A stretch of 64,000 nt of DNA. It comes from Sphingobium sp. BYY-5 (lineage in GTDB: Bacteria; Pseudomonadota; Alphaproteobacteria; Sphingomonadales; Sphingomonadaceae). Location of the stretch: assembly GCF_022758885.1 (NCBI RefSeq), contig NZ_JALEBH010000001.1:372001-436000 (forward strand), in the 5' to 3' direction. The position numbers and the translations under genes are program-made. Below, piece after piece: positions 1 to 64,000 of this stretch. The notes beneath the pieces are model-generated. The model was not told the origin of the DNA and ran no database searches. It saw nothing but the letters and a program-made list of their open reading frames with translations. Position 1 is the first letter of the stretch, and the number at the start of each line of letters is the position of its first letter.

Positions 1-80
1 CGTGCGATCAGAAAACGCCGGAGGTCGGCGCGGTGGACGCCATACAGGGATTCCAGGCCGCTATCGTCGTTCAGGCTCAT
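1..80 (-). CDS. ECF-type sigma-70 family factor, N-terminal fragment (runs off the window)
   Basis: Only about 26 codons are present, read leftwards from an ATG at 80-78. The peptide starts MSLNDDSGLESLYGVHR and continues ADLRRFLIAR. An acidic start followed by a 'Y..HR..LRRFL.AR' pattern resembles the beginning of region 2 of extracytoplasmic-function sigma factors, which direct RNA polymerase to dedicated promoters. The gene continues beyond the left edge, so region 4 and any anti-sigma partner cannot be seen. The identification rests on a very short stretch and is tentative. Confidence 0.5.
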   Translation of the reverse strand, partial: MSLNDDSGLESLYGVHRADLRRFLIA

Positions 81-240
81 GCCGCACGGTTTGCAGATAA
101 GCGGCGCCGGCGGGAAGCAATTTTTTGACTTTCTGTGGGCGCGCCGAAATCGATCGCCGGTTTCCTACCCAATCGCGTTGCCGGTCGCACGGCTCAGCCA
201 TGGCGCCAGCGTGCGGTCATATCAGTGGTTTGTAAAAAAC

Positions 241-315
241 TGGCTGGGGCGGCAGGATTCGAACCTGCGCATGGCGGCATCAAAAGCCGCTGCCTTACCG
301 CTTGGCGACGCCCCA
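241..315 (-). tRNA. tRNA-Gln (anticodon TTG)
   Basis: Read on the minus strand, the 75-nt sequence folds as a cloverleaf. The acceptor stem TGGGGCG pairs with CGCCCCA, the discriminator is G, and CCA is encoded. The T arm carries GTTCGAATC. The anticodon stem GCGGC/GCCGC encloses the loop TTTTGAT, giving anticodon TTG, which reads CAA and CAG glutamine codons. It stands alone between the sigma fragment and the MarR gene. Confidence 0.95.
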
Positions 316-438
316 GCAGGGTCGACGGACCGTCGACGCGGACGCCATATAACGTGTGATTGGCGAAAGGAAAGCCTAGTCATGATAGTTTGATGACGCC
401 AATATGCATCTTGCCCTTTCGTCGGATCACAAGCCTCC

Positions 439-948
439 ATGTCGGTTCCCAACGCGCCCACCACCCAGGTTGCTTCCGCTTCGCCACTCTTCCTGCGTGA
501 AGATGAGATTCGGCGCGGGATCGAGATGCTCTATTTCGGCTATTCGGCGCTCACCCGTTCGATCGATGAGGGATTGGCGGCGCAGGGGCTGGGCCGGGCG
601 CATCACCGGGCGCTCTATTTCATCTCTCGCCAGCCGGACCTGACGGTCAAGGATCTGTTGCGGCTGCTGGCCATCACCAAGCAATCGCTGGGGCGTGTGC
701 TGAACGACCTGGTTGAGCGCGGCTATATCGAGACGCGCACCGGGGCGAGCGATCGGCGACAGAAATTGCTGCGGCTCAGCCCGGCGGGGAAGGCGTTGGA
801 GGCGGACCTGTTTCGCGCCTTGCGGGAGAAGATGGCGGCAGCCTACGCTCAGGCGGGGCAGGGGTCCGTCACCGGTTTCTGGCGTGTGCTGGAAGGGCTG
901 ATCCCAGAGGGCGACCGGTCGATGGTGTTCGGCCTGCGCGGCGGATAG
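439..948 (+). CDS. MarR-family winged-helix transcriptional regulator
   Basis: This 169-aa protein has the MarR layout. A helical dimerisation segment (about residues 25-60, 'GIEMLYFGYSALTRSIDEGL') precedes a winged-helix DNA-binding domain (about 60-125) with recognition helix 'AITKQSLGRVLNDL' and wing 'TGASDRRQKLLRLSPAG'. The D-R-R wing signature is typical of the family. MarR proteins usually repress their own and neighbouring promoters and are released by small phenolic ligands or oxidation. No divergent partner is adjacent, so the target is unknown. A PetP-type regulator is possible but cannot be settled here. Confidence 0.88.
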   Translation: MSVPNAPTTQVASASPLFLREDEIRRGIEMLYFGYSALTRSIDEGLAAQGLGRAHHRALYFISRQPDLTVKDLLRLLAITKQSLGRVLNDLVERGYIETRTGASDRRQKLLRLSPAGKALEADLFRALREKMAAAYAQAGQGSVTGFWRVLEGLIPEGDRSMVFGLRGG

Positions 949-1019
949 TTGCCCTTACGCAACCTTTTTGGCATTCATACGCTTGTCGGGGGCAATGACG
1001 AGGGCAAGAGGAGCCTAAT

Positions 1020-1352
1020 ATGCGTACTATCCTTCTCTCCGGTTTTACTATCCTGGCGGCAGTCGGTTTATCCGCCTGTTCGGAAAAAACGCAGGACAAG
1101 CTGCAAAATGCAGGTTCGGCTATTGGTAGCGATGTAGGTAACGTTGTCGACAATGCCGGCGCGAAAATCGATAACGCTGGTGCGAAGATAGACAATGGTC
1201 TGGATAATGCCGGCCAGGCGATCAGCAATGGCGCGGACAAACTCGGCGCAGCGACCGACAAGGCCGCCGCCGATGCGAAAGCCAAGGCGGGCGAGATCAA
1301 GCATGATGTTGGTGCATCGCTGGAGAAGGCGGGTAGCGACCTCAAGAAGTGA
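1020..1352 (+). CDS. small repetitive lipoprotein (hypothetical)
   Basis: This 110-aa protein has an N-terminal lipoprotein signal: a hydrophobic stretch followed by lipobox LSAC, with Cys20 as the predicted lipidated residue. The mature part is Asn/Ala/Asp/Lys-rich and contains near-repeats of 'NAGAKIDN' at about residues 42-65, followed by further amphipathic segments. This resembles LEA-like or coiled-coil surface lipoproteins. AGAGGAG lies just upstream of the ATG and fixes the start. A strong hairpin lies downstream. It is probably anchored in the outer membrane or at the periplasmic face. The function is unknown. Confidence 0.8.
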   Translation: MRTILLSGFTILAAVGLSACSEKTQDKLQNAGSAIGSDVGNVVDNAGAKIDNAGAKIDNGLDNAGQAISNGADKLGAATDKAAADAKAKAGEIKHDVGASLEKAGSDLKK

Positions 1353-1380
1353 GTGAGGTGGCGTAGCCTCCCTCACGCCT

Positions 1381-1454
1381 AACCCCCGTTCGTTTCAAGC
1401 CAAGGCGAGAAACGGATGGGGGTTGGTTCCAAAATGCGCTCTTTCGCGCATTTT
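1381..1454 (+). terminator. two successive hairpins, candidate (bidirectional) terminator
   Basis: First hairpin: AACCCCC at 1381 pairs with GGGGGTT ending at 1422, with an inner CGTTTC/GAAACG stem. Second hairpin: AAAATGCGC (1431-1439), loop TCTTTC, then GCGCATTTT (1446-1454). The second ends in four T's in both directions. It can terminate the lipoprotein transcript from the left. From the right it lies beyond the XRE-cupin gene. The T tract is short, so efficiency is uncertain. Confidence 0.55.
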
Positions 1455-1465
1455 CAAGCGAACTC

Positions 1466-1569
1466 CTAGGCCAGCGCGACATTCACGGTTTTAGAGGCTT
1501 CCTACGCCGTCATGACGTTGAAAATGAGGCCAAGGCTTCTGCTTTAACCTGAATGTCGATCCACCCTAG
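1466..1569. repeat. degenerate CTAG-bounded hairpin repeat
   Basis: The element begins with CTAG (1466-1469) and ends with CTAG (1566-1569). Between these ends the arms CGACATTCAcGGTT (from 1477) and AACCtGAATGTCG (ending about 1558) are inverted repeats. The pattern CTAG, then GTGGAT, then GACATT is shared with the better preserved hairpins at 8225-8303 and 8316-8393. The right-hand CTAG provides the TAG stop codon of the regulator gene on the minus strand. Confidence 0.5.
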
Positions 1570-2165
1570 AAGACCACGTTGCGGATGAAGCAGACCGTTG
1601 CCGTTTCGTGATTCGCGAACAAATAGGGGCGGTCGCTGGTGAAGATCAGGAAATCGCCGGCCACGACCCGCTTCGGTTCGGCGCCCTCAATCTCCACCGT
1701 CAATACGCCTTCCTTCACATAGAGCATTTCGTGCCAGTCGGCGGCGTCGGCTTCGGCTGGGTAGGTTTCGCCTGCGCCCAGCGACCATGTCCACAGTTCC
1801 GCTTCCCGCGCGGCTGGCACCGTGCCGAGCAGGGTAGCGCGGCTGTCCGGGCTGGCGCCACGCCAGGCGAGGCTGTCGATGCGGCTGTTGTCCGGCATTT
1901 CGGGCGGGCGGACCAGGCGGGAGAAGCTGACGCCCAGCGCGTGCGCCAGCCGGTCCAGGGTCGAGAGGCTGACATTCGCTTCCCCGCTTTCGATGCCGAC
2001 GATCATGCGGCGGCTGACCGCGGCCTGCGCCGCCAGCGCATCCTGACTGAAGCCGCGTTCGGTGCGGAGCGCGCGGACATTGCCGGCGACATGGGCGAGG
2101 ACGTCCGGGCGCGCGGAGGGGTGATCTTGCGCTGGTGCGTCTTGACTGTGCAATATATTGCTCAT
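1566..2165 (-). CDS. XRE-family regulator with C-terminal cupin domain
   Basis: This 199-aa protein begins MSNILHSQDAPAQDH. Residues about 25-82 form an XRE helix-turn-helix ('NVRALRTERGFSQDALA', 'VSRRMIVGIESGEANVSLST'). Residues about 110-199 form a cupin barrel ('WHEMLYVKEGVLTVEIEG', 'GDFLIFTSDRPY'). Proteins of this design sense a small molecule through the cupin and control catabolic or export genes. The ATG at 2165 is chosen because the open frame upstream runs antisense through the exporter gene. A promoter (TTGTCG, 17 bp, CATAAT) lies directly upstream. The TAG stop falls inside a CTAG-ended hairpin repeat. The divergent DMT exporter is the obvious target. Confidence 0.88.
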   Translation of the reverse strand: MSNILHSQDAPAQDHPSARPDVLAHVAGNVRALRTERGFSQDALAAQAAVSRRMIVGIESGEANVSLSTLDRLAHALGVSFSRLVRPPEMPDNSRIDSLAWRGASPDSRATLLGTVPAAREAELWTWSLGAGETYPAEADAADWHEMLYVKEGVLTVEIEGAEPKRVVAGDFLIFTSDRPYLFANHETATVCFIRNVVF

Positions 2166-2206
2166 AGGGCAATGTGCATTATGTTGCACAATAGCCTCCT
2201 CGACAA
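2142..2206. promoter_or_regulatory. divergent promoter/operator region of the XRE-cupin regulator and the exporter
   Basis: Perfect palindrome GCAATATATTGC at 2150-2161. Perfect inverted repeat TGTGCA-N6-TGCACA at 2173-2190. A wider TGTGCAA (2147-2153) mirrors TTGCACA (2184-2190). Minus-strand promoter for the regulator: -35 TTGTCG (2206-2201), 17-bp spacer, -10 CATAAT (2183-2178). On the plus strand TTGACT at 2142-2147 is a good -35, but the matching -10 is weak. The second palindrome overlaps the regulator's -10, which fits autorepression. Confidence 0.6.
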
Positions 2207-2225
2207 GCCCGCCCAGAGTCGCCTG

Positions 2226-3104
2226 ATGATCGGCCGTCCCGAACTCGCGCTGATCGGCGTGACCATCCTGTGGGGCGGCACTTTCCTGATCGTCCATAAT
2301 GCGGTGCAGATGACGGGGCCGTTCTTCTTCGTCGGCCTGCGATTCGGCACGGCGGCGCTGATGGCGCTGCCGTTCGCCTTGTCGGTGCTGCGCGGGATGA
2401 CGGTGAAGGAATTGCTGGCGGGGCTGATGATCGGCCTGGGCATTTTCGTCGGCTATTCGCTCCAGACCTGGGGGTTGCAGACGATCAGCAGCAGCACGTC
2501 CGCTTTCATCACCGCGGCCTATGTACCGTTGGTGCCGATCCTGCAGTGGATCATATTGCGGCGGCGGCCCCGGCTGGCGAGCTGGATCGGCGTGGCGCTG
2601 GCCTTTGTCGGGCTGCTGCTGATCGCTGCGCCCAAGGATGGACTGGCCCTTGGCAAGGGGGAGGCGCTGACCCTGGTCAGCACGCTGGCGATTGCGCTGG
2701 AGATCATCTTCATCAGCCTGTGGGCGGGGAAGGTGAATGTCGCGCGGGTGACGCTGGTGCAACTGGCGGTGACGGCATTGCTTGCTTTTGCCTGCATGGG
2801 ACCGGCGGGGGAGAGCGTGCCGCCCTTTTCCTGGACGGTGGTGCTGAGCGCGTGCGGGCTGGGCGCGATGACAGCGCTGATCCAGTTCGTGATGAACTGG
2901 GCGCAGCGCACCGTGTCGCCGACGCGGGCGACGCTGATCTATGCGGGAGAGCCGGTCTGGGCCGGGATCATCGGCAGGCTGGCGGGCGAAAGGCTGCCGC
3001 CCACGGCGCTGATCGGCGGGCTACTGATCGTGGCGGCGGTGATCGTCAGCGAGATGAATTTCGGGCGTCGCGCAAAGAAGCCGCAAAAGAGCGCGCTTAG
3101 CTGA
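2226..3104 (+). CDS. EamA/DMT-family inner-membrane transporter
   Basis: This protein of about 292 aa has ten hydrophobic segments arranged as two EamA repeats. The first opens with 'ELALIGVTILWGGTFLIV', the characteristic start of drug/metabolite exporters. A later segment 'RATLIYAGEPVWAGIIG' matches the conserved signature of the second repeat. In-frame ATGs at 2172 and 2181 would give a longer N-terminus but overlap the operator palindrome, so 2226 (MIGRPELA) is preferred. The substrate is unknown; amino acids, metabolites or drugs are typical of the family. Divergence from an XRE-cupin regulator suggests inducible export. Confidence 0.85.
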   Translation: MIGRPELALIGVTILWGGTFLIVHNAVQMTGPFFFVGLRFGTAALMALPFALSVLRGMTVKELLAGLMIGLGIFVGYSLQTWGLQTISSSTSAFITAAYVPLVPILQWIILRRRPRLASWIGVALAFVGLLLIAAPKDGLALGKGEALTLVSTLAIALEIIFISLWAGKVNVARVTLVQLAVTALLAFACMGPAGESVPPFSWTVVLSACGLGAMTALIQFVMNWAQRTVSPTRATLIYAGEPVWAGIIGRLAGERLPPTALIGGLLIVAAVIVSEMNFGRRAKKPQKSALS

Positions 3105-3207
3105 TCGGGAAACGGGAATCGCGACGATCGAAAGAGCCGGTTTTGCCGTAACGCGGGGCGGGATATGTAGGACAGCGATATTTTGCTTCGCCGTCATTCA
3201 GACCCAA

Positions 3208-3290
3208 CGTCACCCCGGCGAAAGCCGGGGTCCAGGGTCATATGGCATGGGGCGTGAAACCCTGGATTCCGGCATTCACCGGAATGACGC
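3208..3290. repeat. REP-type palindromic element (ACCCCGGC...GCCGGGGT family)
   Basis: A left hairpin 'CACCCCGGCGAAAGCCGGGG' is followed after about 40 bp by a right hairpin 'ATTCCGGCATTCACCGGAAT'. The whole is bounded by CGTCA and TGACG. Similar elements occur at 19921-20000 and 44901-44981. It lies between the convergent DMT exporter and crotonase genes and contains no gene. Confidence 0.85.
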
Positions 3291-3344
3291 CTAACCTACA
3301 ATCATTGGCCTCTTAAAGTCGGATGACCAAAAGTGGAACCACCT

Positions 3345-3374
3345 CGTCATTGCGAGCGAAGCGAAGCAATGACG
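3345..3374. repeat. short palindromic repeat, CGTCATTGC...GCAATGACG
   Basis: Thirty bp with perfect 9-bp inverted ends, CGTCATTGC and GCAATGACG, around GAGCGAAGCGAA. This type is widespread in proteobacterial intergenic DNA. It lies 29 bp from the crotonase stop codon and could fold in its 3' untranslated region. Confidence 0.75.
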
Positions 3375-3402
3375 ATTCAATCCAAGTCATCTCGCTCTAA
3401 AC

Positions 3403-4161
3403 TTACCCCCGCCGGAACACCGGCGCGCGTTTTTCGAAGAAGGCGGCGAAGGCTTCCTGGGCTTCGGGGGAGGCGAGGGTTTCGCGGAAGAGCCGGGCTT
3501 CCTCCTCGATCCGGGCGACCAGGGCGGCGGGATCGCCCTTCATCAGGCGGCGCGTGGTGGCCAGCGCCTGGGGCGGCTTGGCCACCAGGGCGGCAGCCTT
3601 GGCGCGGGCATGGTCTAGCAGACCGTCGGCGGGAACGATTGCGGTGACGAGGCCGGCGCTGTCGGCGCTGTCCGCATCCATCGGTTCACCCAGCAGCAGC
3701 ATCGCCGCTGCCTTGGCATGGCCCAGAGTCGCGGGCGCGAGCAGGCTGGACCCGGCTTCGGGGACAAGACCCAGATTGACGAAGGGCATGACGAAGCGTG
3801 CGTCGGGCGCGGCGTAGATCAGGTCGCAGTGGAGCAGCATCGTCGTGCCGACGCCTACGGCCTGGCCCTGCACTGCCGCGACCAGCGGCTTGTCGAAGGC
3901 GGCGATCGCCTGGATGAAGGCGAAGGCGGCGGCACCCCCCTCCGGCCCGGCCATGAAATCCTTGAGGTCATTGCCCGCACAGAAGGCGTCGCCCCGCCCG
4001 GCGATCAGCACCGCGCCGATTTCCGCCCGCGCCGACGCATCCGCCAGCGCGGCGGTCATGGTGCGGTACATGGCGGCGGTCAGCGCATTCTTCTTGTCCG
4101 GGCGATCGATATGGATTTCGATGACGCCCTTGTCCTCGATGATCGCGATATGCTCGCTCAT
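3403..4161 (-). CDS. enoyl-CoA hydratase/isomerase (crotonase) family protein
   Basis: This 252-aa protein starts MSEHIAIIEDKGVIEIHIDR with GGAGAGG just upstream. The crotonase fold is clear. 'AVLIAGRGDAFCAGNDLKDF' gives the first oxyanion-hole segment. 'AVQGQAVGVGTTMLLHCDLI' gives the second. 'NLGLVPEAGSS' carries the catalytic-loop Glu as in hydratases and isomerases. The enzyme acts on CoA thioesters, probably hydration or double-bond isomerisation in fatty-acid or aromatic acid breakdown. No other beta-oxidation gene is next to it, so the exact substrate cannot be named. It is divergent from the SBF transporter. Confidence 0.88.
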   Translation of the reverse strand: MSEHIAIIEDKGVIEIHIDRPDKKNALTAAMYRTMTAALADASARAEIGAVLIAGRGDAFCAGNDLKDFMAGPEGGAAAFAFIQAIAAFDKPLVAAVQGQAVGVGTTMLLHCDLIYAAPDARFVMPFVNLGLVPEAGSSLLAPATLGHAKAAAMLLLGEPMDADSADSAGLVTAIVPADGLLDHARAKAAALVAKPPQALATTRRLMKGDPAALVARIEEEARLFRETLASPEAQEAFAAFFEKRAPVFRRG

Positions 4162-4260
4162 GGGGCTGCCTCTCCTTGTTTGCGGCCAAGGGGAAATTGT
4201 TGGCGCAGGCCGTGCGCCGCGTCTATCCCCCCTTTCCATCCTGTCGATCGCCCGGAAGTG

Positions 4261-5253
4261 ATGATGAACCGACTACGCCAAGCCCTGGACCCGTTTCTGC
4301 TGCTGCTGATCGCCACCGTTGCCCTAGCGTCCGTCCTGCCGGCGCGGGGGCAGGGCGCGGGAATCGCGGGGGCGGTGGCGGATGCGGGCATCGTGCTGCT
4401 TTTTTTTCTGCATGGCGCAAAATTGTCGCGCGAGGCGATCTGGAGCGGGGCCAGGGCGTGGAAATTGCACCTGGCGACGCTGGGCACGACCTTCGTGGCG
4501 TTTCCGATCCTGGGGCTGATCGTGGAGCGATTCGGCTTTGTCCCGGCGGATATGCGGGCGGGGCTGCTGTTTCTGGCGCTGCTGCCCTCGACCGTGCAAT
4601 CCTCCATCGCCTTCACCGCGATCGCGCGGGGCAATGTCGCGGCGGCGGTGGTCAGCGCCTCCTTCTCCAACCTGCTGGGTATCGTCCTGACGCCGGTGCT
4701 GGTGGCGCTGCTGATGCAGAAGAGCGGCAGCGGGAGCCTTATCTCCCTGTCATCGGCGGAGGGGATCGTGCTGCAATTGCTGCTGCCCTTCGTCGTCGGG
4801 CATCTGCTGCGGCCATGGATCGGGGGCTTTATCGAGCGGCATAAGGCGATGATCGGCCGGGTCGACCGGGGATCGATATTGCTGGTGGTCTATGCGGCCT
4901 TTTCCGCCGCCGTGGTCGAGGGACTGTGGCACAAGGTGTCGAAGGGCGAATTGCTGGTGCTGGCGGGGCTGTGCATCGCCATGCTGGTGCTGGTCCTGAT
5001 CTTCACCCTGCTGCTGGGCCGGATGCTGGGCCTGTCGCGCGAAGATGCGATCGTGCTGCAATTTTGCGGGTCGAAGAAGAGTCTGGCGTCGGGCGTGCCG
5101 ATCGCGGGCGTGCTGTTCCCGGCGAGCGCGGTCGGGCCGATCCTGCTGCCGATCATGTTGTTCCACCAGATCCAGTTGATGGCTTGCGCCTATCTGGCGC
5201 GGCGCTATGGCGCGCAGCCATCGGCCGGGATGGCGCCGGCGGCAGCGGAATGA
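4261..5253 (+). CDS. bile acid:sodium symporter (SBF-like) family transporter
   Basis: This 330-aa membrane protein has about ten predicted segments. Its pattern matches SBF-like transporters of the YfeH type: 'GIVLLFFLHGAKLSREAI' near the N-terminus, 'LLPSTVQSSIAFTAIARGN' in the first crossover, and 'LQFCGSKKSLASGVPIA' in the second. The two crossover motifs bind sodium and substrate in characterised relatives. Paired ATGs at 4261 and 4264 follow GGAAG; the first is taken. The physiological substrate is unknown. The gene is divergent from the crotonase with about 100 bp between them, so they may share control. Confidence 0.88.
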   Translation: MMNRLRQALDPFLLLLIATVALASVLPARGQGAGIAGAVADAGIVLLFFLHGAKLSREAIWSGARAWKLHLATLGTTFVAFPILGLIVERFGFVPADMRAGLLFLALLPSTVQSSIAFTAIARGNVAAAVVSASFSNLLGIVLTPVLVALLMQKSGSGSLISLSSAEGIVLQLLLPFVVGHLLRPWIGGFIERHKAMIGRVDRGSILLVVYAAFSAAVVEGLWHKVSKGELLVLAGLCIAMLVLVLIFTLLLGRMLGLSREDAIVLQFCGSKKSLASGVPIAGVLFPASAVGPILLPIMLFHQIQLMACAYLARRYGAQPSAGMAPAAAE

Positions 5254-5282
5254 AGGCATAAACAGACAGCGATCCGGACAGC

Positions 5283-5311
5283 TTGATCGACGTTCTTTCT
5301 GCCGCTATTAT
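5283..5311 (+). promoter_or_regulatory. sigma-70-type promoter for the Rieske oxygenase gene
   Basis: TTGATC at 5283-5288, an exact 17-bp spacer and TATTAT at 5306-5311 form a good housekeeping promoter. Transcription would begin near 5318, about 36 nt ahead of the ATG at 5354. Confidence 0.6.
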
Positions 5312-5353
5312 ACACCTGTAAAATTAAAGGGCGGCGCGGTGGAGCAGGCGCGG

Positions 5354-6601
5354 ATGAATGGGGACGACCCTGATGCGGGATGGAGCCTGCCGGCCTGGAC
5401 CTATGCCGATGCTGAGTTTTTCGGGCTGGAGGTGGAGCGTATCTTTCGCCCTTCCTGGCAGATCGTGGCCCATGAAAGCGACATAGCCGCGCCCGGCGAT
5501 TTCCACACGCTCGACTATATCGGTGAAAGCGTGGTGGTCATCCGTGGCGATGACGGCGTGGTGCGCGGCTTCACCAATGTCTGCCGCCATCGTGGCGCGC
5601 GGATCGTGGATGGTCCTGGCGGCTGCGCGAAGAAGCTGGTCTGCCCCTATCATGGCTGGACCTATGAGAAGGACGGGCGCCTCTCCGGCGTGCCGATGAA
5701 GGCCAGCTATGGCGCGGCCTTCGCTCTGGCCGACCACGGGTTGGCTCCGGTCGAGGTGGAGACGTGGCACGGGTTTCTGTTCGTGCGGCTGGCCGATGAT
5801 GGCGGGCCGTCGGTGGCGCAGATGATGGCCCCCTATGGGGAGGAGATCGCGCCCTATCGCTTTGCCGATCTGCGAGCGCTGGGGCGGGTGACGCTGCGGC
5901 CCCGTGCCGTGAACTGGAAGAATATCGGCGATAATTATTCGGACGGGTTGCATATCGCGGTCGCGCATCCGGGGCTGAAAAGGCTGATGGGCGACGGCTA
6001 TGGCGTGGAGGCTTCGCTCCATGCCGACAAGATGTGGGGGCCGATCGTGGAGCGGCCCTCCGCCAACCTGTCCGAATGGGCCTATCAGCATTTCCTGCCC
6101 CCTGTGCCGCACCTGCCTGCCGATCGGCAGCGGCTGTGGACCTATTATAAGCTCTGGCCCAATGTCGCCTTCGACATCTATCCCGATCAGGTGGATTTCA
6201 TGCAGTGGCTGCCGGTGTCGCCGACGCAGACGCTGATCCGGGAAATTTCCTACGCCCTGCCGGATACACGGCGGGAGATGAAGGTGGCGCGCTACCTCAA
6301 CTGGCGGATCAACCGGCAGGTCAATGCCGAGGATACGGCGCTGGTCGCGCGGGTGCAGGCGGGGATGGCGTCGGCCAGCTTCACCGTGGGGCCACTCAGC
6401 GAACAGGAAGTGGCGCTGCGGCATTTTTGCGGACGGGTGCGCGCATTGATCCCGCAGGCGCGGTTGCATCATCCGCCGGGGGCTGGGTGGTCTTCCGGCA
6501 GTAATAACAATTTTCGTCATTCCCGCGAAGGCGGGAATCCATCTCCGGCCCTAACCCCCGATGCGAGGTTGGGAGATGGGTTCCCGCCTGCGCGGGAATG
6601 A
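5354..6601 (+). CDS. Rieske non-heme iron oxygenase, alpha subunit type, with repeat-derived C-terminus
   Basis: This 415-aa protein has an N-terminal Rieske [2Fe-2S] domain: C77-x-H79 and C97-x2-H100 within 'CRHRG' and 'CPYHGW'. The catalytic domain carries the mononuclear iron ligands in 'DNYSDGLHIAVAHPGL' (H200, H205). Such enzymes hydroxylate or demethylate aromatic or amine substrates using electrons from a reductase. No reductase or ferredoxin gene is adjacent. The last 30 or so residues ('FRHSREGGNPSP...FPPARE') are encoded by a palindromic repeat, and the stop codon lies in that repeat. The native end was therefore probably near residue 385. The next gene, a flavin amine-oxidase-like protein, follows closely and is probably co-transcribed. 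Confidence 0.88.
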   Translation: MNGDDPDAGWSLPAWTYADAEFFGLEVERIFRPSWQIVAHESDIAAPGDFHTLDYIGESVVVIRGDDGVVRGFTNVCRHRGARIVDGPGGCAKKLVCPYHGWTYEKDGRLSGVPMKASYGAAFALADHGLAPVEVETWHGFLFVRLADDGGPSVAQMMAPYGEEIAPYRFADLRALGRVTLRPRAVNWKNIGDNYSDGLHIAVAHPGLKRLMGDGYGVEASLHADKMWGPIVERPSANLSEWAYQHFLPPVPHLPADRQRLWTYYKLWPNVAFDIYPDQVDFMQWLPVSPTQTLIREISYALPDTRREMKVARYLNWRINRQVNAEDTALVARVQAGMASASFTVGPLSEQEVALRHFCGRVRALIPQARLHHPPGAGWSSGSNNNFRHSREGGNPSPALTPDARLGDGFPPARE

Positions 6602-6603
6602 CG
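6515..6603. repeat. REP-type palindromic element (CATTCCCGCGAAGGCGGGAA family) overlapping a coding end
   Basis: A left hairpin 'TCATTCCCGCGAAGGCGGGA' and a right hairpin 'TTCCCGCCTGCGCGGGAATG' flank a middle containing ATCTCC...GGAGAT. Related copies are at 46260-46346 and 49232-49321. The Rieske gene reads through it and stops in its right arm. A false upstream ATG for the following gene (6598) also lies in it. Confidence 0.9.
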
Positions 6604-6618
6604 AATGTGGGGAAAGAC

Positions 6619-8220
6619 ATGACCAAATCCTACGACGCCGTCATCATCGGGGGCGGGCATAACGGGCTGGTCTGCGCCTTCTATCTGGCGCGGGCGGGTT
6701 ACAAGGTGCGCATCCTGGAGCGGCGCGCTGTCGTTGGCGGCGCGGCGGTGACGGAGGAGTTCCACCCCGGCTTCCGCAACTCGACCGCCAGCTACACCGT
6801 CAGCCTGCTCAATCCCAAGGTCATAAGCGACATGAAGCTGGCCGATCACGGCTATCGCGTGATCGAGCGGCCGATCAGCAATTTCCTGCCGCAGCCCGAT
6901 GGCGGCTATCTGAAGTTGGGCGGCGGGCTGGAAAGGACGCAGGCGGAGTTCCGCAAGTTCAGCGTGAAGGACGCCGAGGCGCTGCCCCCTTATTATGACG
7001 CGCTGGAAGTGGTGGCCGACGTGCTGCGCGACCTGGTGCTCAAAGCGCCGCCCAATGTCGGCGATGGGCTGACCATGGTTGTCGAGGCGCTAAAGCAGGG
7101 GCGGCGGGTCGCGAGCCTGTCCGTCGAGCAGCAGCGCGACGTGCTGGACCTGTTCACCAAGTCGGCGCGGACGTTTCTGGATAGCTGGTTCGAGAGCGAG
7201 GCGGTGAAGGCGGCGTTCGGCTTCGATGCGGTGGTCGGCAATTATGCCAGCCCCGACACGCCGGGCAGCGCCTATGTGCTGTTGCACCATGTCTTCGGCG
7301 AGGTGAACGGCAAGAAGGGCGCCTGGGGCCATAGCGTCGGCGGCATGGGCACGATCACGCAGGTCATGGCGAAGGTCGTGGCCGCCATGGGCGTGGAGAT
7401 CAACCTGGAGTCGCCGGTCGCTTCGGTGCTGGTGGATGGCGCACGCGCGGTCGGCGTCAGGCTGGAGAGCGGTGAAGAGGTGATGGGCCGGTCGGTGATC
7501 GCCAATGTCGGGCCGAAGCTGCTCTACGAACAGATGATGGCGCCCGCCGACTTGCCCGCCGATTTTCGCAAGCGGATCAAGGCGTTCAAGGCAGGGTCGG
7601 GCACGTTCCGCATGAATGTGGCGCTGTCCGCGCTGCCCGACTTCACCTGTCTGCCAGGCGTGGGCGAGCATCACCAGTCAGGCATCATCATCGCGCCCAC
7701 GCTGGACTATATGGACCGCGCGTTCATGGACGCGAAGCGCGACGGCTGGTCGAAGGCGCCGATCGTGGAGATGCTGATCCCCTCGACCATCGACGACAGC
7801 CTCGCGCCGGAGGGATGCCATGTGGCGAGCCTCTTCTGCCAGCAATTCGCGCCGGAACTGCCCAACGGCAGGTCATGGGACGAAGAGCGGGAGGCGGCGG
7901 CGGATCATATCGTCGCGACGGTGGAGGCTCATGCGCCGGGTTTCGCCAGGAGCGTGATCGCGCGGCAGATTCATTCGCCGCTCGACCTGGAACGGAAATT
8001 CGGGCTGGTCGGCGGCGACATCATGCACGGCAATCTGAGCCTGGACCAGATGTGGGCGGCGCGCCCGGTGCTGGGCCATGGCGCCTATCGCGGGCCGGTG
8101 AAGGGCCTCTATATGTGCGGCGCGGGTACGCACCCGGGCGGCGGCGTCACCGGCGCGCCGGGCCATAATGCCGCGCGCGAAGTGCTGAAGGACGGCGCGC
8201 TGTGGCGGAAGTGGCGGTAG
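6619..8220 (+). CDS. FAD-dependent oxidoreductase, phytoene-desaturase/PYROXD2-like
   Basis: This 533-aa protein has an N-terminal FAD-binding Rossmann motif ('DAVIIGGGHNGLVCAFYLAR') and a C-terminal FAD signature ('KGLYMCGAGTHPGGGVTGAP'), as in the phytoene dehydrogenase/PYROXD2 branch of amine-oxidase-fold flavoproteins. GGAAAGAC precedes the ATG at 6619; the ATG at 6598 lies in a repeat and is not used here. It follows the Rieske oxygenase and probably acts in the same pathway. Carotenoid desaturation is unlikely because no crt genes are nearby. The substrate is unknown. Confidence 0.85.
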   Translation: MTKSYDAVIIGGGHNGLVCAFYLARAGYKVRILERRAVVGGAAVTEEFHPGFRNSTASYTVSLLNPKVISDMKLADHGYRVIERPISNFLPQPDGGYLKLGGGLERTQAEFRKFSVKDAEALPPYYDALEVVADVLRDLVLKAPPNVGDGLTMVVEALKQGRRVASLSVEQQRDVLDLFTKSARTFLDSWFESEAVKAAFGFDAVVGNYASPDTPGSAYVLLHHVFGEVNGKKGAWGHSVGGMGTITQVMAKVVAAMGVEINLESPVASVLVDGARAVGVRLESGEEVMGRSVIANVGPKLLYEQMMAPADLPADFRKRIKAFKAGSGTFRMNVALSALPDFTCLPGVGEHHQSGIIIAPTLDYMDRAFMDAKRDGWSKAPIVEMLIPSTIDDSLAPEGCHVASLFCQQFAPELPNGRSWDEEREAAADHIVATVEAHAPGFARSVIARQIHSPLDLERKFGLVGGDIMHGNLSLDQMWAARPVLGHGAYRGPVKGLYMCGAGTHPGGGVTGAPGHNAAREVLKDGALWRKWR

Positions 8221-8224
8221 CCGC

Positions 8225-8303
8225 CTAGTGGATTGATTTTGACATTTGCATCCCCTGGCGGTTGGGATGGGTCTGCAAATGTCAAAATCGTAAAATCCAC
8301 TAG
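8225..8303. repeat. CTAG-bounded long hairpin, copy 1
   Basis: The left arm (8225-8250) reads CTAGTGGATT then GATTTTGACATTTGCA. The right arm ending at 8303 is its reverse complement except for a 4-nt bulge. The loop is about 20 nt. It begins five bases after the stop codon of the flavoprotein gene. Its arm sequence parallels that of copy 2, with compensating base changes. Confidence 0.85.
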
Positions 8304-8315
8304 AATTAAATATTT

Positions 8316-8393
8316 CTAGTGGTCCGAAGAGATTCTGACATTCGAGAACCACCTAGCCTCAAGCGGTATCGAATGTCAGAATCGGACCACTAG
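8316..8393. repeat. CTAG-bounded long hairpin, copy 2
   Basis: The left arm (8316-8345) reads CTAGTGGTCC, a 5-nt bulge, then GATTCTGACATTCGA. The right arm (8369-8393) is its reverse complement and ends in CTAG. The final CTAG contains the TAG stop codon of the convergent MarR gene. A 12-bp AT-only spacer separates it from copy 1. Confidence 0.85.
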
Positions 8394-8821
8394 CTCGCGA
8401 TGCGCAGCATCAATTCGGCGGCTTGCAACAGGATAGACCGTTCCTGCTCATTGAGGCGATCGGTCATCACCGCCGACAGCCAGCGCCGCCGTTGTGACAT
8501 TGCCCCGTTGAGGGCTTCAAGGCCGCGCCGGGTTACGGCAATGACTCCGCGACGACGGTCGGCGACATCCGCCTTGCGCTCGATCAGACCGTCGCGCTCC
8601 ATCCGGGCAAGTAGCCGGCTAAGAGATTGTGGCTGGAGGCCTTCACAGCGGGCGAGCGCCGCCGCGCTCATCGGGCCGCCCTGGGACAGGGTGACGAGCA
8701 AGCCCAGCCCACCGCCTGTCAGCTCGGTCGATGGCGCAGATTGCCGCAAGCGACGCGCAAGCCGCATGGCCGCCCGCACGATGGTCGCTTCCTCACTTGT
8801 CCGATCATCACCACTCGACAT
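8390..8821 (-). CDS. MarR-family transcriptional regulator
   Basis: This 143-aa protein has the full MarR winged-helix ('MSAAALARCEGLQPQSLSRL', then 'RMERDGLIERKADVADRRRG') with flanking dimerisation helices. The D-R-R wing motif is present. It is divergent from a VOC-family gene, and a perfect 15-bp inverted repeat (ATACGC-ATG-GCGTAT, 8825-8839) lies between the two starts, the usual arrangement for MarR autoregulation. Its stop codon is donated by the terminal CTAG of a hairpin repeat. It probably represses the VOC gene and itself until a ligand binds. Confidence 0.88.
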   Translation of the reverse strand: MSSGDDRTSEEATIVRAAMRLARRLRQSAPSTELTGGGLGLLVTLSQGGPMSAAALARCEGLQPQSLSRLLARMERDGLIERKADVADRRRGVIAVTRRGLEALNGAMSQRRRWLSAVMTDRLNEQERSILLQAAELMLRIAS

Positions 8822-8842
8822 TTAATACGCATGGCGTATATT
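8815..8842 (+). promoter_or_regulatory. promoter of the VOC gene with embedded MarR operator
   Basis: TCGACA (8815-8820), a 16-bp spacer and TATATT (8837-8842) form a plausible promoter. The perfect inverted repeat ATACGC-ATG-GCGTAT (8825-8839) sits between the two boxes, so a bound MarR dimer would block polymerase. Confidence 0.6.
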
Positions 8843-8867
8843 TTTGCCGCAGTAAATGGAGATAGCA

Positions 8868-9257
8868 ATGGCCGATCATTCGAACAGCAGGGTAGCGGCG
8901 ATCATTCCATGCAACGATGTGGATGCAGCGGAACGATGGTGGAACCGGCTTGGATTCAGCCGCCCCGCCGAACAGGATTTCGGCGACTATCGTATGTTGT
9001 CCGATGGTGAAGGCGGCGAGGTTCACCTGCAACCGGCGGTGGAAGGGTGGCTGGTGCCCGGCCGGAACCCGTTCGGCATTTACGTCTACACGCCCCGCGT
9101 CGATGCGCTGGCGGCGATGGCGGGCAACGCGATCATTGAGGGGGTGAAGCGCGCCGAGCACAAGGAATGGGGCATGTACGAGTTCGCCCTCAACGGCCCG
9201 GACGATCTGCTTGTGCGCATCGGGTGGCCCAGCCGGCTCGTGTCATCCGAACTGTAG
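8868..9257 (+). CDS. VOC (glyoxalase/bleomycin-resistance fold) family protein
   Basis: This 129-aa protein starts MADHSNSRVAAIIPCNDVDA; GGAG lies 7 bp upstream, so 8868 is preferred to 8856. It shows the paired beta-alpha-beta-beta-beta pattern of the VOC fold: 'RVAAIIPCNDVDAAERWWNR' in the first half and 'PFGIYVYTPRVDALAAMAG' in the second. Family members bind antibiotics or act as metal-dependent lyases and dioxygenases. The divergent MarR regulator and its operator suggest a drug or electrophile response. The ligand is unknown. Confidence 0.82.
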   Translation: MADHSNSRVAAIIPCNDVDAAERWWNRLGFSRPAEQDFGDYRMLSDGEGGEVHLQPAVEGWLVPGRNPFGIYVYTPRVDALAAMAGNAIIEGVKRAEHKEWGMYEFALNGPDDLLVRIGWPSRLVSSEL

Positions 9258-9340
9258 CTGCCGGAGATGAATGGCCGACAGGTTGCAACAGGCCCCTATT
9301 CCCCCATTCAGGGACCAGCTTTGCAAACGTGATGATCGCC

Positions 9341-9377
9341 AAAAAGAAAAAGGCCGGACCTCTTGCGAAGTCCGGCC
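9341..9377 (-). terminator. rho-independent terminator of the MliC-like gene
   Basis: On the minus strand the stem GGCCGGAC (9377-9370) pairs with GTCCGGCC (9359-9352). It is followed by TTTTTCTTTTT (9351-9341). It lies just downstream of the stop at 9405 and ends that transcript. Confidence 0.88.
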
Positions 9378-9404
9378 GGTTGGCGTCCCGATATTGTGTG
9401 TGGA

Positions 9405-9788
9405 TCAGATGTGGCAGGCGCGAGCGGCCTTGCCGGGTACGGTGATGGTCACGTCGTTGCCCGAACCCTTGATTTCATAGCCGCCTTCGGCGGTGAAGGG
9501 CTGACCGGCTTCGGCGGCGACCAGCTTGGTTGCAGCGCCGGTCTTCTCGGTGCGCAGCAGCGCCGTCTTGTCGTCGCTCATATAGTCGACGAACAACAGG
9601 CTGTTGTCCTTGCAGCGATACTGCTTGTTGGCCTTGACCGACGGCGGCAGTTCGACCGGCGCGGCGTTGGCGAGCTGAGCCGCCATCGGGTCGGCCGGGC
9701 CGCCCACGACTTCCGGTTCATCACTTTTGTTGCAGGCCGACAGCAACGCGACGCTGGCGACGGCGATAAGGGAGAGATATTGTTTCAT
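9405..9788 (-). CDS. MliC-family lysozyme inhibitor-like lipoprotein
   Basis: This 127-aa protein starts MKQYLSLIAVASVALLSACN, a lipoprotein signal with lipobox LSAC. The C-terminal half ('YRCKDNSLLFVDYMSDDKTA' and onward to 'ARACHI') matches the MliC/PliC beta-barrel, with the paired cysteines expected for its disulfide. Such proteins protect the cell wall from C-type lysozyme at the outer membrane. AGGA lies ahead of the ATG. A terminator follows. Inhibitor activity is inferred from the fold only. Confidence 0.82.
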   Translation of the reverse strand: MKQYLSLIAVASVALLSACNKSDEPEVVGGPADPMAAQLANAAPVELPPSVKANKQYRCKDNSLLFVDYMSDDKTALLRTEKTGAATKLVAAEAGQPFTAEGGYEIKGSGNDVTITVPGKAARACHI

Positions 9789-9798
9789 AGCGATCCTT

Positions 9799-9827
9799 TT
9801 ATGTGCACGTGCAACATGATGCGTCAA
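9799..9827 (-). promoter_or_regulatory. candidate promoter with TGCACGTGCA palindrome upstream of the MliC-like gene
   Basis: On the minus strand TTGACG (9827-9822), a 17-bp spacer and ACATAA (9804-9799) resemble a sigma-70 promoter. The spacer contains the perfect 10-bp palindrome TGCACGTGCA (9804-9813). The -10 is only about 10 nt from the ATG at 9788, which would make the message almost leaderless, so the assignment is uncertain. Confidence 0.35.
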
Positions 9828-9957
9828 CGCAAATTAGCGGTATAACCGCCATGCCCCTGATATGACGTCATGACTGTTTGATGACAGTGGAGGGGGCAAA
9901 TCGCTTATTGCGGCCTGCGGGGTTGACCGGGGGGCTGGTCGCGGCCAATGCAAGGGC

Positions 9958-10212
9958 ATGGCTGAGGATATTCCCACCCCCGATCTTGCGACCCTTTCCT
10001 TCGAGGATGCGTTGCGCGCGCTGGAACAGATTGTGCGTCGCCTGGAAAGCGGGGACGTGCCGCTCGACGAGTCGATTTCGCTCTATGCCCAGGGCGAGGA
10101 ACTGCGCAAACGCTGCGCCGAGCGGCTGCAAGCCGCCGAAGCGCGGATCGCCAAGCTGACGGTCGACGCCAATGGCGCGGTGACCGGTTCGCAGCCCTTC
10201 GGCGCGGATTGA
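9958..10212 (+). CDS. xseB: exodeoxyribonuclease VII small subunit
   Basis: This 84-aa protein has the XseB pattern: 'LSFEDALRALEQIVRRLESG', 'VPLDESISLYAQGEELRKRC', then 'RLQAAEARIAKL', a helical hairpin that assembles on XseA. The complex digests single-stranded DNA from both ends into oligonucleotides. xseA is not in the window. The gene leads directly into ispA, as in many bacteria, with the two coding ends only a few bases apart. Confidence 0.95.
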   Translation: MAEDIPTPDLATLSFEDALRALEQIVRRLESGDVPLDESISLYAQGEELRKRCAERLQAAEARIAKLTVDANGAVTGSQPFGAD

Positions 10213-10217
10213 ACGTC

Positions 10218-11132
10218 ATGACCGGGGGAGGACGCGCCTCCGCAGCCGCCTTGGTAAAGATGCGCGCGTCGGACGTCGCGCAGGACATTGATGCCGCTTT
10301 CGACCGGTTGCTGTCGGCACCGGACGATCCGCGCCGCCGCCTTTATGATGCGATGCGCCATGCCGCGATCGGTGGCGGCAAGCGGCTGCGCCCGCTGCTG
10401 GTGCGGGCGGCGAGCGACCTGTTCAACATCTCCCGCGACTCGGCGTTGCAGGTCGGCCTCGCGATCGAGTGCATCCATGTCTATTCGCTGATCCACGACG
10501 ATCTGCCGGCGATGGACGATGACGACATGCGCCGCGGCAAGCCGACGGTGCACAAGGCCTATGACGAAGCGACGGCGATCCTGGCGGGCGATTGTCTGCA
10601 CGACCTGGCGTTCGAGATATTGGCCGACGAGGAAACGCATCCCGACCCGTTCGTGCGGATCGAGCTGGTGAAGGCGCTTGCGACCGCCAGCGGCCCGGCC
10701 GGCATGGCGGGCGGGCAGATGATGGATATGGAGGCGGAAAATACCCGCTTCGACCTGGCCACCGTTACGCGGCTGCAAAATCTCAAGACCGGGGCGCTGA
10801 TCGCCTTTTGCGTCGATGCCGCCGCGATCATGGCGCGCCTGCCGCACGATGCGCGCACGCGGCTGCACGGCTATGCGCGCGATATCGGCCTGGCCTTCCA
10901 GATTGCCGACGATCTGCTCGATGTAGAGGGCGACGCGGACCTTGCCGGCAAGGCGCTGGGCAAGGATGCGGCGGCGGGGAAGGAAACCTTCGTCTCGCTG
11001 CTGGGCGTGGAACGCGCGCGCGAACAGGCGCATATGCTGGTCGATCAGGCCAAGACGCATCTTCATGGCCATGGTGCGGAAGCGGACCTGCTGCGCGCCA
11101 TAGCCGACTATATCGTGGAAAGGGACCGCTAA
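10218..11132 (+). CDS. ispA: short-chain polyprenyl diphosphate synthase (farnesyl diphosphate synthase type)
   Basis: This protein of about 304 aa has both aspartate-rich motifs of trans-prenyl synthases: the first 'DDLPAMDDDDMRRG' and the second 'DDLLDVEGD'. The 'GGGKRLRPLL' segment binds isopentenyl diphosphate. Length and spacing around the first motif match IspA, which makes C15 farnesyl diphosphate for quinones, undecaprenyl phosphate and carotenoids. A TTG at 10209 could be an alternative start that overlaps xseB; the ATG at 10218 is taken. xseB-ispA-coaD form one tight transcription unit. Confidence 0.93.
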   Translation: MTGGGRASAAALVKMRASDVAQDIDAAFDRLLSAPDDPRRRLYDAMRHAAIGGGKRLRPLLVRAASDLFNISRDSALQVGLAIECIHVYSLIHDDLPAMDDDDMRRGKPTVHKAYDEATAILAGDCLHDLAFEILADEETHPDPFVRIELVKALATASGPAGMAGGQMMDMEAENTRFDLATVTRLQNLKTGALIAFCVDAAAIMARLPHDARTRLHGYARDIGLAFQIADDLLDVEGDADLAGKALGKDAAAGKETFVSLLGVERAREQAHMLVDQAKTHLHGHGAEADLLRAIADYIVERDR

Positions 11133-11135
11133 GCC

Positions 11136-11648
11136 ATGACGAAGCCGCGCATCGGCGTCTATCCCGGTACGTTCGACCCCGTCACCCTGGGGCATATGGA
11201 CATTATCCGGCGCGGCGCGAAGCTGGTCGATAAGCTGGTGATCGGCGTCACCACCAACATATCCAAGTCACCCATGTTCTCCGACGAGGAACGGTTGGAG
11301 ATGGTGCGCCGCGAATGCGCGGGGATCGATACGGAAATCGTCGTCACCGGTTTCAATTCGCTGCTGATGGACTTTGCCGAATCGCAGGGCGCCAGCGTCA
11401 TCATCCGGGGCCTGCGCGCCGTCGCCGACTTCGAATATGAATATCAGATGGCGGGGATGAACCAGCAGATCAACAGCCGGGTGGAGACGGTCTTCCTGAT
11501 GGCGGACGTCTCGCTTCAGCCGATAGCGTCGCGCCTGGTCAAGGAAATCGCCCTTTATGGCGGGCCGATCCACAGGTTCGTGAGTCCTGCGGTGCGGGAC
11601 GAAGTGGTGGCGCGGGTAGAGGCGATCGGCCGTAAGGATAGCGCTTGA
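11136..11648 (+). CDS. coaD: phosphopantetheine adenylyltransferase
   Basis: This 170-aa protein starts MTKPRIGVYPGTFDPVTLGH, containing the T/HxGH nucleotidyl-transferase motif. 'IIRGLRAVADFEYEYQMAGM' and 'SLQPIASRLVKEIALYGG' are the other conserved CoaD blocks. It transfers AMP from ATP to 4'-phosphopantetheine in the penultimate step of coenzyme A synthesis in the cytoplasm. Only 3 bp separate it from ispA. Confidence 0.96.
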   Translation: MTKPRIGVYPGTFDPVTLGHMDIIRRGAKLVDKLVIGVTTNISKSPMFSDEERLEMVRRECAGIDTEIVVTGFNSLLMDFAESQGASVIIRGLRAVADFEYEYQMAGMNQQINSRVETVFLMADVSLQPIASRLVKEIALYGGPIHRFVSPAVRDEVVARVEAIGRKDSA

Positions 11649-11744
11649 TCGCTGTTTCAGCCTGCGTTCAGTTGCCAATCGCGATCAGCGCGTTATCAGG
11701 GCGATGCGACCCATAGGGCATAGTTTTTAAGGAAAGCCTCATTC

Positions 11745-12551
11745 ATGCGTTTCACTAGCGCGCTCAAGACCGTGGCGATCGGCTTCGCCCTCACCGCGTC
11801 CGGCGTGGCCTTTGCCCAAGGGGGCGGGGGTGGCGGCGGCGGTGCCGAGGAGATGAAGAAGGCGGAAGCCGCCGTGCGTGCGCAGGAGAATGCCAAGTCG
11901 CTGGGCAATGACCTGACGCCCAAGCTGCCGCCCGCCACCGTGCCGGCCGATCCGCAGAATATCTGGGATCTCGACTTGTCGAGCGGCGGGCGCGTGCGCA
12001 TCCAGCTTCGCCCCGACATCGCGCCCAACCATGTCGAGCGGATCAAGGAACTGACGCGGCAGGGCTTGTACAATGGCCTGAAATTCCACCGTGTCATCCC
12101 CGGCTTCATGGCGCAGGGCGGCGATCCCAAGGGCGACGGCACCGGTGGATCGCAGCTTCCTGACCTCAAGGCCGAATTCAACCCGATGCCGCATCTGCGC
12201 GGCACCGTGTCGATGGCCCGCGCCCAGAGCGAGGACAGCGCCAACAGCCAGTTCTTCATCGTTCTTCTGCCGCGTATGCAACTCGACAAGAAATATACCG
12301 TCTTCGGCCGCGTGATCGAAGGGATGCAATATGTCGACGCCATTCATGAAGGCGAGCCACCGGCCGACCCGACCGTGATCCTGCAGGCGTCGATCGAGAG
12401 CGACGGCAAGCCGCCGGTCACGGCTCCGCCCCCTCCGCCGCCCGCGGCGCCGTCGATCATAAGCGCGCCAGCCCTGCCCAGGGCCGCCGCGCCGGGGAAG
12501 GCCGCCCCTGCAAAGCCTGCGCCCGCGAAGCCCGCACCGAAGAAGAAATAA
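11745..12551 (+). CDS. exported cyclophilin-type peptidyl-prolyl cis-trans isomerase
   Basis: This 268-aa protein has a signal peptide (residues 1-24, cleavage near AFA-QG), a run of eight glycines, a cyclophilin domain (about 75-215; 'LKFHRVIPGFMAQGGD', 'MARAQSEDSANSQFFI') and a Pro/Ala/Lys-rich tail of about 45 residues ending APKKK. The FHRVIPGFMAQGGD block holds the catalytic Arg and Phe. It probably assists periplasmic protein folding. The long Pro/Ala/Lys tail is unusual for the family. It precedes queA by 24 bp, an arrangement common in alphaproteobacteria. Confidence 0.92.
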   Translation: MRFTSALKTVAIGFALTASGVAFAQGGGGGGGGAEEMKKAEAAVRAQENAKSLGNDLTPKLPPATVPADPQNIWDLDLSSGGRVRIQLRPDIAPNHVERIKELTRQGLYNGLKFHRVIPGFMAQGGDPKGDGTGGSQLPDLKAEFNPMPHLRGTVSMARAQSEDSANSQFFIVLLPRMQLDKKYTVFGRVIEGMQYVDAIHEGEPPADPTVILQASIESDGKPPVTAPPPPPPAAPSIISAPALPRAAAPGKAAPAKPAPAKPAPKKK

Positions 12552-12575
12552 GCCGGGTTTCCCGACTGCCCTGTC

Positions 12576-13616
12576 ATGCGCGTAGACCTGTTCGATTTCG
12601 ACCTGCCGCCGGAGAATATCGCGCTCCGGCCAGCATCGCCGCGTGACAGCGCGCGGTTGCTGCTGGTGCCGGGCGACGGCGCGATGCAGGACCGGATCGT
12701 GCGCGACCTGCCGTCGCTGCTGCGCGCGGGCGACGTGCTGGTCTTCAACGATACGAAGGTCATTCCCGCCCAGCTTGAAGGGGTGCGTGGCCAGGCGAAG
12801 GTCGGCGCGACCCTGCACAAAAGGCAGGGGTTGCGCCAATGGCAGGCCTTCTTGCGCAATGCCAAGCGGGTGCGGGAAGGCGACCGGATCGATTTCGGCG
12901 CAGGCGTCACCGCCATTGCGGGTGCGCGCGATGAGGATGGCGGCGTGACGCTGGACTTCGAGGGTGAGGAGCCGGTGGAGGTGCTGCTGGAGCGGGCAGG
13001 GCGGATGCCGCTGCCGCCCTATATCGCCAGCAAGCGCCCGACCGACGCGCGCGACCGCAGCGATTACCAGACCATGTTCGCGCGCGAGGATGGCGCCGTC
13101 GCAGCGCCCACCGCCGCGCTGCACTTCACGCCGGAGCTCATGGCGGCAATCGCGCAGGCGGGCATCGGGACCGAGACGCTTACCCTGCATGTCGGCGCGG
13201 GTACCTTCCTGCCGGTGAAGGCGGACGATACCGACGACCACCGGATGCATGCCGAATGGGGCCGGATCGACGCTGCGACGGCGGATCGGCTGAATGCCGT
13301 GCACGCGGCGGGTGGCCGGCTGATCGCGGTCGGCACGACATCGCTGCGCCTGCTGGAAAGCGCGGCGGGGGAGGACGGCCTTGTCCGCGCCTTCGCCGAC
13401 GAAACCCGCATCTTCATCACGCCCGGCTATCGCTTCAGGGTGGTGGACGGGTTGATGACCAATTTCCACCTGCCCAAATCGACGCTGTTCATGCTGGTCA
13501 GCGCCCTGATGGGCCGCGACCGGATGCAGGCGGTCTATGCCCATGCGGTCGCGACGGGATATCGTTTTTATTCCTACGGCGATTCCAGCCTGTTGCTTCC
13601 CGGACAAAGGGAATAG
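12576..13616 (+). CDS. queA: S-adenosylmethionine:tRNA ribosyltransferase-isomerase
   Basis: This 346-aa protein has the QueA signatures '[20 protein letters not shown]', '[15 protein letters not shown]', '[15 protein letters not shown]' and '[16 protein letters not shown]'. It transfers the ribose part of SAM to 7-aminomethyl-7-deazaguanine at tRNA position 34, making epoxyqueuosine. Its place after the cyclophilin gene suggests co-transcription. tgt, its usual partner, is not seen within this window. Confidence 0.96.
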
Positions 13617-13694
13617 CGGCTTTTTATTCGGTTCATTAGTGAAACCTTTCAGACCTCAGGCGTTGATTCCCCAGGCAACATGAGGAAAACGTCC

Positions 13695-13949
13695 ATGCAG
13701 ATCGTATCGCAGACGGAATTGCCGTCCTTCGCACGAGGGTTCAGTCCACTTTATTATGTTGGCGAAACCAATCGCTGCCCGTCCTGCACGCGGCAGCATT
13801 GGATGGTGGGGCGCATGGTCGCCGAATGCGCCTTTTGCGGCATGGCTCTGCCGCTCGAACAGTTCAGTACCTACAGCGCCAGCCCGCGCATCGCCCGCCA
13901 GGGGACGAGCGCCGACGAACTGCCGGAGGAGTTGCGCGCCGTTTCCTGA
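13695..13949 (+). CDS. small zinc-ribbon-like protein (hypothetical)
   Basis: This 84-aa protein starts MQIVSQTELPSFARGFSPLY; GAGGAAAAC just upstream favours this ATG over the one at 13680. Four cysteines in two CxxC pairs ('CPSC' and 'CAFC', 18 residues apart) suggest one bound zinc. The rest is short and unstructured, ending in a charged tail. Similar small proteins occur in sphingomonads next to queA or DUF486 genes, but no function is known to me. It converges on the DUF486 gene with only 3 bp between stops. Confidence 0.72.
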   Translation: MQIVSQTELPSFARGFSPLYYVGETNRCPSCTRQHWMVGRMVAECAFCGMALPLEQFSTYSASPRIARQGTSADELPEELRAVS

Positions 13950-13952
13950 CGA

Positions 13953-14291
13953 TCAGGCGCGCCCCACGAACAGAAACCCCACTGCGCCCATGATACAGGC
14001 GAAGGCGGCCAGGTGTCGCCAATGCAACGGTTCGCCCAGCACCGTGACCATGAAGCCACCGAAGACGATCAGCGCGATTGCTTCCTGCGCGACCTTGAGC
14101 TGTCCCGCGCTCCAGCCATGGGCGTAGCCGATCCGGTTGGCGGGGACGGCCAGGCAATATTCGAGGAAGGCGATCCCCCAACTGATGAGGATGACCAGCA
14201 GGATCGGCTTGTCCATCCCGCCCTTCAGATGCCAGTACCAGGCGGCGGTCATGAACAGGTTGGACAGGACGAGCAGGATCAGGGTCGGCAT
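13953..14291 (-). CDS. DUF486 (DMT superfamily) membrane protein
   Basis: This 112-aa protein starts MPTLILLVLSNLFMTAAWYW and has four transmembrane segments. 'SWGIAFLEYCLAVPANRIGY' is the characteristic DUF486 block, and the last segment ends in a short positive tail. It resembles half of a drug/metabolite transporter and would work as a dimer in the inner membrane. The substrate is unknown. Confidence 0.9.
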   Translation of the reverse strand: MPTLILLVLSNLFMTAAWYWHLKGGMDKPILLVILISWGIAFLEYCLAVPANRIGYAHGWSAGQLKVAQEAIALIVFGGFMVTVLGEPLHWRHLAAFACIMGAVGFLFVGRA

Positions 14292-14469
14292 AGGGGCCTC
14301 GCGCGGGACGGAATGGCTGCTTTGGCATTGGCCGCCGCTCCGGCGCAAGCGGACATGGAAAAGAGCCGGTCGGGGCGAGCGGGACGGGCGGCCTCTCCGC
14401 GCTGAATTGCACCGGTTTTTCGCGGACGGGATCGAGGCCACGGGGAGGAAATTTTTCCGCAAAAGACCG

Positions 14470-14498
14470 TTGCCAGCGGAAAAATGCTCGCTTATAGG
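14470..14498 (+). promoter_or_regulatory. promoter of tRNA-Ala
   Basis: TTGCCA (14470-14475), an exact 17-bp spacer and TATAGG (14493-14498). The expected transcription start lies about 6 nt before the mature 5' end at 14511. Confidence 0.65.
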
Positions 14499-14510
14499 CA
14501 GCGCTCCTTT

Positions 14511-14586
<76 letters not shown>

Positions 14587-14688
14587 TTTCCCTTCGAAAT
14601 CATCGCCTCATGGCGCTCCGCATTCGTGCGGTGGCGATTCATGCGTGGGCCTTTACCGCCAGCCCGCCAAGCGCCTAGAGCGGTCGTC

Positions 14689-15459
14689 ATGACAGAAGAA
14701 CAGGATGCCGGGCGGCCTGCCGCCACGCTGGTGATCGTACGCGACCGGCCTGACGGTCCGCCTGATCTGCTGATGGTGGAGCGTGCGTCGACCATGGCCT
14801 TTGCCGCTGGCGCGCTGGTCTTTCCCGGTGGCGGGGTGGATGAACACGACCATGCGCTGGCGGCGCGGATCGGCGGCGCGCTGCCCATCGACGAAGCTGC
14901 CGCGCGGATCGCCGCGATTCGCGAGACGATCGAGGAAGCGGGGTTGGGCATCGGCCTGACCGGTGCGGTGGATGCCGCCGCCGTGCTGCGGCTGCGCGAC
15001 GGCCTGCATGACGGCAGGCCGCTTGGCGAGTTGCTGGACCGGCATGGCCTGGGCGTGGCGCTGGACGCGCTGACGCCCTTCGCGCGCTGGCATCCCGCTC
15101 CGTTCGAGAAGGCGCGGCGGGTCTATGATACGCGCTTCTACCTCGCCCGTGCGCCCGAAGGGCAGGTGGCGAGCGTCGACACGACCGAGAATGTGCGGCT
15201 GTTCTGGAGCAGCGCGGCGGACATCATCGCCCGTTGCGATGCGGGGGAGGGGCAGATCATTTTTCCCACCCGGCGTAACCTGGAGCGGCTGGCGCTGTTC
15301 GGCTCCCATACCGACATGCTCGCCCATGCTGCCGCCTTTCCGGTGGAAAAGATACGGCCCTGGCGCGAGGAGCGCGACGGGGAGGCGCATCTGTGCATCC
15401 CCGATCATCTGGGCTATCCCGTCACCTCGGAACCCATGCGGCTGGTGCGGCGGGCCTAA
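14689..15459 (+). CDS. NUDIX-family hydrolase
   Basis: This 256-aa protein starts MTEEQDAGRPAATLVIVRD. The Nudix core begins with 'LVFPGGGVDEHDHAL' and its catalytic helix is 'IAAIRETIEEAGLGIG' (R-E-x2-E-E-x-G). An insertion of about 20 residues separates the glycine loop from the helix, as in the NUDT19-like branch, some of whose members split CoA or acyl-CoA. Specificity cannot be assigned from sequence. The ATG at 14689 is chosen because the upstream extension has no family resemblance. It converges on trpE. Confidence 0.88.
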   Translation: MTEEQDAGRPAATLVIVRDRPDGPPDLLMVERASTMAFAAGALVFPGGGVDEHDHALAARIGGALPIDEAAARIAAIRETIEEAGLGIGLTGAVDAAAVLRLRDGLHDGRPLGELLDRHGLGVALDALTPFARWHPAPFEKARRVYDTRFYLARAPEGQVASVDTTENVRLFWSSAADIIARCDAGEGQIIFPTRRNLERLALFGSHTDMLAHAAAFPVEKIRPWREERDGEAHLCIPDHLGYPVTSEPMRLVRRA

Positions 15460-15474
15460 GCTTGGCGCTTCAAG

Positions 15475-16995
15475 CTACTGCCCGAACCGGGCTTCCCGCG
15501 CTACACTCACGGCTTCGCGCGCGGCGGCTAGCAGCGCGCCGCTTTTCGCCTCGCATTCGCGCTGTTCATATTCCGCCTGCGAATCGGCGACGATGCCAGC
15601 GCCCGCCTGCACATGCATGACGCCGTCCTTCAGCACGGCGGTACGCAGGACGATGCAACTGTCCATGTTGCCGTCCGGGCCGAAATAGCCGACCCCGCCT
15701 GCATAGGCGCCGCGCGTTTCCGGTTCCAGTTCGGCGATGATCTCGCAGGCGCGGACCTTGGGCGCGCCGGACACGGTGCCGGCGGGGAAGCCCGCGAACA
15801 GTGCGTCGATCGCATCCTTGTCGTCCGCGAGGCGTCCGACGACGTTGGACACGATATGCATGACATGGCTGTAAAATTCGACGGTGTAGCTTTCCGTGAC
15901 CGTCACCGATCCGGCAGAAGCGACGCGGCCGACATCGTTGCGGCCCAGGTCCAGCAACATCAGATGCTCGGCTCGTTCCTTGGGATCGGCGAGCAGGCTT
16001 TCGCGGTTGGCGGCGTCCTCCACCGCGTTCTTGCCGCGCGGCCTCGTGCCCGCGATCGGGCGGATCGTCACCTCGCCATTGCGGGCGCGGACCAGGATTT
16101 CCGGGCTGGACCCGATCAGCGCGAAGCCGGGCAGGTCGAGATAATAGAGGAAGGGCGACGGATTGATCCGCCGCAGCGCGCGATAAAGCGCGATCGGTGG
16201 AAGCGTGAAGGGGCTGGTGAAACGCTGCGCCAGCACCACCTGGAAGATGTCGCCCGCGACGATATAGTCCTTGGCCGCGTCCACCATCTGCGCATAACGA
16301 CCCGGCTCCAGCACCGGCGTGACGTCGATCTCGGCGATTTCGGCGGGAGCGGAGAGGGCAGGCAGCGGCGCGGCGAGGCGCGCGGCGGTAGCGTCGATCC
16401 GCTCCAGCGCGGTCTCGATCGCCTTATCAGCGTCGGTGAAGCTGCCTTTCCACACCGGCGCGACGATATAGAGCGCGTCGGCCAGACGATCGAACACCAG
16501 GATGACGGTCGGCCGCACGAACAGCATGTCGGGCACGCCGATGGAATTGGGCGCGGGGCGGGGCAATTTTTCGACCAGCCCCACCGTCTCATAGCCGAAA
16601 TAGCCGACCAGGCAGGCGAGTGCGGGCGGCAGTGCGGTGTCCATTTCCGCCCGGCATTCGGCCACCAGCGCGCGCAGCGCGTCGAGCGCGCCAGCCTTTT
16701 CGGGGACGAAGGCGTCGCGATTGGTCGCCCATTGCCGGTTGATTTCGGCATCCTGGCCCTGCGCGCGAAAGACCAGGTCGGGGGCGAGGCCAATCAGGCT
16801 GTAACGGCCACGCACCGCGCCGCCCTCGACCGATTCCAGCAGATAGTCGCCGCGATCGGATTCGAACAATTTGAGCGCGGCGGAGATGGGCGTGTCGGTG
16901 TCGGCGATCTGGCGCCGCCACACCAGCGCCGATTCGCCGCGCGCCAGCGCTGCACGGGCGCTCGTCACGCCGTCCGTCCCCCCGCTGGCCGCCAT
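15475..16995 (-). CDS. trpE: anthranilate synthase component I
   Basis: This 506-aa protein has an N-terminal regulatory half with 'YLLESVEGG', the LLES motif that forms the tryptophan feedback site. The C-terminal chorismate-binding half includes 'GDIFQVVLAQRF', 'PIAGTRPRGKN', 'HLMLLDLGRNDVGRV' and 'FPAGTVSGAPKVRA'. It converts chorismate to anthranilate with TrpG in the cytoplasm. The ATG starts one base after the stop codon of the ppiD-like gene (TAAgATG), which implies translational coupling. No trpG lies downstream in this window, since the next gene is convergent. Confidence 0.96.
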   Translation of the reverse strand: MAASGGTDGVTSARAALARGESALVWRRQIADTDTPISAALKLFESDRGDYLLESVEGGAVRGRYSLIGLAPDLVFRAQGQDAEINRQWATNRDAFVPEKAGALDALRALVAECRAEMDTALPPALACLVGYFGYETVGLVEKLPRPAPNSIGVPDMLFVRPTVILVFDRLADALYIVAPVWKGSFTDADKAIETALERIDATAARLAAPLPALSAPAEIAEIDVTPVLEPGRYAQMVDAAKDYIVAGDIFQVVLAQRFTSPFTLPPIALYRALRRINPSPFLYYLDLPGFALIGSSPEILVRARNGEVTIRPIAGTRPRGKNAVEDAANRESLLADPKERAEHLMLLDLGRNDVGRVASAGSVTVTESYTVEFYSHVMHIVSNVVGRLADDKDAIDALFAGFPAGTVSGAPKVRACEIIAELEPETRGAYAGGVGYFGPDGNMDSCIVLRTAVLKDGVMHVQAGAGIVADSQAEYEQRECEAKSGALLAAAREAVSVAREARFGQ

Positions 16996-16996
16996 C

Positions 16997-18949
16997 TTAC
17001 TGGTCGCCGCTGTTGGTGGATGCCAGCACCTGGCGCACCTGCGCTACGGCGCTCGGATTGCGCGTGACCTTCAGTTCCTTTTCGATCGCGCGTTCGAACT
17101 GCTGGCCATATTCCTGGCCGATCACTTCGCCCAACTGATCGCGCACCTGTGCCAGCAATTGTGGCTGCGCCTTGGCGTCGCCGCGCTCGATCTTGTTGAG
17201 CTGCACCACGAAATAGCCGCGATCCTGACCGATCGGCAGGGTCTTCACGCTATTCGCCGCCATCTGGAACATGATGCCGACTTCGGCCGGCGGACGCTGC
17301 TCGCCGCGCATGATGTCGGCGCGGCGGCCGCCCAGCATCTGCGGCGCGGGCAGTTTGACGCCGGCCTGAGCAATGGCGTCGGCCAGCTTCATCCCCTTGG
17401 CGACCTTCGCCTGGATCTGGTCGGCCAGCACCTTCGCTTTCTTGTTGCCTTCGTTGAGCTTGTACTGGGCCAGCACCAGTTGCTTGACTTCGGCCAGCGG
17501 CGGCGGAGCAGCGGTGATGATCTGGCCCGGCGCGACCAGTGCATAGCGCTTGTCGGGCGTGATCGGCACCAGTTGCGCGTCATCGTCGGCGCTCATGGCG
17601 AAGGTCGGGGCGACCAGCGGCTGGAGGTCGGCGGACGGTGTATAGGCCTGGTCGTTGACCTGCTTGCCGGTCGACAGCAGCGGCGGGCTGGTCTCCAGCG
17701 TCAGGCCGTTATCCTTCACCACTTCCTCGAACGTGCCGCCATCGGCGATCTGATTCTCCAGCTTGCCGGTGAAATCGGCCAGCAACTGCTTTTCCTTCTG
17801 CGCGCGCAGCGTTTCGACGATTTCGCCACGCACGGCGGCCAGCGGACGGGCGGCGGTATCGTTGAGCGCGGTGACGCGCAGCAGCAGCCAACCCAGCGAA
17901 CCGCGCACCGGCCCCACCAGTTCGCCCTGTTTGGCGGCGAAGGCGGCATCGGCGATAGGCTTGCCGGCCGAAGCGGTCAGCGCCTCGCGGCTCTGGTCGG
18001 CCAGGGTCGCCACGGCCAGACCCGCGCCCTGCGCCGCGGCGGCCAGCGTCTTGCCGCCCTTCACCTGATCGGCGATCGCCTTCGCGCCGGCCTGCGTCGG
18101 CAGCACCAATTGCTCGACGGTGCGGTTCTGCTTGGCGGCATAGACGGCCTTGTTCTGGGTGTAATAGGCGCTGATCTCCGCTTCGGACGGCTGCGACGCC
18201 TGGGCGAAGCGGACCGCATCGACCAGGGCGTAGCGGATGCGGCGCTGTTCCGGGATAGTGAAGCGCGGACTGTTCGCCTTGTAATAATCGGTCAGTTGCG
18301 CGTCGGTCGGGTTTTTTTCATCGAGGAAGGCGACCGCCGGGATCGCGGCGACCGTGCCCTGGCGCGCTTCCAGCAGCAGCGAGGCATAGGGCAGAACCAG
18401 CGTTTCCGACGGACGGGCGCCCAGGCCGATGGGCGCGAGCAACTGCCGCTGGAGGATCTCGCGGCTGATATCGTCTCGCAGGGCCTGTTCGGTCAGCCGT
18501 TCGCGGGTCAGCAGGGCACGGAAACTTTCCTGGCTGAAATTGCCGGCCGCATCCTGGAAGGCGGGGATCTGCGCGATCTGTGCATCCACCAGCCGCTTCG
18601 AGATGTGGACGCCCTGATCGTCGGCGAAGGCGCGCAGGGTCAGCGATGCGACCAGTTGGTCATAGACCTGGGCCGCGCCGCCCTGGGCGAAGAAATCGGC
18701 GATCTGGAGGCCGGGGTTGGAGCGGCGGGCGTTTTCGAACACGCGCTGCACGCGGTCCTGAAACTCGCCCTGGCTCAGCGTCAGGCCCTTCGCCTTGGCC
18801 GCATTGCTGCCACTGAACATGGAGCCGCCGCCGAACTTGCCACTGGTGATGTCGCCCATGATGAAGGCGGCGGCAATGACGCCCAGGAAGAGGATCGCGA
18901 AGAGCGCGCCGAATTTGGAGCGAATGAAGCTGCGAAAGACAGAAAGCAT
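16997..18949 (-). CDS. PpiD-like membrane-anchored periplasmic folding factor (SurA/PpiC domain)
   Basis: This 650-aa protein starts MLSVFRSFIRSKFGALFAIL with one N-terminal transmembrane helix (about residues 14-33). A SurA-N-like chaperone region follows (about 50-200). A parvulin-type segment lies at about 240-365 ('PEQRRIRYALVDAVRFAQ', 'LVGPVRGSLGWLLLRV'). The architecture matches PpiD, which sits at the Sec exit and helps fold outer membrane proteins. Placement directly ahead of trpE is a known alphaproteobacterial arrangement. It is divergent from tpiA. Confidence 0.9.
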   Translation of the reverse strand: MLSVFRSFIRSKFGALFAILFLGVIAAAFIMGDITSGKFGGGSMFSGSNAAKAKGLTLSQGEFQDRVQRVFENARRSNPGLQIADFFAQGGAAQVYDQLVASLTLRAFADDQGVHISKRLVDAQIAQIPAFQDAAGNFSQESFRALLTRERLTEQALRDDISREILQRQLLAPIGLGARPSETLVLPYASLLLEARQGTVAAIPAVAFLDEKNPTDAQLTDYYKANSPRFTIPEQRRIRYALVDAVRFAQASQPSEAEISAYYTQNKAVYAAKQNRTVEQLVLPTQAGAKAIADQVKGGKTLAAAAQGAGLAVATLADQSREALTASAGKPIADAAFAAKQGELVGPVRGSLGWLLLRVTALNDTAARPLAAVRGEIVETLRAQKEKQLLADFTGKLENQIADGGTFEEVVKDNGLTLETSPPLLSTGKQVNDQAYTPSADLQPLVAPTFAMSADDDAQLVPITPDKRYALVAPGQIITAAPPPLAEVKQLVLAQYKLNEGNKKAKVLADQIQAKVAKGMKLADAIAQAGVKLPAPQMLGGRRADIMRGEQRPPAEVGIMFQMAANSVKTLPIGQDRGYFVVQLNKIERGDAKAQPQLLAQVRDQLGEVIGQEYGQQFERAIEKELKVTRNPSAVAQVRQVLASTNSGDQ

Positions 18950-19149
18950 GGGAGACCTGACACCTGCGGCTGTGTGGCGGCCCGCTTTAAGGGCGGATCG
19001 GCGCGGCGGCAAGGCTTGCACTGGACAAATGCGCGACTGCCGTTCATCGCCTCTATCCAGTTCCCGTTCTTCCGGGGAGACGCGAAGCCAAAGGTTCGTG
19101 ACGGAGGGCGGGGGCGACGTGCAGCAATAACCATAAGGAAACGAGGCGG

Positions 19150-19911
19150 ATGAACAGGCGAAAGCTGGTTGTCGGCAACTGGAAGATGAACGGGATGCGC
19201 GCGCAGCTCGACGAAGTGGAGGCGATCGGCCGGGTCGCGGCGGCGCATCCTGCCGTGGAAGTAGGCCTTTGCCTGCCGGCTACCCTCATCATGGCCGGGT
19301 CGGAACGGCGCGGTGCGGCGTTCATCGGCGCGCAGAACTGCCATATGGACATGAGCGGCGCCTATACCGGTTCGCTGTCGGCGGAGATGCTGGCGGAAGC
19401 GGGCGCGACCTGGGTCATCACCGGCCACAGCGAACGGCGCGAGGCGCGCGGCGAAACCAACGCCGACATCGCTGCCAAATCGGTCGCGGCGCACAAGGCG
19501 GGCATCAACGTCATCCTCTGTGTGGGCGAGACGATCGAGGTGCGCGACGCGGGTCAGGCGGAGGAGGTTGTGTCCGCGCAACTGCTCGCTTCGCTGCCCG
19601 AAGGCGCGTCGGCCGACTGGCTGGCCGTCGCCTATGAACCCATATGGGCGATCGGCACCGGCCGCATCCCGACGATCGAGGCGGTCGCGTCGATGCACGC
19701 CGCCTTGCGCGCCGCGCTGGCCAGCCGGATCGGTGCGGAGGCGGATGCGGTGCGAATCCTCTATGGCGGATCGATGAATGGCGACAATGCGGTCGAATTG
19801 ATGTCGGTCGTTGATGTCGATGGCGGCCTGGTCGGCGGCGCCAGCCTCAGCGCCGCGAAATTCGCCCCGATCATCGAAGCCGCCGACGAACGCATGGCGG
19901 CTGCGGCCTGA
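19150..19911 (+). CDS. tpiA: triose-phosphate isomerase
   Basis: This 253-aa protein has the catalytic Lys in 'VVGNWKMNG', catalytic His in 'WVITGHSERR', catalytic Glu in 'AYEPIWAIGTGR' (which also carries flexible loop 6), and the phosphate-binding 'ILYGGSMNGDNA' and 'DGGLVGGASL'. It interconverts dihydroxyacetone phosphate and glyceraldehyde 3-phosphate. It precedes secG, with a REP element in the gap, as in other alphaproteobacteria. Confidence 0.97.
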   Translation: MNRRKLVVGNWKMNGMRAQLDEVEAIGRVAAAHPAVEVGLCLPATLIMAGSERRGAAFIGAQNCHMDMSGAYTGSLSAEMLAEAGATWVITGHSERREARGETNADIAAKSVAAHKAGINVILCVGETIEVRDAGQAEEVVSAQLLASLPEGASADWLAVAYEPIWAIGTGRIPTIEAVASMHAALRAALASRIGAEADAVRILYGGSMNGDNAVELMSVVDVDGGLVGGASLSAAKFAPIIEAADERMAAAA

Positions 19912-19920
19912 TTTTAGCGT

Positions 19921-20000
19921 CGTCATTCCGGCGAACGCCGAAATCCAGGGTTCGAGGCGTTGTGGGAGGGATGCTGGACCCCGGCGTTCGCCGGGGTGAC
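19921..20000. repeat. REP-type palindromic element (ATTCCGGC/ACCCCGGC family)
   Basis: A left hairpin starting CGTCATTCCGGCGAACGCCG and a right hairpin 'ACCCCGGCGTTCGCCGGGGT' ending in GAC, in the opposite order to the copies at 3208 and 44901. It lies between tpiA and secG and may act as a 3' stem-loop protecting the tpiA message. Confidence 0.85.
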
Positions 20001-20113
20001 AATGTGCGCGCTTTTCGCTCCGACTCGGTTGTGGAAAAGGCGCGGTTGCCCCCGCGCCCTATCATCGCTATGTGCGCGCCAACGCATTCATCACCGGACA
20101 GAAACGAGCCGCA

Positions 20114-20488
20114 ATGTTCACCTTCCTCCTCGTCGTGCAGGCCATTGTCGCCGCCCTGCTGGTTACCGTCATCCTGATGCAGAAGTCGGAAGGCGGCGGT
20201 CTGGGCGTGGGCGGCAGCCCGGCGGGGCTGATGTCGGCGCGCGGCGCGGCGGATTTCCTGACCCGTTCGACCACGGTTCTGGCCAGCATCTTCGTGATTC
20301 TGTCGATCGTCATGGCGGTGATTGCATCGGTGCGGCACGCGCCCACCGATATCGACACGTCGCTGGTGAAGCAGGCGCCCGCCACGCAGAGCACCCCGGC
20401 GCCGGCTAATGCCGATCCGCTGGCGGGTGCAGCAGGCAATGCGGCGACGGCGCCCGCGCAAAATGGCGCGGTTCCGCTCGCTAACTAA
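20114..20488 (+). CDS. secG: preprotein translocase subunit SecG
   Basis: This 124-aa protein starts MFTFLLVVQAIVAALLVTVI and has two transmembrane helices (about 1-22 and 55-75). The conserved cytoplasmic loop reads 'LMQKSEGGGLGVGGSPAGLM'. The C-terminal 45 residues are Ala/Pro/Asn-rich and variable. SecG supports SecYE during SecA-driven export. An in-frame start at 20072 is rejected because the extension lacks family similarity. Confidence 0.95.
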   Translation: MFTFLLVVQAIVAALLVTVILMQKSEGGGLGVGGSPAGLMSARGAADFLTRSTTVLASIFVILSIVMAVIASVRHAPTDIDTSLVKQAPATQSTPAPANADPLAGAAGNAATAPAQNGAVPLAN

Positions 20489-20516
20489 ACAATTCAACGA
20501 TCTTTCGATCTTTTTT

Positions 20517-20545
20517 AAGCGCGCGTGGATTCGCGCGCTTGCTCT
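20517..20545 (+). terminator. candidate terminator after secG
   Basis: Stem AAGCGCGCG (20517-20525), loop TGGATT, stem CGCGCGCTT (20532-20540), then a broken T-rich stretch. A T6 run also lies just before the stem (20511-20516). It would separate secG from pyrG or act in both directions. Confidence 0.6.
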
Positions 20546-20577
20546 TTGTTGTTCCGAAAGGCTAATCCTTCACTCCC

Positions 20578-22209
20578 ATGGCGCGGTATATTTTCATCAC
20601 CGGCGGCGTGGTCTCCTCGCTTGGCAAGGGCCTGATGGCCGCATCCCTTGCAGCTTTGCTGCAAGCGCGGGGTTTCCGTGTACGAATCCGGAAATTCGAT
20701 CCCTATCTCAACGTCGATCCGGGCACGATGTCGCCCTATCAACATGGCGAGGTCTATGTGACCGACGACGGGGCGGAAACCGACCTCGATCTGGGTCATT
20801 ATGAACGTTTCACCGGGGTTTCGGCGCGCCAGTCGGACAATGTGACACAGGGCCGCGTCTACCAGACGATCATCACCCGCGAACGGCGCGGCGACTATCT
20901 GGGTGCGACGGTGCAGGTGATCCCGCACGTCACGGATGAGATCAAGGCCTTTGCCACCGCCGACACCGAAGACCTCGATTTCGTGCTCTGCGAAATCGGC
21001 GGCACCGTCGGCGATATCGAATCGCTCCCCTTCATGGAGGCGATTCGCCAGCTCCATAATGATCTGGGGCGTGGCCGGGCGATCTTCGTCCATGTGACCC
21101 TGGTGCCGTATATCGCGGCTGCGGGCGAGTTGAAGACCAAGCCGACCCAGCATAGCGTGCGCGAACTGACCTCGCTCGGCATCCAGCCCGACATATTGCT
21201 GTGCCGCTGCGAACATCCGCTGCCGGAAAGCGAACGCCAGAAGATCGCGCTCTTCTGCAATGTCCGGCCTGAGGCGGTCATCCCCGCGCTCGACGCCAGC
21301 AGCATCTATGCCGTCCCCCAGCAATATCATGCCGAAGGGCTGGACGATCAGGTGCTGAGCGCCTTTGGCATCACGGATGCGCCCGCGCCCACCATGGCCC
21401 GCTGGGACGACATCATGGATCGCCAGCTCAATCCGGAGGGTGAGGTCACGATCGGCGTGGTCGGCAAATATGTCGGCCTGCTCGATGCCTACAAGTCGCT
21501 GCACGAAGCGCTGCACCATGGCGGCCTTGCCAACCGAGTGAAGGTCAACATCAAGTGGATCGATGCCGAATTGTTCGAGAAGGGTGAGGATCTGGCCCTC
21601 AGCCTCGAACCGATGCACGGCATTCTCGTCCCCGGCGGCTTCGGCGTGCGCGGGTCGGAGGGCAAGATCGCTTCGGTCAGGTTCGCGCGCGAACGCAATG
21701 TGCCCTTCTTCGGCATCTGCCTTGGGATGCAGATGGCCTGCATCGAGGGCGCGCGGAACACGGCGGGCATCGCCGACGCCTCCACCACCGAGTTCGGCGA
21801 AACGTCGGAGCCGGTCGTCGGCCTCATCACCGAATGGATGAGCAAGGAAGGGCTGCAGAAGCGCACCGCCGAAACCGATCTGGGCGGCACGATGCGCCTT
21901 GGTGCTTATCCCGCCAGGCTCGACGGCAATAGTGTCGTCGCGGGCGTCTATGGCGCGACCGAGATCAGCGAACGGCATCGCCATCGCTACGAGGTCAACG
22001 CCGGCTATCGCGAGCCGCTGGAAAAGGGCGGCCTGATCTTTTCGGGCATGTCGCCCGACGGTACGCTGCCGGAGATTGTCGAGCGGCCCGATCATCCCTG
22101 GTTCGTGGGCGTGCAGTTCCATCCGGAACTGAAATCCAAGCCCTTCGACCCGCACCCGCTCTTCGCCAGCTTCATCCAGGCGGCGGTCAAGCAGAGCCGG
22201 TTGGTATAA
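20578..22209 (+). CDS. pyrG: CTP synthase
   Basis: This 543-aa protein, of typical family length, has an N-terminal amidoligase domain ('[20 protein letters not shown]' P-loop, '[20 protein letters not shown]') and a C-terminal class-I glutaminase ('[10 protein letters not shown]', nucleophile Cys in '[11 protein letters not shown]', '[12 protein letters not shown]' with His and Glu). It makes CTP from UTP, ATP and glutamine. A clear rho-independent terminator follows within 6 bp. Confidence 0.97.
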
Positions 22210-22214
22210 AAGGA

Positions 22215-22240
22215 AACGGGGCCGACAAGGCCCCGTTTTT
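22215..22240 (+). terminator. rho-independent terminator of pyrG
   Basis: Stem AACGGGGCC (22215-22223), loop GACAA, stem GGCCCCGTT (22229-22237), with a T5 tract over the last bases. The opposite strand also begins with A's, so it can serve the convergent flavin oxidoreductase gene, which ends at 22245. Confidence 0.9.
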
Positions 22241-22244
22241 CGTT

Positions 22245-23357
22245 TCAGCCTTTCGGCGCGTCGAACAAATTCCGATATTGGCGCGGCTGCGACCGCAGAT
22301 ATTGATCGGGCGCCTTGACGCTCGCCCCCAGATGCGCCGCGGCGTGCCAGGGCCAGCGTGGATCGTAGAGCATTGCGCGCGCCAGCCCGATCAGGTCCGC
22401 GTCGCCCGTGCCGACGATCGCCTCGGCCTGTTCATAGTCGGTGATGAGGCCCACCGCGACCACGGGTATCGCCACCGCCTGCTTCACCGCGCGGGCCAGC
22501 GGCACCTGATAGCTGGGGCCGACCGGAATATCCTGTCGTGGGTCCAGGCCGCCGCTCGACACATGGATGGCGCTGCATCCATGCGCTTCCAACGCCTGGG
22601 CGAAAGCGATCGTCTGCTCGATATCCCAGCCGCCCTCGACCCAGTCGGTGCCCGACACGCGCATCGTCACGGGCCTGTCCGCCGGGAAGGCGGCGCGCAC
22701 CGCGTCGAAAATCTCCAGCGGCAGGCGCATCCGGTTTTCAAGGGCGCCGCCATATTCGTCATCGCGCCGGTTGGAGAGGGGCGAGAGGAACTGGTGCAGT
22801 AGATAGCCGTGTGCGCCGTGCAACTGGATCGCGTCCAGCCCCAGATTCGCCGCGCGCCGCGCCGCCGCGACAAAGGCGTCGCGCAGCCGTTCGATCCCGG
22901 CCTGGTCGAGCGCCATCGGGGTGTTGGTAGCGGGCGTGAAGGGCAGGGCGGAGGGCGCGACCGTCTGCCAGCCATTGATCGCGTCCGGCGCGATCTGCGC
23001 GCCGCCCTTCCACGGCACTTCGGTGGACGCCTTGCGCCCCGCATGGCCAAGCTGGATCGCGATCGGCATGTCGGAATGGCGTCGCACACCATCCAGAACC
23101 CGTTTCATTGCGGCTTCCGTCCGGTCGTTCCACAGGCCGACATCGGCGTAGGAAATCCGCCCCTCCGGCAGGACGGCGGTCGCCTCGATCGTCAGCAGCG
23201 CCGCACCCGACAAGGCAAGCTGCCCCAGATGGATGAGATGCCAGTCGGTCATCTCCCCATCCACCGCCGAATATTGGCACATTGGGGCGATCACGATGCG
23301 GTTGCGGAGCGTCAGTCCGGCGACAGGAAAGGGCTGGAACAGCGTGGGAACGCTCAT
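22245..23357 (-). CDS. NADH:flavin oxidoreductase, old yellow enzyme (YqjM/NamA-like)
   Basis: This 370-aa TIM-barrel flavoprotein has 'RIVIAPMCQYSA', with Cys27 and Tyr29 typical of the thermophilic-like OYE class, 'AIQLGHAGRKAS', the substrate-binding pair in 'LHGAHGYLLHQFLSPLSN', and the FMN phosphate site near 'VGLITDYEQAEAIV' and 'DLIGLARAMLYDP'. It reduces activated C=C bonds using FMN and NAD(P)H, usually in response to electrophiles. It lies 43 bp downstream of the sugar dehydrogenase-like gene on the same strand and may be co-transcribed. Confidence 0.93.
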   Translation of the reverse strand: MSVPTLFQPFPVAGLTLRNRIVIAPMCQYSAVDGEMTDWHLIHLGQLALSGAALLTIEATAVLPEGRISYADVGLWNDRTEAAMKRVLDGVRRHSDMPIAIQLGHAGRKASTEVPWKGGAQIAPDAINGWQTVAPSALPFTPATNTPMALDQAGIERLRDAFVAAARRAANLGLDAIQLHGAHGYLLHQFLSPLSNRRDDEYGGALENRMRLPLEIFDAVRAAFPADRPVTMRVSGTDWVEGGWDIEQTIAFAQALEAHGCSAIHVSSGGLDPRQDIPVGPSYQVPLARAVKQAVAIPVVAVGLITDYEQAEAIVGTGDADLIGLARAMLYDPRWPWHAAAHLGASVKAPDQYLRSQPRQYRNLFDAPKG

Positions 23358-23400
23358 TCGATTCTCCGAACAGGGTTGGATGGGTTCGCCGGGGATCGGG

Positions 23401-24531
23401 TCAGGTCGCCGGCGTCAGCTTCAGCATCCGTCCCTGCGATCCCTGGCCGCCATCCTCCAGGAGCCACAGTGCGCCGTCCGGCCCTTGCTCGACTTCGCGG
23501 ATGCGCGCGCCCATGTCCCACTGGTCGGCCTTTTCCGCCTTCTCGCCGTCCAGCTTCACCCGGACCAGCGCCTGGCTCGACAGGCCGCCGATGAACAGCG
23601 ATCCCTTCCATTGCGGGAACATATTGCCCGAATAATAAAGCAGCCCGCCCGGTGAAATGACCGGGTTCCAACTGACCTTGGGCGGTTCGAACCCGTCGCC
23701 CGGCGCATGGTCGGGGATCGGCTTGCCGTCATAATGGTCGCCGTTCGATACTTTGGGATAGCCATAATTGAGGCCGGGCTTGATAAGGTTCACCTCATCC
23801 CCGCCCTTCGGCCCCATTTCCTGTTCCCACAAACGCCCGTCCTTGTCGAAGGCCAGCCCAAGCAGGTTGCGGTGGCCATAGGACCAGATGGCGGGGTTGA
23901 AGCCCTTGGCCGCCAGGGGATTGCCCGCTGCCGGCGTACCGTCCAGGTTCAGGCGCAGCACCTTGCCCAAGGTCGATTTGGGGTCCTGCGCCGGATCGAA
24001 TTTCTGCCGCTCGCCATTGGTGAAGAACAGATATTTGCCATCGGGGGAAAAGGCGATGCGGCCCGAATAATGGCCGTTGCCATCGACATAGGGGCTGGCG
24101 CGGAAGATGACCTGCACGCCGTCCAGCTTCGTCGTTCCGTCGCTCGCCTGGTTGAACGCGCCCTTCGCCAGCGCCACGCCCTTCAATCCGTCGCGCTCCT
24201 CGGAAAAGCTGAAATAGACCGCCTTGTCCTTGGCGAAGCCAGGGGAGAGCACCACGTCCATCAGCGCGCCCTGGCCTGCGCTGTCGACCTTCGGAATGCC
24301 CGCGATCGGGATCTTCGTGCCGTTCTTCGGATCGAACAGGATCATCTCGCCCGCCTTCTCCGTCACCAGCGCGCGGCCGTCGGGCAGGAAGGTCATGGCC
24401 CAGGGCGAATCGAAGTCCGCGACGATCGATGTCTTGAACGGCTTGTCGGCCGACGCGGTCGTCTGGCTGTTGGCCCCGTTGCCCGAACAGGCGATCAGCA
24501 GGAGGGGGAGGGTGGCAATTAGGCTGCGCAT
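23401..24531 (-). CDS. PQQ-type soluble aldose sugar dehydrogenase-like protein (YliI family), lipoprotein
   Basis: This 376-aa protein has a signal with lipobox LIAC, so it may be lipid-anchored, then a six-bladed beta-propeller of the glucose/sorbosone dehydrogenase family: 'SPWAMTFLPDGRALVTEKAG', 'HYSGRIAFSPDGKYLFFTNG', 'WSYGHRNLLGLAFD' and 'NYGYPKVSNGDHYDG'. Relatives oxidise aldose sugars in the periplasm with PQQ and calcium. No pqq biosynthesis genes are in the window, so the cofactor would come from elsewhere. The true sugar is unknown. Confidence 0.9.
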   Translation of the reverse strand: MRSLIATLPLLLIACSGNGANSQTTASADKPFKTSIVADFDSPWAMTFLPDGRALVTEKAGEMILFDPKNGTKIPIAGIPKVDSAGQGALMDVVLSPGFAKDKAVYFSFSEERDGLKGVALAKGAFNQASDGTTKLDGVQVIFRASPYVDGNGHYSGRIAFSPDGKYLFFTNGERQKFDPAQDPKSTLGKVLRLNLDGTPAAGNPLAAKGFNPAIWSYGHRNLLGLAFDKDGRLWEQEMGPKGGDEVNLIKPGLNYGYPKVSNGDHYDGKPIPDHAPGDGFEPPKVSWNPVISPGGLLYYSGNMFPQWKGSLFIGGLSSQALVRVKLDGEKAEKADQWDMGARIREVEQGPDGALWLLEDGGQGSQGRMLKLTPAT

Positions 24532-24539
24532 TGTTCACT

Positions 24540-24606
24540 CCGTTCGCCCTGAGCTTATCGAAGGGCATTACTTCTTTTGAAAGAAAGCGGGGGGCTTCGA
24601 CAACCC
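24540..24606. repeat. decayed GTTCGCCCTGAGCTT repeat
   Basis: It starts CGTTCGCCCTGAGCTTATCG then AAGGG, the same left arm as at 36761 and 42210. The right arm survives only as GGGGCTTCGACA before running into unrelated sequence. It lies between the divergent sugar dehydrogenase-like gene and the rimP operon. Confidence 0.7.
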
Positions 24607-24652
24607 CGGATCAAGTCCGGCGCCGAACGGAAATGAATAAGGATTATATTTG

Positions 24653-24681
24653 TTGCAGATTTTCCACCTGCCGCCTATATC
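24653..24681 (+). promoter_or_regulatory. candidate promoter of the rimP-nusA-infB operon
   Basis: TTGCAG (24653-24658), an exact 17-bp spacer and TATATC (24676-24681). The predicted leader of about 85 nt contains a GCGGC/GCCGC stem-loop before rimP. Confidence 0.6.
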
Positions 24682-24774
24682 GCCCTTGCTTCCTTACATC
24701 GTCAAACATGTCGGGGTCGCGGGCGGAACGCTCGCGGCGCGGGGAAGCCGCATTATTTCGTGTACGGAGACTGC

Positions 24775-25299
24775 ATGGCGGACATCGCCGAACTGACCGC
24801 GTTGATCGAACCCGAGGTGAAGGCCCTGGGCTTCGACCTTGTGCGCATCAAGCTGTTCGGGTCGGGCGACGAGCATACGCTCCAGATCATGGCCGAGCGG
24901 CCGGAAACGAAGCAGCTCGTGATCGAGGATTGCGCTACCATCTCGCGCCGCCTGTCGGACGTGCTGGATGAGGCTGACCCGATCGAGGAAGCCTATCGTC
25001 TGGAAGTGAGTTCGCCCGGCATCGACCGGCCGCTGACCCGCCTGTCCGACTTCCTGGAATGGGCCGGGCATGAGGCGAAGGTCAATGCGACCGAAATCGT
25101 TTCGGGCCGCAAGAGTTTTCGCGGCGTCCTGAACGGTGTCGAGGGGGAGGATATCCTCTTCGCCGACGCCAAGGCGGGCGACGTTTCCATTCCTTTCGCC
25201 CTTGTCGCCGACGCCAAGCTGGTGCTGACCGACAAGCTGATTGCTGCTAGTATGCCGCTCTCCTCCGATGGGGCGGACGAGTTTGAAACCGAAGAATAA
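24775..25299 (+). CDS. rimP: ribosome maturation factor RimP
   Basis: This 174-aa protein has N-terminal 'LIEPEVKALGFDLVRIKLFG', central 'IEEAYRLEVSSPGIDRPLTR' (the best conserved RimP motif) and a C-terminal SH3-like domain. It is needed for 30S subunit assembly. GTG at 24760 is possible, but the ATG at 24775 starts the family-conserved part. nusA follows after 14 bp, the standard order. Confidence 0.95.
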   Translation: MADIAELTALIEPEVKALGFDLVRIKLFGSGDEHTLQIMAERPETKQLVIEDCATISRRLSDVLDEADPIEEAYRLEVSSPGIDRPLTRLSDFLEWAGHEAKVNATEIVSGRKSFRGVLNGVEGEDILFADAKAGDVSIPFALVADAKLVLTDKLIAASMPLSSDGADEFETEE

Positions 25300-25313
25300 G
25301 GGTTCATAACGTC

Positions 25314-26888
25314 ATGGCCAACGCCATTTCCGCCAACAAGGCCGAACTGATCGCCATCGCCAATTCGGTGGCATCGGAAAAGATGATCGACAAGGCCATC
25401 GTCATCGAGGCGATGGAAGACGCGATTCAGCGCGCTGCCCGCGCCCGTTACGGCGCCGAGAATGATATCCGTGCGAAGCTGGACCCCGACAGCGGCGACC
25501 TGCGCCTGTGGCGCGTCGTCGAAGTGGTCGACGTGGTCGAGGATTATTTCAAGCAGGTCGACCTCAAGCAGGGGCAGAAGCTCAAGAAGGACGCCATCGT
25601 CGGCGACTTCATCGTCGATCCGCTGCCCGCGATCGACCTGGGCCGCATCGACGCCCAGTCGGCCAAGCAGGTGATCTTCCAGAAGGTCCGCGACGCCGAG
25701 CGTGAGCGCCAGCATGAAGAGTATAAGGACCGCGTGGGTGAGATCATCACCGGCGTCGTCAAGTCGGTCGAGTTCGGCCATGTCGTCGTGAACCTGGGCC
25801 GCGCCGAAGGCGTGATTCGCCGCGACCAGCAGATTCCGCGTGAAGTCGTCCGCGTCGGCGACCGCATCCGCTCGGTCGTGCTGAACGTCCGCCGCGAAAA
25901 TCGCGGGCCGCAGATTTTCCTCAGCCGTGCGCATCCTGAGTTCATGAAGAAGCTGTTCGCGCAGGAAGTGCCCGAAATCTACGACGGCGTCATCACCATC
26001 ATGGCCGCCGCCCGCGATCCGGGCAGCCGCGCCAAGATCGGCGTCATCAGCCGCGATTCGAGCATCGACCCGGTCGGCGCCTGCGTCGGCATGAAGGGCA
26101 GCCGCGTCCAGGCTGTCGTGCAGGAAATGCAGGGCGAGAAGATCGATATCATCCCCTGGTCGGAAGATACCGCCACCTTCGTCGTCAATGCGCTGCAACC
26201 CGCGCAGGTCGCCCGCGTGGTGATCGATGAGGAAGAAGAGCGTATCGAAGTCGTCGTGCCCGACGATCAGCTCAGCCTCGCCATCGGCCGCCGCGGCCAG
26301 AATGTCCGCCTCGCCAGCCAGTTGACCGGCAAGGCGATCGACATCATGACCGAAGCCGACGCCAGCGAGAAGCGCCAGAAGGAATTCGTCGCCCGCTCCG
26401 AACTGTTCCAGAACGAACTGGACGTGGACGAAACGCTGTCGCAGCTTCTGGTCGCCGAAGGTTTCGGCGAGCTGGAAGAAGTCGCCTATGTCAGCGTCGA
26501 GGAACTTGCCGCGATCGAGGGCTTCGACGAAGACCTCGCCGCCGAGTTGCAGAACCGCGCGCAGGAAGCGCTCGACCGCCGCGAAGCCGCCGCACGCGAA
26601 GAGCGTCAGGCGTTGGGCGTCGAGGATGCGCTGGCCGACATGCCGCACCTCACCGAAGCCATGCTGGTGACGTTGGGCAAGGCGGGCATCAAGACGCTCG
26701 ACGATCTCGCCGACCTCGCCACCGACGAACTGGTGCAGAAGAAGCGCATCGATCAGCGTCGCCGCAAGACGGACAGCGGCAGCAGCGAGGACAAGGGCGG
26801 CATATTGGCCACCTATGGTCTTAGCGACGAGCAGGGCAATGAGATCATCATGGCCGCCCGCGCCCACTGGTTCGAAGAGGAAGCCTGA
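25314..26888 (+). CDS. nusA: transcription termination/antitermination factor NusA
   Basis: This 524-aa protein has an N-terminal RNA polymerase-binding domain, an S1 domain ('GEIITGVVKSVEFGHVVVNL'), two KH domains ('PVGACVGMKGSRVQAVVQEM' and 'LAIGRRGQNVRLASQLTG') and C-terminal helical repeats ('LVAEGFGELEEVAYVSVEEL'). It modulates pausing, termination and antitermination. It is the second gene of the rimP operon; the tautomerase gene begins 6 bp after its stop. Confidence 0.97.
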   Translation: MANAISANKAELIAIANSVASEKMIDKAIVIEAMEDAIQRAARARYGAENDIRAKLDPDSGDLRLWRVVEVVDVVEDYFKQVDLKQGQKLKKDAIVGDFIVDPLPAIDLGRIDAQSAKQVIFQKVRDAERERQHEEYKDRVGEIITGVVKSVEFGHVVVNLGRAEGVIRRDQQIPREVVRVGDRIRSVVLNVRRENRGPQIFLSRAHPEFMKKLFAQEVPEIYDGVITIMAAARDPGSRAKIGVISRDSSIDPVGACVGMKGSRVQAVVQEMQGEKIDIIPWSEDTATFVVNALQPAQVARVVIDEEEERIEVVVPDDQLSLAIGRRGQNVRLASQLTGKAIDIMTEADASEKRQKEFVARSELFQNELDVDETLSQLLVAEGFGELEEVAYVSVEELAAIEGFDEDLAAELQNRAQEALDRREAAAREERQALGVEDALADMPHLTEAMLVTLGKAGIKTLDDLADLATDELVQKKRIDQRRRKTDSGSSEDKGGILATYGLSDEQGNEIIMAARAHWFEEEA

Positions 26889-26894
26889 GACACC

Positions 26895-27128
26895 ATGCCT
26901 TTTGTCGACATCCGTCTGGCCGGCAACGCCACGCGCGAGCAGAAAGCCGCGATCGTTGCTGACGTCACCCAGTCGCTCGTGGAGCGGCTGGGGAAGCCGG
27001 CGGGTGCCGTTCAGGTGGTGATCTCCGAAATCTCGACCGAGAATTACGGGGCTGGTGGGCAATTGCTCGCCGACCGCGATTCTCCCCAGCCTAGGGAGGA
27101 CGCCAATGTTGCGGACACTCCCCGATGA
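26895..27128 (+). CDS. 4-oxalocrotonate tautomerase family protein
   Basis: This 77-aa protein starts MPFVDIRLAGNATREQKAAI. After loss of Met, Pro1 would be the catalytic base, as in the family. 'ITDVT'-like helix positions and 'VQVVISEISTENYGAGGQLL' match the 4-OT fold. The last 15 residues extend beyond the usual length of about 62. Members isomerise unsaturated keto acids or dehalogenate. It sits between nusA and ylxR, an uncommon place for a catabolic-type enzyme, and is probably co-transcribed with them. Confidence 0.85.
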   Translation: MPFVDIRLAGNATREQKAAIVADVTQSLVERLGKPAGAVQVVISEISTENYGAGGQLLADRDSPQPREDANVADTPR

Positions 27129-27191
27129 GAGAATAGGCTCTCTCCACAGCGTCGGACTTGCCCTTTCTTCCGTTCTGGCGGAGGAGCGCGC

Positions 27192-27854
27192 ATGACCGAA
27201 CGCAAATGCATATTGACCGGCGACCGCGCCGATCCCGACACGCTGATCCGCCTGGCTATAGGGCCGGAGGGGCAGGTGCTTCCCGACATCCGCGCCAAGG
27301 CGCCGGGGCGGGGCGCGTGGATCGGCGTGACTCGTGCCGAACTGGAAATCGCGCTGGCCAAGGGCAAGCTGAAAGGCGCGCTCGCGCGTTCCTTCAAGGA
27401 TGGCGCGCTCCAGATCCCCGACACGCTGCCGGAGATGATCGAATCCGGGTTACGCAAGGCTTTGCTCGACCGGATGGGGCTGGAGGCGCGCGCCTCCATG
27501 CTGCTGACGGGTTCGGAAAAAATCGATGTCGCCTGCCGCAAGGGCCAGGTGCAGTTGCTGTTCCACGCCGCCGATGCGGCCGCCGACGGCAACCGCAAAC
27601 TGGACCAGGCCTATCGCGTCGGGCGGGAAGCGGAAGGCACGGATTTGGCCGGTCGCGTCTTGCCTGTGGACCGCGATGCCCTATCTATGGCAATGGGGCG
27701 GGATAATGTCGTCCATATCGCGGTGACCGACTCGCGGGCTGCTTCGCGCCTGCGCGCGGCCATAGGCCGCTTGGAAAGCTATCTGGGTTGCGCTAACGGG
27801 GCGCCTGTGCATGGGGAGCCTGCCTCCGCCGATGCGCCGGGCGTCACCGGATAA
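27192..27854 (+). CDS. YlxR (DUF448) RNA-binding protein fused to an L7Ae-like domain
   Basis: In this 220-aa protein residues 1-75 form the YlxR domain ('RKCILTGDRADPDTLIRLAI', 'KAPGRGAWIGVTR', with the conserved GRGAW loop). Residues about 100-195 resemble the L7Ae/YlxQ fold ('GLEARASMLLTGSEKIDVAC' and onward). In many Gram-positive bacteria these are two adjacent genes; in alphaproteobacteria they are commonly fused, as here. The position between nusA and infB is conserved. A role in RNA binding or translation is inferred. GGAGGAG precedes the ATG. Confidence 0.9.
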   Translation: MTERKCILTGDRADPDTLIRLAIGPEGQVLPDIRAKAPGRGAWIGVTRAELEIALAKGKLKGALARSFKDGALQIPDTLPEMIESGLRKALLDRMGLEARASMLLTGSEKIDVACRKGQVQLLFHAADAAADGNRKLDQAYRVGREAEGTDLAGRVLPVDRDALSMAMGRDNVVHIAVTDSRAASRLRAAIGRLESYLGCANGAPVHGEPASADAPGVTG

Positions 27855-27919
27855 GCATTATATCGGGCGCCGGCGGGCCTATCCGGCCGGAGTGGAAGTG
27901 AAGGGTATAGTTCAGTCGT

Positions 27920-30520
27920 ATGAGTGACAGCAAGGAAGACAAGCCGGTTCTGGGCCGCAAGCCGCTGGGCATCAAGCGGACCGTTGAATCCGGTCAGGTG
28001 CAGCAGCAGTTCAGCCATGGCCGCAAGAATACGGTCGTGGTTGAGGTGAAGCGGCGCCGTGTCCTGGGCAAGCCCGGTGAGACGACCGGTGCTGCCCCTG
28101 CGGCTGCGCCCCAGGCTGATCCGGCGCCCGCACCGGTTGCGCCGCGTCCCGCCGCACCCGCGCCGCATCAGCAGGCGCGCGCGCCTCAGCCGGCCGCTCC
28201 GCGCCAGGCGCCGCCGCAGAGCCTGATGTCGCGTCAGGAACTGCAGGCCAAGCTGCTGCGTGAAGCCGAGGAATCTCGCATGAACGCGCTGGAGGAAGCG
28301 CGTCGCCGTGAAGACGCCCAGCGTCTCGCCGCCAGCGAGGAAGAAAAGCGCCGCGCCGAGGAAAATCGCCAGGCCGCCGAAACCGCCGAGGCGGACTCCG
28401 TGCGTCAGGTTGAAGTCGAAGCCAGCGTTGCCGAGGATCAGGCCGCCGTCGCGCCCGCGCCGGTGGAGGAAGCCGCGCCTGTTCAGGAAGCGCCTGCCGA
28501 GGCCGAAGGACGTCCGGCAACCGCCATTGCTTCACCGCCGCCGCCGCGCCGCTTCACCCCGGTCACGCCGGTCAAGCGTCCGGAACCGGCCAAGCCCGAC
28601 CGTGCCAAGCGTGGCGACGACAATCGTCGTCAGGCGGGCAAGCTGACCGTCACTCGTGCGCTCAGCGACGACGACAGCGCCCGTGCGCGCAGCCTCGCCG
28701 CCTTGAAGCGCGCCCGTGAAAAGGAGCGTCGCGCCCATTATGCCGGCGGCAGCCAGCCGCGTGAGAAGCAGTCGCGCGACGTGATCGTGCCTGAAAGCAT
28801 CACCGTTCAGGAACTCGCCAACCGCATGGCCGAAAAGGGTGCGGACCTGGTGAAGGCTCTGTTCAAGATGGGCACCGCCGTCACGCTCAACCAGCCGATC
28901 GATCAGGATACGGCCGAGTTGCTGGTGGAAGAATTCGGCCACCGCATCCAGCGCGTGTCCGATGCCGACGTCGAAATCGGCATGGAAGGCGAAGTCGATG
29001 CGGCCGAAATGCTGCAACCGCGCGCGCCGGTCGTGACGATCATGGGCCATGTCGACCATGGCAAGACCTCGCTGCTCGATGCACTGCGCGGCACCAATGT
29101 GGTGTCGGGCGAAAGCGGCGGCATCACCCAGCATATCGGTGCCTATCAGATCAAGACCAAGGGCGGTGATCTCATCACCTTCCTCGACACGCCGGGTCAT
29201 GAGGCTTTCTCGGAAATGCGCGCGCGTGGCGCCAACGTCACCGACATCGTCATCCTGGTGGTGGCGGCCGACGACGGGCTGATGCCGCAGACGATCGAGG
29301 CGATCAACCACACCAAGGCCGCCGGCGTTCCGATGATCGTCGCGATCAACAAGTGCGACAAGCCCGAAGCAAACCCGCAGAAGGTGCGCGAGCGCTTGCT
29401 GGAGCATGAGGTGATCGTCGAGGATATGGGCGGCGAGACGCAGGATGTCGAAGTGTCCGCGCTCAAGGGGACCGGTCTCGACACGCTGATCGACAAGATC
29501 CTGCTCCAGTCCGAACTGCTCGAACTGACCGCCAATCCCGATCGCGCCGCCGAAGGCAATGTGATCGAGGCGCAGCTCGACAAGGGCCGTGGCGCTGTCG
29601 CCACCGTGCTGGTGCGCAAGGGGACGCTGAAGATCGGCGACACCTTCGTCATCGGTTCGGAAAGCGGCAAGGTTCGCGCCATGATTAACGATCAGGGCCA
29701 GCAGGTAAAGACAGCCGGTCCTTCGACCCCGGTCGAGGTTCTGGGTCTGTCCGGCGTGCCGATGGCGGGGGATCAGCTCACCGTCGTCGAGAATGAAGCC
29801 CGCGCCCGCGAAGTCGCCGCCTATCGTCAGGAACAGGCGACCAAGAAGCGCACCACTGCCGCTCCGACCAGCTTCGAACATATGTTCTCGGCGCTGAACA
29901 CCACCGTCATCGAATATCCGGTGGTGGTGAAGGGCGACGTGCAGGGGTCGGTCGAAGCGATCGTGACCGCGCTGAACCGCATCTCGACGGATGAGATCAA
30001 GGTCCGCATCCTGCATTCGGGTGTCGGCGCGATCACTGAGAGCGACGTCACCCTGGCTGCCGCCAGCCGCTCGCCGCTGATCGGCTTCAACGTCCGTCCC
30101 AACGCCAAGGCGCGCCAGTTGGCGGAGCGCGAGAAAATCTCGCTGCGCTATTATGACGTGATCTACGACCTGCTTGAAGAAGTTCGCGGCGAAATGGCGG
30201 GCCAGCTCGCTCCGGAGCGCATCGAAACCATCGTCGGCCGTGCCGAGGTGCTTCAGGTGTTCCCGGCGGGCAAGAAGGACAAGGCGGCGGGTCTGCTCGT
30301 TCTCGACGGCATCATCCGCAAGGGGCTCAACGCGCGCCTTACCCGCGACGATGTCATCGTATCGCGCACCAACATCGCGTCGCTGCGTCGCTTCAAGGAC
30401 GATGTGTCCGAAGTCCGCGCCGGCATGGAATGCGGTGCGATGTTGCAGGACACGAACGACATCAAGGTCGGCGATACGCTCGAACTGTTCGAAGTCGAAG
30501 AGCGTCAGCGCACGCTGTAA
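27920..30520 (+). CDS. infB: translation initiation factor IF-2
   Basis: In this 866-aa protein the first 280 or so residues are low-complexity Ala/Pro/Glu/Arg-rich sequence typical of IF-2 N-termini. The GTPase follows: G1 '[14 protein letters not shown]', G3 '[15 protein letters not shown]', G4 'NKCDK'. Domains II and III and the C-terminal fMet-tRNA-binding region complete it. It positions initiator tRNA on the 30S subunit and promotes subunit joining. Confidence 0.97.
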
Positions 30521-30556
30521 CGGGCTGTCATATGATAGGCTGCGGAGGAAAGTAAC

Positions 30557-30940
30557 ATGGTCATGCTTGGCACGATCACGCCGGTCCTCCGCAGTTTCGA
30601 TGAGGCACGGACACGCGCCTTCTATTGCGACTTCCTGGGATTCAAACCGGTGTTCGAACATCGGTTCGAACCGGATTCGCCGCTCTATATGGGCGTGATC
30701 CTTGGGGCTTGCGAATTGCATCTGTCCGAACATTATGGCGATGCGACGCCTGGATCGGCCATTCGCATCGCCGTCGATGATGTCACGGCCTATGCGGCGC
30801 AATTGCGCGCGAAGAATTTCGGCAATGCCAGACCCGGCGCCCCTGACAAAACCGATTGGGGCAGTCTGGAATTGACCATTACCGATCCAGCGGGAAACAA
30901 ATTGACCTTTTGCACTGATTTGCCGGAAGACGCGGCATGA
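30557..30940 (+). CDS. VOC/bleomycin-resistance family protein
   Basis: This 127-aa protein has two VOC modules: '[20 protein letters not shown]' and '[20 protein letters not shown]', ending '[13 protein letters not shown]'. The motif '[20 protein letters not shown]' resembles bleomycin-binding-type members, which sequester the drug rather than modify it. GGAGGAAAG precedes the ATG. Its TGA overlaps the rbfA start in ATGA, so the two are translationally coupled. Insertion of such a gene between infB and rbfA is notable. The ligand is unknown. Confidence 0.85.
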
Positions 30941-31335
30941 GCAATTCCCAGGAAGGCCCGTCCGTCCGCCTCCTCCGCGTGGGCGAGCAGGTACGCCATG
31001 TCCTGTCCGACATCCTCCAGCGCGGCGACGTGCATGACGATGTGCTGACCCAGCATGTCGTCAGCGTGACCGAAGTGCGCATGTCGCCCGACCTGCGCCA
31101 CGCCACCATCTTCGTGAAATCGCTGCTGGGGCAGGACGAGGAGGCCGTGCTTAAGGCGCTGCGCACCAACACCGCCTATCTCCAGCGCGAGGTCGCGACC
31201 CGAATCCGCCTGAAATATGCGGCGAAACTCAAATTCATCGCCGATGAGAGCTTCGACGAAGGCACCCATATCGACAAGCTGCTTCGCGATCCGAAGGTGG
31301 CCCGCGACCTGCCGCAGGATGACGGCGAAGATTGA
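30937..31335 (+). CDS. rbfA: ribosome-binding factor A
   Basis: This 132-aa protein has the RbfA KH-type fold: '[20 protein letters not shown]', '[20 protein letters not shown]' and '[20 protein letters not shown]'. It assists late 30S maturation near the 16S rRNA 5' end. The start overlaps the VOC stop. The stop codon overlaps the -35 box of the toxin-antitoxin promoter. Confidence 0.95.
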
Positions 31336-31364
31336 CTCTCGCTGCGGTAAGACGCATCTTACCG
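31332..31364 (+). promoter_or_regulatory. promoter and operator of the AbrB/VapC module
   Basis: TTGACT (31332-31337), a 17-bp spacer and CATCTT (31355-31360). A perfect inverted repeat CGGTAAGA-CGCA-TCTTACCG (31345-31364) covers the -10 and ends 2 bp before the antitoxin ATG. This fits the autorepression typical of antitoxin or toxin-antitoxin binding. Confidence 0.75.
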
Positions 31365-31366
31365 AC

Positions 31367-31648
31367 ATGAACGCCAAGACCATCCTGTCGGCGAAAGGCC
31401 AGATCGTCATCCCCAAGGATGTGCGCGACCAGCTTGGCTATATGACTGGACAGCCATTTGAGGTCGTGACGATGGGGGATAGCGTGCTGCTTCGGCCGGA
31501 ACGCAAGATGTCGGGGCGGAGCTTTGACGAGATCATGGCGGAGTTTTACGCACGGATCAAATATGACGGTCCACCGGTGTCGATCGAAGAGATGAACGAG
31601 ACCATCGCGGAGCATTGGGCGAAGAGCGGCGCAGAAGGCGATTGGTGA
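31367..31648 (+). CDS. AbrB/MazE-type antitoxin
   Basis: In this 93-aa protein residues 1-47 form a swapped-hairpin AbrB DNA-binding domain ('TILSAKGQIVIPKDVRDQLG'). The remaining 45 residues are acidic and helical ('SFDEIMAEFYARIKYDGP', 'SIEEMNETIAEHWAKSG'), the part expected to wrap the toxin. Its last codons overlap the start of the PIN-domain toxin (GTGA). The operator lies directly upstream. The pair is a type II VapBC-like module. Confidence 0.9.
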   Translation: MNAKTILSAKGQIVIPKDVRDQLGYMTGQPFEVVTMGDSVLLRPERKMSGRSFDEIMAEFYARIKYDGPPVSIEEMNETIAEHWAKSGAEGDW

Positions 31649-32037
31649 AGGCCGTCGACACCAATATTCTGGCGCGGCTGCTGATGGTCGATGACAAAGC
31701 GCAGGCATTTGCCGCGATGCAGCTCGTAAAGGCCGGTGTTTATATTCCTCTGACCGTCTTTCTGGAGACCGCTTGGTTGCTGCGTTCGCGCTATCGGCTG
31801 ACCCGGTTGGAAACGGTGGAATCGTTGCGCGTTTTGCTGGAATTGCCGGATGTCATCATAGAAGCACGGGATGGTGTTATCTGGGCCGTCAATCGTTTTG
31901 AAGCGCGGGGGGACTTTGCTGATTTCGTCCATCTTGTTGCTTCGATGCAAGCAGATGCCTTTCTGACGTTCGACCGGGCGCTGGCACCGGCCGCTGGCAG
32001 CGACGTGCCCATAAAGGTGGAGACCGTGATCGCATGA
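31645..32037 (+). CDS. PIN-domain ribonuclease toxin, VapC-like
   Basis: This 130-aa protein starts at GTG (MKAVDTNILARLLMVDD), overlapping the antitoxin stop by 4 bp. The PIN acidic residues are visible: D5 in 'VDTNIL', E41 in 'FLETAWLL', D93 in 'DFADFVH' and D110 in 'FLTFDRAL'. Such toxins cut tRNA or rRNA when the antitoxin is lost. Its stop overlaps the next ATG (ATGA), so the hydrolase gene is tied to this transcript. Confidence 0.9.
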   Translation: MKAVDTNILARLLMVDDKAQAFAAMQLVKAGVYIPLTVFLETAWLLRSRYRLTRLETVESLRVLLELPDVIIEARDGVIWAVNRFEARGDFADFVHLVASMQADAFLTFDRALAPAAGSDVPIKVETVIA

Positions 32038-32936
32038 GACTATTTGGGACAGCATTGGCGTTGGCATCGGCAATGATGCTGGCCATGCCCGCCGCAGCAA
32101 AAGACCCCGCCACCCATCCCGCCGTCACCACCGACCCGAAGCCCAACGCCGCCTATCCCGCCGGGATGAGCGCTTTCGTCATCCCTGCCGAAAACGGCGC
32201 GATGAATGCGGTCATGTATACCGCTGCGGGCGCGGGCATTCATCCGACCTTGCTGCTGCTCCACGGTTTTCCCGGCAATGAGCAGAATCTGGACCTGGCG
32301 CAGGCCGCGCGGCGTGCCGGGTGGAATGTGCTGACGCTGCATTATCGCGGTTCCTGGGGCAGCCCCGGCACTTTCTCCTTCGGCCATGCGTCGGACGATG
32401 CCTTCACCGCGCTGCAATTTCTCCAGCAACCCTCGACCGTCGCCAAATATCATATCGACACCAGCGCGATCGTCGTCGCGGGCCACAGCATGGGCGGCTT
32501 CATGGCGGCCGATGTCGCCGCCGCCGAACCGCGCGTCGCGGGCCTGTTCCTGATCGACCCTTGGGATCCGGCCCAGACCGTCGCGGCGCTCGCCACGCCG
32601 GAAGGGGAGGCGGGTTGGAAGGCGGAAGTGGCGGGCGACCTGCCGCCGCTCGTTGGCGCGACCTATGACAGCCTGACCGGCGAGATAAAGGCTGACGGCG
32701 CCAAGTTCGACCTGGGCCGCCGCCTGGCCGGCTATGGCCGCCGTCCGCTGACGATCATCGGCGCGGAAAGGGGCATCGGCGCCATGGCGCGCAAGGCCGC
32801 CGCCGACGCGCAGGGCGCCAATCCCGATGCGCGGCTGATGGTCTGGCCGACCGATCACAGCTTCTCCGACCAGCGGATCGCTCTCGCCGATGCGCTGGTC
32901 CGTTTCCTCGCTGGCGTCGCGCCGACCATCCGCTAA
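32034..32936 (+). CDS. exported alpha/beta hydrolase
   Basis: This 300-aa protein has a signal peptide (residues 1-22, ending AAA-KD). The hydrolase core has 'PTLLLLHGFPGNEQN' (oxyanion hole), nucleophile elbow 'VVAGHSMGGFMAADVA' (Ser in GHSMG), and a late His in 'VWPTDHSFSDQRI'. An esterase or peptidase acting in the periplasm is likely. The substrate is unknown. It overlaps the toxin gene by 4 bp, and tdk follows after 9 bp. Confidence 0.88.
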   Translation: MRLFGTALALASAMMLAMPAAAKDPATHPAVTTDPKPNAAYPAGMSAFVIPAENGAMNAVMYTAAGAGIHPTLLLLHGFPGNEQNLDLAQAARRAGWNVLTLHYRGSWGSPGTFSFGHASDDAFTALQFLQQPSTVAKYHIDTSAIVVAGHSMGGFMAADVAAAEPRVAGLFLIDPWDPAQTVAALATPEGEAGWKAEVAGDLPPLVGATYDSLTGEIKADGAKFDLGRRLAGYGRRPLTIIGAERGIGAMARKAAADAQGANPDARLMVWPTDHSFSDQRIALADALVRFLAGVAPTIR

Positions 32937-32945
32937 GAGCGGCTG

Positions 32946-33524
32946 ATGGCGAAGCTCTATTTCTATTATAGCTCGATGAATGCGGGGAAATCGACCACCC
33001 TGCTGCAATCGGACTTCAACTATCGTGAACGCGGTATGGCGACGATGCTGTGGACCGCCGCGATCGATACCCGCTACGGTCATGGCCGCATCGCGTCGCG
33101 CATCGGGCTGGAGTCGGCCGCGCATCCGTTTGAGGCCGGGGTCGACATGCTCGCCGCCATCGCCGCGCAGCATCAGGCGACGCCGCTTTCCTGCGTGCTG
33201 GTGGATGAGGCGCAATTCCTGACCCGCGATCAGGTGTGGCAATTGGCGGCGGTGTGCGACCGGCTGGGCGTGCCGGTGCTCTGCTATGGCCTGCGCACCG
33301 ATTTTCAGGGCGAATTGTTCGAAGGCAGCGCCCATCTTCTGGGGCTGGCCGACGCGCTGACGGAGATCAAGACGGTCTGCGACTGTGGTCGCAAGGCGAC
33401 GATGAACCTGCGGGTCGATGCGGCGGGACGGGCGATCCGGCAGGGCGCGCAGACCGAGATTGGCGGCAATGAACGCTATGTGGCGCTGTGCCGTCGCCAT
33501 TTCGTGGAGCAGATGCAAGGATGA
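32946..33524 (+). CDS. tdk: thymidine kinase
   Basis: This 192-aa protein of the type II family has Walker A '[14 protein letters not shown]', Walker B '[15 protein letters not shown]', and zinc ligands in '[12 protein letters not shown]' and 'VALCRRHF'. It phosphorylates thymidine in pyrimidine salvage. The GNAT gene begins within its stop codon (ATGA). Confidence 0.95.
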
Positions 33525-34078
33525 ACCGGATCGATCAGTTGCTTGCGCCGATCGACGCGCCCGGCCTGCATCTGGAGCAATTGCGCCAAGAGCATCGCGA
33601 AGCGCTGCGCGCCCTCTGTCCTGTCGATGATCCGGTGTGGGAGATTTTCCCAAACCGCTGGGCGGGCGAGGGTTTCGATCCCGCTTTCGATGCGACCCTC
33701 GCCAATCCGGATCGCTGCCCTTTCCTGATCCTTGCCGACGGCGAACCGGTTGGCATGTCGGGCTATCTGCATCTCAATCCGGCCGATAACTGGCTGGAAC
33801 TGGGCGGCACCTATATGACGCCCGCCGAGCGTGGCACGGGCCTCAACGGCCGGATCAAGCCGCTGCTGATCGCCCGCGCGCTCGACTGCGGCTTCACCCG
33901 CATCGAGTTCCGCATCGACCAGCGCAATATCCGCTCGCAACGGGCGGTGGAGAAGCTGGGTGCGGTGCGCGAAGGCGTGCTGCGCAAGCAGCGCGTCACC
34001 TGGACCGGCCATGTCCGCGATACGGTGATCTATTCGATCCTCGCCGACGAATGGCGCGGGAGGGAAATGGGCGGCTAA
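33521..34078 (+). CDS. GNAT-family N-acetyltransferase
   Basis: This 185-aa protein starts [20 protein letters not shown]. The GNAT core shows '[19 protein letters not shown]', an acetyl-CoA-binding region near '[20 protein letters not shown]' and '[20 protein letters not shown]', as in the RimJ/RimL-like branch, whose members acetylate protein N-termini or small molecules. It overlaps tdk by 4 bp. The substrate is unknown. Confidence 0.88.
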
Positions 34079-34203
34079 TCTGTCGCCCAGCCTAATTTGT
34101 CTCAAAGTGTCGCGCGGGCCTTCTGGCCGGGCGGTCGGTGCCCCATCTTGACGTCTTAAGGATGGAATATCGGGGGGGGCTGTTTTCCATCTGGAGAAGA
34201 CCC

Positions 34204-34578
34204 GTGAAGAGATTGATCGCCTTTATCGCCGCGCTGTTGCTGATAGCCGGTGCATCCGCGTCCGCTTTAGCCGCGCCGATGGTGTCGGCCCCGGCAAACA
34301 CCGAAGCCTCGATCCCCTTCATCGATCATGGCGGCGTCTGGAGCTGGCAGGCTGACGGATCGAAGGGACTCTATGTGCAGGACCAGCACCGCAACTGGTA
34401 TTATGCGGCGCTGATGGACAGTTGCGCCGAACTGCCCTTCGCCAATGCGGTGGGTTTCGAAACGGGTGGGCTGGATACGCTCGACCGGTTCGGCACGGTG
34501 GTGGTGCATGGCCAGCGTTGCCCGATCACCAGCTTCACCCATAGCGACGGCCCGCCCGTCAAAGCGAAGAAGGGTTAA
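34204..34578 (+). CDS. DUF6491-like exported protein
   Basis: This 124-aa protein starts at GTG (MKRLIAFIAALLLIAGASAS) with GGAGAAG 6 bp upstream. It has a signal peptide, then a small domain with two conserved cysteines ('LMDSCAELPFANAVGFETG' and 'GQRCPITSFTHSD') that could form a disulfide. The pattern resembles small periplasmic DUF6491 proteins, several of which occur in sphingomonads and xanthomonads. No function is known. It converges with the HAD gene, overlapping its end by 4 bp. Confidence 0.72.
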   Translation: MKRLIAFIAALLLIAGASASALAAPMVSAPANTEASIPFIDHGGVWSWQADGSKGLYVQDQHRNWYYAALMDSCAELPFANAVGFETGGLDTLDRFGTVVVHGQRCPITSFTHSDGPPVKAKKG

Positions 34579-35270
34579 GCCGCGCTGGCGATCCAGCCCG
34601 GCAGGTCGGCCAGCCGCTCCAATTGAACGAAGCGGGCATGATCGGATGGCGCCCTGGCGCTTTCATGCGACCAGGCGCCCTCCTGCGGGATGAACGCGGC
34701 CCAGGCACCGGCTTCCAATGCCGGCAGGATGTCCGACCGCATCGAATCGCCCGCCATGACCGCTTCCTCCGGCGCGATGCCGAAGCGGGTGAAGAGCGTG
34801 CGGAAGGTGTCCGCCTTCTTGTCGCTGACGATCTCGATGCCCGAAAACAGGTCGCCCAGGCCCGACGCGGCCAGCTTGCTTTCCTGGTGCAGCAGGTCGC
34901 CCTTCGTCACCAGCACCAGCGGCCCGACCTGCGCCAGCGCCCGCAGCGTGACCTCCATCCCGTCGAACAGTTCGACCGGATGGGCGAGCAGCGCCCGGCC
35001 CGCCGCCAATATCCCCTCGATCATCGAAGCGGACAGCTTCTCGCCCGCCACTTCCACCGCCGTCTCGATCATCGAGAGGGTGAAGCCCTTCGCGCCATAG
35101 CCATAGAGCGGCAGGTTGCGCGTTTCGCAGGCGATCAGCCGCTCGCGCGTCACGTCAGCCTCGGCAAAGGGACGCAGCATGTCGAGCAGCGCATGTTCGG
35201 TCGCGTTGAAATGGCGCATATTGTGCCAGAGCGTGTCGTCGGCATCGAGGCAGATGAGCTTGATCGTCAT
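34575..35270 (-). CDS. HAD-superfamily phosphohydrolase
   Basis: In this 231-aa protein HAD motif I is 'ICLDADDTLWHN' (nucleophile Asp8, acid/base Asp10). Motif II is near 'LVLVTKGDLLHQESKL'. Motif III/IV is 'VMAGDSMRSDILPALEAG'. The helical cap between motifs I and II places it in the beta-phosphoglucomutase/haloacid dehalogenase branch. It probably dephosphorylates a small metabolite. It is the only minus-strand gene within the translation cluster and is divergent from truB. Confidence 0.9.
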   Translation of the reverse strand: MTIKLICLDADDTLWHNMRHFNATEHALLDMLRPFAEADVTRERLIACETRNLPLYGYGAKGFTLSMIETAVEVAGEKLSASMIEGILAAGRALLAHPVELFDGMEVTLRALAQVGPLVLVTKGDLLHQESKLAASGLGDLFSGIEIVSDKKADTFRTLFTRFGIAPEEAVMAGDSMRSDILPALEAGAWAAFIPQEGAWSHESARAPSDHARFVQLERLADLPGWIASAA

Positions 35271-35397
35271 GGGCGTCCATCTATCGCAGCCCGGCGTCCG
35301 GCGAAATCCCGAATTGGGGTGGCGTCAAAGGCTGACGGGGAGGATGCGAGCCGTCAGATGTTCCATCTGACTTGAAATCGCTCTACAGGCCGCCGCC

Positions 35398-36384
35398 ATG
35401 CATGGCTGGATCATCCTCGACAAACCCCATGGCCTTGGCTCCACCCAGGCGGTGAGCGCGGTCAAGCGCGCGCTGCGCACCAGTGGTGCAGGCAAGTGGA
35501 AGGTCGGCCATGGCGGCACGCTCGATCCGTTGGCGACCGGCGTGCTGCCGATCGCGATCGGGGAGGCGACCAAGCTCGCCGGACGGATGCTCGACAGCGA
35601 CAAGATCTACGACTTTACTGTCCGGTTCGGTGTTCAGACCGACACGCTCGACCTGGAAGGAAAGGGGATCGCGGAAAGCGACCATCGGCCCACGCTGGAG
35701 CAGGTGGAGGCGATCCTGCCGCGCTTTACCGGCCCGATCGAGCAGGCGCCACCGGCCTATTCCGCCATCCTGATAGACGGTCAGCGCGCCTACGACCTCG
35801 CCCGGAAGGGGGAGGAAGTGGAGATGAAGACGCGGTCGGTGACGATCCATGAGCTGGTCGTCACATCCTCCCCTGCAAGGGGAGGGGGACCGCCGCAGGC
35901 GGTGGAGGGGTGTCACCCTCTCGATAGCGGGACACCCCTCCGTCAGGGCTGCGCCCTGCCACCTCCCCTTTCAGGGGAGGAGATGGAGACTGTCACCCTC
36001 CGCGCCCATGTCTCCAAGGGCACTTATATCCGTTCCCTTGCCCGCGACATCGCGCTGATGCTCGGCACGGTCGGCCATGTCACCATGCTCCGCCGGCTGA
36101 AGGCGGGGCCGTTCACCCTGGAAACCGCGATTTCGCTGGACAAATTGGACGAAGCTGCTACGGGCGGCGGCATCGCGCAGCTTATGCTGCCGTTGACGGC
36201 GGGGCTGGACGACATCCCGGCTCTCGCAGTCTCTCCCGATGAAGCGCTGGCTCTCCGACAGGGGAAAGTGCTCATGGGGAAACCGCATACCGGCTTGTTA
36301 CTGGCGATGGAAGGTGAAACGCCTGTCGCGCTGGTGGAGGCCAGTGGCCCGGAAATCCGGGTGGTGCGCGGCTTTAATCTCTAA
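35398..36384 (+). CDS. truB: tRNA pseudouridine-55 synthase with in-frame repeat insertion
   Basis: This 328-aa protein has the catalytic block 'VGHGGTLDPLATGVLPIAIG' with nucleophile Asp43. 'SKGTYIRSLARDIALMLG' and the C-terminal PUA-like region are also present. TruB makes pseudouridine 55 in tRNAs. Between 'VTIHELVVT' and 'METVTLRAHVSKGTYI', normally joined by a short turn, about 38 extra residues (about 157-194) are encoded by a 114-bp palindromic repeat in frame. Without them the protein would be about 290 aa, near the family norm. The insert is rich in Gly, Pro and Ser and probably forms an exposed loop, so the enzyme may stay active. rpsO follows after 15 bp. Confidence 0.93.
   Translation: MHGWIILDKPHGLGSTQAVSAVKRALRTSGAGKWKVGHGGTLDPLATGVLPIAIGEATKLAGRMLDSDKIYDFTVRFGVQTDTLDLEGKGIAESDHRPTLEQVEAILPRFTGPIEQAPPAYSAILIDGQRAYDLARKGEEVEMKTRSVTIHELVVTSSPARGGGPPQAVEGCHPLDSGTPLRQGCALPPPLSGEEMETVTLRAHVSKGTYIRSLARDIALMLGTVGHVTMLRRLKAGPFTLETAISLDKLDEAATGGGIAQLMLPLTAGLDDIPALAVSPDEALALRQGKVLMGKPHTGLLLAMEGETPVALVEASGPEIRVVRGFNL
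35867..35980. repeat. multi-hairpin palindromic repeat inside truB
   Basis: The 114-bp element starts CCTCCCCTGCAAGGGGAGG and ends CCTCCCCTTTCAGGGGAGG. Between them are three more stem-loops: ACCGCC/GGCGGT, GGTGTC/GACACC and GGGC/GCCC. It is exactly 38 codons long, so the reading frame of truB is preserved. A sister copy lies at 39370-39484. Confidence 0.92.
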
Positions 36385-36399
36385 TTAGAAAGGAAGCCG

Positions 36400-36669
36400 A
36401 TGTCGATTACTGCTGAGCGCAAGGAAGCGCTGATCAAGGAACATGCCCGCGTCGAAGGCGACACCGGTTCGCCGGAAGTCCAGGTTGCGATCCTCTCGGA
36501 ACGCATCTCGAACCTGACCGAGCATTTCAAGGGTCATCACAAGGATAACCACAGCCGTCGCGGCCTGCTGATGCTGGTCAACAAGCGCCGTTCGCTGCTG
36601 GACTATCTGAAGAAAAAGGATGGGGCGCGTTACACCGACCTCATCGCCAAGCTGGGCCTTCGTAAATAA
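36400..36669 (+). CDS. rpsO: 30S ribosomal protein S15
   Basis: This 89-aa protein of family length starts [20 protein letters not shown]. It has the conserved '[20 protein letters not shown]' and '[20 protein letters not shown]' segments that contact 16S rRNA. AAGGAAG precedes the ATG. A GC-rich hairpin follows the stop. The truB-rpsO-pnp order is conserved in bacteria. Confidence 0.98.
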
Positions 36670-36685
36670 GGCTGCTAATGAAGGG

Positions 36686-36709
36686 ACGGCCCCCCAGCGG
36701 GGCCGTTTC
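36686..36709 (+). terminator. terminator-like hairpin after rpsO
   Basis: ACGGCCCC (36686-36693) pairs with GGGGCCGT (36699-36706), followed by only TTT. It may attenuate rather than fully end the rpsO message before pnp, similar to the rpsO-pnp arrangement in other bacteria. Confidence 0.6.
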
Positions 36710-36760
36710 CGATTCCGGGGTTGGCGGCAATTCGGCTGCCCGTCCCACCAAAGCCACCTC

Positions 36761-36836
36761 CGTTCGCCCTGAGCTTGTCGAAGGGTTTTCTTTTTGAAAA
36801 GGAAGAATGGGGCTTCGACAGGCTCAGCCCGAACGG
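36761..36836. repeat. GTTCGCCCTGAGCTTGTCGAAGGG palindromic repeat
   Basis: The left arm CGTTCGCCCTGAGCTTGTCG then AAGGG pairs with the right arm ending GGCTCAGCCCGAACGG, with GGCTTCGACA completing it. The centre is T/A-rich. Copies are at 42210-42284 and, decayed, at 24540. It lies in the rpsO-pnp gap. Confidence 0.88.
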
Positions 36837-36879
36837 GTTGAGGGGGCGCATCCAAGGGGCACAAGGCTCCACCAAAGGC

Positions 36880-36905
36880 CCCGCCCGGCAATAGGGCCAG
36901 GCGGG
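36880..36905 (+). promoter_or_regulatory. stem-loop in the pnp leader
   Basis: CCCGCC (36880-36885) pairs with GGCGGG (36900-36905) just ahead of the GAAGGAAA ribosome-binding site of pnp. In E. coli a leader hairpin cut by RNase III mediates PNPase autoregulation. Whether this hairpin plays the same role is an inference. Confidence 0.35.
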
Positions 36906-36919
36906 CGAAGGAAAACAAC

Positions 36920-39229
36920 ATGTTCGATGTAAAGAAAGTTTCGATCGAGCTGGCAGGCAAGACCCTGACGCTCGAAACCGGCCGTATCGCGCGTCAGGCT
37001 GACGCCGCTGTGCTGGCGACCTATGGCGAAACCGTGGTGCTCTGCGCCGTGACCGCCGCCAAGTCGGTGAAGGAAGGGCAGGACTTCTTCCCGCTCACCG
37101 TTCACTATCAGGAAAAATATTCGGCAGCCGGCCGCATTCCCGGTGGCTTCTTCAAGCGTGAGCGTGGCGCCACGGAAAAGGAAACACTGGTTTCCCGCCT
37201 GATCGACCGTCCGATCCGTCCGCTGTTCCCCGAAGGTTTCTATAACGAAATCAATGTCATTGCTCAGGTTTTGAGCTTCGACGGTGAAAGCGAGCCGGAT
37301 ATCGTGGCGATGATCGCTGCGTCGGCTGCGCTGACCCTGTCCGGCCTGCCCTTCCTGGGTCCGATCGGCGCCGCCCGCGTCGGTTACAAGGATGGCGAAT
37401 ATCAGCTCAACCCGTCGCTGGACGAAGTGAAGACCGGCGAACTCGACCTGGTCGTCGCCGCCACCCACAATGCGGTGATGATGGTCGAATCCGAAGCCAA
37501 GGAGCTTTCGGAAGACGTCATGCTCGGTGCCGTCCTGTTCGCGCATGAAGCGTCGAAGAAGATTGTCGGCGCGATCATCGAGCTGGCCGAAAAGGCCGCG
37601 AAGGATCCGTGGGAAGTCGCCAAGGGCGATGACCTTGAGGACCTCAAGAAGAAGCTCAAGAAGCTGATCGGCAAGGACATCACCGCCGCCTACAAGCTGA
37701 CCGACAAGTCGGCCCGTTCGAACGCGCTGAACGAAGCCCGCGCCAAGGCGAAGGCATCGTTCGCGGCCGATGGCCTCGACGCCCAGACCGTGATGGCCGG
37801 CATCAAGCTGACCAAGAAGCTGGAAGCCGAAATCGTTCGTGGCGCCATCCTCAAGGACGGCAAGCGCATCGACGGCCGCACCACCACCCAGATCCGTCCG
37901 ATCGAAGCGATGGTGGGCTTCCTGCCGCGCACCCATGGTTCGGCGCTGTTCACGCGCGGTGAAACCCAGTCGATCTGCACCACCACGCTGGGCACCAAGG
38001 ACGCCGAGCAGATGATCGACGGCCTGACCGGCCTGCATTATGAAAACTTCATGCTGCACTATAACTTCCCGCCCTATTCGGTCGGCGAAGTCGGCCGCTT
38101 CGGCGCGCCGGGCCGTCGCGAAGTCGGTCATGGCAAGCTGGCATGGCGTGCGCTGCATCCCGTGCTGCCCAGCAAGGAAGATTTCCCCTACACCATCCGC
38201 GTCCTGTCCGACATCACCGAGTCGAACGGCTCGTCCTCGATGGCGACGGTCTGCGGCGGTTCGCTGTCGATGATGGACGCCGGTGTGCCCCTGAAGCGCC
38301 CCGTGTCGGGCATCGCCATGGGCCTGATCCTGGAAGGCAAGGACTTCGCCGTCCTCAGCGACATCCTGGGTGACGAAGATCACCTCGGCGACATGGACTT
38401 CAAGGTCGCTGGCACCGAAAACGGCATCACCACGATGCAGATGGACATCAAGGTCGCCGGCATCACGCAGGAGATTTTCGAAGTCGCCCTGCGTCAGGCC
38501 AAGGAAGGCCGCGCCCACATCCTGGGTGAGATGAGCAAGGCGCTGTCCTCGACCCGCACCGAGCTGTCGGCTCATGCCCCGCGCATCGAGACGATCCAGA
38601 TCGACAAGGCGAAGATTCGCGACGTCATCGGCACCGGCGGCAAGGTTATTCGCGAAATCGTCGCGGAAACCGGCGCGAAGGTCGATATCGACGACGAAGG
38701 CATCATCAAGATCAGCTCGTCCGACACCGCTCAGATCGAGGCCGCCAAGAAGTGGATTCTCGGCATCGTCGAGGAAGCGGAAGTCGGCAAGGTCTACACC
38801 GGCAAGGTCGTCAACATCGTCGATTTCGGTGCGTTCGTGAACTTCATGGGCGGCAAGGACGGTCTCGTCCACGTCTCCGAAATGAAGAATGAGCGCGTCG
38901 AAAAGCCGACCGACGTCGTGTCGGAAGGCCAGGAAGTGAAGGTCAAGGTCCTCGAAATCGATCCGCGCGGCAAGGTTCGCCTGTCGATGCGCGTCGTCGA
39001 CCAGGAAACCGGCGAAGAGCTGGAGGACACCCGTCCTGCCCGCGAACCGCGCGAACCTCGTGGTGATCGTGGTGATCGGGGCCGTGGCCCGCGCCGTGAT
39101 GGCGGCGATCGTGGCGGCCGTGGTGGTGATCGCGGCGGCGATCGCGGTCCGCGCCGTGACCGTGGCCCGCGCGATGACAAGGATGACGGCTCCAGCGCCG
39201 GTCTGCCCGACTTCCTGACCCAGGACTGA
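36920..39229 (+). CDS. pnp: polyribonucleotide nucleotidyltransferase (PNPase)
   Basis: This 769-aa protein has two RNase PH-type domains ('[18 protein letters not shown]', '[17 protein letters not shown]'), then KH ('[20 protein letters not shown]') and S1 ('[20 protein letters not shown]') domains. It performs 3'-to-5' phosphorolytic RNA decay and works in degradosomes. The last 60 or so residues are an Arg/Gly/Asp-rich tail with repeated 'RGD' and 'RGG' units, which may bind RNA. A strong terminator follows. Confidence 0.97.
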
Positions 39230-39266
39230 TCGATACGATCTGTCGCTAAGGCGATAGGAAAAAAAA

Positions 39267-39301
39267 GGGGGCGTCCGGTTCGACCGGGCGCCCCCTTTTT
39301 C
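39267..39301 (+). terminator. rho-independent terminator of pnp
   Basis: GGGGGCGTCCGGT pairs with ACCGGGCGCCCCC around a TCG loop, flanked by A8 before and T5 after. It marks the end of the rimP-to-pnp cluster. Confidence 0.93.
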
Positions 39302-39369
39302 GTTTGGCGATTATGGCGTTTGCAAACCCGCTCGTCGAATGTTGATATAGGAGCAAGGTGCGAGAAATT

Positions 39370-39484
39370 CCTCCCCTGTAAGGGGAGGGGGACCGGCGAA
39401 GCCGGTGGAGGGTGTCCCGCTATCGATAAGGTGACACCCCTCCGTCAGGCGCTTCGCGCCCGCCACCTCCCCTGCCAGGGGAGG
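39370..39484. repeat. multi-hairpin palindromic repeat upstream of bamD
   Basis: This 115-bp copy of the element found inside truB begins CCTCCCCTGTAAGGGGAGG and ends CCTCCCCTGCCAGGGGAGG. The inner stems differ by paired changes (ACCGGC/GCCGGT here). The centre GGTGTCCCGCTATCGATA is the reverse complement of the centre of the truB copy. The remaining sequence to bamD (39485-39661) shows no gene or clear signal. Confidence 0.9.
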
Positions 39485-39661
39485 ATGAAAATTTGCCCCG
39501 GATCATCCTCGGATGCGCGCCCTGAGTTTGCAAACGTCATAATCGCTTTTCATTTCGATGGAGCGACCGACCGATTTCGATCATCGGATTGGGGTGGCCT
39601 GTTGAACGGTCCGCAATTCTGCTGCTTGGCGACGGCGATCCGCTCGGCTATGACCCGGCCC

Positions 39662-40450
39662 ATGCTGACGAAAACCCTGACGCGCATCGGCGCGGCCACC
39701 GCCCTGGTCCTGATCGCCTTGCCTGTGCTGACCGGCTGCTCGACATCGAAGAACAAGGCCGACACCCTCTATGTCGCCCGCGACGTGTCGACCCTCTATA
39801 ATAGCGGCAAGGCGCGCCTCGACCGAGGTCAGTACAAGCTCGCCGCCGCCCTATTCGATGAGGTGGAGCGCCAGCACCCCTATTCGCCCTGGGCGCGCCG
39901 TGCGCAGCTCATGTCGGCGTTCAGCTATTATATGAACCGCGACTATCCGGAATCGATCTCGGCGGCGCAGCGCTTCCTGTCGATCCACACCGGCAACAAG
40001 GACGCGCCCTACGCTTATTATCTGATAGCGCTCTGCTATTATGAGCAGATTGCCGACGTCACCCGCGACCAGAAGATCACGCAACAGGCGATGGACTCTC
40101 TGGGCGAACTGATCCGCCGCTATCCCGACACCCGCTACGCCGCCGACGCCCGCCTCAAGATCGACCTGGTGAACGATCACCTCGCCGGCAAGGAGATGGA
40201 GATCGGCCGTTTCTACGAACGGCGCGGCCAATGGCTCGCGGCCACGCTGCGGTTTCGTTCGGTGATCGACAAATATCAGACGACGACTCATACACCCGAA
40301 GCGCTGGAACGGCTGGTGGAAAGCTATTTGTCGCTGGGTGTCCGCGATGAAGCGGAAAAGGCCGCTGCCGTGCTGGGGCGCAACTATCCCGGTTCGAAAT
40401 GGTATGAACGCGCCTTCAAGATGATGCGGGAATATCCGCCCAAGGCTTGA
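39662..40450 (+). CDS. bamD: outer membrane assembly lipoprotein BamD
   Basis: This protein of about 262 aa has a lipoprotein signal with lipobox LTGC (Cys near residue 26). Five TPR-like repeats follow: 'LYNSGKARLDRGQYKLAAAL', 'AQLMSAFSYYMNRDYPESIS', 'YAYYLIALCYYEQIADVTRD', then 'AADARLKIDLVNDHLAGKEM' and 'RRGQWLAATLRFRSVIDKYQ'. It is the essential lipoprotein of the BAM complex that inserts beta-barrels into the outer membrane. An ATG at 39650 is an alternative start. recN follows, as in related genomes. Confidence 0.94.
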   Translation: MLTKTLTRIGAATALVLIALPVLTGCSTSKNKADTLYVARDVSTLYNSGKARLDRGQYKLAAALFDEVERQHPYSPWARRAQLMSAFSYYMNRDYPESISAAQRFLSIHTGNKDAPYAYYLIALCYYEQIADVTRDQKITQQAMDSLGELIRRYPDTRYAADARLKIDLVNDHLAGKEMEIGRFYERRGQWLAATLRFRSVIDKYQTTTHTPEALERLVESYLSLGVRDEAEKAAAVLGRNYPGSKWYERAFKMMREYPPKA

Positions 40451-40508
40451 GGTGCGGCACAGCGGCAACCTTGTTCCTCTTTTGTGCATTGACGGGTAGA
40501 AGCGCGTC

Positions 40509-42173
40509 ATGCTGACCTCCCTCGCCATCCGCAATGTCGTGCTGATCGAGGCGCTGGACCTGGAGTTCGGCGCGGGTCTTTCCGTGCTGACGGGGGAAAC
40601 GGGGGCGGGCAAGTCGATCCTGCTCGATTCGCTGGGGCTGGCGCTGGGCGCGCGCGCCGACAGCGGCCTCGTCCGCAATGGGGAGGCGCAGGCCAGCGTC
40701 GTCGCGACCTTCGATCCGCCCGTTGTCGATCATCGCGCCACTGCGTTGCTGGCGGAAAACGGCATCGACCTGGAGCCGGGCGAACCTTTGCTCATCCGCC
40801 GCCTGGTGAAGGCCGACGGTGGCAGCCGCGCCTTCATCAATGACCAGCCCTGTTCGGCAGCGCTGCTGCGCGACCTGGGTGGATCGCTGGTGGAGATTCA
40901 CGGCCAGCATGACGATCGCGGCCTGCTCAACCCGCGTGGCCATCGTGCGCTGCTCGACAGCTATGGCCGCTGCGAGGCTGAAGCGGTCATGTCCGCACAC
41001 GCCGCCTGGCGCGCGGCCGCCGCCGCGTTGGCGCAGGCGCGAGCCATCGTGGAAAATGCCGCGCGCGATCGTGATTATCTGACCCATGCGGTCGAGGAAC
41101 TCCGCAAATTCGCGCCCGAACCCGGCGAGGAAGTGACGCTCGCCGAAGAACGCGCGACCATGCAGAAGGGCGCGCGCCTGACCGATGACCTTTCCGCCAT
41201 CAGCGACTGCCTGACCGGATCGGATGGCGGCCTTGCCCAGTTGCGCCAGGCCGCGCGCCGGCTGGACCGTATCGCCGGCGAGGAGCCGTTGCTGACCGCC
41301 GTGCTCGAAGCGCTCGACCGCGCCGTGGTGGAGGCGGGGGAGGCGGAGGATCGCCTGGCCGAGGCGGCCGAGGCGCTGAGCTTCGATCCCGCCCGCCTCG
41401 ATTCGATCGAAACCCGCCTGTTCGACCTGCGCGGCCTTGCCCGCAAGCATCAGGTGCAACCCGACGACCTTGCCGCCCTGCGCGACGAAATGGCCGCGAA
41501 GCTGGCGGCGATCGAGGGCGGGGAGGAGCATATCGCGACGCTGGAGGCCGATGTCGCGGGCAAGGCCGCAGCTTATCGCGCCGCCGCCCAGTCTCTGTCG
41601 GCCGAACGGCAATTGGCCGCCGGTCGCCTCGACGCCGCCGTCGCGGGGGAATTGGCGCCCCTGAAGCTCGACGCGGCCCGCTTTCGCACCGTGGTCGCCC
41701 CGCTGGACGAGGGGCAATGGAGCGGGCAGGGCATGGACCGGGTCGAGTTTGAAATCTCGACCAACCCCGGCGCGCCCTTCGCGCCGCTGGCCAAGATCGC
41801 GTCGGGTGGCGAACTTTCCCGCTTCATCCTCGCGCTCAAGGTCGCGCTGGCCGAACGGGGCGGGGCGGATACGCTGATCTTCGACGAAATCGACCGGGGC
41901 GTGGGCGGCGCGGTCGCCTCCGCCATCGGCGAACGGCTGGCACGCCTGGCGCAGACCAACCAGATCCTCGTCGTCACCCACAGCCCGCAAGTCGCGGCGC
42001 GGGGAGCAGGCCATATGCTGATCGCCAAGTCGAGCGACGGCACCGTCACCCGCACCGGCGTCCACGCGCTGGACGACAGCGACCGCCGCGAGGAAATCGC
42101 GCGGATGCTGTCGGGCGCGGAGATCACGGCCGAAGCGCGCGCGCAGGCGGAACGGTTGCTGGAACGGGTCTGA
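40509..42173 (+). CDS. recN: DNA repair protein RecN
   Basis: This 554-aa SMC-like ATPase has Walker A 'LTGETGAGKSILLDSLGLAL', coiled-coil segments through about residues 160-370, ABC signature 'IASGGELSRFILALKV' and Walker B 'TLIFDEIDRGVGG'. RecN holds broken DNA ends during double-strand break repair. It follows bamD by 58 bp. Confidence 0.95.
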   Translation: MLTSLAIRNVVLIEALDLEFGAGLSVLTGETGAGKSILLDSLGLALGARADSGLVRNGEAQASVVATFDPPVVDHRATALLAENGIDLEPGEPLLIRRLVKADGGSRAFINDQPCSAALLRDLGGSLVEIHGQHDDRGLLNPRGHRALLDSYGRCEAEAVMSAHAAWRAAAAALAQARAIVENAARDRDYLTHAVEELRKFAPEPGEEVTLAEERATMQKGARLTDDLSAISDCLTGSDGGLAQLRQAARRLDRIAGEEPLLTAVLEALDRAVVEAGEAEDRLAEAAEALSFDPARLDSIETRLFDLRGLARKHQVQPDDLAALRDEMAAKLAAIEGGEEHIATLEADVAGKAAAYRAAAQSLSAERQLAAGRLDAAVAGELAPLKLDAARFRTVVAPLDEGQWSGQGMDRVEFEISTNPGAPFAPLAKIASGGELSRFILALKVALAERGGADTLIFDEIDRGVGGAVASAIGERLARLAQTNQILVVTHSPQVAARGAGHMLIAKSSDGTVTRTGVHALDDSDRREEIARMLSGAEITAEARAQAERLLERV

Positions 42174-42209
42174 TCTTCTCTTTCTGGTGAAACAGCTGCA
42201 CTCTCCACC

Positions 42210-42284
42210 CGTTCGCACTGAGCTTGTCGAAGGGCTGTATTTTTTGAAAAAAGGACTGGGCTTCGACAGGCTCAGCCCGAACGG
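42210..42284. repeat. GTTCGCACTGAGCTTGTCGAAGGG palindromic repeat
   Basis: Same family as 36761-36836: left arm CGTTCGCACTGAGCTTGTCG then AAGGG, T/A-rich centre, right arm GGCTTCGACAGGCTCAGCC then CGAACGG. It lies between recN and the monooxygenase-fold gene. Confidence 0.88.
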
Positions 42285-42302
42285 AGGGAAGGGAGTTCCG
42301 CC

Positions 42303-42671
42303 ATGACCCATAACCGTAGAGACATGCTCAGCTTCACCGTTGCCGCCATGGCAGCAACCACCATTCCCGCCGCCGCGCAGGAGGCCAAGCCCAAATTCGG
42401 ACTGATCGGCCAGATGCTCAGTGCCCCCGGCAAGCGCGACGAACTGGTCGGCTATCTGAAAGAAGCCACCGGCGCGATGCCCGGCTGCCTCTCCTATGTC
42501 GTGGCGCTCGACACCGCCAACCCGGAAGCGATCTGGATCACCGAAGTCTGGGACAGCCGAGAAAGCCATGCCGCGTCGCTCAAACTCTCCGCCGTCCGCG
42601 CTGCCATCGCCAAGGCGCGGCCTATCATCGCGGGCTTCCCACAACATTTCGAGACGGTGCCGGTGATGTGA
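42303..42671 (+). CDS. exported antibiotic-biosynthesis-monooxygenase-fold (ABM) protein
   Basis: This 122-aa protein has an N-terminus 'HNRRDMLSFTVAAMAATTIP' that looks like a twin-arginine signal. The mature 90 residues form one dimeric alpha/beta barrel domain: 'FGLIGQMLSAPGKRDELVGY', 'MPGCLSYVVALDTANPEAIW', 'EVWDSRESHAASLK'. YgiN-type relatives act on quinols. A Tat signal on an ABM protein suggests cofactor or early folding before export. The substrate is unknown. Confidence 0.85.
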   Translation: MTHNRRDMLSFTVAAMAATTIPAAAQEAKPKFGLIGQMLSAPGKRDELVGYLKEATGAMPGCLSYVVALDTANPEAIWITEVWDSRESHAASLKLSAVRAAIAKARPIIAGFPQHFETVPVM

Positions 42672-42677
42672 TAGCAA

Positions 42678-42754
42678 CGTGCTCCTGCGAAAGCAGGAGC
42701 CCAGGATGCACGTCAATCCGTTCGACCCTAGGCTCCTGCTTTCGCAGGAGCACG
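42678..42754. repeat. CGTGCTCCTGCGAAAGCAGGAG palindromic repeat
   Basis: A left hairpin GCTCCTGCGAAAGCAGGAGC and a right hairpin GCTCCTGCTTTCGCAGGAGC are joined by about 35 bp and bounded by CGT and ACG. The two hairpins are reverse complements, so the whole unit can also form one long stem. It lies between the ABM gene and ligA. Confidence 0.9.
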
Positions 42755-42765
42755 ACAGAGGTTAA

Positions 42766-44892
<2,127 letters not shown>

Positions 44893-44900
44893 ACATGCGC

Positions 44901-44981
44901 CGTCACCCCGGCGGAAGCCGGGGTCCAGGGTTTGACGGGCTGAGCATAAAACTTTGGATTCCGGCATTCGCCGGAATGACG
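44901..44981. repeat. REP-type palindromic element (ACCCCGGC...GCCGGGGT family)
   Basis: A left hairpin 'CACCCCGGCGGAAGCCGGGG' and a right hairpin 'ATTCCGGCATTCGCCGGAAT', bounded by CGTCA and TGACG. It starts 9 bp after the ligA stop and lies between convergent ligA and cysH. Confidence 0.88.
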
Positions 44982-45006
44982 GGAAAGAGGGGCTGGGGTG
45001 CTTTCC

Positions 45007-45798
45007 TCAAAACACCGGCATATTCGCCGGGTCTTCCGGGTCGGCGACCGGCGCGGGGATCGGCGTCACGGGCGAATGGATGCCGCATTCCACCTTGTCC
45101 CAACCGCGCCAGCGGCCCGCGCGCGGGTCTTCGCCCGGCATGACCTTGGAGGTGCAGGGTTCGCAGCCGATCGACAGATAGCCCTGCGCCTCCAGCGGAT
45201 GGCGGGGCAGGTTTTCCCGGTCGAAATAGGCTTCCAGATCCGTCTTGGTCCAGTCGCCCAGCGGGTTGAGTTTCAACCGGCCATCCTCCACCTCGAACCG
45301 GGGCAGGTTCTGGCGCGTCACCGACTGGAACGCCTTGCGCCCCGAAATCCAGGCGTCCAGTCCATCCTTGGCGCGCTTCATCGGTTCGACCTTGCGGATT
45401 TCGCAGCAGCCGTCCGGGTCGTAGGACCAGCGCAGGCCGGTCTCGTCCTTCTTCGCGATCACATCGGCGATCGGCGTGACGGTGCGGCTGTCGGTGAACC
45501 CCATCCGCGTGATGAGCGTGTCGCGATAATGCAGCGTCTCGGCAAACATCTTGAGCGTATCGACGAAGATCACCGGCACGGTCCGGTCCGCCTTGGCCAC
45601 CAGATCGAGCAGCACCGCGCTTTCCGTGCCGAAGGAGGAGACGACGGCGACATTGCCGGCGAGGCCTTCTGCAAACACGGTCTTGAGCATGGTCAGCGTA
45701 TCGACGCCCTCGAACCGCGCGTTGAGCGCGTCGGCCTGCGCCTGGGTAAAGGTGGGTCGGGCGTCGATCAGGTCGATCTGGCGGGCAGGTTCAGCCAT
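45007..45798 (-). CDS. cysH: adenylyl-/phosphoadenylyl-sulfate reductase
   Basis: In this 263-aa PP-loop enzyme 'AVVSSFGTESAVLLDLVAKA' binds the nucleotide. Cysteines in 'DGCCEIRKVEPM' and 'IGCEPCTS' give the CC...CxxC set that holds a [4Fe-4S] cluster, the hallmark of APS-type reductases. The catalytic Cys is in 'KVECGIHS' near the C-terminus. It makes sulfite from activated sulfate. It overlaps the DUF934 gene by 8 bp as the last gene of a sulfate-assimilation operon. Confidence 0.94.
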   Translation of the reverse strand: MAEPARQIDLIDARPTFTQAQADALNARFEGVDTLTMLKTVFAEGLAGNVAVVSSFGTESAVLLDLVAKADRTVPVIFVDTLKMFAETLHYRDTLITRMGFTDSRTVTPIADVIAKKDETGLRWSYDPDGCCEIRKVEPMKRAKDGLDAWISGRKAFQSVTRQNLPRFEVEDGRLKLNPLGDWTKTDLEAYFDRENLPRHPLEAQGYLSIGCEPCTSKVMPGEDPRAGRWRGWDKVECGIHSPVTPIPAPVADPEDPANMPVF

Positions 45799-46231
45799 CT
45801 ATTTTCTCCGGGTGCCGTTTCGCCCAGACGGGCTGGCGGCCGTCGATCGTCTTCTGATAGACGTCGGCATAACGGGTGAGCGCGCGTTCCACGGCGGCGT
45901 CATCCAGCGGCTTGGCGGGATGGAAGCTGTCGAAGCCGCAGCGGCGCATGGCGCTCAACTGGTCCACCAGCACGTCGCCCACGGCGCGCAATTCGCCCTG
46001 ATAGCCCGATTCTCGTAGGATGCGCGCGGCCGAATAACCGCGCCCGTCGCCATAAGCGGGGAAGTTCACCTCCACCAGCGACAGGCGATCGAGATGCGGC
46101 AGCAATTCGCGCGCATCCTCGCCCGGCTCGATGCGGACGGCGGTGGCGTTGGACTGGCCGGTGAAGGATTCAACCGTCACGGCCGGCTCCTGCGCGGCTT
46201 CACCATCGCGGAAGGAGAGAAATTCAACCAT
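45791..46231 (-). CDS. DUF934 protein (sulfur assimilation-linked)
   Basis: This 146-aa protein starts MVEFLSFRDGEAAQEPAVTV. The DUF934 core is 'LSLVEVNFPAYGDGRGYSAA', 'RESGYQGELRAVGDVLVDQL' and 'RCGFDSF'. Members are almost always encoded between sulfite reductase and cysH and are thought to help sulfite reduction, but the biochemical role is not settled. The GGAAGGAGAG before the ATG supports this start. It is separated from cysI by a REP element. Confidence 0.92.
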   Translation of the reverse strand: MVEFLSFRDGEAAQEPAVTVESFTGQSNATAVRIEPGEDARELLPHLDRLSLVEVNFPAYGDGRGYSAARILRESGYQGELRAVGDVLVDQLSAMRRCGFDSFHPAKPLDDAAVERALTRYADVYQKTIDGRQPVWAKRHPEKIDG

Positions 46232-46259
46232 GATTAAAACCCTCCCATCCAAACACCAT

Positions 46260-46346
46260 CGTCATCCCCGCGAAGGCGGGGATCCATCTCCTGGCTTTGC
46301 GCCAGTCGATGCCGTGGGAGATGGGTTTCCGCCTTCGTGGAAACGA
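46260..46346. repeat. REP-type palindromic element (CCCCGCGAAGGCGGGG family) within the cys operon
   Basis: A left hairpin 'TCATCCCCGCGAAGGCGGGG', a middle with ATCTCC...GGAGAT and a degenerate right arm 'GTTTCCGCCTTCGTGGAAAC'. It separates cysI from the DUF934 gene inside what is otherwise a compact operon, so it may process or stabilise the message. Confidence 0.88.
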
Positions 46347-46372
46347 CAAAGATTTTTTTGCGAGACGACAAC

Positions 46373-48004
46373 TCAACCATAGATCGCCTCCTTGAAGGGC
46401 TTCATGCCGATGCGGCGATAGGTGTCGAGGAAGCGTTCGCCGCTTTCCCGCTGGGCGAGGTAAATGTCTGTGACCTTCTCGATCGCGTCGACCACGCCGT
46501 CCTCGGAAAAGCCTGGGCCGGTGATCTGGCCCAGCGAAGCATCCTCCGCGCCCGATCCGCCGAGCAGGAGCTGGAAATTCTCCACACCCTTCCGGTCCAC
46601 GCCAAGGATGCCGATATGCCCGGCATGGTGATGGCCGCAGGCATTGATGCAGCCGCTGATCTTGAGCTTCAATTCGCCCAGTTCCGCCTGCCGCTCCGTA
46701 TCGGCGAAGCGCTGCGCGATCTTCTGCGCCAGCGGGATCGAGCGCGCATTGGCGAGCGCGCAATAGTCCAGGCCGGGGCAGGCGATGATATCGGTGATGA
46801 GGTCGAGGTTCGCCTCGGCCAGCCCCGCCTCGTCCAGCTTCTGCCAGATGGCGTGGAGGTCGGCTTTCCTGACATGCGGCAGGACCAGATTCTGCGCATG
46901 GGTGACACGCAGTTCGTCGAACGAATAGGTTTCGGCCAGGTCCGCGACCAGGTCGATCTGCTCCGCCGAAGCGTCGCCCGGAATGCCGGTCAAAGGCTTG
47001 AGGCTGATATTGACGATCGCATAGCCCGGCTGCTTGTGCGCCGCGACCTGCCGGTCGACCCACAGGGCAAAGGCCGGATCGCTGCGGTCGATATCGTCCG
47101 ACAGGCCGTCCTCATAGGCGGGATTGGCGAAGAAGGCGCGGATGCGGTCCAGTTCCTCGGTCGGCGGATTGAGGCCGAGGTCGCGCATATGGGCGAACTC
47201 CTCCTCGACCTGGCGCTTATATTCCTCGACACCGATCTCGTGGACCAGGATCTTGATCCGCGCCTTATACTTGTTGTCACGGCGGCCGTGGCGGTTGTAG
47301 ACGCGCAGGCACGCCTCCAGATAGGAGACGATCTCCTCCTCCGGCACGAAATCCTTGATCTGCGGCGCGACCATCGGGGTGCGCCCCATGCCGCCACCGG
47401 CATAGACTTCCGCGCCGATGACACCGTCCCGCTCGACCAGCTTCAAGCCGATATCGTGCAGCCGCATCGCTGCGCGATCATCCTCGGTCGCGATCACGCA
47501 AATCTTGAACTTGCGCGGCAGATAGGTGAATTCGGGGTGGAAACTCGACCATTGGCGCAGCAATTCGGCCCAGGGGCGGGGGTCCGCCACCTCGTCCGCC
47601 GAAACGCCCGCATATTGGTCGGACGAGATATTGCGGATGCAATTGCCGCTGGTCTGGATGGCGTGCATCTCCACGCTCGCCAGTTCGGCGAGGATGTCGG
47701 GCGCGTCGGCCAGCTTGATCCAGTTATATTGCAGGTTCTGGCGCGTGGTGAAGTGGCCATAGCCCTTGTCATATTTCGCCGCGATCTCGCCCAGCTTGCG
47801 CATCTGCCTGCCGGACAGCGTGCCATAGGGGATGGCGACACGCAGCATATAGGCGTGAAGCTGAAGATAGAGGCCGTTCATCAGCCGCAGCGGCTTGAAC
47901 TGGTCCTCGGTCAACGCGCCGGTCAGGCGGCGCTGCACCTGGTCGCGAAACTCCTCGACACGGGCGTCGACGATGGACTGGTCATATTGGTCGTAGCGAT
48001 ACAT
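46373..48004 (-). CDS. cysI: assimilatory sulfite reductase, siroheme/[4Fe-4S] subunit
   Basis: In this 543-aa protein two siroheme-binding repeats are visible ('GHFTTRQNLQYNWIKLAD', 'SGNCIRNISSDQYAGV'). The cluster cysteines are C-x5-C in 'ACPGLDYCALA' and C-x3-C in 'SGCINACGHHHAGHIG'. It reduces sulfite to sulfide with six electrons. The genes around it (cobA for siroheme, DUF934, cysH) make sulfite rather than nitrite the likely substrate. No flavoprotein cysJ is in the window, so ferredoxin or another donor is likely. Confidence 0.93.
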   Translation of the reverse strand: MYRYDQYDQSIVDARVEEFRDQVQRRLTGALTEDQFKPLRLMNGLYLQLHAYMLRVAIPYGTLSGRQMRKLGEIAAKYDKGYGHFTTRQNLQYNWIKLADAPDILAELASVEMHAIQTSGNCIRNISSDQYAGVSADEVADPRPWAELLRQWSSFHPEFTYLPRKFKICVIATEDDRAAMRLHDIGLKLVERDGVIGAEVYAGGGMGRTPMVAPQIKDFVPEEEIVSYLEACLRVYNRHGRRDNKYKARIKILVHEIGVEEYKRQVEEEFAHMRDLGLNPPTEELDRIRAFFANPAYEDGLSDDIDRSDPAFALWVDRQVAAHKQPGYAIVNISLKPLTGIPGDASAEQIDLVADLAETYSFDELRVTHAQNLVLPHVRKADLHAIWQKLDEAGLAEANLDLITDIIACPGLDYCALANARSIPLAQKIAQRFADTERQAELGELKLKISGCINACGHHHAGHIGILGVDRKGVENFQLLLGGSGAEDASLGQITGPGFSEDGVVDAIEKVTDIYLAQRESGERFLDTYRRIGMKPFKEAIYG

Positions 48005-48005
48005 G

Positions 48006-48302
48006 TCAGATCACCCACTTGCCGATATCGGCCTCGGCGGTTTCGGGGATAAGGTCGGGGCGCACCGTCGGTCCCAGCGCGCGGATGCGGTCCTTGATAT
48101 GCGCCGGGCGCACGCCTTCGTCCGTGACGGTCGCGTCGATCACATAGGCGCCCACGACCCGCAGCGCGGCTTCCTCGGTCCGCGCCAGGTCATCGCCCTT
48201 GTCGCCGACATCGACGGACTCGGCCACCTGCCGCGACCAGCCATCGCCAGCCCACCAGATGACGTCGCCCGATGCCAGATCATTCCCCGTCAGAATTTTC
48301 AT
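48006..48302 (-). CDS. DUF2849 protein
   Basis: This 98-aa protein starts MKILTGNDLASGDVIWWAGD. 'EEAALRVVGAYVIDATVTDE' and 'RPAHIKDRIRALGPTVRPDL' are its conserved parts. DUF2849 genes are typically found between cobA/cysG and cysI in alphaproteobacteria, suggesting an accessory role in sulfite or nitrite reduction. It overlaps cobA by 4 bp (ATGA), and cysI starts one base after its stop, so all three are translationally linked. Confidence 0.9.
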   Translation of the reverse strand: MKILTGNDLASGDVIWWAGDGWSRQVAESVDVGDKGDDLARTEEAALRVVGAYVIDATVTDEGVRPAHIKDRIRALGPTVRPDLIPETAEADIGKWVI

Positions 48303-49114
48303 TCTACCCTTTTCCCGTTCGGCCCGTTTGTTGTCAGGCCTTCCATAGTCGTTGCCGTGTCCCGATAGGCGAGGAGCACATCGTCCGCCAGCGCGTGGCC
48401 CGCCACCTCGCCCACCACGATCAGCGCCGGGCTGACTACCTTTTCCCGCTCCACCATGTCGCCCAGATCGGCGAGCAGGGTGCGCAGCGTCCGCATATCG
48501 GCGCGCGTGCCATTTTCCAGCACTGCGACCGGAATGGCGGGCGAAACGCCGTCGGCGATCAGCTTGTCGGCTATGTCGGCGGCGGTCGCGACGCCCATAT
48601 AGATAACGAGCGTGCGCCCCTTGCCCGCCAGCCCCGACCAGTCCTGGTCGGTCAGGCCCTTGCACTGGCCCGCGACGAAGCTGACCGCGCTCGACGCCGC
48701 GCGATGGGTGAGGGGGAGCTGCGCCTGCGCCGCGCTGCCGATCGCCGCGCTGATGCCCGGCACCACCTCCACCGGCACGCCCGCTGTGCGACAGGCATCG
48801 ACTTCCTCGCCGCCCCGGCCGAAGATGAACGGATCGCCGCCCTTCAACCGCACGACGCTGCGTCCCTGGCGGGCCAGATCGACCAGCAGCGCGTTGATCG
48901 CCTCCTGCGGCATGGAATGGCGGCTGCGCTGCTTGGCGACGGAAATCAGCTCGGCGTCGGGCGAGGCCAGCGCCAATATCGCGTCCGACACCAGCCCGTC
49001 ATGCACGATCACCCCCGCCGCGCGGATCAACCGCGCGGCCTTGATCGTCAGCAGGTCCGGATCGCCCGGTCCCGCGCCGACCAGGTGGACGATAGCAGGT
49101 GCGTTGTCAGCCAT
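48299..49114 (-). CDS. cobA: uroporphyrinogen-III C-methyltransferase
   Basis: This 271-aa protein has the SUMT signatures 'VHLVGAGPGDPDLLTIKAAR', 'VVRLKGGDPFIFGRGGEEVD' and 'VPGISAAIGSAAQAQLPLTH'. It transfers two methyl groups from SAM to uroporphyrinogen III, making precorrin-2, the precursor of siroheme. As first gene of the operon it supplies siroheme for CysI. The ATG at 49114 fits the family; an in-frame ATG at 49126 is also possible. Confidence 0.94.
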   Translation of the reverse strand: MADNAPAIVHLVGAGPGDPDLLTIKAARLIRAAGVIVHDGLVSDAILALASPDAELISVAKQRSRHSMPQEAINALLVDLARQGRSVVRLKGGDPFIFGRGGEEVDACRTAGVPVEVVPGISAAIGSAAQAQLPLTHRAASSAVSFVAGQCKGLTDQDWSGLAGKGRTLVIYMGVATAADIADKLIADGVSPAIPVAVLENGTRADMRTLRTLLADLGDMVEREKVVSPALIVVGEVAGHALADDVLLAYRDTATTMEGLTTNGPNGKRVE

Positions 49115-49231
49115 GGTCGCCCACATGGCGAATGCGACGCATGAGTTCAATTCAGAATGGGTATGGCATGGATTAGGAAATGTTTTTGCGTGGGGGGGGA
49201 ATGGGGAGCCGAGGCATCGCTCCCCGAACTC

Positions 49232-49321
49232 CGTCATCCCCGCGGAGGCAGGGATCCATCTCTCCAGCCTGGCGCTGGATGCATGGTCAGGAGATGGGTT
49301 CCCGCCTTCGCGGGAATGACG
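49232..49321. repeat. REP-type palindromic element (CCCCGCGGAGGCAGGG/CCCGCCTTCGCGGG family)
   Basis: A left arm 'TCATCCCCGCGGAGGCAGGG' and a right arm 'TTCCCGCCTTCGCGGGAATG', with ATCTCTCC...GGAGAT in the middle. It occupies part of the roughly 330-bp gap upstream of cobA. The rest of that gap (49115-49231) would hold the operon promoter, but no convincing boxes were identified; a run of eight G's lies at 49192-49199. Confidence 0.88.
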
Positions 49322-49441
49322 AAGTTGGGTGGGGAGGGGAATGGCGGCTTTCGGGAAGGCATCGGCCGATAGCGGTCATTTCGTCATGTCGGAAAAGTGA
49401 TACCCCCGACCGGCGCTTGTTATGGCGGGCGGAGTAAGCTA

Positions 49442-50215
49442 ATGCCTTGCGGCGACCAGATAGATAACGAGCGTGATATGTGGTCTTCATTCAAAGCATT
49501 AGCCGCCCGGATCGGCTTGTCGGCGGAAAAAATTGCTGCTGTCGAGCAGGAGGGTGGGACTTCGCTAGTCCAACACCCGCTCGATGAGGGCGTAGAGTTT
49601 GTCGTTCGCCCCGATCCGGACTGGACGCAGCGATTGCGCGAGGCGTGGCAAGGAAATCTCGTTAATAGCCGCCGCGAAACAGCCGGAACTTTTCAAATAA
49701 TCGATGGCCTGTTGGAAATTAGCGACGTCGCTTCACCGGACAAGAGCATCACCATGCCGGTTGTTCCCGGAGAGTATGAGGTGTCCCTGACGATCGCCCA
49801 TCTGGGATCGGAGCAGACCTACGACTACGAGGAGCACATCTCCCACGCGGTTGCGCTCCTGAAAGGGAATAGACATGTGGCAGCGATTGAGCCGCTTACC
49901 GATGAAGACGGCGTGGAACTTTGCGTGAATGCATATGCTGTGGGATTTGGAACCGATGGAGTTATTCGGGAGGCTTGTGGAGATCATGCGGGCCGTTGGG
50001 CCTTAAAGCTCGGCAACATGTTCTTCCCAGAATCTCCAAGTGCCGCAAATCGTAGGGATTGGATCACAATCAAGAATGATAATGGGCAGGGCGCAGTTGT
50101 TGCTTTTCATGCGGGTCATGGCAAAGACGATTATCCGGTTTTTCGGCTTTCGGACGCCAATGGGCAGACCATCGGTGTGCTAGCTGACTTTTTCGTTGAT
50201 AATCGACCTTGGTAA
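49442..50215 (+). CDS. DUF4241-like protein in a low-GC segment
   Basis: This 257-aa protein starts after GGAG (MPCGDQIDNERDMWSSFKAL). The region 'VVPGEYEVSLTIAHLGSE' and the C-terminal 'GAVVAFHAGHGKDDYPVFRL', 'VLADFFVDNRPW' resemble DUF4241 proteins (proline-glycine turn, xxSGxGDGxYP-like motif, terminal DF pattern). No catalytic residues are evident. Base composition is visibly lower in GC than the neighbours, with A/T-ending codons, which suggests recent acquisition. An immunity or phage-related role is conceivable but not shown. Confidence 0.7.
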   Translation: MPCGDQIDNERDMWSSFKALAARIGLSAEKIAAVEQEGGTSLVQHPLDEGVEFVVRPDPDWTQRLREAWQGNLVNSRRETAGTFQIIDGLLEISDVASPDKSITMPVVPGEYEVSLTIAHLGSEQTYDYEEHISHAVALLKGNRHVAAIEPLTDEDGVELCVNAYAVGFGTDGVIREACGDHAGRWALKLGNMFFPESPSAANRRDWITIKNDNGQGAVVAFHAGHGKDDYPVFRLSDANGQTIGVLADFFVDNRPW

Positions 50216-50349
50216 ACCGCGCGAAGCGTAGATCGTTAGCCCAGATACCGACAAACAGTGTTTTCTGTCAGCGTCCGCTCCTGAACATCACGCATTCCCG
50301 AATGAATGGCTGCCATTGCTCGCAAACTGTCCGCTAACAGATAACCCTC

Positions 50350-51780
50350 TCAATCCCCCATCGCGCTGACGTCGATCTCCCGGAGACCCACGCCCAGCGA
50401 TGCGCGGGGTGTCTCGATCTCGGCCGATACCACCGGATAGGCGCAATAGTCGGCGGCATAATAGGCGCCCGGCCGGTGATTGCCCGATATGCCCACCCCG
50501 CCGAACGGCGCGGAGGAGGAAGCGCCGTTGGTTGGTCGGTTCCAGTTGACCACGCCGGCACGGACGTTGGACCAGAATTGGCTATATTGTTCGGGCGACC
50601 CGCCGATCAGCGAAGCGGACAGGCCATAGCGGCTGTTGTTGGCCTCCGCGATCGCAGCATCGAACTCGGCCACGCGCACCACCTGCAACAACGGCCCGAA
50701 CAGCTCGACATCGGGCCGTTCCTTCATCGCCGTCACATCGATGATCGCGGGCGTCAGGAAGGGCAGGCCCTTCATCGGCCGCACCATATGCTTGATCGGC
50801 CGGCCGCCATGGCTCATCAGCCAGAGGAAGCTTTCGGTCAGGCCGTCCGCCGCCTGATTATCGATCACCGGCCCCATATAGGGCGGGGGGTCGGCATGAG
50901 GATGATCGACGATCAGCCGATCGGCCAGTTTCTTGATTTCCGCGATCAGCCGGTCGGCCAGGCTTTCCTTGACGATGAGGCGGCTGGCGGCGGTGCAGCG
51001 CTGGCCGCTGCTCAGGAAGGCGGACTGGACGACGATCGCCGCCGCAGCGTGGATTTCTGGCGTGTCCCACACGACGATGGGATTGTTGCCGCCCATTTCC
51101 AGCGCCAGGATTTTCGAAGGCTGGGCCGCGAACTGGCGATTGATCGCGATGCCCGTCTGCGCCGATCCGGTGAAGAGGATGCCGCCGACGTCCGGATGGG
51201 CAGCCAGCGCCTTGCCCGCCTCCGCATCGCCGATCAACAGCCGCACCGCATCTGTCGGCACGCCCGCCTCATGATAGAGCTTCACCAGCATCTCACCCAC
51301 CGCGGGCGTCTTTTCCGACGGCTTGAATATTACGGCATTGCCCGCCAGCAGCGCCGGGATGATATGGCCGTTGGGCAGGTGCGCGGGGAAATTATAGGGG
51401 CCAAGCACCGCCATGACGCCATGGGGCTTGTGCCGCACCGACTGGCGCGCGCCTAGATTGGCCTCCAGCCGCCTTTGCCCGGTGCGTTCGGAATAAGCGG
51501 CGACGCTGACGTCCACCTTGCCCATGACGGCGGCGACTTCGGCGCGGGCGTCCCATAGCGGCTTGCCGGTTTCGCGCGCGATCAGGTCGGCCAGCGCCTC
51601 CTCATGCCGCCGCACGACATTGACGAAACGGCGCAACGTTTCGATGCGATAGGCGATGGGTTGCGCGGCCCATCTGGGCCAGGCGGCACGGGCGCGGGCG
51701 ACCTCCGTATCGACGTTCCCCGGTTCGCCCTGCCAGAGCAGCACGCCGGTGGCAGGTTCATAAGATGCAAGCGCGACCAT
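50350..51780 (-). CDS. astD: succinylglutamate-semialdehyde dehydrogenase (AstD-type)
   Basis: This 476-aa aldehyde dehydrogenase has 'MAVLGPYNFPAHLPNGHIIP' (NAD site), general base Glu in 'LALEMGGNNP', nucleophile Cys in 'SSGQRCTAASR', and the AstD-type C-terminus 'GVGISGNHRPGAYYAADYCA'. AstD oxidises N-succinylglutamate semialdehyde in the arginine succinyltransferase pathway. No astA, astB, astC or astE is nearby, so it may be a solitary copy or act on another semialdehyde. A second paralog lies at 59220-60629. Confidence 0.88.
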   Translation of the reverse strand: MVALASYEPATGVLLWQGEPGNVDTEVARARAAWPRWAAQPIAYRIETLRRFVNVVRRHEEALADLIARETGKPLWDARAEVAAVMGKVDVSVAAYSERTGQRRLEANLGARQSVRHKPHGVMAVLGPYNFPAHLPNGHIIPALLAGNAVIFKPSEKTPAVGEMLVKLYHEAGVPTDAVRLLIGDAEAGKALAAHPDVGGILFTGSAQTGIAINRQFAAQPSKILALEMGGNNPIVVWDTPEIHAAAAIVVQSAFLSSGQRCTAASRLIVKESLADRLIAEIKKLADRLIVDHPHADPPPYMGPVIDNQAADGLTESFLWLMSHGGRPIKHMVRPMKGLPFLTPAIIDVTAMKERPDVELFGPLLQVVRVAEFDAAIAEANNSRYGLSASLIGGSPEQYSQFWSNVRAGVVNWNRPTNGASSSAPFGGVGISGNHRPGAYYAADYCAYPVVSAEIETPRASLGVGLREIDVSAMGD

Positions 51781-51845
51781 TTGGGGAGCGGTATGACGGA
51801 TATTGGTTAAGGAAAGGCAAGGGACGTTGTAGCTCTTCTATAGTT

Positions 51846-53243
51846 TTAGGGCGTTTTCGGCGCGTCCCCATGCGCCGCCCCCATCCGCCGGATCGCCGCC
51901 ACCTTTGCGTGCAGCGGACCCCAGTCATCGGCCGTGTCGATCGCGCTCCAGATCGCCTCTACCTCCTCTATGTGCATGGAGCAGGGCGCTGCGTCAGCCC
52001 AATAGGCGTGGTCCTTCGCTCCTGCCACAGCGGCAAAATTCGTGATCGCCTCGCGGAACGGCGCCCAGGCGGCGTCGCCGTAAGCCGCCCCGTCGCGCAC
52101 CGCACCCCCACGCCAGTCGTGGAAAAATCGGTCGATCCCCGTGCCTGTCGTCACAAGTCCGCGCACCGCCGCCTCGATCATCGCGCCGGTGTCTCCGCCC
52201 GGCACGACTCCCAGCCGCCAGCAGAAGCGCCGCTGCATCGCTTCCCCGTACAGCGCCGGAAATCGCTCCAACTGTTCGATCAGCGGCGGCGCCTCCACCA
52301 GCGCGCGCAGCGACACTGCCAGTTGCGCCACGTCCCAATGGATCGCCTCCGCCTGCCGCCCGAAGGCGTAAAGGCCGGCATGATCGAAATAGGCGGCGGT
52401 GAAGCCCGCGTCCCAAAAGGGCGTGAAGCGCCACGGCCCATAGTCGAAACTCTCGCCCGTCACGTTGATATTGTCGCTGTTGAGCACGCCATGCACGAAG
52501 CCCGCGACCATATAGCTGGCCGCCAGATCGGCGGTGCGCTCCACTACTCGGCCCAGCAGTTGCGCGGGCGGATTGTCGCCCGGTGCTTCGCCATAGAGGC
52601 GCGTCAGCGTATAGTCGGTCAGCCGTTCCAGCAGCGCCTTGTCGTCATGGAAGGCCGCCCGCTGGAACGAGCCGATGCGGATATGCGAATGGCTCAAACG
52701 CACCATCGCCGCTCCGCGCGTGGGCGACGGCTCGTCATTCCTCTCCAGCGCCTCGCCGGTCTCGATGATGGAGAATGTCTTGGACGTGTTCACGCCCAAC
52801 GCCTCCAGCATCTCGGTCGCCAATATTTCCCGCACCCCGCCTTTCAGCGTCAGTCGTCCGTCGCCGAAGCGGCTATAGGGCGTCTGGCCCGATCCCTTGG
52901 TGCCCAGGTCCAGCAACCGTCCCGCATTGTCCCGCAATTGCGCGAACAGGAAACCGCGCCCGTCGCCGATGTCGGGATTATAATGGCGGAACTGATGGCC
53001 GTGATAGCGCAGCGCCAGCGGCTGGGGCAGGCTGCCCTCCAGCGGCGTAAAGCGTCCGAAATGCGCGATCCATTGCTCGTCGCTCAGCCCCTCCAGCCCG
53101 ACGGATGCCGCGGCCCGGTTGTTGCGATAGCGCAGGATCGCCTGCGGAAAGTCCGCCGCCGCGACCGGATCGGCGATATCCGGCATCAGCGCGTCGATTT
53201 CGGTGGCGGGACGATATTTGGCGGCTTGCGGCGTCTGGTTCAT
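51846..53243 (-). CDS. selO: protein adenylyltransferase SelO (YdiU/UPF0061 family)
   Basis: In this 465-aa pseudokinase-fold protein 'YRNNRAAASVGLEGLSDEQW', 'YHGHQFRHYNPDIGDGRGFL', 'LGTKGSGQTPYSRFGDGRLT' (nucleotide-binding loop) and 'VAGFVHGVLNSDNINVTGES' match SelO, which transfers AMP to Ser, Thr or Tyr of proteins under oxidative stress. The last 100 or so residues ('FREAITNFAAVAGAKDHAYW' onward) do not show the usual C-terminal pattern with NP..RN and a cysteine at the end, so this looks like a variant branch. It is divergent from a hydrolase gene. Confidence 0.9.
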   Translation of the reverse strand: MNQTPQAAKYRPATEIDALMPDIADPVAAADFPQAILRYRNNRAAASVGLEGLSDEQWIAHFGRFTPLEGSLPQPLALRYHGHQFRHYNPDIGDGRGFLFAQLRDNAGRLLDLGTKGSGQTPYSRFGDGRLTLKGGVREILATEMLEALGVNTSKTFSIIETGEALERNDEPSPTRGAAMVRLSHSHIRIGSFQRAAFHDDKALLERLTDYTLTRLYGEAPGDNPPAQLLGRVVERTADLAASYMVAGFVHGVLNSDNINVTGESFDYGPWRFTPFWDAGFTAAYFDHAGLYAFGRQAEAIHWDVAQLAVSLRALVEAPPLIEQLERFPALYGEAMQRRFCWRLGVVPGGDTGAMIEAAVRGLVTTGTGIDRFFHDWRGGAVRDGAAYGDAAWAPFREAITNFAAVAGAKDHAYWADAAPCSMHIEEVEAIWSAIDTADDWGPLHAKVAAIRRMGAAHGDAPKTP

Positions 53244-53280
53244 AAGGCGATATGGGGGAACGTCACCCGAAGGATCAAGC

Positions 53281-54150
53281 TTGAGCGGCTATAAGGACGG
53301 ATATTGGTGGTCACCCGACGGGCTGCGGCTCCATTATCGGGATTATGACGGGGGCGACGATGGCCGTCCCCCCTTGCTCTGCCTGCCGGGGCTGACCCGC
53401 AACGCCCGCGACTTCGAACCGCTGGCGGGGCGGCTGGCGGGGGAATGGCGGCTCATCTGCCCGGACATGCGCGGCCGCGCCGAAAGCGCCTATGCCAAGG
53501 ATGCGATGACCTATGTCCCGCTGACCTATTTGCAGGATATCAGCCGCCTGCTCGCCGATCTCGCCATCACCCGCTTCGTCGCGATCGGCACTTCGCTGGG
53601 CGGCATCATCACCATGCTGATCGCCGCAACCCAGCGCGAATGGCTGGCGGGCGCGCTGCTCAACGATGTCGGCCCGGCGCTGGACGATGCCGGGCTGGCG
53701 CGCATCCGATCCTATGTCGGCGTGGGCCAGTCGCATCCGACCTGGGTCCATGCCGCCCGCGCCCTGGCGGAGGGCAATGCGGACGTCTATCCCGGCTATG
53801 ACCTGGAACAATGGATCGCCATGGCCAAGCGCCTCTACCGGCTCAACAGCGGCGGGCGCGTCGTGCTCGACTATGACATGAAGATCGCCGAACCGATCCG
53901 CGCCATGGGTAGCGAGGCGGGCGTCGATATGTGGCCGGTGATGCAGGCGTTTCGCGGCATCCCGACCTTGCTGCTGCGTGGCGAGCGGTCCGACCTGCTC
54001 AGCGCCGCCAGCGCCGATCGCATGGTGCGCGACATGGGGAAGGGCGCGGAGCTGGCGACCATCCCCCATGTCGGCCACGCCCCCGCACTGGATGAACCGG
54101 AAAGCGTGGCCGCCGTCGACCGGCTGCTGTCCCGCGTCCTGCATGGCTGA
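53281..54150 (+). CDS. alpha/beta hydrolase (TTG start)
   Basis: In this 289-aa protein 'PLLCLPGLTRNARDFEPLAG' forms the oxyanion hole, 'FVAIGTSLGGIITMLIAA' is the nucleophile elbow (GTSLG), and 'TIPHVGHAPALDEPE' holds the catalytic His. The start is taken as TTG at 53281 because AAGGA lies 6 bp upstream; upstream starts would run into the divergent selO gene. The downstream glycosyltransferase overlaps it by 8 bp, so they are co-translated. The substrate is unknown. Confidence 0.85.
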   Translation: MSGYKDGYWWSPDGLRLHYRDYDGGDDGRPPLLCLPGLTRNARDFEPLAGRLAGEWRLICPDMRGRAESAYAKDAMTYVPLTYLQDISRLLADLAITRFVAIGTSLGGIITMLIAATQREWLAGALLNDVGPALDDAGLARIRSYVGVGQSHPTWVHAARALAEGNADVYPGYDLEQWIAMAKRLYRLNSGGRVVLDYDMKIAEPIRAMGSEAGVDMWPVMQAFRGIPTLLLRGERSDLLSAASADRMVRDMGKGAELATIPHVGHAPALDEPESVAAVDRLLSRVLHG

Positions 54151-55276
54151 ACCGCCCCATATTCTCCATATCCATGGCAGCTTCGACCTGGGCGGCAAGG
54201 AAGCACGTGCCGTGCGCCTGATGAACATCTGGGGTGACAGGGCGCGGCACAGCATCGTCAGCGCTGCGCCGGACGCTCTGGGCGCGCGTGCGGCGATCGA
54301 ACCGCATGTAAGGGTGGACTTTCCCGGCGCGCCGCCGATGGCGGGTCGTCCGGGCTATGCGCGCTTTCGAAATATATCTAACTATCTGAAAAAATTCGAT
54401 TTAATACTGACATATAATTGGGGCGGGATGGACGCCGTCATGGCGCATAACCTGTACGCTTCGCTGTCGGGAAAGATGCCGCCGCTGATCCACCATGAGG
54501 ATGGCTTCAACGCCGACGAAGCGAACGGCCTCAACCCCCGGCGCAACCTCTACCGCCGCCTGGCGCTGCGCCACGCTCATGCGCTGGTCGTGCCCTCGAT
54601 CCGGCTGGAAGGGGTCGCGCGCCAGACCTGGAAACAGCCGGCGCGCAAGGTGCATCTGATCCGCAACGGCATCGACATCGCCCGCTATGCCGCGCCGCCT
54701 GCGCCCGACGCCATCCCTGGCCTCCAGCGCACGCCGGGCAAGCTGCTTGTCGGTACGCTTGCGGGCCTGCGCCCGGTCAAGAACATCCCGCGCCTGGTCC
54801 GGGCCGTTGCCGCACACAGGGATCGCCTGCAACTGGTGGTGGTGGGTGAGGGGCCGGAGCGTGATGCTATCCTGGCCGAGGCCGCCGCCCATGGCCTTGA
54901 CGATCTTCACATGGCGGGCTTCATGGACCGGCCGTGGCGTTTCGTCGGCCTGTTCGATATCTTCGCTTTGTCCTCCGACAGCGAGCAATTCCCCATCTCC
55001 CTGGTGGAGGCGATGGCGGCGGGAGTTCCGTCTGTTTCCATGGATGTGGGCGATGTCGCCCATATGGTCGCGCCGGAAAACCGGCCCTTCATCGTCCCGG
55101 ATGAAAAAGGGCTGGCCGACGCGCTGGGCACGCTGGGCGCCAGCGCCGATTTGCGGGGGCGACTGGGCGCCGCCAACCGCCTCCGCGCCGTCCGCGACTA
55201 TGCCGAAGAAACCATGGTTGGCGCTTATGCGTCATTATATGGTGAAGCTCTGGCCAGCCCCCTGATTTTGCGCTAG
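54143..55276 (+). CDS. GT-B fold glycosyltransferase (GT4-like)
   Basis: This 377-aa protein has an N-terminal acceptor domain ('ILHIHGSFDLGGKEARAVRL') and a C-terminal donor domain with 'LLVGTLAGLRPVKNIPRLVR', 'LQLVVVGEGPERDAILAEAA' and the E-x7-E region 'EQFPISLVEAMAAGVPSVS', typical of retaining GT4 enzymes. It probably adds a sugar to a lipid or polysaccharide at the inner membrane. A stretch of about 50 bp at 54369-54421 is unusually AT-rich and uses ATA, TTA and TCT codons unlike the rest of the gene. Confidence 0.88.
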   Translation: MAEPPHILHIHGSFDLGGKEARAVRLMNIWGDRARHSIVSAAPDALGARAAIEPHVRVDFPGAPPMAGRPGYARFRNISNYLKKFDLILTYNWGGMDAVMAHNLYASLSGKMPPLIHHEDGFNADEANGLNPRRNLYRRLALRHAHALVVPSIRLEGVARQTWKQPARKVHLIRNGIDIARYAAPPAPDAIPGLQRTPGKLLVGTLAGLRPVKNIPRLVRAVAAHRDRLQLVVVGEGPERDAILAEAAAHGLDDLHMAGFMDRPWRFVGLFDIFALSSDSEQFPISLVEAMAAGVPSVSMDVGDVAHMVAPENRPFIVPDEKGLADALGTLGASADLRGRLGAANRLRAVRDYAEETMVGAYASLYGEALASPLILR

Positions 55277-55362
55277 GGCGCGCGGAAATTCGTTATAGAC
55301 AGCAATTGCTGCTATAGGGTTGCATTTACCCGGTCGCGGGGGCCGGGCCGTTTTCGCGGGAG

Positions 55363-56772
55363 ATGTCGTTGTTCAAGGGGTTGAAGCCCATCGTCTATGG
55401 TGGCCGTGAAGTCTGGCCGCTGGTCGAAGGCGGCAAGGGCGTTGCCGTGTCCAACCATGCCAGTTCCGGCGCGTGGGCGGCTGCCGGGGGCATCGGCACG
55501 GTATCGGCGGTCAACGCCGACAGCTATGACAGTTTCGGCAACATCATCCCCCAAATCTATCATGGCCGCACCCGCCGCGACCGGCATGAAGAACTGATCG
55601 CCTACGCCGTCGATGGCGCGGTGGAGCAGGTGAAGCGCGCGTTCGAGATTGCCGGCGGCAAGGGCGCGATCAACATCAACGTCCTGTGGGAAATGGGCGG
55701 CGCGCAGCGTGTCCTCCACGGCGTCCTGGAAAAAACCAGGGGCATGGTGGCTGGTGTCACCTGCGGCGCGGGTATGCCCTATAAGCTGTCCGAGATCGCA
55801 GCGTCCTACAATGTCAGCTATCTCCCCATCGTCTCCTCCGGCCGCGCCTTTCGCGCGCTGTGGAAGCGCGCTTATTCCAAGGCGTCGGAATGGCTGGCGG
55901 CGGTCGTCTATGAAGATCCCTGGCTCGCGGGCGGCCATAACGGCTTGTCCAACGCCGAAGACCCACGCCAGCCGCAAGACCCCTATCCTCGTGTGCGCGA
56001 TCTGCGCGCGACCATGCGCGAAGGCGGCATTTCGGACGACGTGCCGATCGTGATGGCGGGCGGCGTCTGGCATCTCAAGGACTGGAACGACTGGATCGAC
56101 AATCCGGAACTGGGCGTCATCGCCTTCCAGTTCGGCACCCGTCCGCTGCTGACGCAGGAAAGCCCGATCCCGCAGCTCTGGAAGGAGCGGCTGATGCAGC
56201 TCGAACCGGGCGACGTGCTGCTGCACCGTTTCTCGCCGACCGGTTTCTACAGCTCCGCGATCCGCAATCCCTTCCTGCGCCAGCTTGAATCGCGTTCGGA
56301 ACGCCAGATTCCTTTCAGCACCGAACAGGCCGGCGATCATACGCACCAGCTCGATGTCGGCGTGAAGGGCAAGAATTTCTGGGTGACGCTGGGCGACTTG
56401 CAGCGCGCCCGCGAATGGGTGGGGCAGGGCTTCACCTCCGCGCTCAAGACGCCGGACAACACGATCGTCTTCGTGACCGAGGAAGAGAAGGCCGAAGTCC
56501 GCAAGGACCAGACCGACTGCATGGGCTGCCTCAGCCAGTGCGCCTTCTCAAGCTGGATGGACAGCGAGACCAACTCGACCGGCCGCCTGGCCGATCCGCG
56601 CAGCTTCTGCATCCAGAAGTCGTTGCAGGAGGCCGTCCATGGCGGCGATCTCGACAAGAATCTGCTCTTCGCGGGGCATGGCGCCTATAAGTTCAAGCAG
56701 GATCCCTTCTATTCCAACGGGTTCGTGCCGACCGTGAAGCAGTTGGTCGACCGCATCCTGACCGGCAACTGA
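55363..56772 (+). CDS. nitronate monooxygenase-like flavin-dependent oxidoreductase
   Basis: This 469-aa protein has a TIM-barrel FMN fold of the 2-nitropropane dioxygenase-like group: 'GVAVSNHASSGAWAAAGGIG', 'GMVAGVTCGAGMPYKLSEIA', 'DVPIVMAGGVWHLKDWNDWI' and 'GVIAFQFGTRPLLTQE'. The C-terminal 120 residues are an extension with a cysteine cluster 'TDCMGCLSQCAFSSW' (C-x2-C-x3-C) and one further Cys nearby, which could bind a metal or Fe-S cluster. It exceeds the roughly 320-360 aa of ordinary nitronate monooxygenases. The DUF2093 gene begins in its stop codon (TGATG). Confidence 0.82.
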   Translation: MSLFKGLKPIVYGGREVWPLVEGGKGVAVSNHASSGAWAAAGGIGTVSAVNADSYDSFGNIIPQIYHGRTRRDRHEELIAYAVDGAVEQVKRAFEIAGGKGAININVLWEMGGAQRVLHGVLEKTRGMVAGVTCGAGMPYKLSEIAASYNVSYLPIVSSGRAFRALWKRAYSKASEWLAAVVYEDPWLAGGHNGLSNAEDPRQPQDPYPRVRDLRATMREGGISDDVPIVMAGGVWHLKDWNDWIDNPELGVIAFQFGTRPLLTQESPIPQLWKERLMQLEPGDVLLHRFSPTGFYSSAIRNPFLRQLESRSERQIPFSTEQAGDHTHQLDVGVKGKNFWVTLGDLQRAREWVGQGFTSALKTPDNTIVFVTEEEKAEVRKDQTDCMGCLSQCAFSSWMDSETNSTGRLADPRSFCIQKSLQEAVHGGDLDKNLLFAGHGAYKFKQDPFYSNGFVPTVKQLVDRILTGN

Positions 56773-56987
56773 TGGCGGCGGATATTCAGGGCCTGGCGGT
56801 GCTCCGTTATGAGACGCCGCATTTCGATATCGTGCGGCCGGGGCAGTTCGTGCTCTGCGCCGTGTCCGGTGAGCGAATCGATCTGGACGACCTCAAATAT
56901 TGGAGTGCCGAGTTCCAGGAGGCCTATCGCGGCGCGGAAGAGGCGACTCGCGCCTTTCTGCGGCATCGCGGCAGCGATATCGGTTGA
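56772..56987 (+). CDS. DUF2093 protein
   Basis: This 71-aa protein contains 'VLRYETPHFDIVRPGQFVLC' and 'ERIDLDDLKYWSAEFQEAYR', the DUF2093 pattern, and ends with an Arg-rich helix. The ATG overlaps the stop of the preceding oxidoreductase by one base, showing translational coupling. Members are short alphaproteobacterial proteins with no known role. The single Cys near residue 29 could be functional. Confidence 0.88.
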   Translation: MAADIQGLAVLRYETPHFDIVRPGQFVLCAVSGERIDLDDLKYWSAEFQEAYRGAEEATRAFLRHRGSDIG

Positions 56988-57182
56988 CGGCGACTGGCCG
57001 GACGGAACGCCAATCGCTCTATGGCGTTGAGTTTGGCCCTTATAATTTCAAGATCGACCCATTTCCTTTCAGCGTCATTCGCGGGCGCCTTGTCGCAACT
57101 TTGCTGTTCCGCCGAGGCAAAAACTGATGTAATCTGTCCACCAAGGCGACAAAGATCGCTTTAGGGTGGAAGGATGTTACTG

Positions 57183-57272
57183 ATGTCTCGTATCGACATT
57201 TTTGGTGATCGTATCTGCATCGTGTCGAGCCTGCTGATCGTCGGCTGGTTCCTCTACAGCGTGATGGCCTGA
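57183..57272 (+). CDS. 29-aa single-pass membrane micro-protein
   Basis: The sequence is MSRIDIFGDRICIVSSLLIV then GWFLYSVMA. A hydrophilic N-terminus precedes one transmembrane-length hydrophobic segment. GGAAGG lies 9 bp before the ATG. An in-frame ATG at 57174 would add MLL but abuts the ribosome-binding site. It stands alone between the DUF2093 and VOC genes. Too short for confident calling; the signal is RBS plus membrane pattern only. Confidence 0.42.
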   Translation: MSRIDIFGDRICIVSSLLIVGWFLYSVMA

Positions 57273-57370
57273 CGGTCCTTTAGGACTGTCGACTGGCTTC
57301 AACGTCGCGCTGTGCTGCCGCCTTCCGTGCGGTCGCGCTTCCAATATCTATCCGTCCTGGGGAAAGAAAT

Positions 57371-57751
57371 ATGTTCAGCCATGTCATGGTTGGAACCAAT
57401 GACATTGAAGCGTCCAAGGCATTTTACGACGCTCTATTCGTAACGCTGGGCAGCAAGCCGTCGATGACGGACGACAAGGGCCGCCTGATTTACATGCGTA
57501 ATGGCGCCCTGTTCATGGTGACGCTGCCGATCGATGGCGCACCGGCCTGCCACGCCAATGGCGGCACGATCGGTTTTACCATGGCGTCAGCCGAGCAGGT
57601 CGACGCCTGGCATGAAGCGGGCCTGGCCACCGGTGGAACGACATGCGAAGAACCGCCGGGTGTACGGGACAACGGCTTTGGCCAGCTCTACCTCGCCTAT
57701 ATGCGTGATCCGGCCGGCAACAAGCTATGCGGCGTGCATCGGCCCGGCTGA
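57371..57751 (+). CDS. VOC/glyoxalase family protein
   Basis: In this 126-aa protein 'MFSHVMVGTNDIEASKAFYD' opens the first VOC module and 'YMRDPAGNKLCGVHRPG' closes the second. His4 and the C-terminal conserved region could give metal ligands, but the full ligand set is not certain. GGGGAAAG precedes the ATG. The stop codon ends only 2 bp before an IS630 element, so any 3' signals have been displaced. The substrate is unknown. Confidence 0.85.
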   Translation: MFSHVMVGTNDIEASKAFYDALFVTLGSKPSMTDDKGRLIYMRNGALFMVTLPIDGAPACHANGGTIGFTMASAEQVDAWHEAGLATGGTTCEEPPGVRDNGFGQLYLAYMRDPAGNKLCGVHRPG

Positions 57752-57755
57752 TCTA

Positions 57756-58807
57756 GAGCGGTTTCCGCACGAACTGAATCGGCAGGGGTTCCCTTTGCTG
57801 CGCTGATGTGATTCACGCTGTCTGCTGGTGGCAGGAGGCCAGCATGGATGGCACGAACGCTTTCACAGGACCTGCGGGACAGGGTCATTGCTGCGATTGA
57901 TGGGGGTTTGAGTTGTCGGGGTGCGGCTGACCGGTTTGGTGTCAGCGCATCGAGCGCGATCCGCTGGCGGCAACGCGCGCTGGAACATGGTGAGGCTGTC
58001 GCCAAGCCACGTGGCGGAGACCGGCATTCGAGCAGGATCGAGGCGCATGGCGGCTTCATCCGTGAACTACTTGCCGAACAGGGCGACATGACCCTTGTCG
58101 AAGTTCAGGCTCGGTTGATCGAGCGGGGCGCCCCGGTCGGGATCGGCACGCTGCATCGCTTTTTCGTGCGCCACGGCATCACGCGGAAAAAAAGACCGGG
58201 CACGCGATCGAGCAAGACCGTCCCGACGTCCTGAAGCAGCGTCGCCACTGGTTCGACGGTCAGCTCGATCTGGAACCAGAGCGCCTGGTCTTCATCGACG
58301 AGACCTGGACGGCGACCAACATGACCCGCAGCCATGGCCGCTGCGCCAAAGGCGAGCGTCTGCGGATGGGCTTCCCGCACGGCCATCGCAAGACGACCAC
58401 GCTGGTGGCCGGCCTGCGCATGACCGGCATGATTGCGCCGATGGTGCTCGACGGCCCGATCAACGGCGACTGGTTCGAAGCGTACGTAGCTCAAGTGCTC
58501 GTGCCGGAACTGCGACCGGGCGACATCGTAATCATGGACAATCTGTCGAGCCACAAGCGCACGTCGGTCCAGGTGCTCATCGAGGCCGCAGGTGCAGCCC
58601 TGCGCTTCCTTCCACCCTACAGCCCGGACTTCAACCCAATCGAGAAGGCGTTCTCCCGGCTCAAGGCAATGCTGCGCAAAGCAGGCGAGCGAACCGTTAG
58701 CGGACTTTGGGGCCTGATCGGAAAGCTCGTCGATATCTTCCAGCCCGACGAATGCGCCAATTACTTCAAATCGTGCGGATATGAGCCTGAATGAGTGGAA
58801 ACCGCTC
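57756..58807. mobile_element. IS630-family insertion sequence
   Basis: A 1,052-bp element with terminal inverted repeats GAGCGGTTTCC (57756) and GGAAACCGCTC (ending 58807). It is flanked on both sides by TA (57754-57755 and 58808-58809), the target duplication expected of IS630/Tc1-mariner elements. It holds one transposase split by a frameshift over A7. The ends are intact, so it is probably a recent or active insertion. Confidence 0.93.
57848..58794 (+). CDS. IS630 transposase, two frames joined at an A7 slippery run
   Basis: The first frame (57848-58234) encodes the helix-turn-helix region ('[20 protein letters not shown]'). The second, shifted by -1 and ending at 58794, carries the DDE catalytic domain: '[13 protein letters not shown]', '[12 protein letters not shown]' and '[16 protein letters not shown]' give D, D and E. 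The frames join at seven A's (58187-58193), matching -1 programmed frameshifting known for this family. The joined protein is about 315 aa and looks complete. Confidence 0.92.
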
Positions 58808-59039
58808 TAAAAGCCGGTTCAGGAACGCATCTTTTCAAACGGGCTTCCCAAGTCGGGCTGGCAATGCCCCAAGCAAAGCTATTTCGATTTTCTCAACCAA
58901 ATCGCTAGATAGAGTGGCGAGCGCAACGCTCCGCGGCTTTTGAAGGATGTCAGCTTGCTCCGCGTCATCAACGGCTAAAGCGCACGGTTCCGAAGCGACC
59001 ACGCCAGGTTTCGTGTTCCCTTGCTTTGAGGAGAAGACG

Positions 59040-59195
59040 ATGACCCGCACCACCATTCGGTCCCGCCGGCAGCGCCGCGCCCAGCCGACCCAGAATATCT
59101 ACCTGCCCCATTCATCCTGGACCCGTGTCGAGCCCGTCCCGGCGGCCAACGCCACGATTGCGCCCGACGATTTCTGGTTGCGGCTGGGGCTGTAG
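59040..59195 (+). CDS. 51-aa basic hypothetical protein
   Basis: It starts MTRTTIRSRRQRRAQPTQNI and is arginine-rich at the N-terminus, with a short Pro/Asp-rich C-terminus. A very strong Shine-Dalgarno, GAGGAGAAG, lies 3 bp before the ATG. It has no recognisable domain. It lies between the IS630 element and the AstD-like gene, converging with the latter. The strong ribosome-binding site is the main reason to accept it. Confidence 0.55.
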   Translation: MTRTTIRSRRQRRAQPTQNIYLPHSSWTRVEPVPAANATIAPDDFWLRLGL

Positions 59196-59219
59196 CGCCG
59201 GAGATGACCTCCTCCGGCT

Positions 59220-60629
59220 CTACCGGGCCAACCCTGTAACCGGCACCGCCGTCACCCCGTCCGCCTCGAAACTGGCGATGGGATAGGCGCAATAATCGGC
59301 GGCATAATAGGCGCTGGGCCGGTGATTGCCCGATGCGCCCAGGCCGCCGAAGGGCATGTTGCCCGCTGCGCCCGTGGTCGGCCGGTTGCGGTTGACCACG
59401 CCCGCGCGGCTTTCCTCCACGACACGCTGCCAGAGCGCTTCATCTTGCGAGATGAGACCAGCGGACAGGCCGAAGGCGGTGGCGTTGGCGGTCGCGATCG
59501 CCGCGTCGAAATCCGGCACCCGGATCACGGTCAGGACCGGCGCGAAAATCTCCGCGTCGGGCGCGTCGACGCCGGTCAGGTCGAGCAGGGCGGGGATGAC
59601 GAAGGCGGCGCTGCGGTCCGCCACGCCATCAAAGGGGTGGATGACGCGCGCACCCCGCGCGATCAGGTCGCTGACGGCGCGGTGCGCGGCGGCGGCGGCC
59701 TGATCGGAGATGAGCGGTCCCATGAAAGCCTCGCCCGGCTCGTTCCAGGCGGCGATGGCAAGCTGTGCGGCCATGGCGGCGGTCGCCTCTATGATGGCGT
59801 CGCCGGTCGCGCCTTCGGGCAGGATCAGGCGTCGGGCGCAGGAGCATCGCTGGCCGGTGGTGATGAAGGCGGAGTTGACGATGATCGAGGCGGCGGCTTC
59901 GGGCGAGTCCCAGGCGATCAGTGGATTATTGCCGCCCAACTCCAGCGCCATGACGACATGCGGCCGGTCGACCAGCGCCCGTCGCAGCGCCGCGCCTGCG
60001 CCCGCCGATCCGGTGAAGAGCAGCCCGTCAATATCGCCCGCGACCAGCGCCTCGCCGGTCGATCGGCCGCCCTGCACCATGCTCAGCAATCCATCGGGCA
60101 GGCCTGCGGCTTCCCAGGCGTCGGCCATGGCCGCGCCGGTGGCGGGGGTGATTTCCGATGGTTTGAACACCACCGCATTGCCCGCAATTAGGGCCGGGAC
60201 GATATGGCCGTTGGGCAGATGGCCGGGGAAATTATAGGGGCCGAGCACCGCCATCACGCCATGACCGCGATGGCGCAGCACCGCGCGGCCGAAGGGCATG
60301 TCGGCGCTTCGCTCGCCGGTGCGTTCGGCATGGGCCTTGATCGACACGTCGACCTTGGCGATCATCGATCCGACTTCGGCGTCGCTTTCCCATAATAGCT
60401 TGCCCGTCTCGCGCGAGATGAGTTCGGCCAGCGCGGCGCGCCGTTCGCCCAATATGGCGGCATAGCGCCGGGCGACGGCGATGCGGTCATCCACTGGCAG
60501 CGCGCGCCAGCCGGGCAGGGCGGCACGAGCGGTGGCGATGGCGCGGCGGCAATCGTCCGCGCTCGCGACCGGCCCTTCCCAGACCAGTCCGCGTGACGCC
60601 GGATCGAAGGACTGGAGCATCATACTCAC
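59220..60629 (-). CDS. AstD-like aldehyde dehydrogenase (second paralog)
   Basis: In this 469-aa protein 'MAVLGPYNFPGHLPNGHIVP', 'MALELGGNNPLIAWDSP', nucleophile Cys in 'TTGQRCSCARR' and the C-terminal 'GASGNHRPSAYYAADYCAYP' match the AstD group and closely parallel the copy at 50350-51780. It overlaps the DUF1338 gene by 4 bp, so it is in an operon with a 2-oxoadipate dioxygenase-like enzyme under a divergent LysR regulator. It may oxidise a semialdehyde of arginine or lysine catabolism; which one cannot be decided from sequence. Confidence 0.88.
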   Translation of the reverse strand: MSMMLQSFDPASRGLVWEGPVASADDCRRAIATARAALPGWRALPVDDRIAVARRYAAILGERRAALAELISRETGKLLWESDAEVGSMIAKVDVSIKAHAERTGERSADMPFGRAVLRHRGHGVMAVLGPYNFPGHLPNGHIVPALIAGNAVVFKPSEITPATGAAMADAWEAAGLPDGLLSMVQGGRSTGEALVAGDIDGLLFTGSAGAGAALRRALVDRPHVVMALELGGNNPLIAWDSPEAAASIIVNSAFITTGQRCSCARRLILPEGATGDAIIEATAAMAAQLAIAAWNEPGEAFMGPLISDQAAAAAHRAVSDLIARGARVIHPFDGVADRSAAFVIPALLDLTGVDAPDAEIFAPVLTVIRVPDFDAAIATANATAFGLSAGLISQDEALWQRVVEESRAGVVNRNRPTTGAAGNMPFGGLGASGNHRPSAYYAADYCAYPIASFEADGVTAVPVTGLAR

Positions 60630-61654
60630 CGGGCCGCGCTTTCGTGTGCGCTGGTCATGGCGAAGATGCCGGTGGCGTTGCCAGTGTCGAAGGCGAGGTC
60701 GAGCCTGCCCGTTTCCGGGTCGATATCGCGGCTGATAAATTCGTAGAAGGAACCGGGCACCCGGCGCAACTCGCCGTCGGCGAACAGCCGTTCCACGCTG
60801 TCGGCGCGGAAGGCGGTCTGGCGCACTCGGCCGCTGGCGGAGATTTCCAGGCGTTCCTTCATCGGCCGGTCCTCGGCCTTGAGGCGATCGGCGAGCGCGG
60901 CGACATCCGCCACCCGGTCGGTCGCATGGTTGAACCCATTGCCCTCGGTTGCGATCCAGGCGGCTTCGTTGGAGCGGGAAAGGAGCAGTTGATAATCGGC
61001 GAAGCCAGGCGGTTCATGCTGCCGGTCGAAGGCAGAGAGAAGGACCGGCAGAACGGCAATCGCGTCAGCGACCCGGACAGCTTCCCCAGCGGAAAAAAGC
61101 GTGAGAACGGCCCTGGCCCGATCATCCAGCGGATCGCGGCTGGTGCCGAAGACGCGCCCGGCCGCTGCGGCAAATTCCGGGTCGAAACGGTCGACATGAA
61201 GTTCGGACAGGAAGAATTGCGGGATCGTTTCGGGATAGTCGATATGGCGATAGGCGCGGCCGGTCATCTTGAGGCGGTCGAGCGGATAGACGGCCGCCAT
61301 TTCATAGCCCAGCGGCAGGAAGATACGGGTGAAGGCGTCCTCGCCGCCGGGCAGGGCGCCGGTTGGCCCGTCGGGAAAGCGGATCGACCGGAGCGCACCA
61401 TGGTCGAACACCACTTTGCCGTCGCGGGCCAGCGTGTCGGCGACATAGGCCGCCCCGCTCGGCACCCGGCGCAGCAGGTCGTGGAACAAGGTGACGTTCA
61501 ATGCCATGGCAAAGGCGGCGCGGGACACGGTGTCGCCACGCTCGGCCAGCAGCGCGGGGTCGATCGCCAGCATGTCCAGCGTCTGCCGGGTGGCTTCCTC
61601 GCCCAGGGTCGCGACGACCAGTGTCTCGATGCTGCCCATATTCTCATTCGACAT
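60626..61654 (-). CDS. 2-oxoadipate dioxygenase/decarboxylase-like protein (DUF1338, HglS family)
   Basis: This 342-aa protein carries three HglS-like metal-site blocks: His in 'KVVFDHGALRSIRF', His in 'EGNGFNHATDRVADVA', Glu in 'VPGSFYEFISRDID'. The characterised HglS of Pseudomonas converts 2-oxoadipate to D-2-hydroxyglutarate in lysine breakdown using Fe(II) and oxygen. This copy is shorter than the roughly 450-aa Pseudomonas enzyme, so its substrate may differ. It overlaps the AstD-like gene by 4 bp and is divergent from a LysR regulator. Confidence 0.85.
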   Translation of the reverse strand: MSNENMGSIETLVVATLGEEATRQTLDMLAIDPALLAERGDTVSRAAFAMALNVTLFHDLLRRVPSGAAYVADTLARDGKVVFDHGALRSIRFPDGPTGALPGGEDAFTRIFLPLGYEMAAVYPLDRLKMTGRAYRHIDYPETIPQFFLSELHVDRFDPEFAAAAGRVFGTSRDPLDDRARAVLTLFSAGEAVRVADAIAVLPVLLSAFDRQHEPPGFADYQLLLSRSNEAAWIATEGNGFNHATDRVADVAALADRLKAEDRPMKERLEISASGRVRQTAFRADSVERLFADGELRRVPGSFYEFISRDIDPETGRLDLAFDTGNATGIFAMTSAHESAAR

Positions 61655-61679
61655 ATAATGCTCCGGGATGACAGCGCCT

Positions 61680-61692
61680 TTATCGCAAGATA
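61680..61692. promoter_or_regulatory. LysR-type T-N11-A box between the regulator and the DUF1338-AstD operon
   Basis: TTATCGCAAGATA (61680-61692) contains the dyad TATC-GCAA-GATA and fits the T-N11-A rule for LysR regulators. It lies in the 87-bp gap between the divergent starts, where such regulators normally bind. Confidence 0.45.
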
Positions 61693-61741
61693 GAAAGGAT
61701 TTTCAAAATGGCTAGCTATCATCAGTTGATGCGAGTTTGGA

Positions 61742-62644
61742 ATGAGTTCTGTCCGCAAATGGTTGCCGCCGATGAGCGCGCTGACGGCTTTCGAGGCGGC
61801 GGTGCGCCATGGCGGCTTTTCCCGCGCCGGGGAGGAGATCGGCCTGACCCAGAGCGCGGTCAGCCGTCAGATCGCCGGGCTGGAGGATATGCTGCAGACG
61901 ACCCTGTTCGACCGGATTGGACGGCGGGTGCGTCTGAATGAAGCGGGGCGGGCCTATGCCGAAGAACTGCTGCCCGCGCTCGACCGCATCCGCCGTGCGA
62001 CGGCGCGCGCGTCGGCCCGGCCGTCGCAGACTGCGCTCAGGGTCGCGACTTTGCCCAGTTTCGGAATGCGCTGGCTGGCGCCGCGCCTGCCGCAACTGAC
62101 CGCGCGCCATCCCGACCTGGTGATCGACTTTGCCGCGCGCTCACAACCCTTTGACTTCGGGCATGAAGATTTCGATGCAGCTGTCCACTTCGGTGTCGCG
62201 CAGGATTGGCCGGGGGTGGCCATGGACTTCCTGTTCCGCGAGGAAGCGGTGCCGGTCTGCGCGCCCGGTTGGCTGGCGACGCATCCGCTGCGCGAACCGG
62301 CCGACCTGCTGCATGTGCCGTTGCTCAGCCAGACTTCGCGTCGGGACGCCTGGGCGCGCTGGCTGACGGCGGCGGGGGTGGAGGCTTCGGGGCTGGCGCC
62401 GGGTCCGGCCTTCGAACATTTCCTGATGCTGGCGCAGGCGTCAGCGGCGGGTGCCGGGGTGGCGCTGATCCCCAGCTTCCTGGTCCAGCCGGAACTGGAG
62501 GCGGGAACTTTGGTCATCCCCTTCGCCCGGCCGATGTCGACCGAGCAGGCCTATTATCTGGTCTACCCGCCCGACGCGCTCGCCAGCCCGGCGGTAGCGC
62601 AGTTCCGGGATTGGATACTGGAGCAGGCGGGGTTGTCCAGATAA
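61742..62644 (+). CDS. LysR-family transcriptional regulator (GcvA-like)
   Basis: This 300-aa protein has an N-terminal winged HTH (about 10-70; 'ALTAFEAAVRHGGFSRAGEE', 'LTQSAVSRQIAGLEDML') and a C-terminal effector domain (about 95-295) of the periplasmic-binding-protein type ('VATLPSFGMRWLAPRLPQL', 'DFDAAVHFGVAQDWPGV'). This is the GcvA-like branch that often controls amino acid catabolism. Divergence from the DUF1338-AstD pair makes it their likely activator. Confidence 0.9.
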   Translation: MSSVRKWLPPMSALTAFEAAVRHGGFSRAGEEIGLTQSAVSRQIAGLEDMLQTTLFDRIGRRVRLNEAGRAYAEELLPALDRIRRATARASARPSQTALRVATLPSFGMRWLAPRLPQLTARHPDLVIDFAARSQPFDFGHEDFDAAVHFGVAQDWPGVAMDFLFREEAVPVCAPGWLATHPLREPADLLHVPLLSQTSRRDAWARWLTAAGVEASGLAPGPAFEHFLMLAQASAAGAGVALIPSFLVQPELEAGTLVIPFARPMSTEQAYYLVYPPDALASPAVAQFRDWILEQAGLSR

Positions 62645-62663
62645 CTACGACCCGTTGGGGAGT

Positions 62664-63662
62664 TCAAATCTTCTTCGGTATACAGTCTGCGCCTGCGGCC
62701 TTGATGCGGGTGCATAGTCGTTCGGCGTCGCCGCTGCTGGCGATGGGTCCGGCCTGAAGGCGGGTGATGGCGCCGGTTTTCACAAGGAAGAGGTGATAGG
62801 TGGACAGGCCACTGACCTTGCCGGTCAGGCGGCTCCACAGCGCGCGGGCATTGCCTTCCTCGCCGAAGGCGCCGAGCTGCACGCGCCAGTTGCCCGATGC
62901 GACCGGCTTGGGCGGGGCGGCGGCGACCTGAGGCGCGGGCCTTGGCGGCGCGGGTTGCGCTGTCGCCGGTTTTGGCGCGGCTGGAGGCTGAGATGGCGTC
63001 GAAGGTGGGAGGGCCGCCGTGCGCACCGGCGCCGGGGTGGTGCGGACGGGGGCGGGGTCGCTTGCCGCAAAACCGGCGTTCTTCCCCTGCTGCTCCATAT
63101 TGGCGGCCAAGGCGAGGCCCTGTCTGCGCTGGTCCTCCGGGATATATTTGTCCATCTGGGTCAGGCTGGTCGAAGCCTGGGAGAGGCCCTGTGCCGCGGC
63201 CCGGCTCATCAGCGCGTAGGCGCGGACCCAATCCTTGCCGACCAGGTCGCCGTTGAACAGGGCAGTGCCGACGATATATTGCGCACGCGGCTCGCCCCGC
63301 ATCGATGCGTGCTGTAGATAAGGCATGGCCCCGGCGCGGTCGCCCTGCTGGAACATCAGCAGGCCCAGATTATCCTCCGCGCGCATATGGCCTTGCGCGG
63401 CGGCCTTGCGATACCAGTCCATCGCGATGCTGAGGTCGGGCTGAACCCCGCGACCCAGCTTGTAGGCCTGACCCATATTGAACTGCGCATCGGGATCGCC
63501 ACTGTCGGCCAGGGGCCGCCATTCACCGATCGCCTTGGCATAGTCGCCCTGTTGCCAGGCATCGACGCCCGTCTTCACATTGGCCAGAACCGGTCCCGAC
63601 AGGCTCAGCACGGTCAGGCCCAGCAGGGCGCCGGCGGCCATGGTCCCCCAGTTATGCTTCAT
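62664..63662 (-). CDS. exported Sel1-repeat and SPOR-domain protein
   Basis: This 332-aa protein has a signal peptide (residues 1-27). Sel1-like repeats follow at about 30-170 ('AQFNMGQAYKLGRGVQPDLS', 'AEDNLGLLMFQQGDRAGAMP', 'AQYIVGTALFNGDLVGKDWV'), then a Pro/Ala-rich linker (about 205-255) and a C-terminal SPOR domain ('WRVQLGAFGEEGNARALWSR', 'LQAGPIASSGDAERLCTRIK'). SPOR domains bind denuded peptidoglycan at division sites, so a role in septal wall or envelope assembly is likely. It is divergent from the ParA-type gene. Confidence 0.9.
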   Translation of the reverse strand: MKHNWGTMAAGALLGLTVLSLSGPVLANVKTGVDAWQQGDYAKAIGEWRPLADSGDPDAQFNMGQAYKLGRGVQPDLSIAMDWYRKAAAQGHMRAEDNLGLLMFQQGDRAGAMPYLQHASMRGEPRAQYIVGTALFNGDLVGKDWVRAYALMSRAAAQGLSQASTSLTQMDKYIPEDQRRQGLALAANMEQQGKNAGFAASDPAPVRTTPAPVRTAALPPSTPSQPPAAPKPATAQPAPPRPAPQVAAAPPKPVASGNWRVQLGAFGEEGNARALWSRLTGKVSGLSTYHLFLVKTGAITRLQAGPIASSGDAERLCTRIKAAGADCIPKKI

Positions 63663-63711
63663 ATTCCATGCTCCTGCTGCAATAGCGTGCGGCTGCTATG
63701 GCGGAACAAGG

Positions 63712-63799
63712 TTAAAGTCCGATTAGCATAGTGCGGGACGAGACGTCCCTGCCTGTTCTGCTCGTCGCGACGGCGGCAAGCCGGTTAACCGAATTTTAG
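63712..63799. promoter_or_regulatory. two CtrA-like boxes (TTAA-N7-TTAG)
   Basis: TTAA-N7-TTAG occurs at 63712-63726 and again at 63785-63799, both within the 188-bp gap between the SPOR gene and the ParA-type gene. Each differs by one base from the CtrA consensus TTAA-N7-TTAA used in alphaproteobacterial cell-cycle control. Such AT-rich pairs are rare by chance here. Confidence 0.4.
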
Positions 63800-63850
63800 G
63801 TGCGTGCATGGCAATCCCCGGCGGAACTGGATTTTCCTTGGGGGATATGC

Positions 63851-64000
63851 GTGCGGATATTGGCGTTGGCATCGCAGAAGGGCGGGTCGGGCAAGACCAC
63901 CCTGTCGGGGCATCTGGCGGTGCAGGCCCAGCGCGCTGGCGCCGGTCCCGTCGTGCTGATCGACATCGATCCGCAGGGGTCGCTCGCCGACTGGTGGAAT
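63851..64000 (+). CDS. ParA-family ATPase, N-terminal fragment (runs off the window)
   Basis: The first 50 codons start at GTG (63851): MRILALASQKGGSGKTTLSG, then LAVQAQRAG and 'VVLIDIDPQGSLADWWN'. The deviant Walker A KGGSGKTT and the DxDPQGS motif identify a ParA/MinD-type ATPase used in DNA or protein positioning. GGGGGA precedes the start. The rest, including any ParB partner, is beyond the right edge. Confidence 0.88.
   Translation, partial: MRILALASQKGGSGKTTLSGHLAVQAQRAGAGPVVLIDIDPQGSLADWWN

Follow-up and report, generated by a model that had tools for sequence, protein, structure and literature searches.

How did a palindromic repeat come to lie in frame within the coding sequence of truB in Sphingobium sp. 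BYY-5, and is it the repeat that recurs among its relatives or the site that the repeat occupies? We examined this in the window (the whole stretch of 64,000 nucleotides that was analysed), in its source genome (G000, two contigs), and in genomes of the same genus, family and class. Two features raise the question:

35398..36384, + strand: truB, tRNA pseudouridine(55) synthase of 328 aa, an open reading frame with its frame unbroken
35867..35980, + strand: palindromic repeat of type A, 114 bp, about residues 157-194, in frame in truB

The product of the gene passes as a TruB, with 221.9 bits against TIGR00431 (curated cut-off 151.45), and the Pfam domains TruB_N and TruB_C_2 flank the insert on its two sides. 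The motif G40-T41-L42-D43 is identical in 30 of 30 aligned TruB sequences, and we take D43 to have the catalytic role. Among named relatives in the searched collection, Sphingobium ummariense RL-3 has the closest TruB, at 87%. An earlier, sequence-only reading of this DNA had called the host an essential RNA-modification enzyme; this is doubtful, since truB mutants of E. coli are viable.

The same reading had described an insert of exactly 38 codons that keeps the frame, and the 114-bp element at 35867-35980 does lie within the open reading frame in this way, beginning at codon position 2. Its ends as delimited are CCTCCCC and GGGGAGG, with perfect 8-nt arms at each end, and the terminal inverted repeats have 42-nt arms of 76% complementarity that run about 10 nt past the element on each side. 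The five stem-loops proposed earlier are found when the element is read locally, but the minimum-energy RNA fold opens the two terminal ones and forms one long closing stem enclosing three hairpins (-86.2 kcal/mol, z -6.46, with 0 of 200 shuffles equally good). By sequence comparison the insert is bracketed by residues 160 and 167 of PDB chain 1r3f_A, and alignment with known TruB predicts that the insertion point is a beta-hairpin turn. Between 35300 and 39700 no Rfam family reached its gathering score.

An assembly error at this site is unlikely, because the record of S. ummariense RL-3 has an insert of identical type, in the same frame and place. Repeats can misassemble, and of the 94 genus genomes in which truB was read, one has the gene in two frames (G040) and two have it split by contigs (G023 and G068). 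Nevertheless, like inserts occur in independent named records, and the other 91 genomes are open in one frame through the loop, so that we practically dismiss an artefact of assembly or annotation. The truB of G040 has an A2 element in the loop (L090); since its assembly has 200 contigs, a real break there is indistinguishable from an assembly error.

As to the repeat itself, a sister copy had been reported in intergenic DNA at 39370, and we recovered it after pnp:

39370..39484, + strand: second type A copy, downstream of pnp, 85% identical to the truB copy, with inverted arms at 39369-39485

At least 40 distinct type A copies occur in the source genome (40 of 72 first-look candidates were scored; there are 77 matches counting both orientations), and the listed matches, self-match aside and both orientations counted, are 71-92% identical. 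The frame equivalent to that of truB is open in 21 of the 34 full-length copies (the truB copy included), and 12 of the 34 also have a length divisible by three. Type A matches were found in 68 of the 94 genus genomes and in 13 plasmid records; in 12 of these no annotated feature lies at the best place, and the remaining record is unannotated. We also observed that the second copy in the window is nested in a larger inverted repeat (39307-39327 and 39526-39546), and that a piece of its left flank is found again beside four other type A copies (L010, L011, L019 and L027).

We then compared the loop across the genus, reading it as the stretch between the anchors ..VTI and ..VSKGTYIRSL. Loops were assigned by BLAST (E 0.01 or better) to ten reference repeats with labels given by hand, nine taken from the genus truB loops themselves and the tenth being the window element; stretches of at most 66 nt without a type were called short, and weak matches in G006, G008 and G069 were left untyped. 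Relatives do not uniformly carry a similar non-repeat loop: the stretch ranges from 48 to 192 nt, and of the 91 loops 46 are typed repeats, 30 are short and 15 are unassigned, the type A element being missing from the short-loop relatives. The typed loops comprise A (3), A2 (5), B (16), D (6), D2 (2, in G062 and G065), D3 (1), E (3), F (3), G (6) and H (1). Since A and A2 share parts, as do D, D2 and D3, the ten types make about seven groups. Moreover, the A-like repeat occurs at this loop in two reading frames, giving SSPARGGG.. and LPGTGRG.., and these must therefore be separate entries. One further loop, of 52 residues (L059, in G081), matches none of the ten types and does not fold strongly.

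Because the references come from the loops that they score, the repeat nature of the types was checked separately. In genome searches A, B, D, F and G are multi-copy: type B matches occur in 76 of the 94 genus genomes, and F, D and G, for which 4, 7 and 6 genomes were searched, respectively, were present there in multiple copies, those of G being mostly partial. Types E and D2 also have copies elsewhere than in truB, among fetched loci that include the window, D3 is present in CoaBC linkers, and H has one locus outside truB. Type A2 matches the truB of G040 and otherwise only, in part, type A copies. In folding, 35 of 44 typed loops tested had z below -3, as against 0 of 18 untyped loops.

We extended the comparison to 177 TruB sequences, 91 from the genus and 86 from the family, each of the latter from its own genus (of 88 family genomes drawn, G156 gave no match and G107 was interrupted by contig boundaries). 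Insertions of at least 10 residues lie at this loop in 87 of the 177 and at other internal positions in 0 of the 177. Elsewhere in the protein there are insertions of 6 to 9 residues in 3 rows and short C-terminal additions in 40. Part of the 87 loop insertions is the native, non-repeat loop of one clade (..GRPDPYDP..). Among the 79 of 86 family loops that were parsed, 45 are of 90 nt or more and 15 match one of the ten reference repeats, and z was below -3 in 18 of the 52 that were folded. Two of the seven unparsed members (G111 and G094) have repeat-like peptides by eye. A 100-residue stretch in G157 (L351) matches D2 and F and looks like several stacked elements, and an 89-residue stretch in G099 (L337) has a B-type match beside the native loop of its clade. 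In the class sample, a TruB match was found in 376 of 387 genomes. Judged by spans rather than sequences, and for the stronger, listed rows only, the 144 TruB from other families cover 750-933 nt (13 over 903, none over 940), and none spans enough for such a repeat; six rows of the family in the same listing span 954-1023 nt. From these sequence comparisons, the recurrent unit appears to be the site, that is, the TruB loop, and not one repeat family.

We favour the reading, at a probability of roughly 0.7, that the truB insert is a dispersed sphingomonad repeat that entered in frame at a tolerated loop serving recurrently as a landing pad. At the level of sequence it builds on the insert, its repeat nature, the single site in TruB, the several families, the two frames of A-like elements and the differing loops of close relatives, in which trimming and swapping are visible. 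Palindromic repeats of sphingomonads would land in many places of the genome, and landings within genes would mostly be removed by selection. A landing at the TruB turn that keeps the frame would leave a working enzyme and hence stay, and the insert would be translated as an extra loop present in mature TruB. Unrelated palindromic families would have entered this turn separately, and the resulting loop alleles would later drift, be trimmed, swapped or lost. The loop would thus be tolerated rather than useful, with surviving copies accumulating at positions that the protein can accommodate. That so many families share one loop is not accounted for by neutral tolerance alone, and this leaves room for targeting or for a useful mRNA hairpin.

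The distribution of copies over genes bears on targeting. For 65 copies in the source genome (A 40, F 16, D 6 and G 3, with five more D matches outside this set) we tested whether the DNA on both sides is coding. By a strict test, which flags 28 of 42 known truB inserts, 1 of the 65 passes, namely that of truB. By a looser cut-off, which keeps 42 of 42, five pass: truB, half a D element in coaBC with Pfam domains on both sides, L127, L131 and L281. The last three lack support as genic copies (L127 has no Pfam match, L131 lacks a spanning open reading frame of more than 60 aa, and that of L281 has 69 aa), and truB is the sole full copy found in a conserved gene among the 65 tested. The proposal that this repeat family can spread into genes is weak for type A, since among its 40 copies tested only that of truB was found in a conserved gene. 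Neither cut-off is passed by any of 20 type B copies that were chosen among the listed matches from places other than truB. Other candidates also fell away as genic hosts: no Pfam family matched the spanning open reading frames of L127, L132, L002 and L275 at E 0.001, the sole Pfam match at L133 (FlgI) begins 37 residues past the element, and a type A copy in an open frame of 707 aa in G030 sits between two gene-like open reading frames. Four further copies (L006 of type A; L370, L372 and L374 of type B) have coding-like flanks in one frame and a stop within the element, and may be broken genes.

These counts would fit a moving machinery that prefers the truB DNA site for its sequence, its local fold or an older palindrome. 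About seven repeat groups at one site, truB as the sole full genic copy in 65, and the apparently stacked elements of L351 or the B element beside the native loop in L337 all point that way, but the types differ in their ends and no common target was seen by eye. The source genome has no RAYT transposase (Y1_Tnp, PF01797; 0 matches, in a search of this transposase family only, for which the control was positive in 5 of 14 genomes, including E. coli and Caulobacter), which speaks against RAYT-driven spread there. Moreover, tolerance yields the identical pattern, and we regard targeted landing as unlikely.

The half element in coaBC belongs to a second, narrower site, the interdomain linker of CoaBC. 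A search of 88 genomes gave 30 loci, of which 29 linkers were read and one was unparsed; 12 of the 29 hold D or D3 elements in frame, with full D in 2, half D in 3 (the source genome among them) and D3 halves in 7:

CoaBC linkers with an in-frame full or half D or D3 element: L382, L391, L393, L400 and L402; L386, L389, L392, L397, L398, L399 and L404

Between the two genes surveyed, truB and coaBC, truB is the richest site.

Close relatives differ at the truB loop in ways that suggest turnover. G093 and G092 have truB flanks that are 98.1% identical, with a loop of 180 nt holding an A2 repeat in the former and a short one of 63 nt in the latter. In this nearest filled and short pair, the filled loop has replaced about 34 nt of the short one, and no clean target duplication was seen by eye. 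With flanks 95.3% identical, G057 has a full B element and G085 a trimmed one; with flanks 94.5% identical, G063 has A2 and G057 has B. On the TruB tree, a weak one with 39 of its 88 inner branches below 80, the fewest loop changes are 38 over 76 rows, with 15 'other' rows left out.

Such differences might also arise if few insertions were original and recombination in the conserved flanks had carried truB alleles from one species to another. Common junctions, such as that shared by G087 and G004 past the element or the GEEL after A2 elements, and similar B inserts in diverse genomes speak for allele exchange. Resemblance to the query is 84-92% for the B copies in truB; outside this gene, near-full-length B copies attain 81% and partial ones 91% over about 70 nt. 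As judged from these identities, old B inserts in truB may have been kept or exchanged. About seven groups and two A-like frames would still require several separate entries, however, and exchange would supplement a landing pad rather than replace it. As the main spreader, we consider allele exchange possible but doubtful.

A tolerated loop should leave its mark on codon positions. Change in type A loops (3 genomes) is even over positions 1, 2 and 3 (0.19/0.22/0.19), as expected for a free loop, compared with 0.09/0.05/0.24 in the body of the same proteins; these stretches, like those below, include a few residues beyond the repeat. The A2 and G loops (2 genomes each) are also without a third-position excess. 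Type B loops (7 genomes) show a mild excess (0.15/0.13/0.22), and type D loops (5 genomes) one much like that of their own body (0.19/0.14/0.33). Some protein-level constraint may therefore act on the B and D loops, and because of this excess near-neutral tolerance of the inserts is likely rather than proven.

The strong folds raised another possibility, which involves the genes after truB. We take these from their sequence to be rpsO and pnp:

36400..36669, + strand: presumably rpsO, next after truB, an open reading frame of 89 aa
36760..36837, + strand: D2-type palindrome in the rpsO-pnp spacer, matching the D2 reference with 77 bits
36920..39229, + strand: presumably pnp, the third gene, an open reading frame of 769 aa

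In this account a hairpin in truB would control the truB-rpsO-pnp transcript, for instance as an RNase III or PNPase-linked site, and landed palindromes would be kept for it. It would agree with the z below -3 of most typed inserts and with the D2 palindromes in rpsO-pnp spacers, where D2 matched in 6 of 39 and E weakly in 1 of 39 (the window, which has a D2 match, and 38 of 80 named loci). A recent insertion suffices to explain the folding, however; the short loops make up 30 of 91 in the genus, none of the 18 untyped loops tested had z below -2 and they fold no better than shuffles, and D and D3 elements also sit in CoaBC linkers. We accordingly give a selected mRNA hairpin little credence. 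The broader proposal that the TruB hairpin is a true landing pad, with diverse palindromic families either steered there or kept for a useful truB-rpsO-pnp hairpin, seems to us improbable; if true, a protein loop would double as an exchangeable RNA control cassette.

Finally, we set the truB insert against known systems. The sequence-only reading had likened it to Rickettsia palindromic elements (RPE), and the likeness holds, in that a palindromic repeat with copies across the genome sits in a conserved gene, keeps its frame and supplies an additional loop. Its length of 114 bp, z of -6.46 and preserved frame agree with RPE as the relevant parts of PMC3733652, PMC2229807 and PMC10969869 describe them: palindromes of about 100-150 bp, both intergenic and in frame in conserved genes. 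In contrast, within one genome RPE enter numerous unrelated genes (for R. conorii, the part of PMC10969869 concerned gives 44 cases), and here one full genic copy, besides the half copy in coaBC, was found among 65 tested with a strict test that finds 28 of 42 true inserts. On the Sphingobium side it is one protein loop that holds many families across genomes, a difference drawn with RPE known by description only. The claim that no equivalent had been described did not survive, as PMC3733652, in its part on genic repeats, already names truB of S. maltophilia, E. litoralis and S. alaskensis as carrying repeats and mentions an RPE-1 in the R. conorii gene, making four species in all. That part gives one shared genic site (recB, in two Xanthomonas), the sites being otherwise different, and describes no multi-family site in truB; nor was such a site found in the open-licence literature searched. 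As far as this search goes, what is new is that the loop is shared, how many families it holds and that they turn over.

Bacterial MITEs (ERIC, NEMIS and RU, as treated in part of PMC2229807) are likewise small; they are bounded by terminal inverted repeats, and their open frames become fused to genes. Type A has such inverted repeats. No clean target duplication was seen by eye in the G093 and G092 pair, and the search for PF01797 pointed to no parent transposon. So far, selfish palindromes entering proteins in frame have been scattered cases. Here, within a single genus, one loop of a housekeeping enzyme has ten types of repeat that fall into about seven groups, and further genera of the family also have repeats in it. 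The loop can serve as a set of natural replicates of insertion, trimming and swapping at a single codon position, and makes it testable whether inserts are neutral passengers or put to use, and what decides the survival of repeats inside genes.

The GTAG/CGTC REPs of PMC3733652 are, in the part on genic repeats, also palindromes within genes, truB included. Type A differs from them in having neither a GTAG nor a CGTC tag, and types E and F, as delimited here, start with CGTC. Three E-type copies lie in the window, at 6515-6603, 46260-46347 and 49232-49321.
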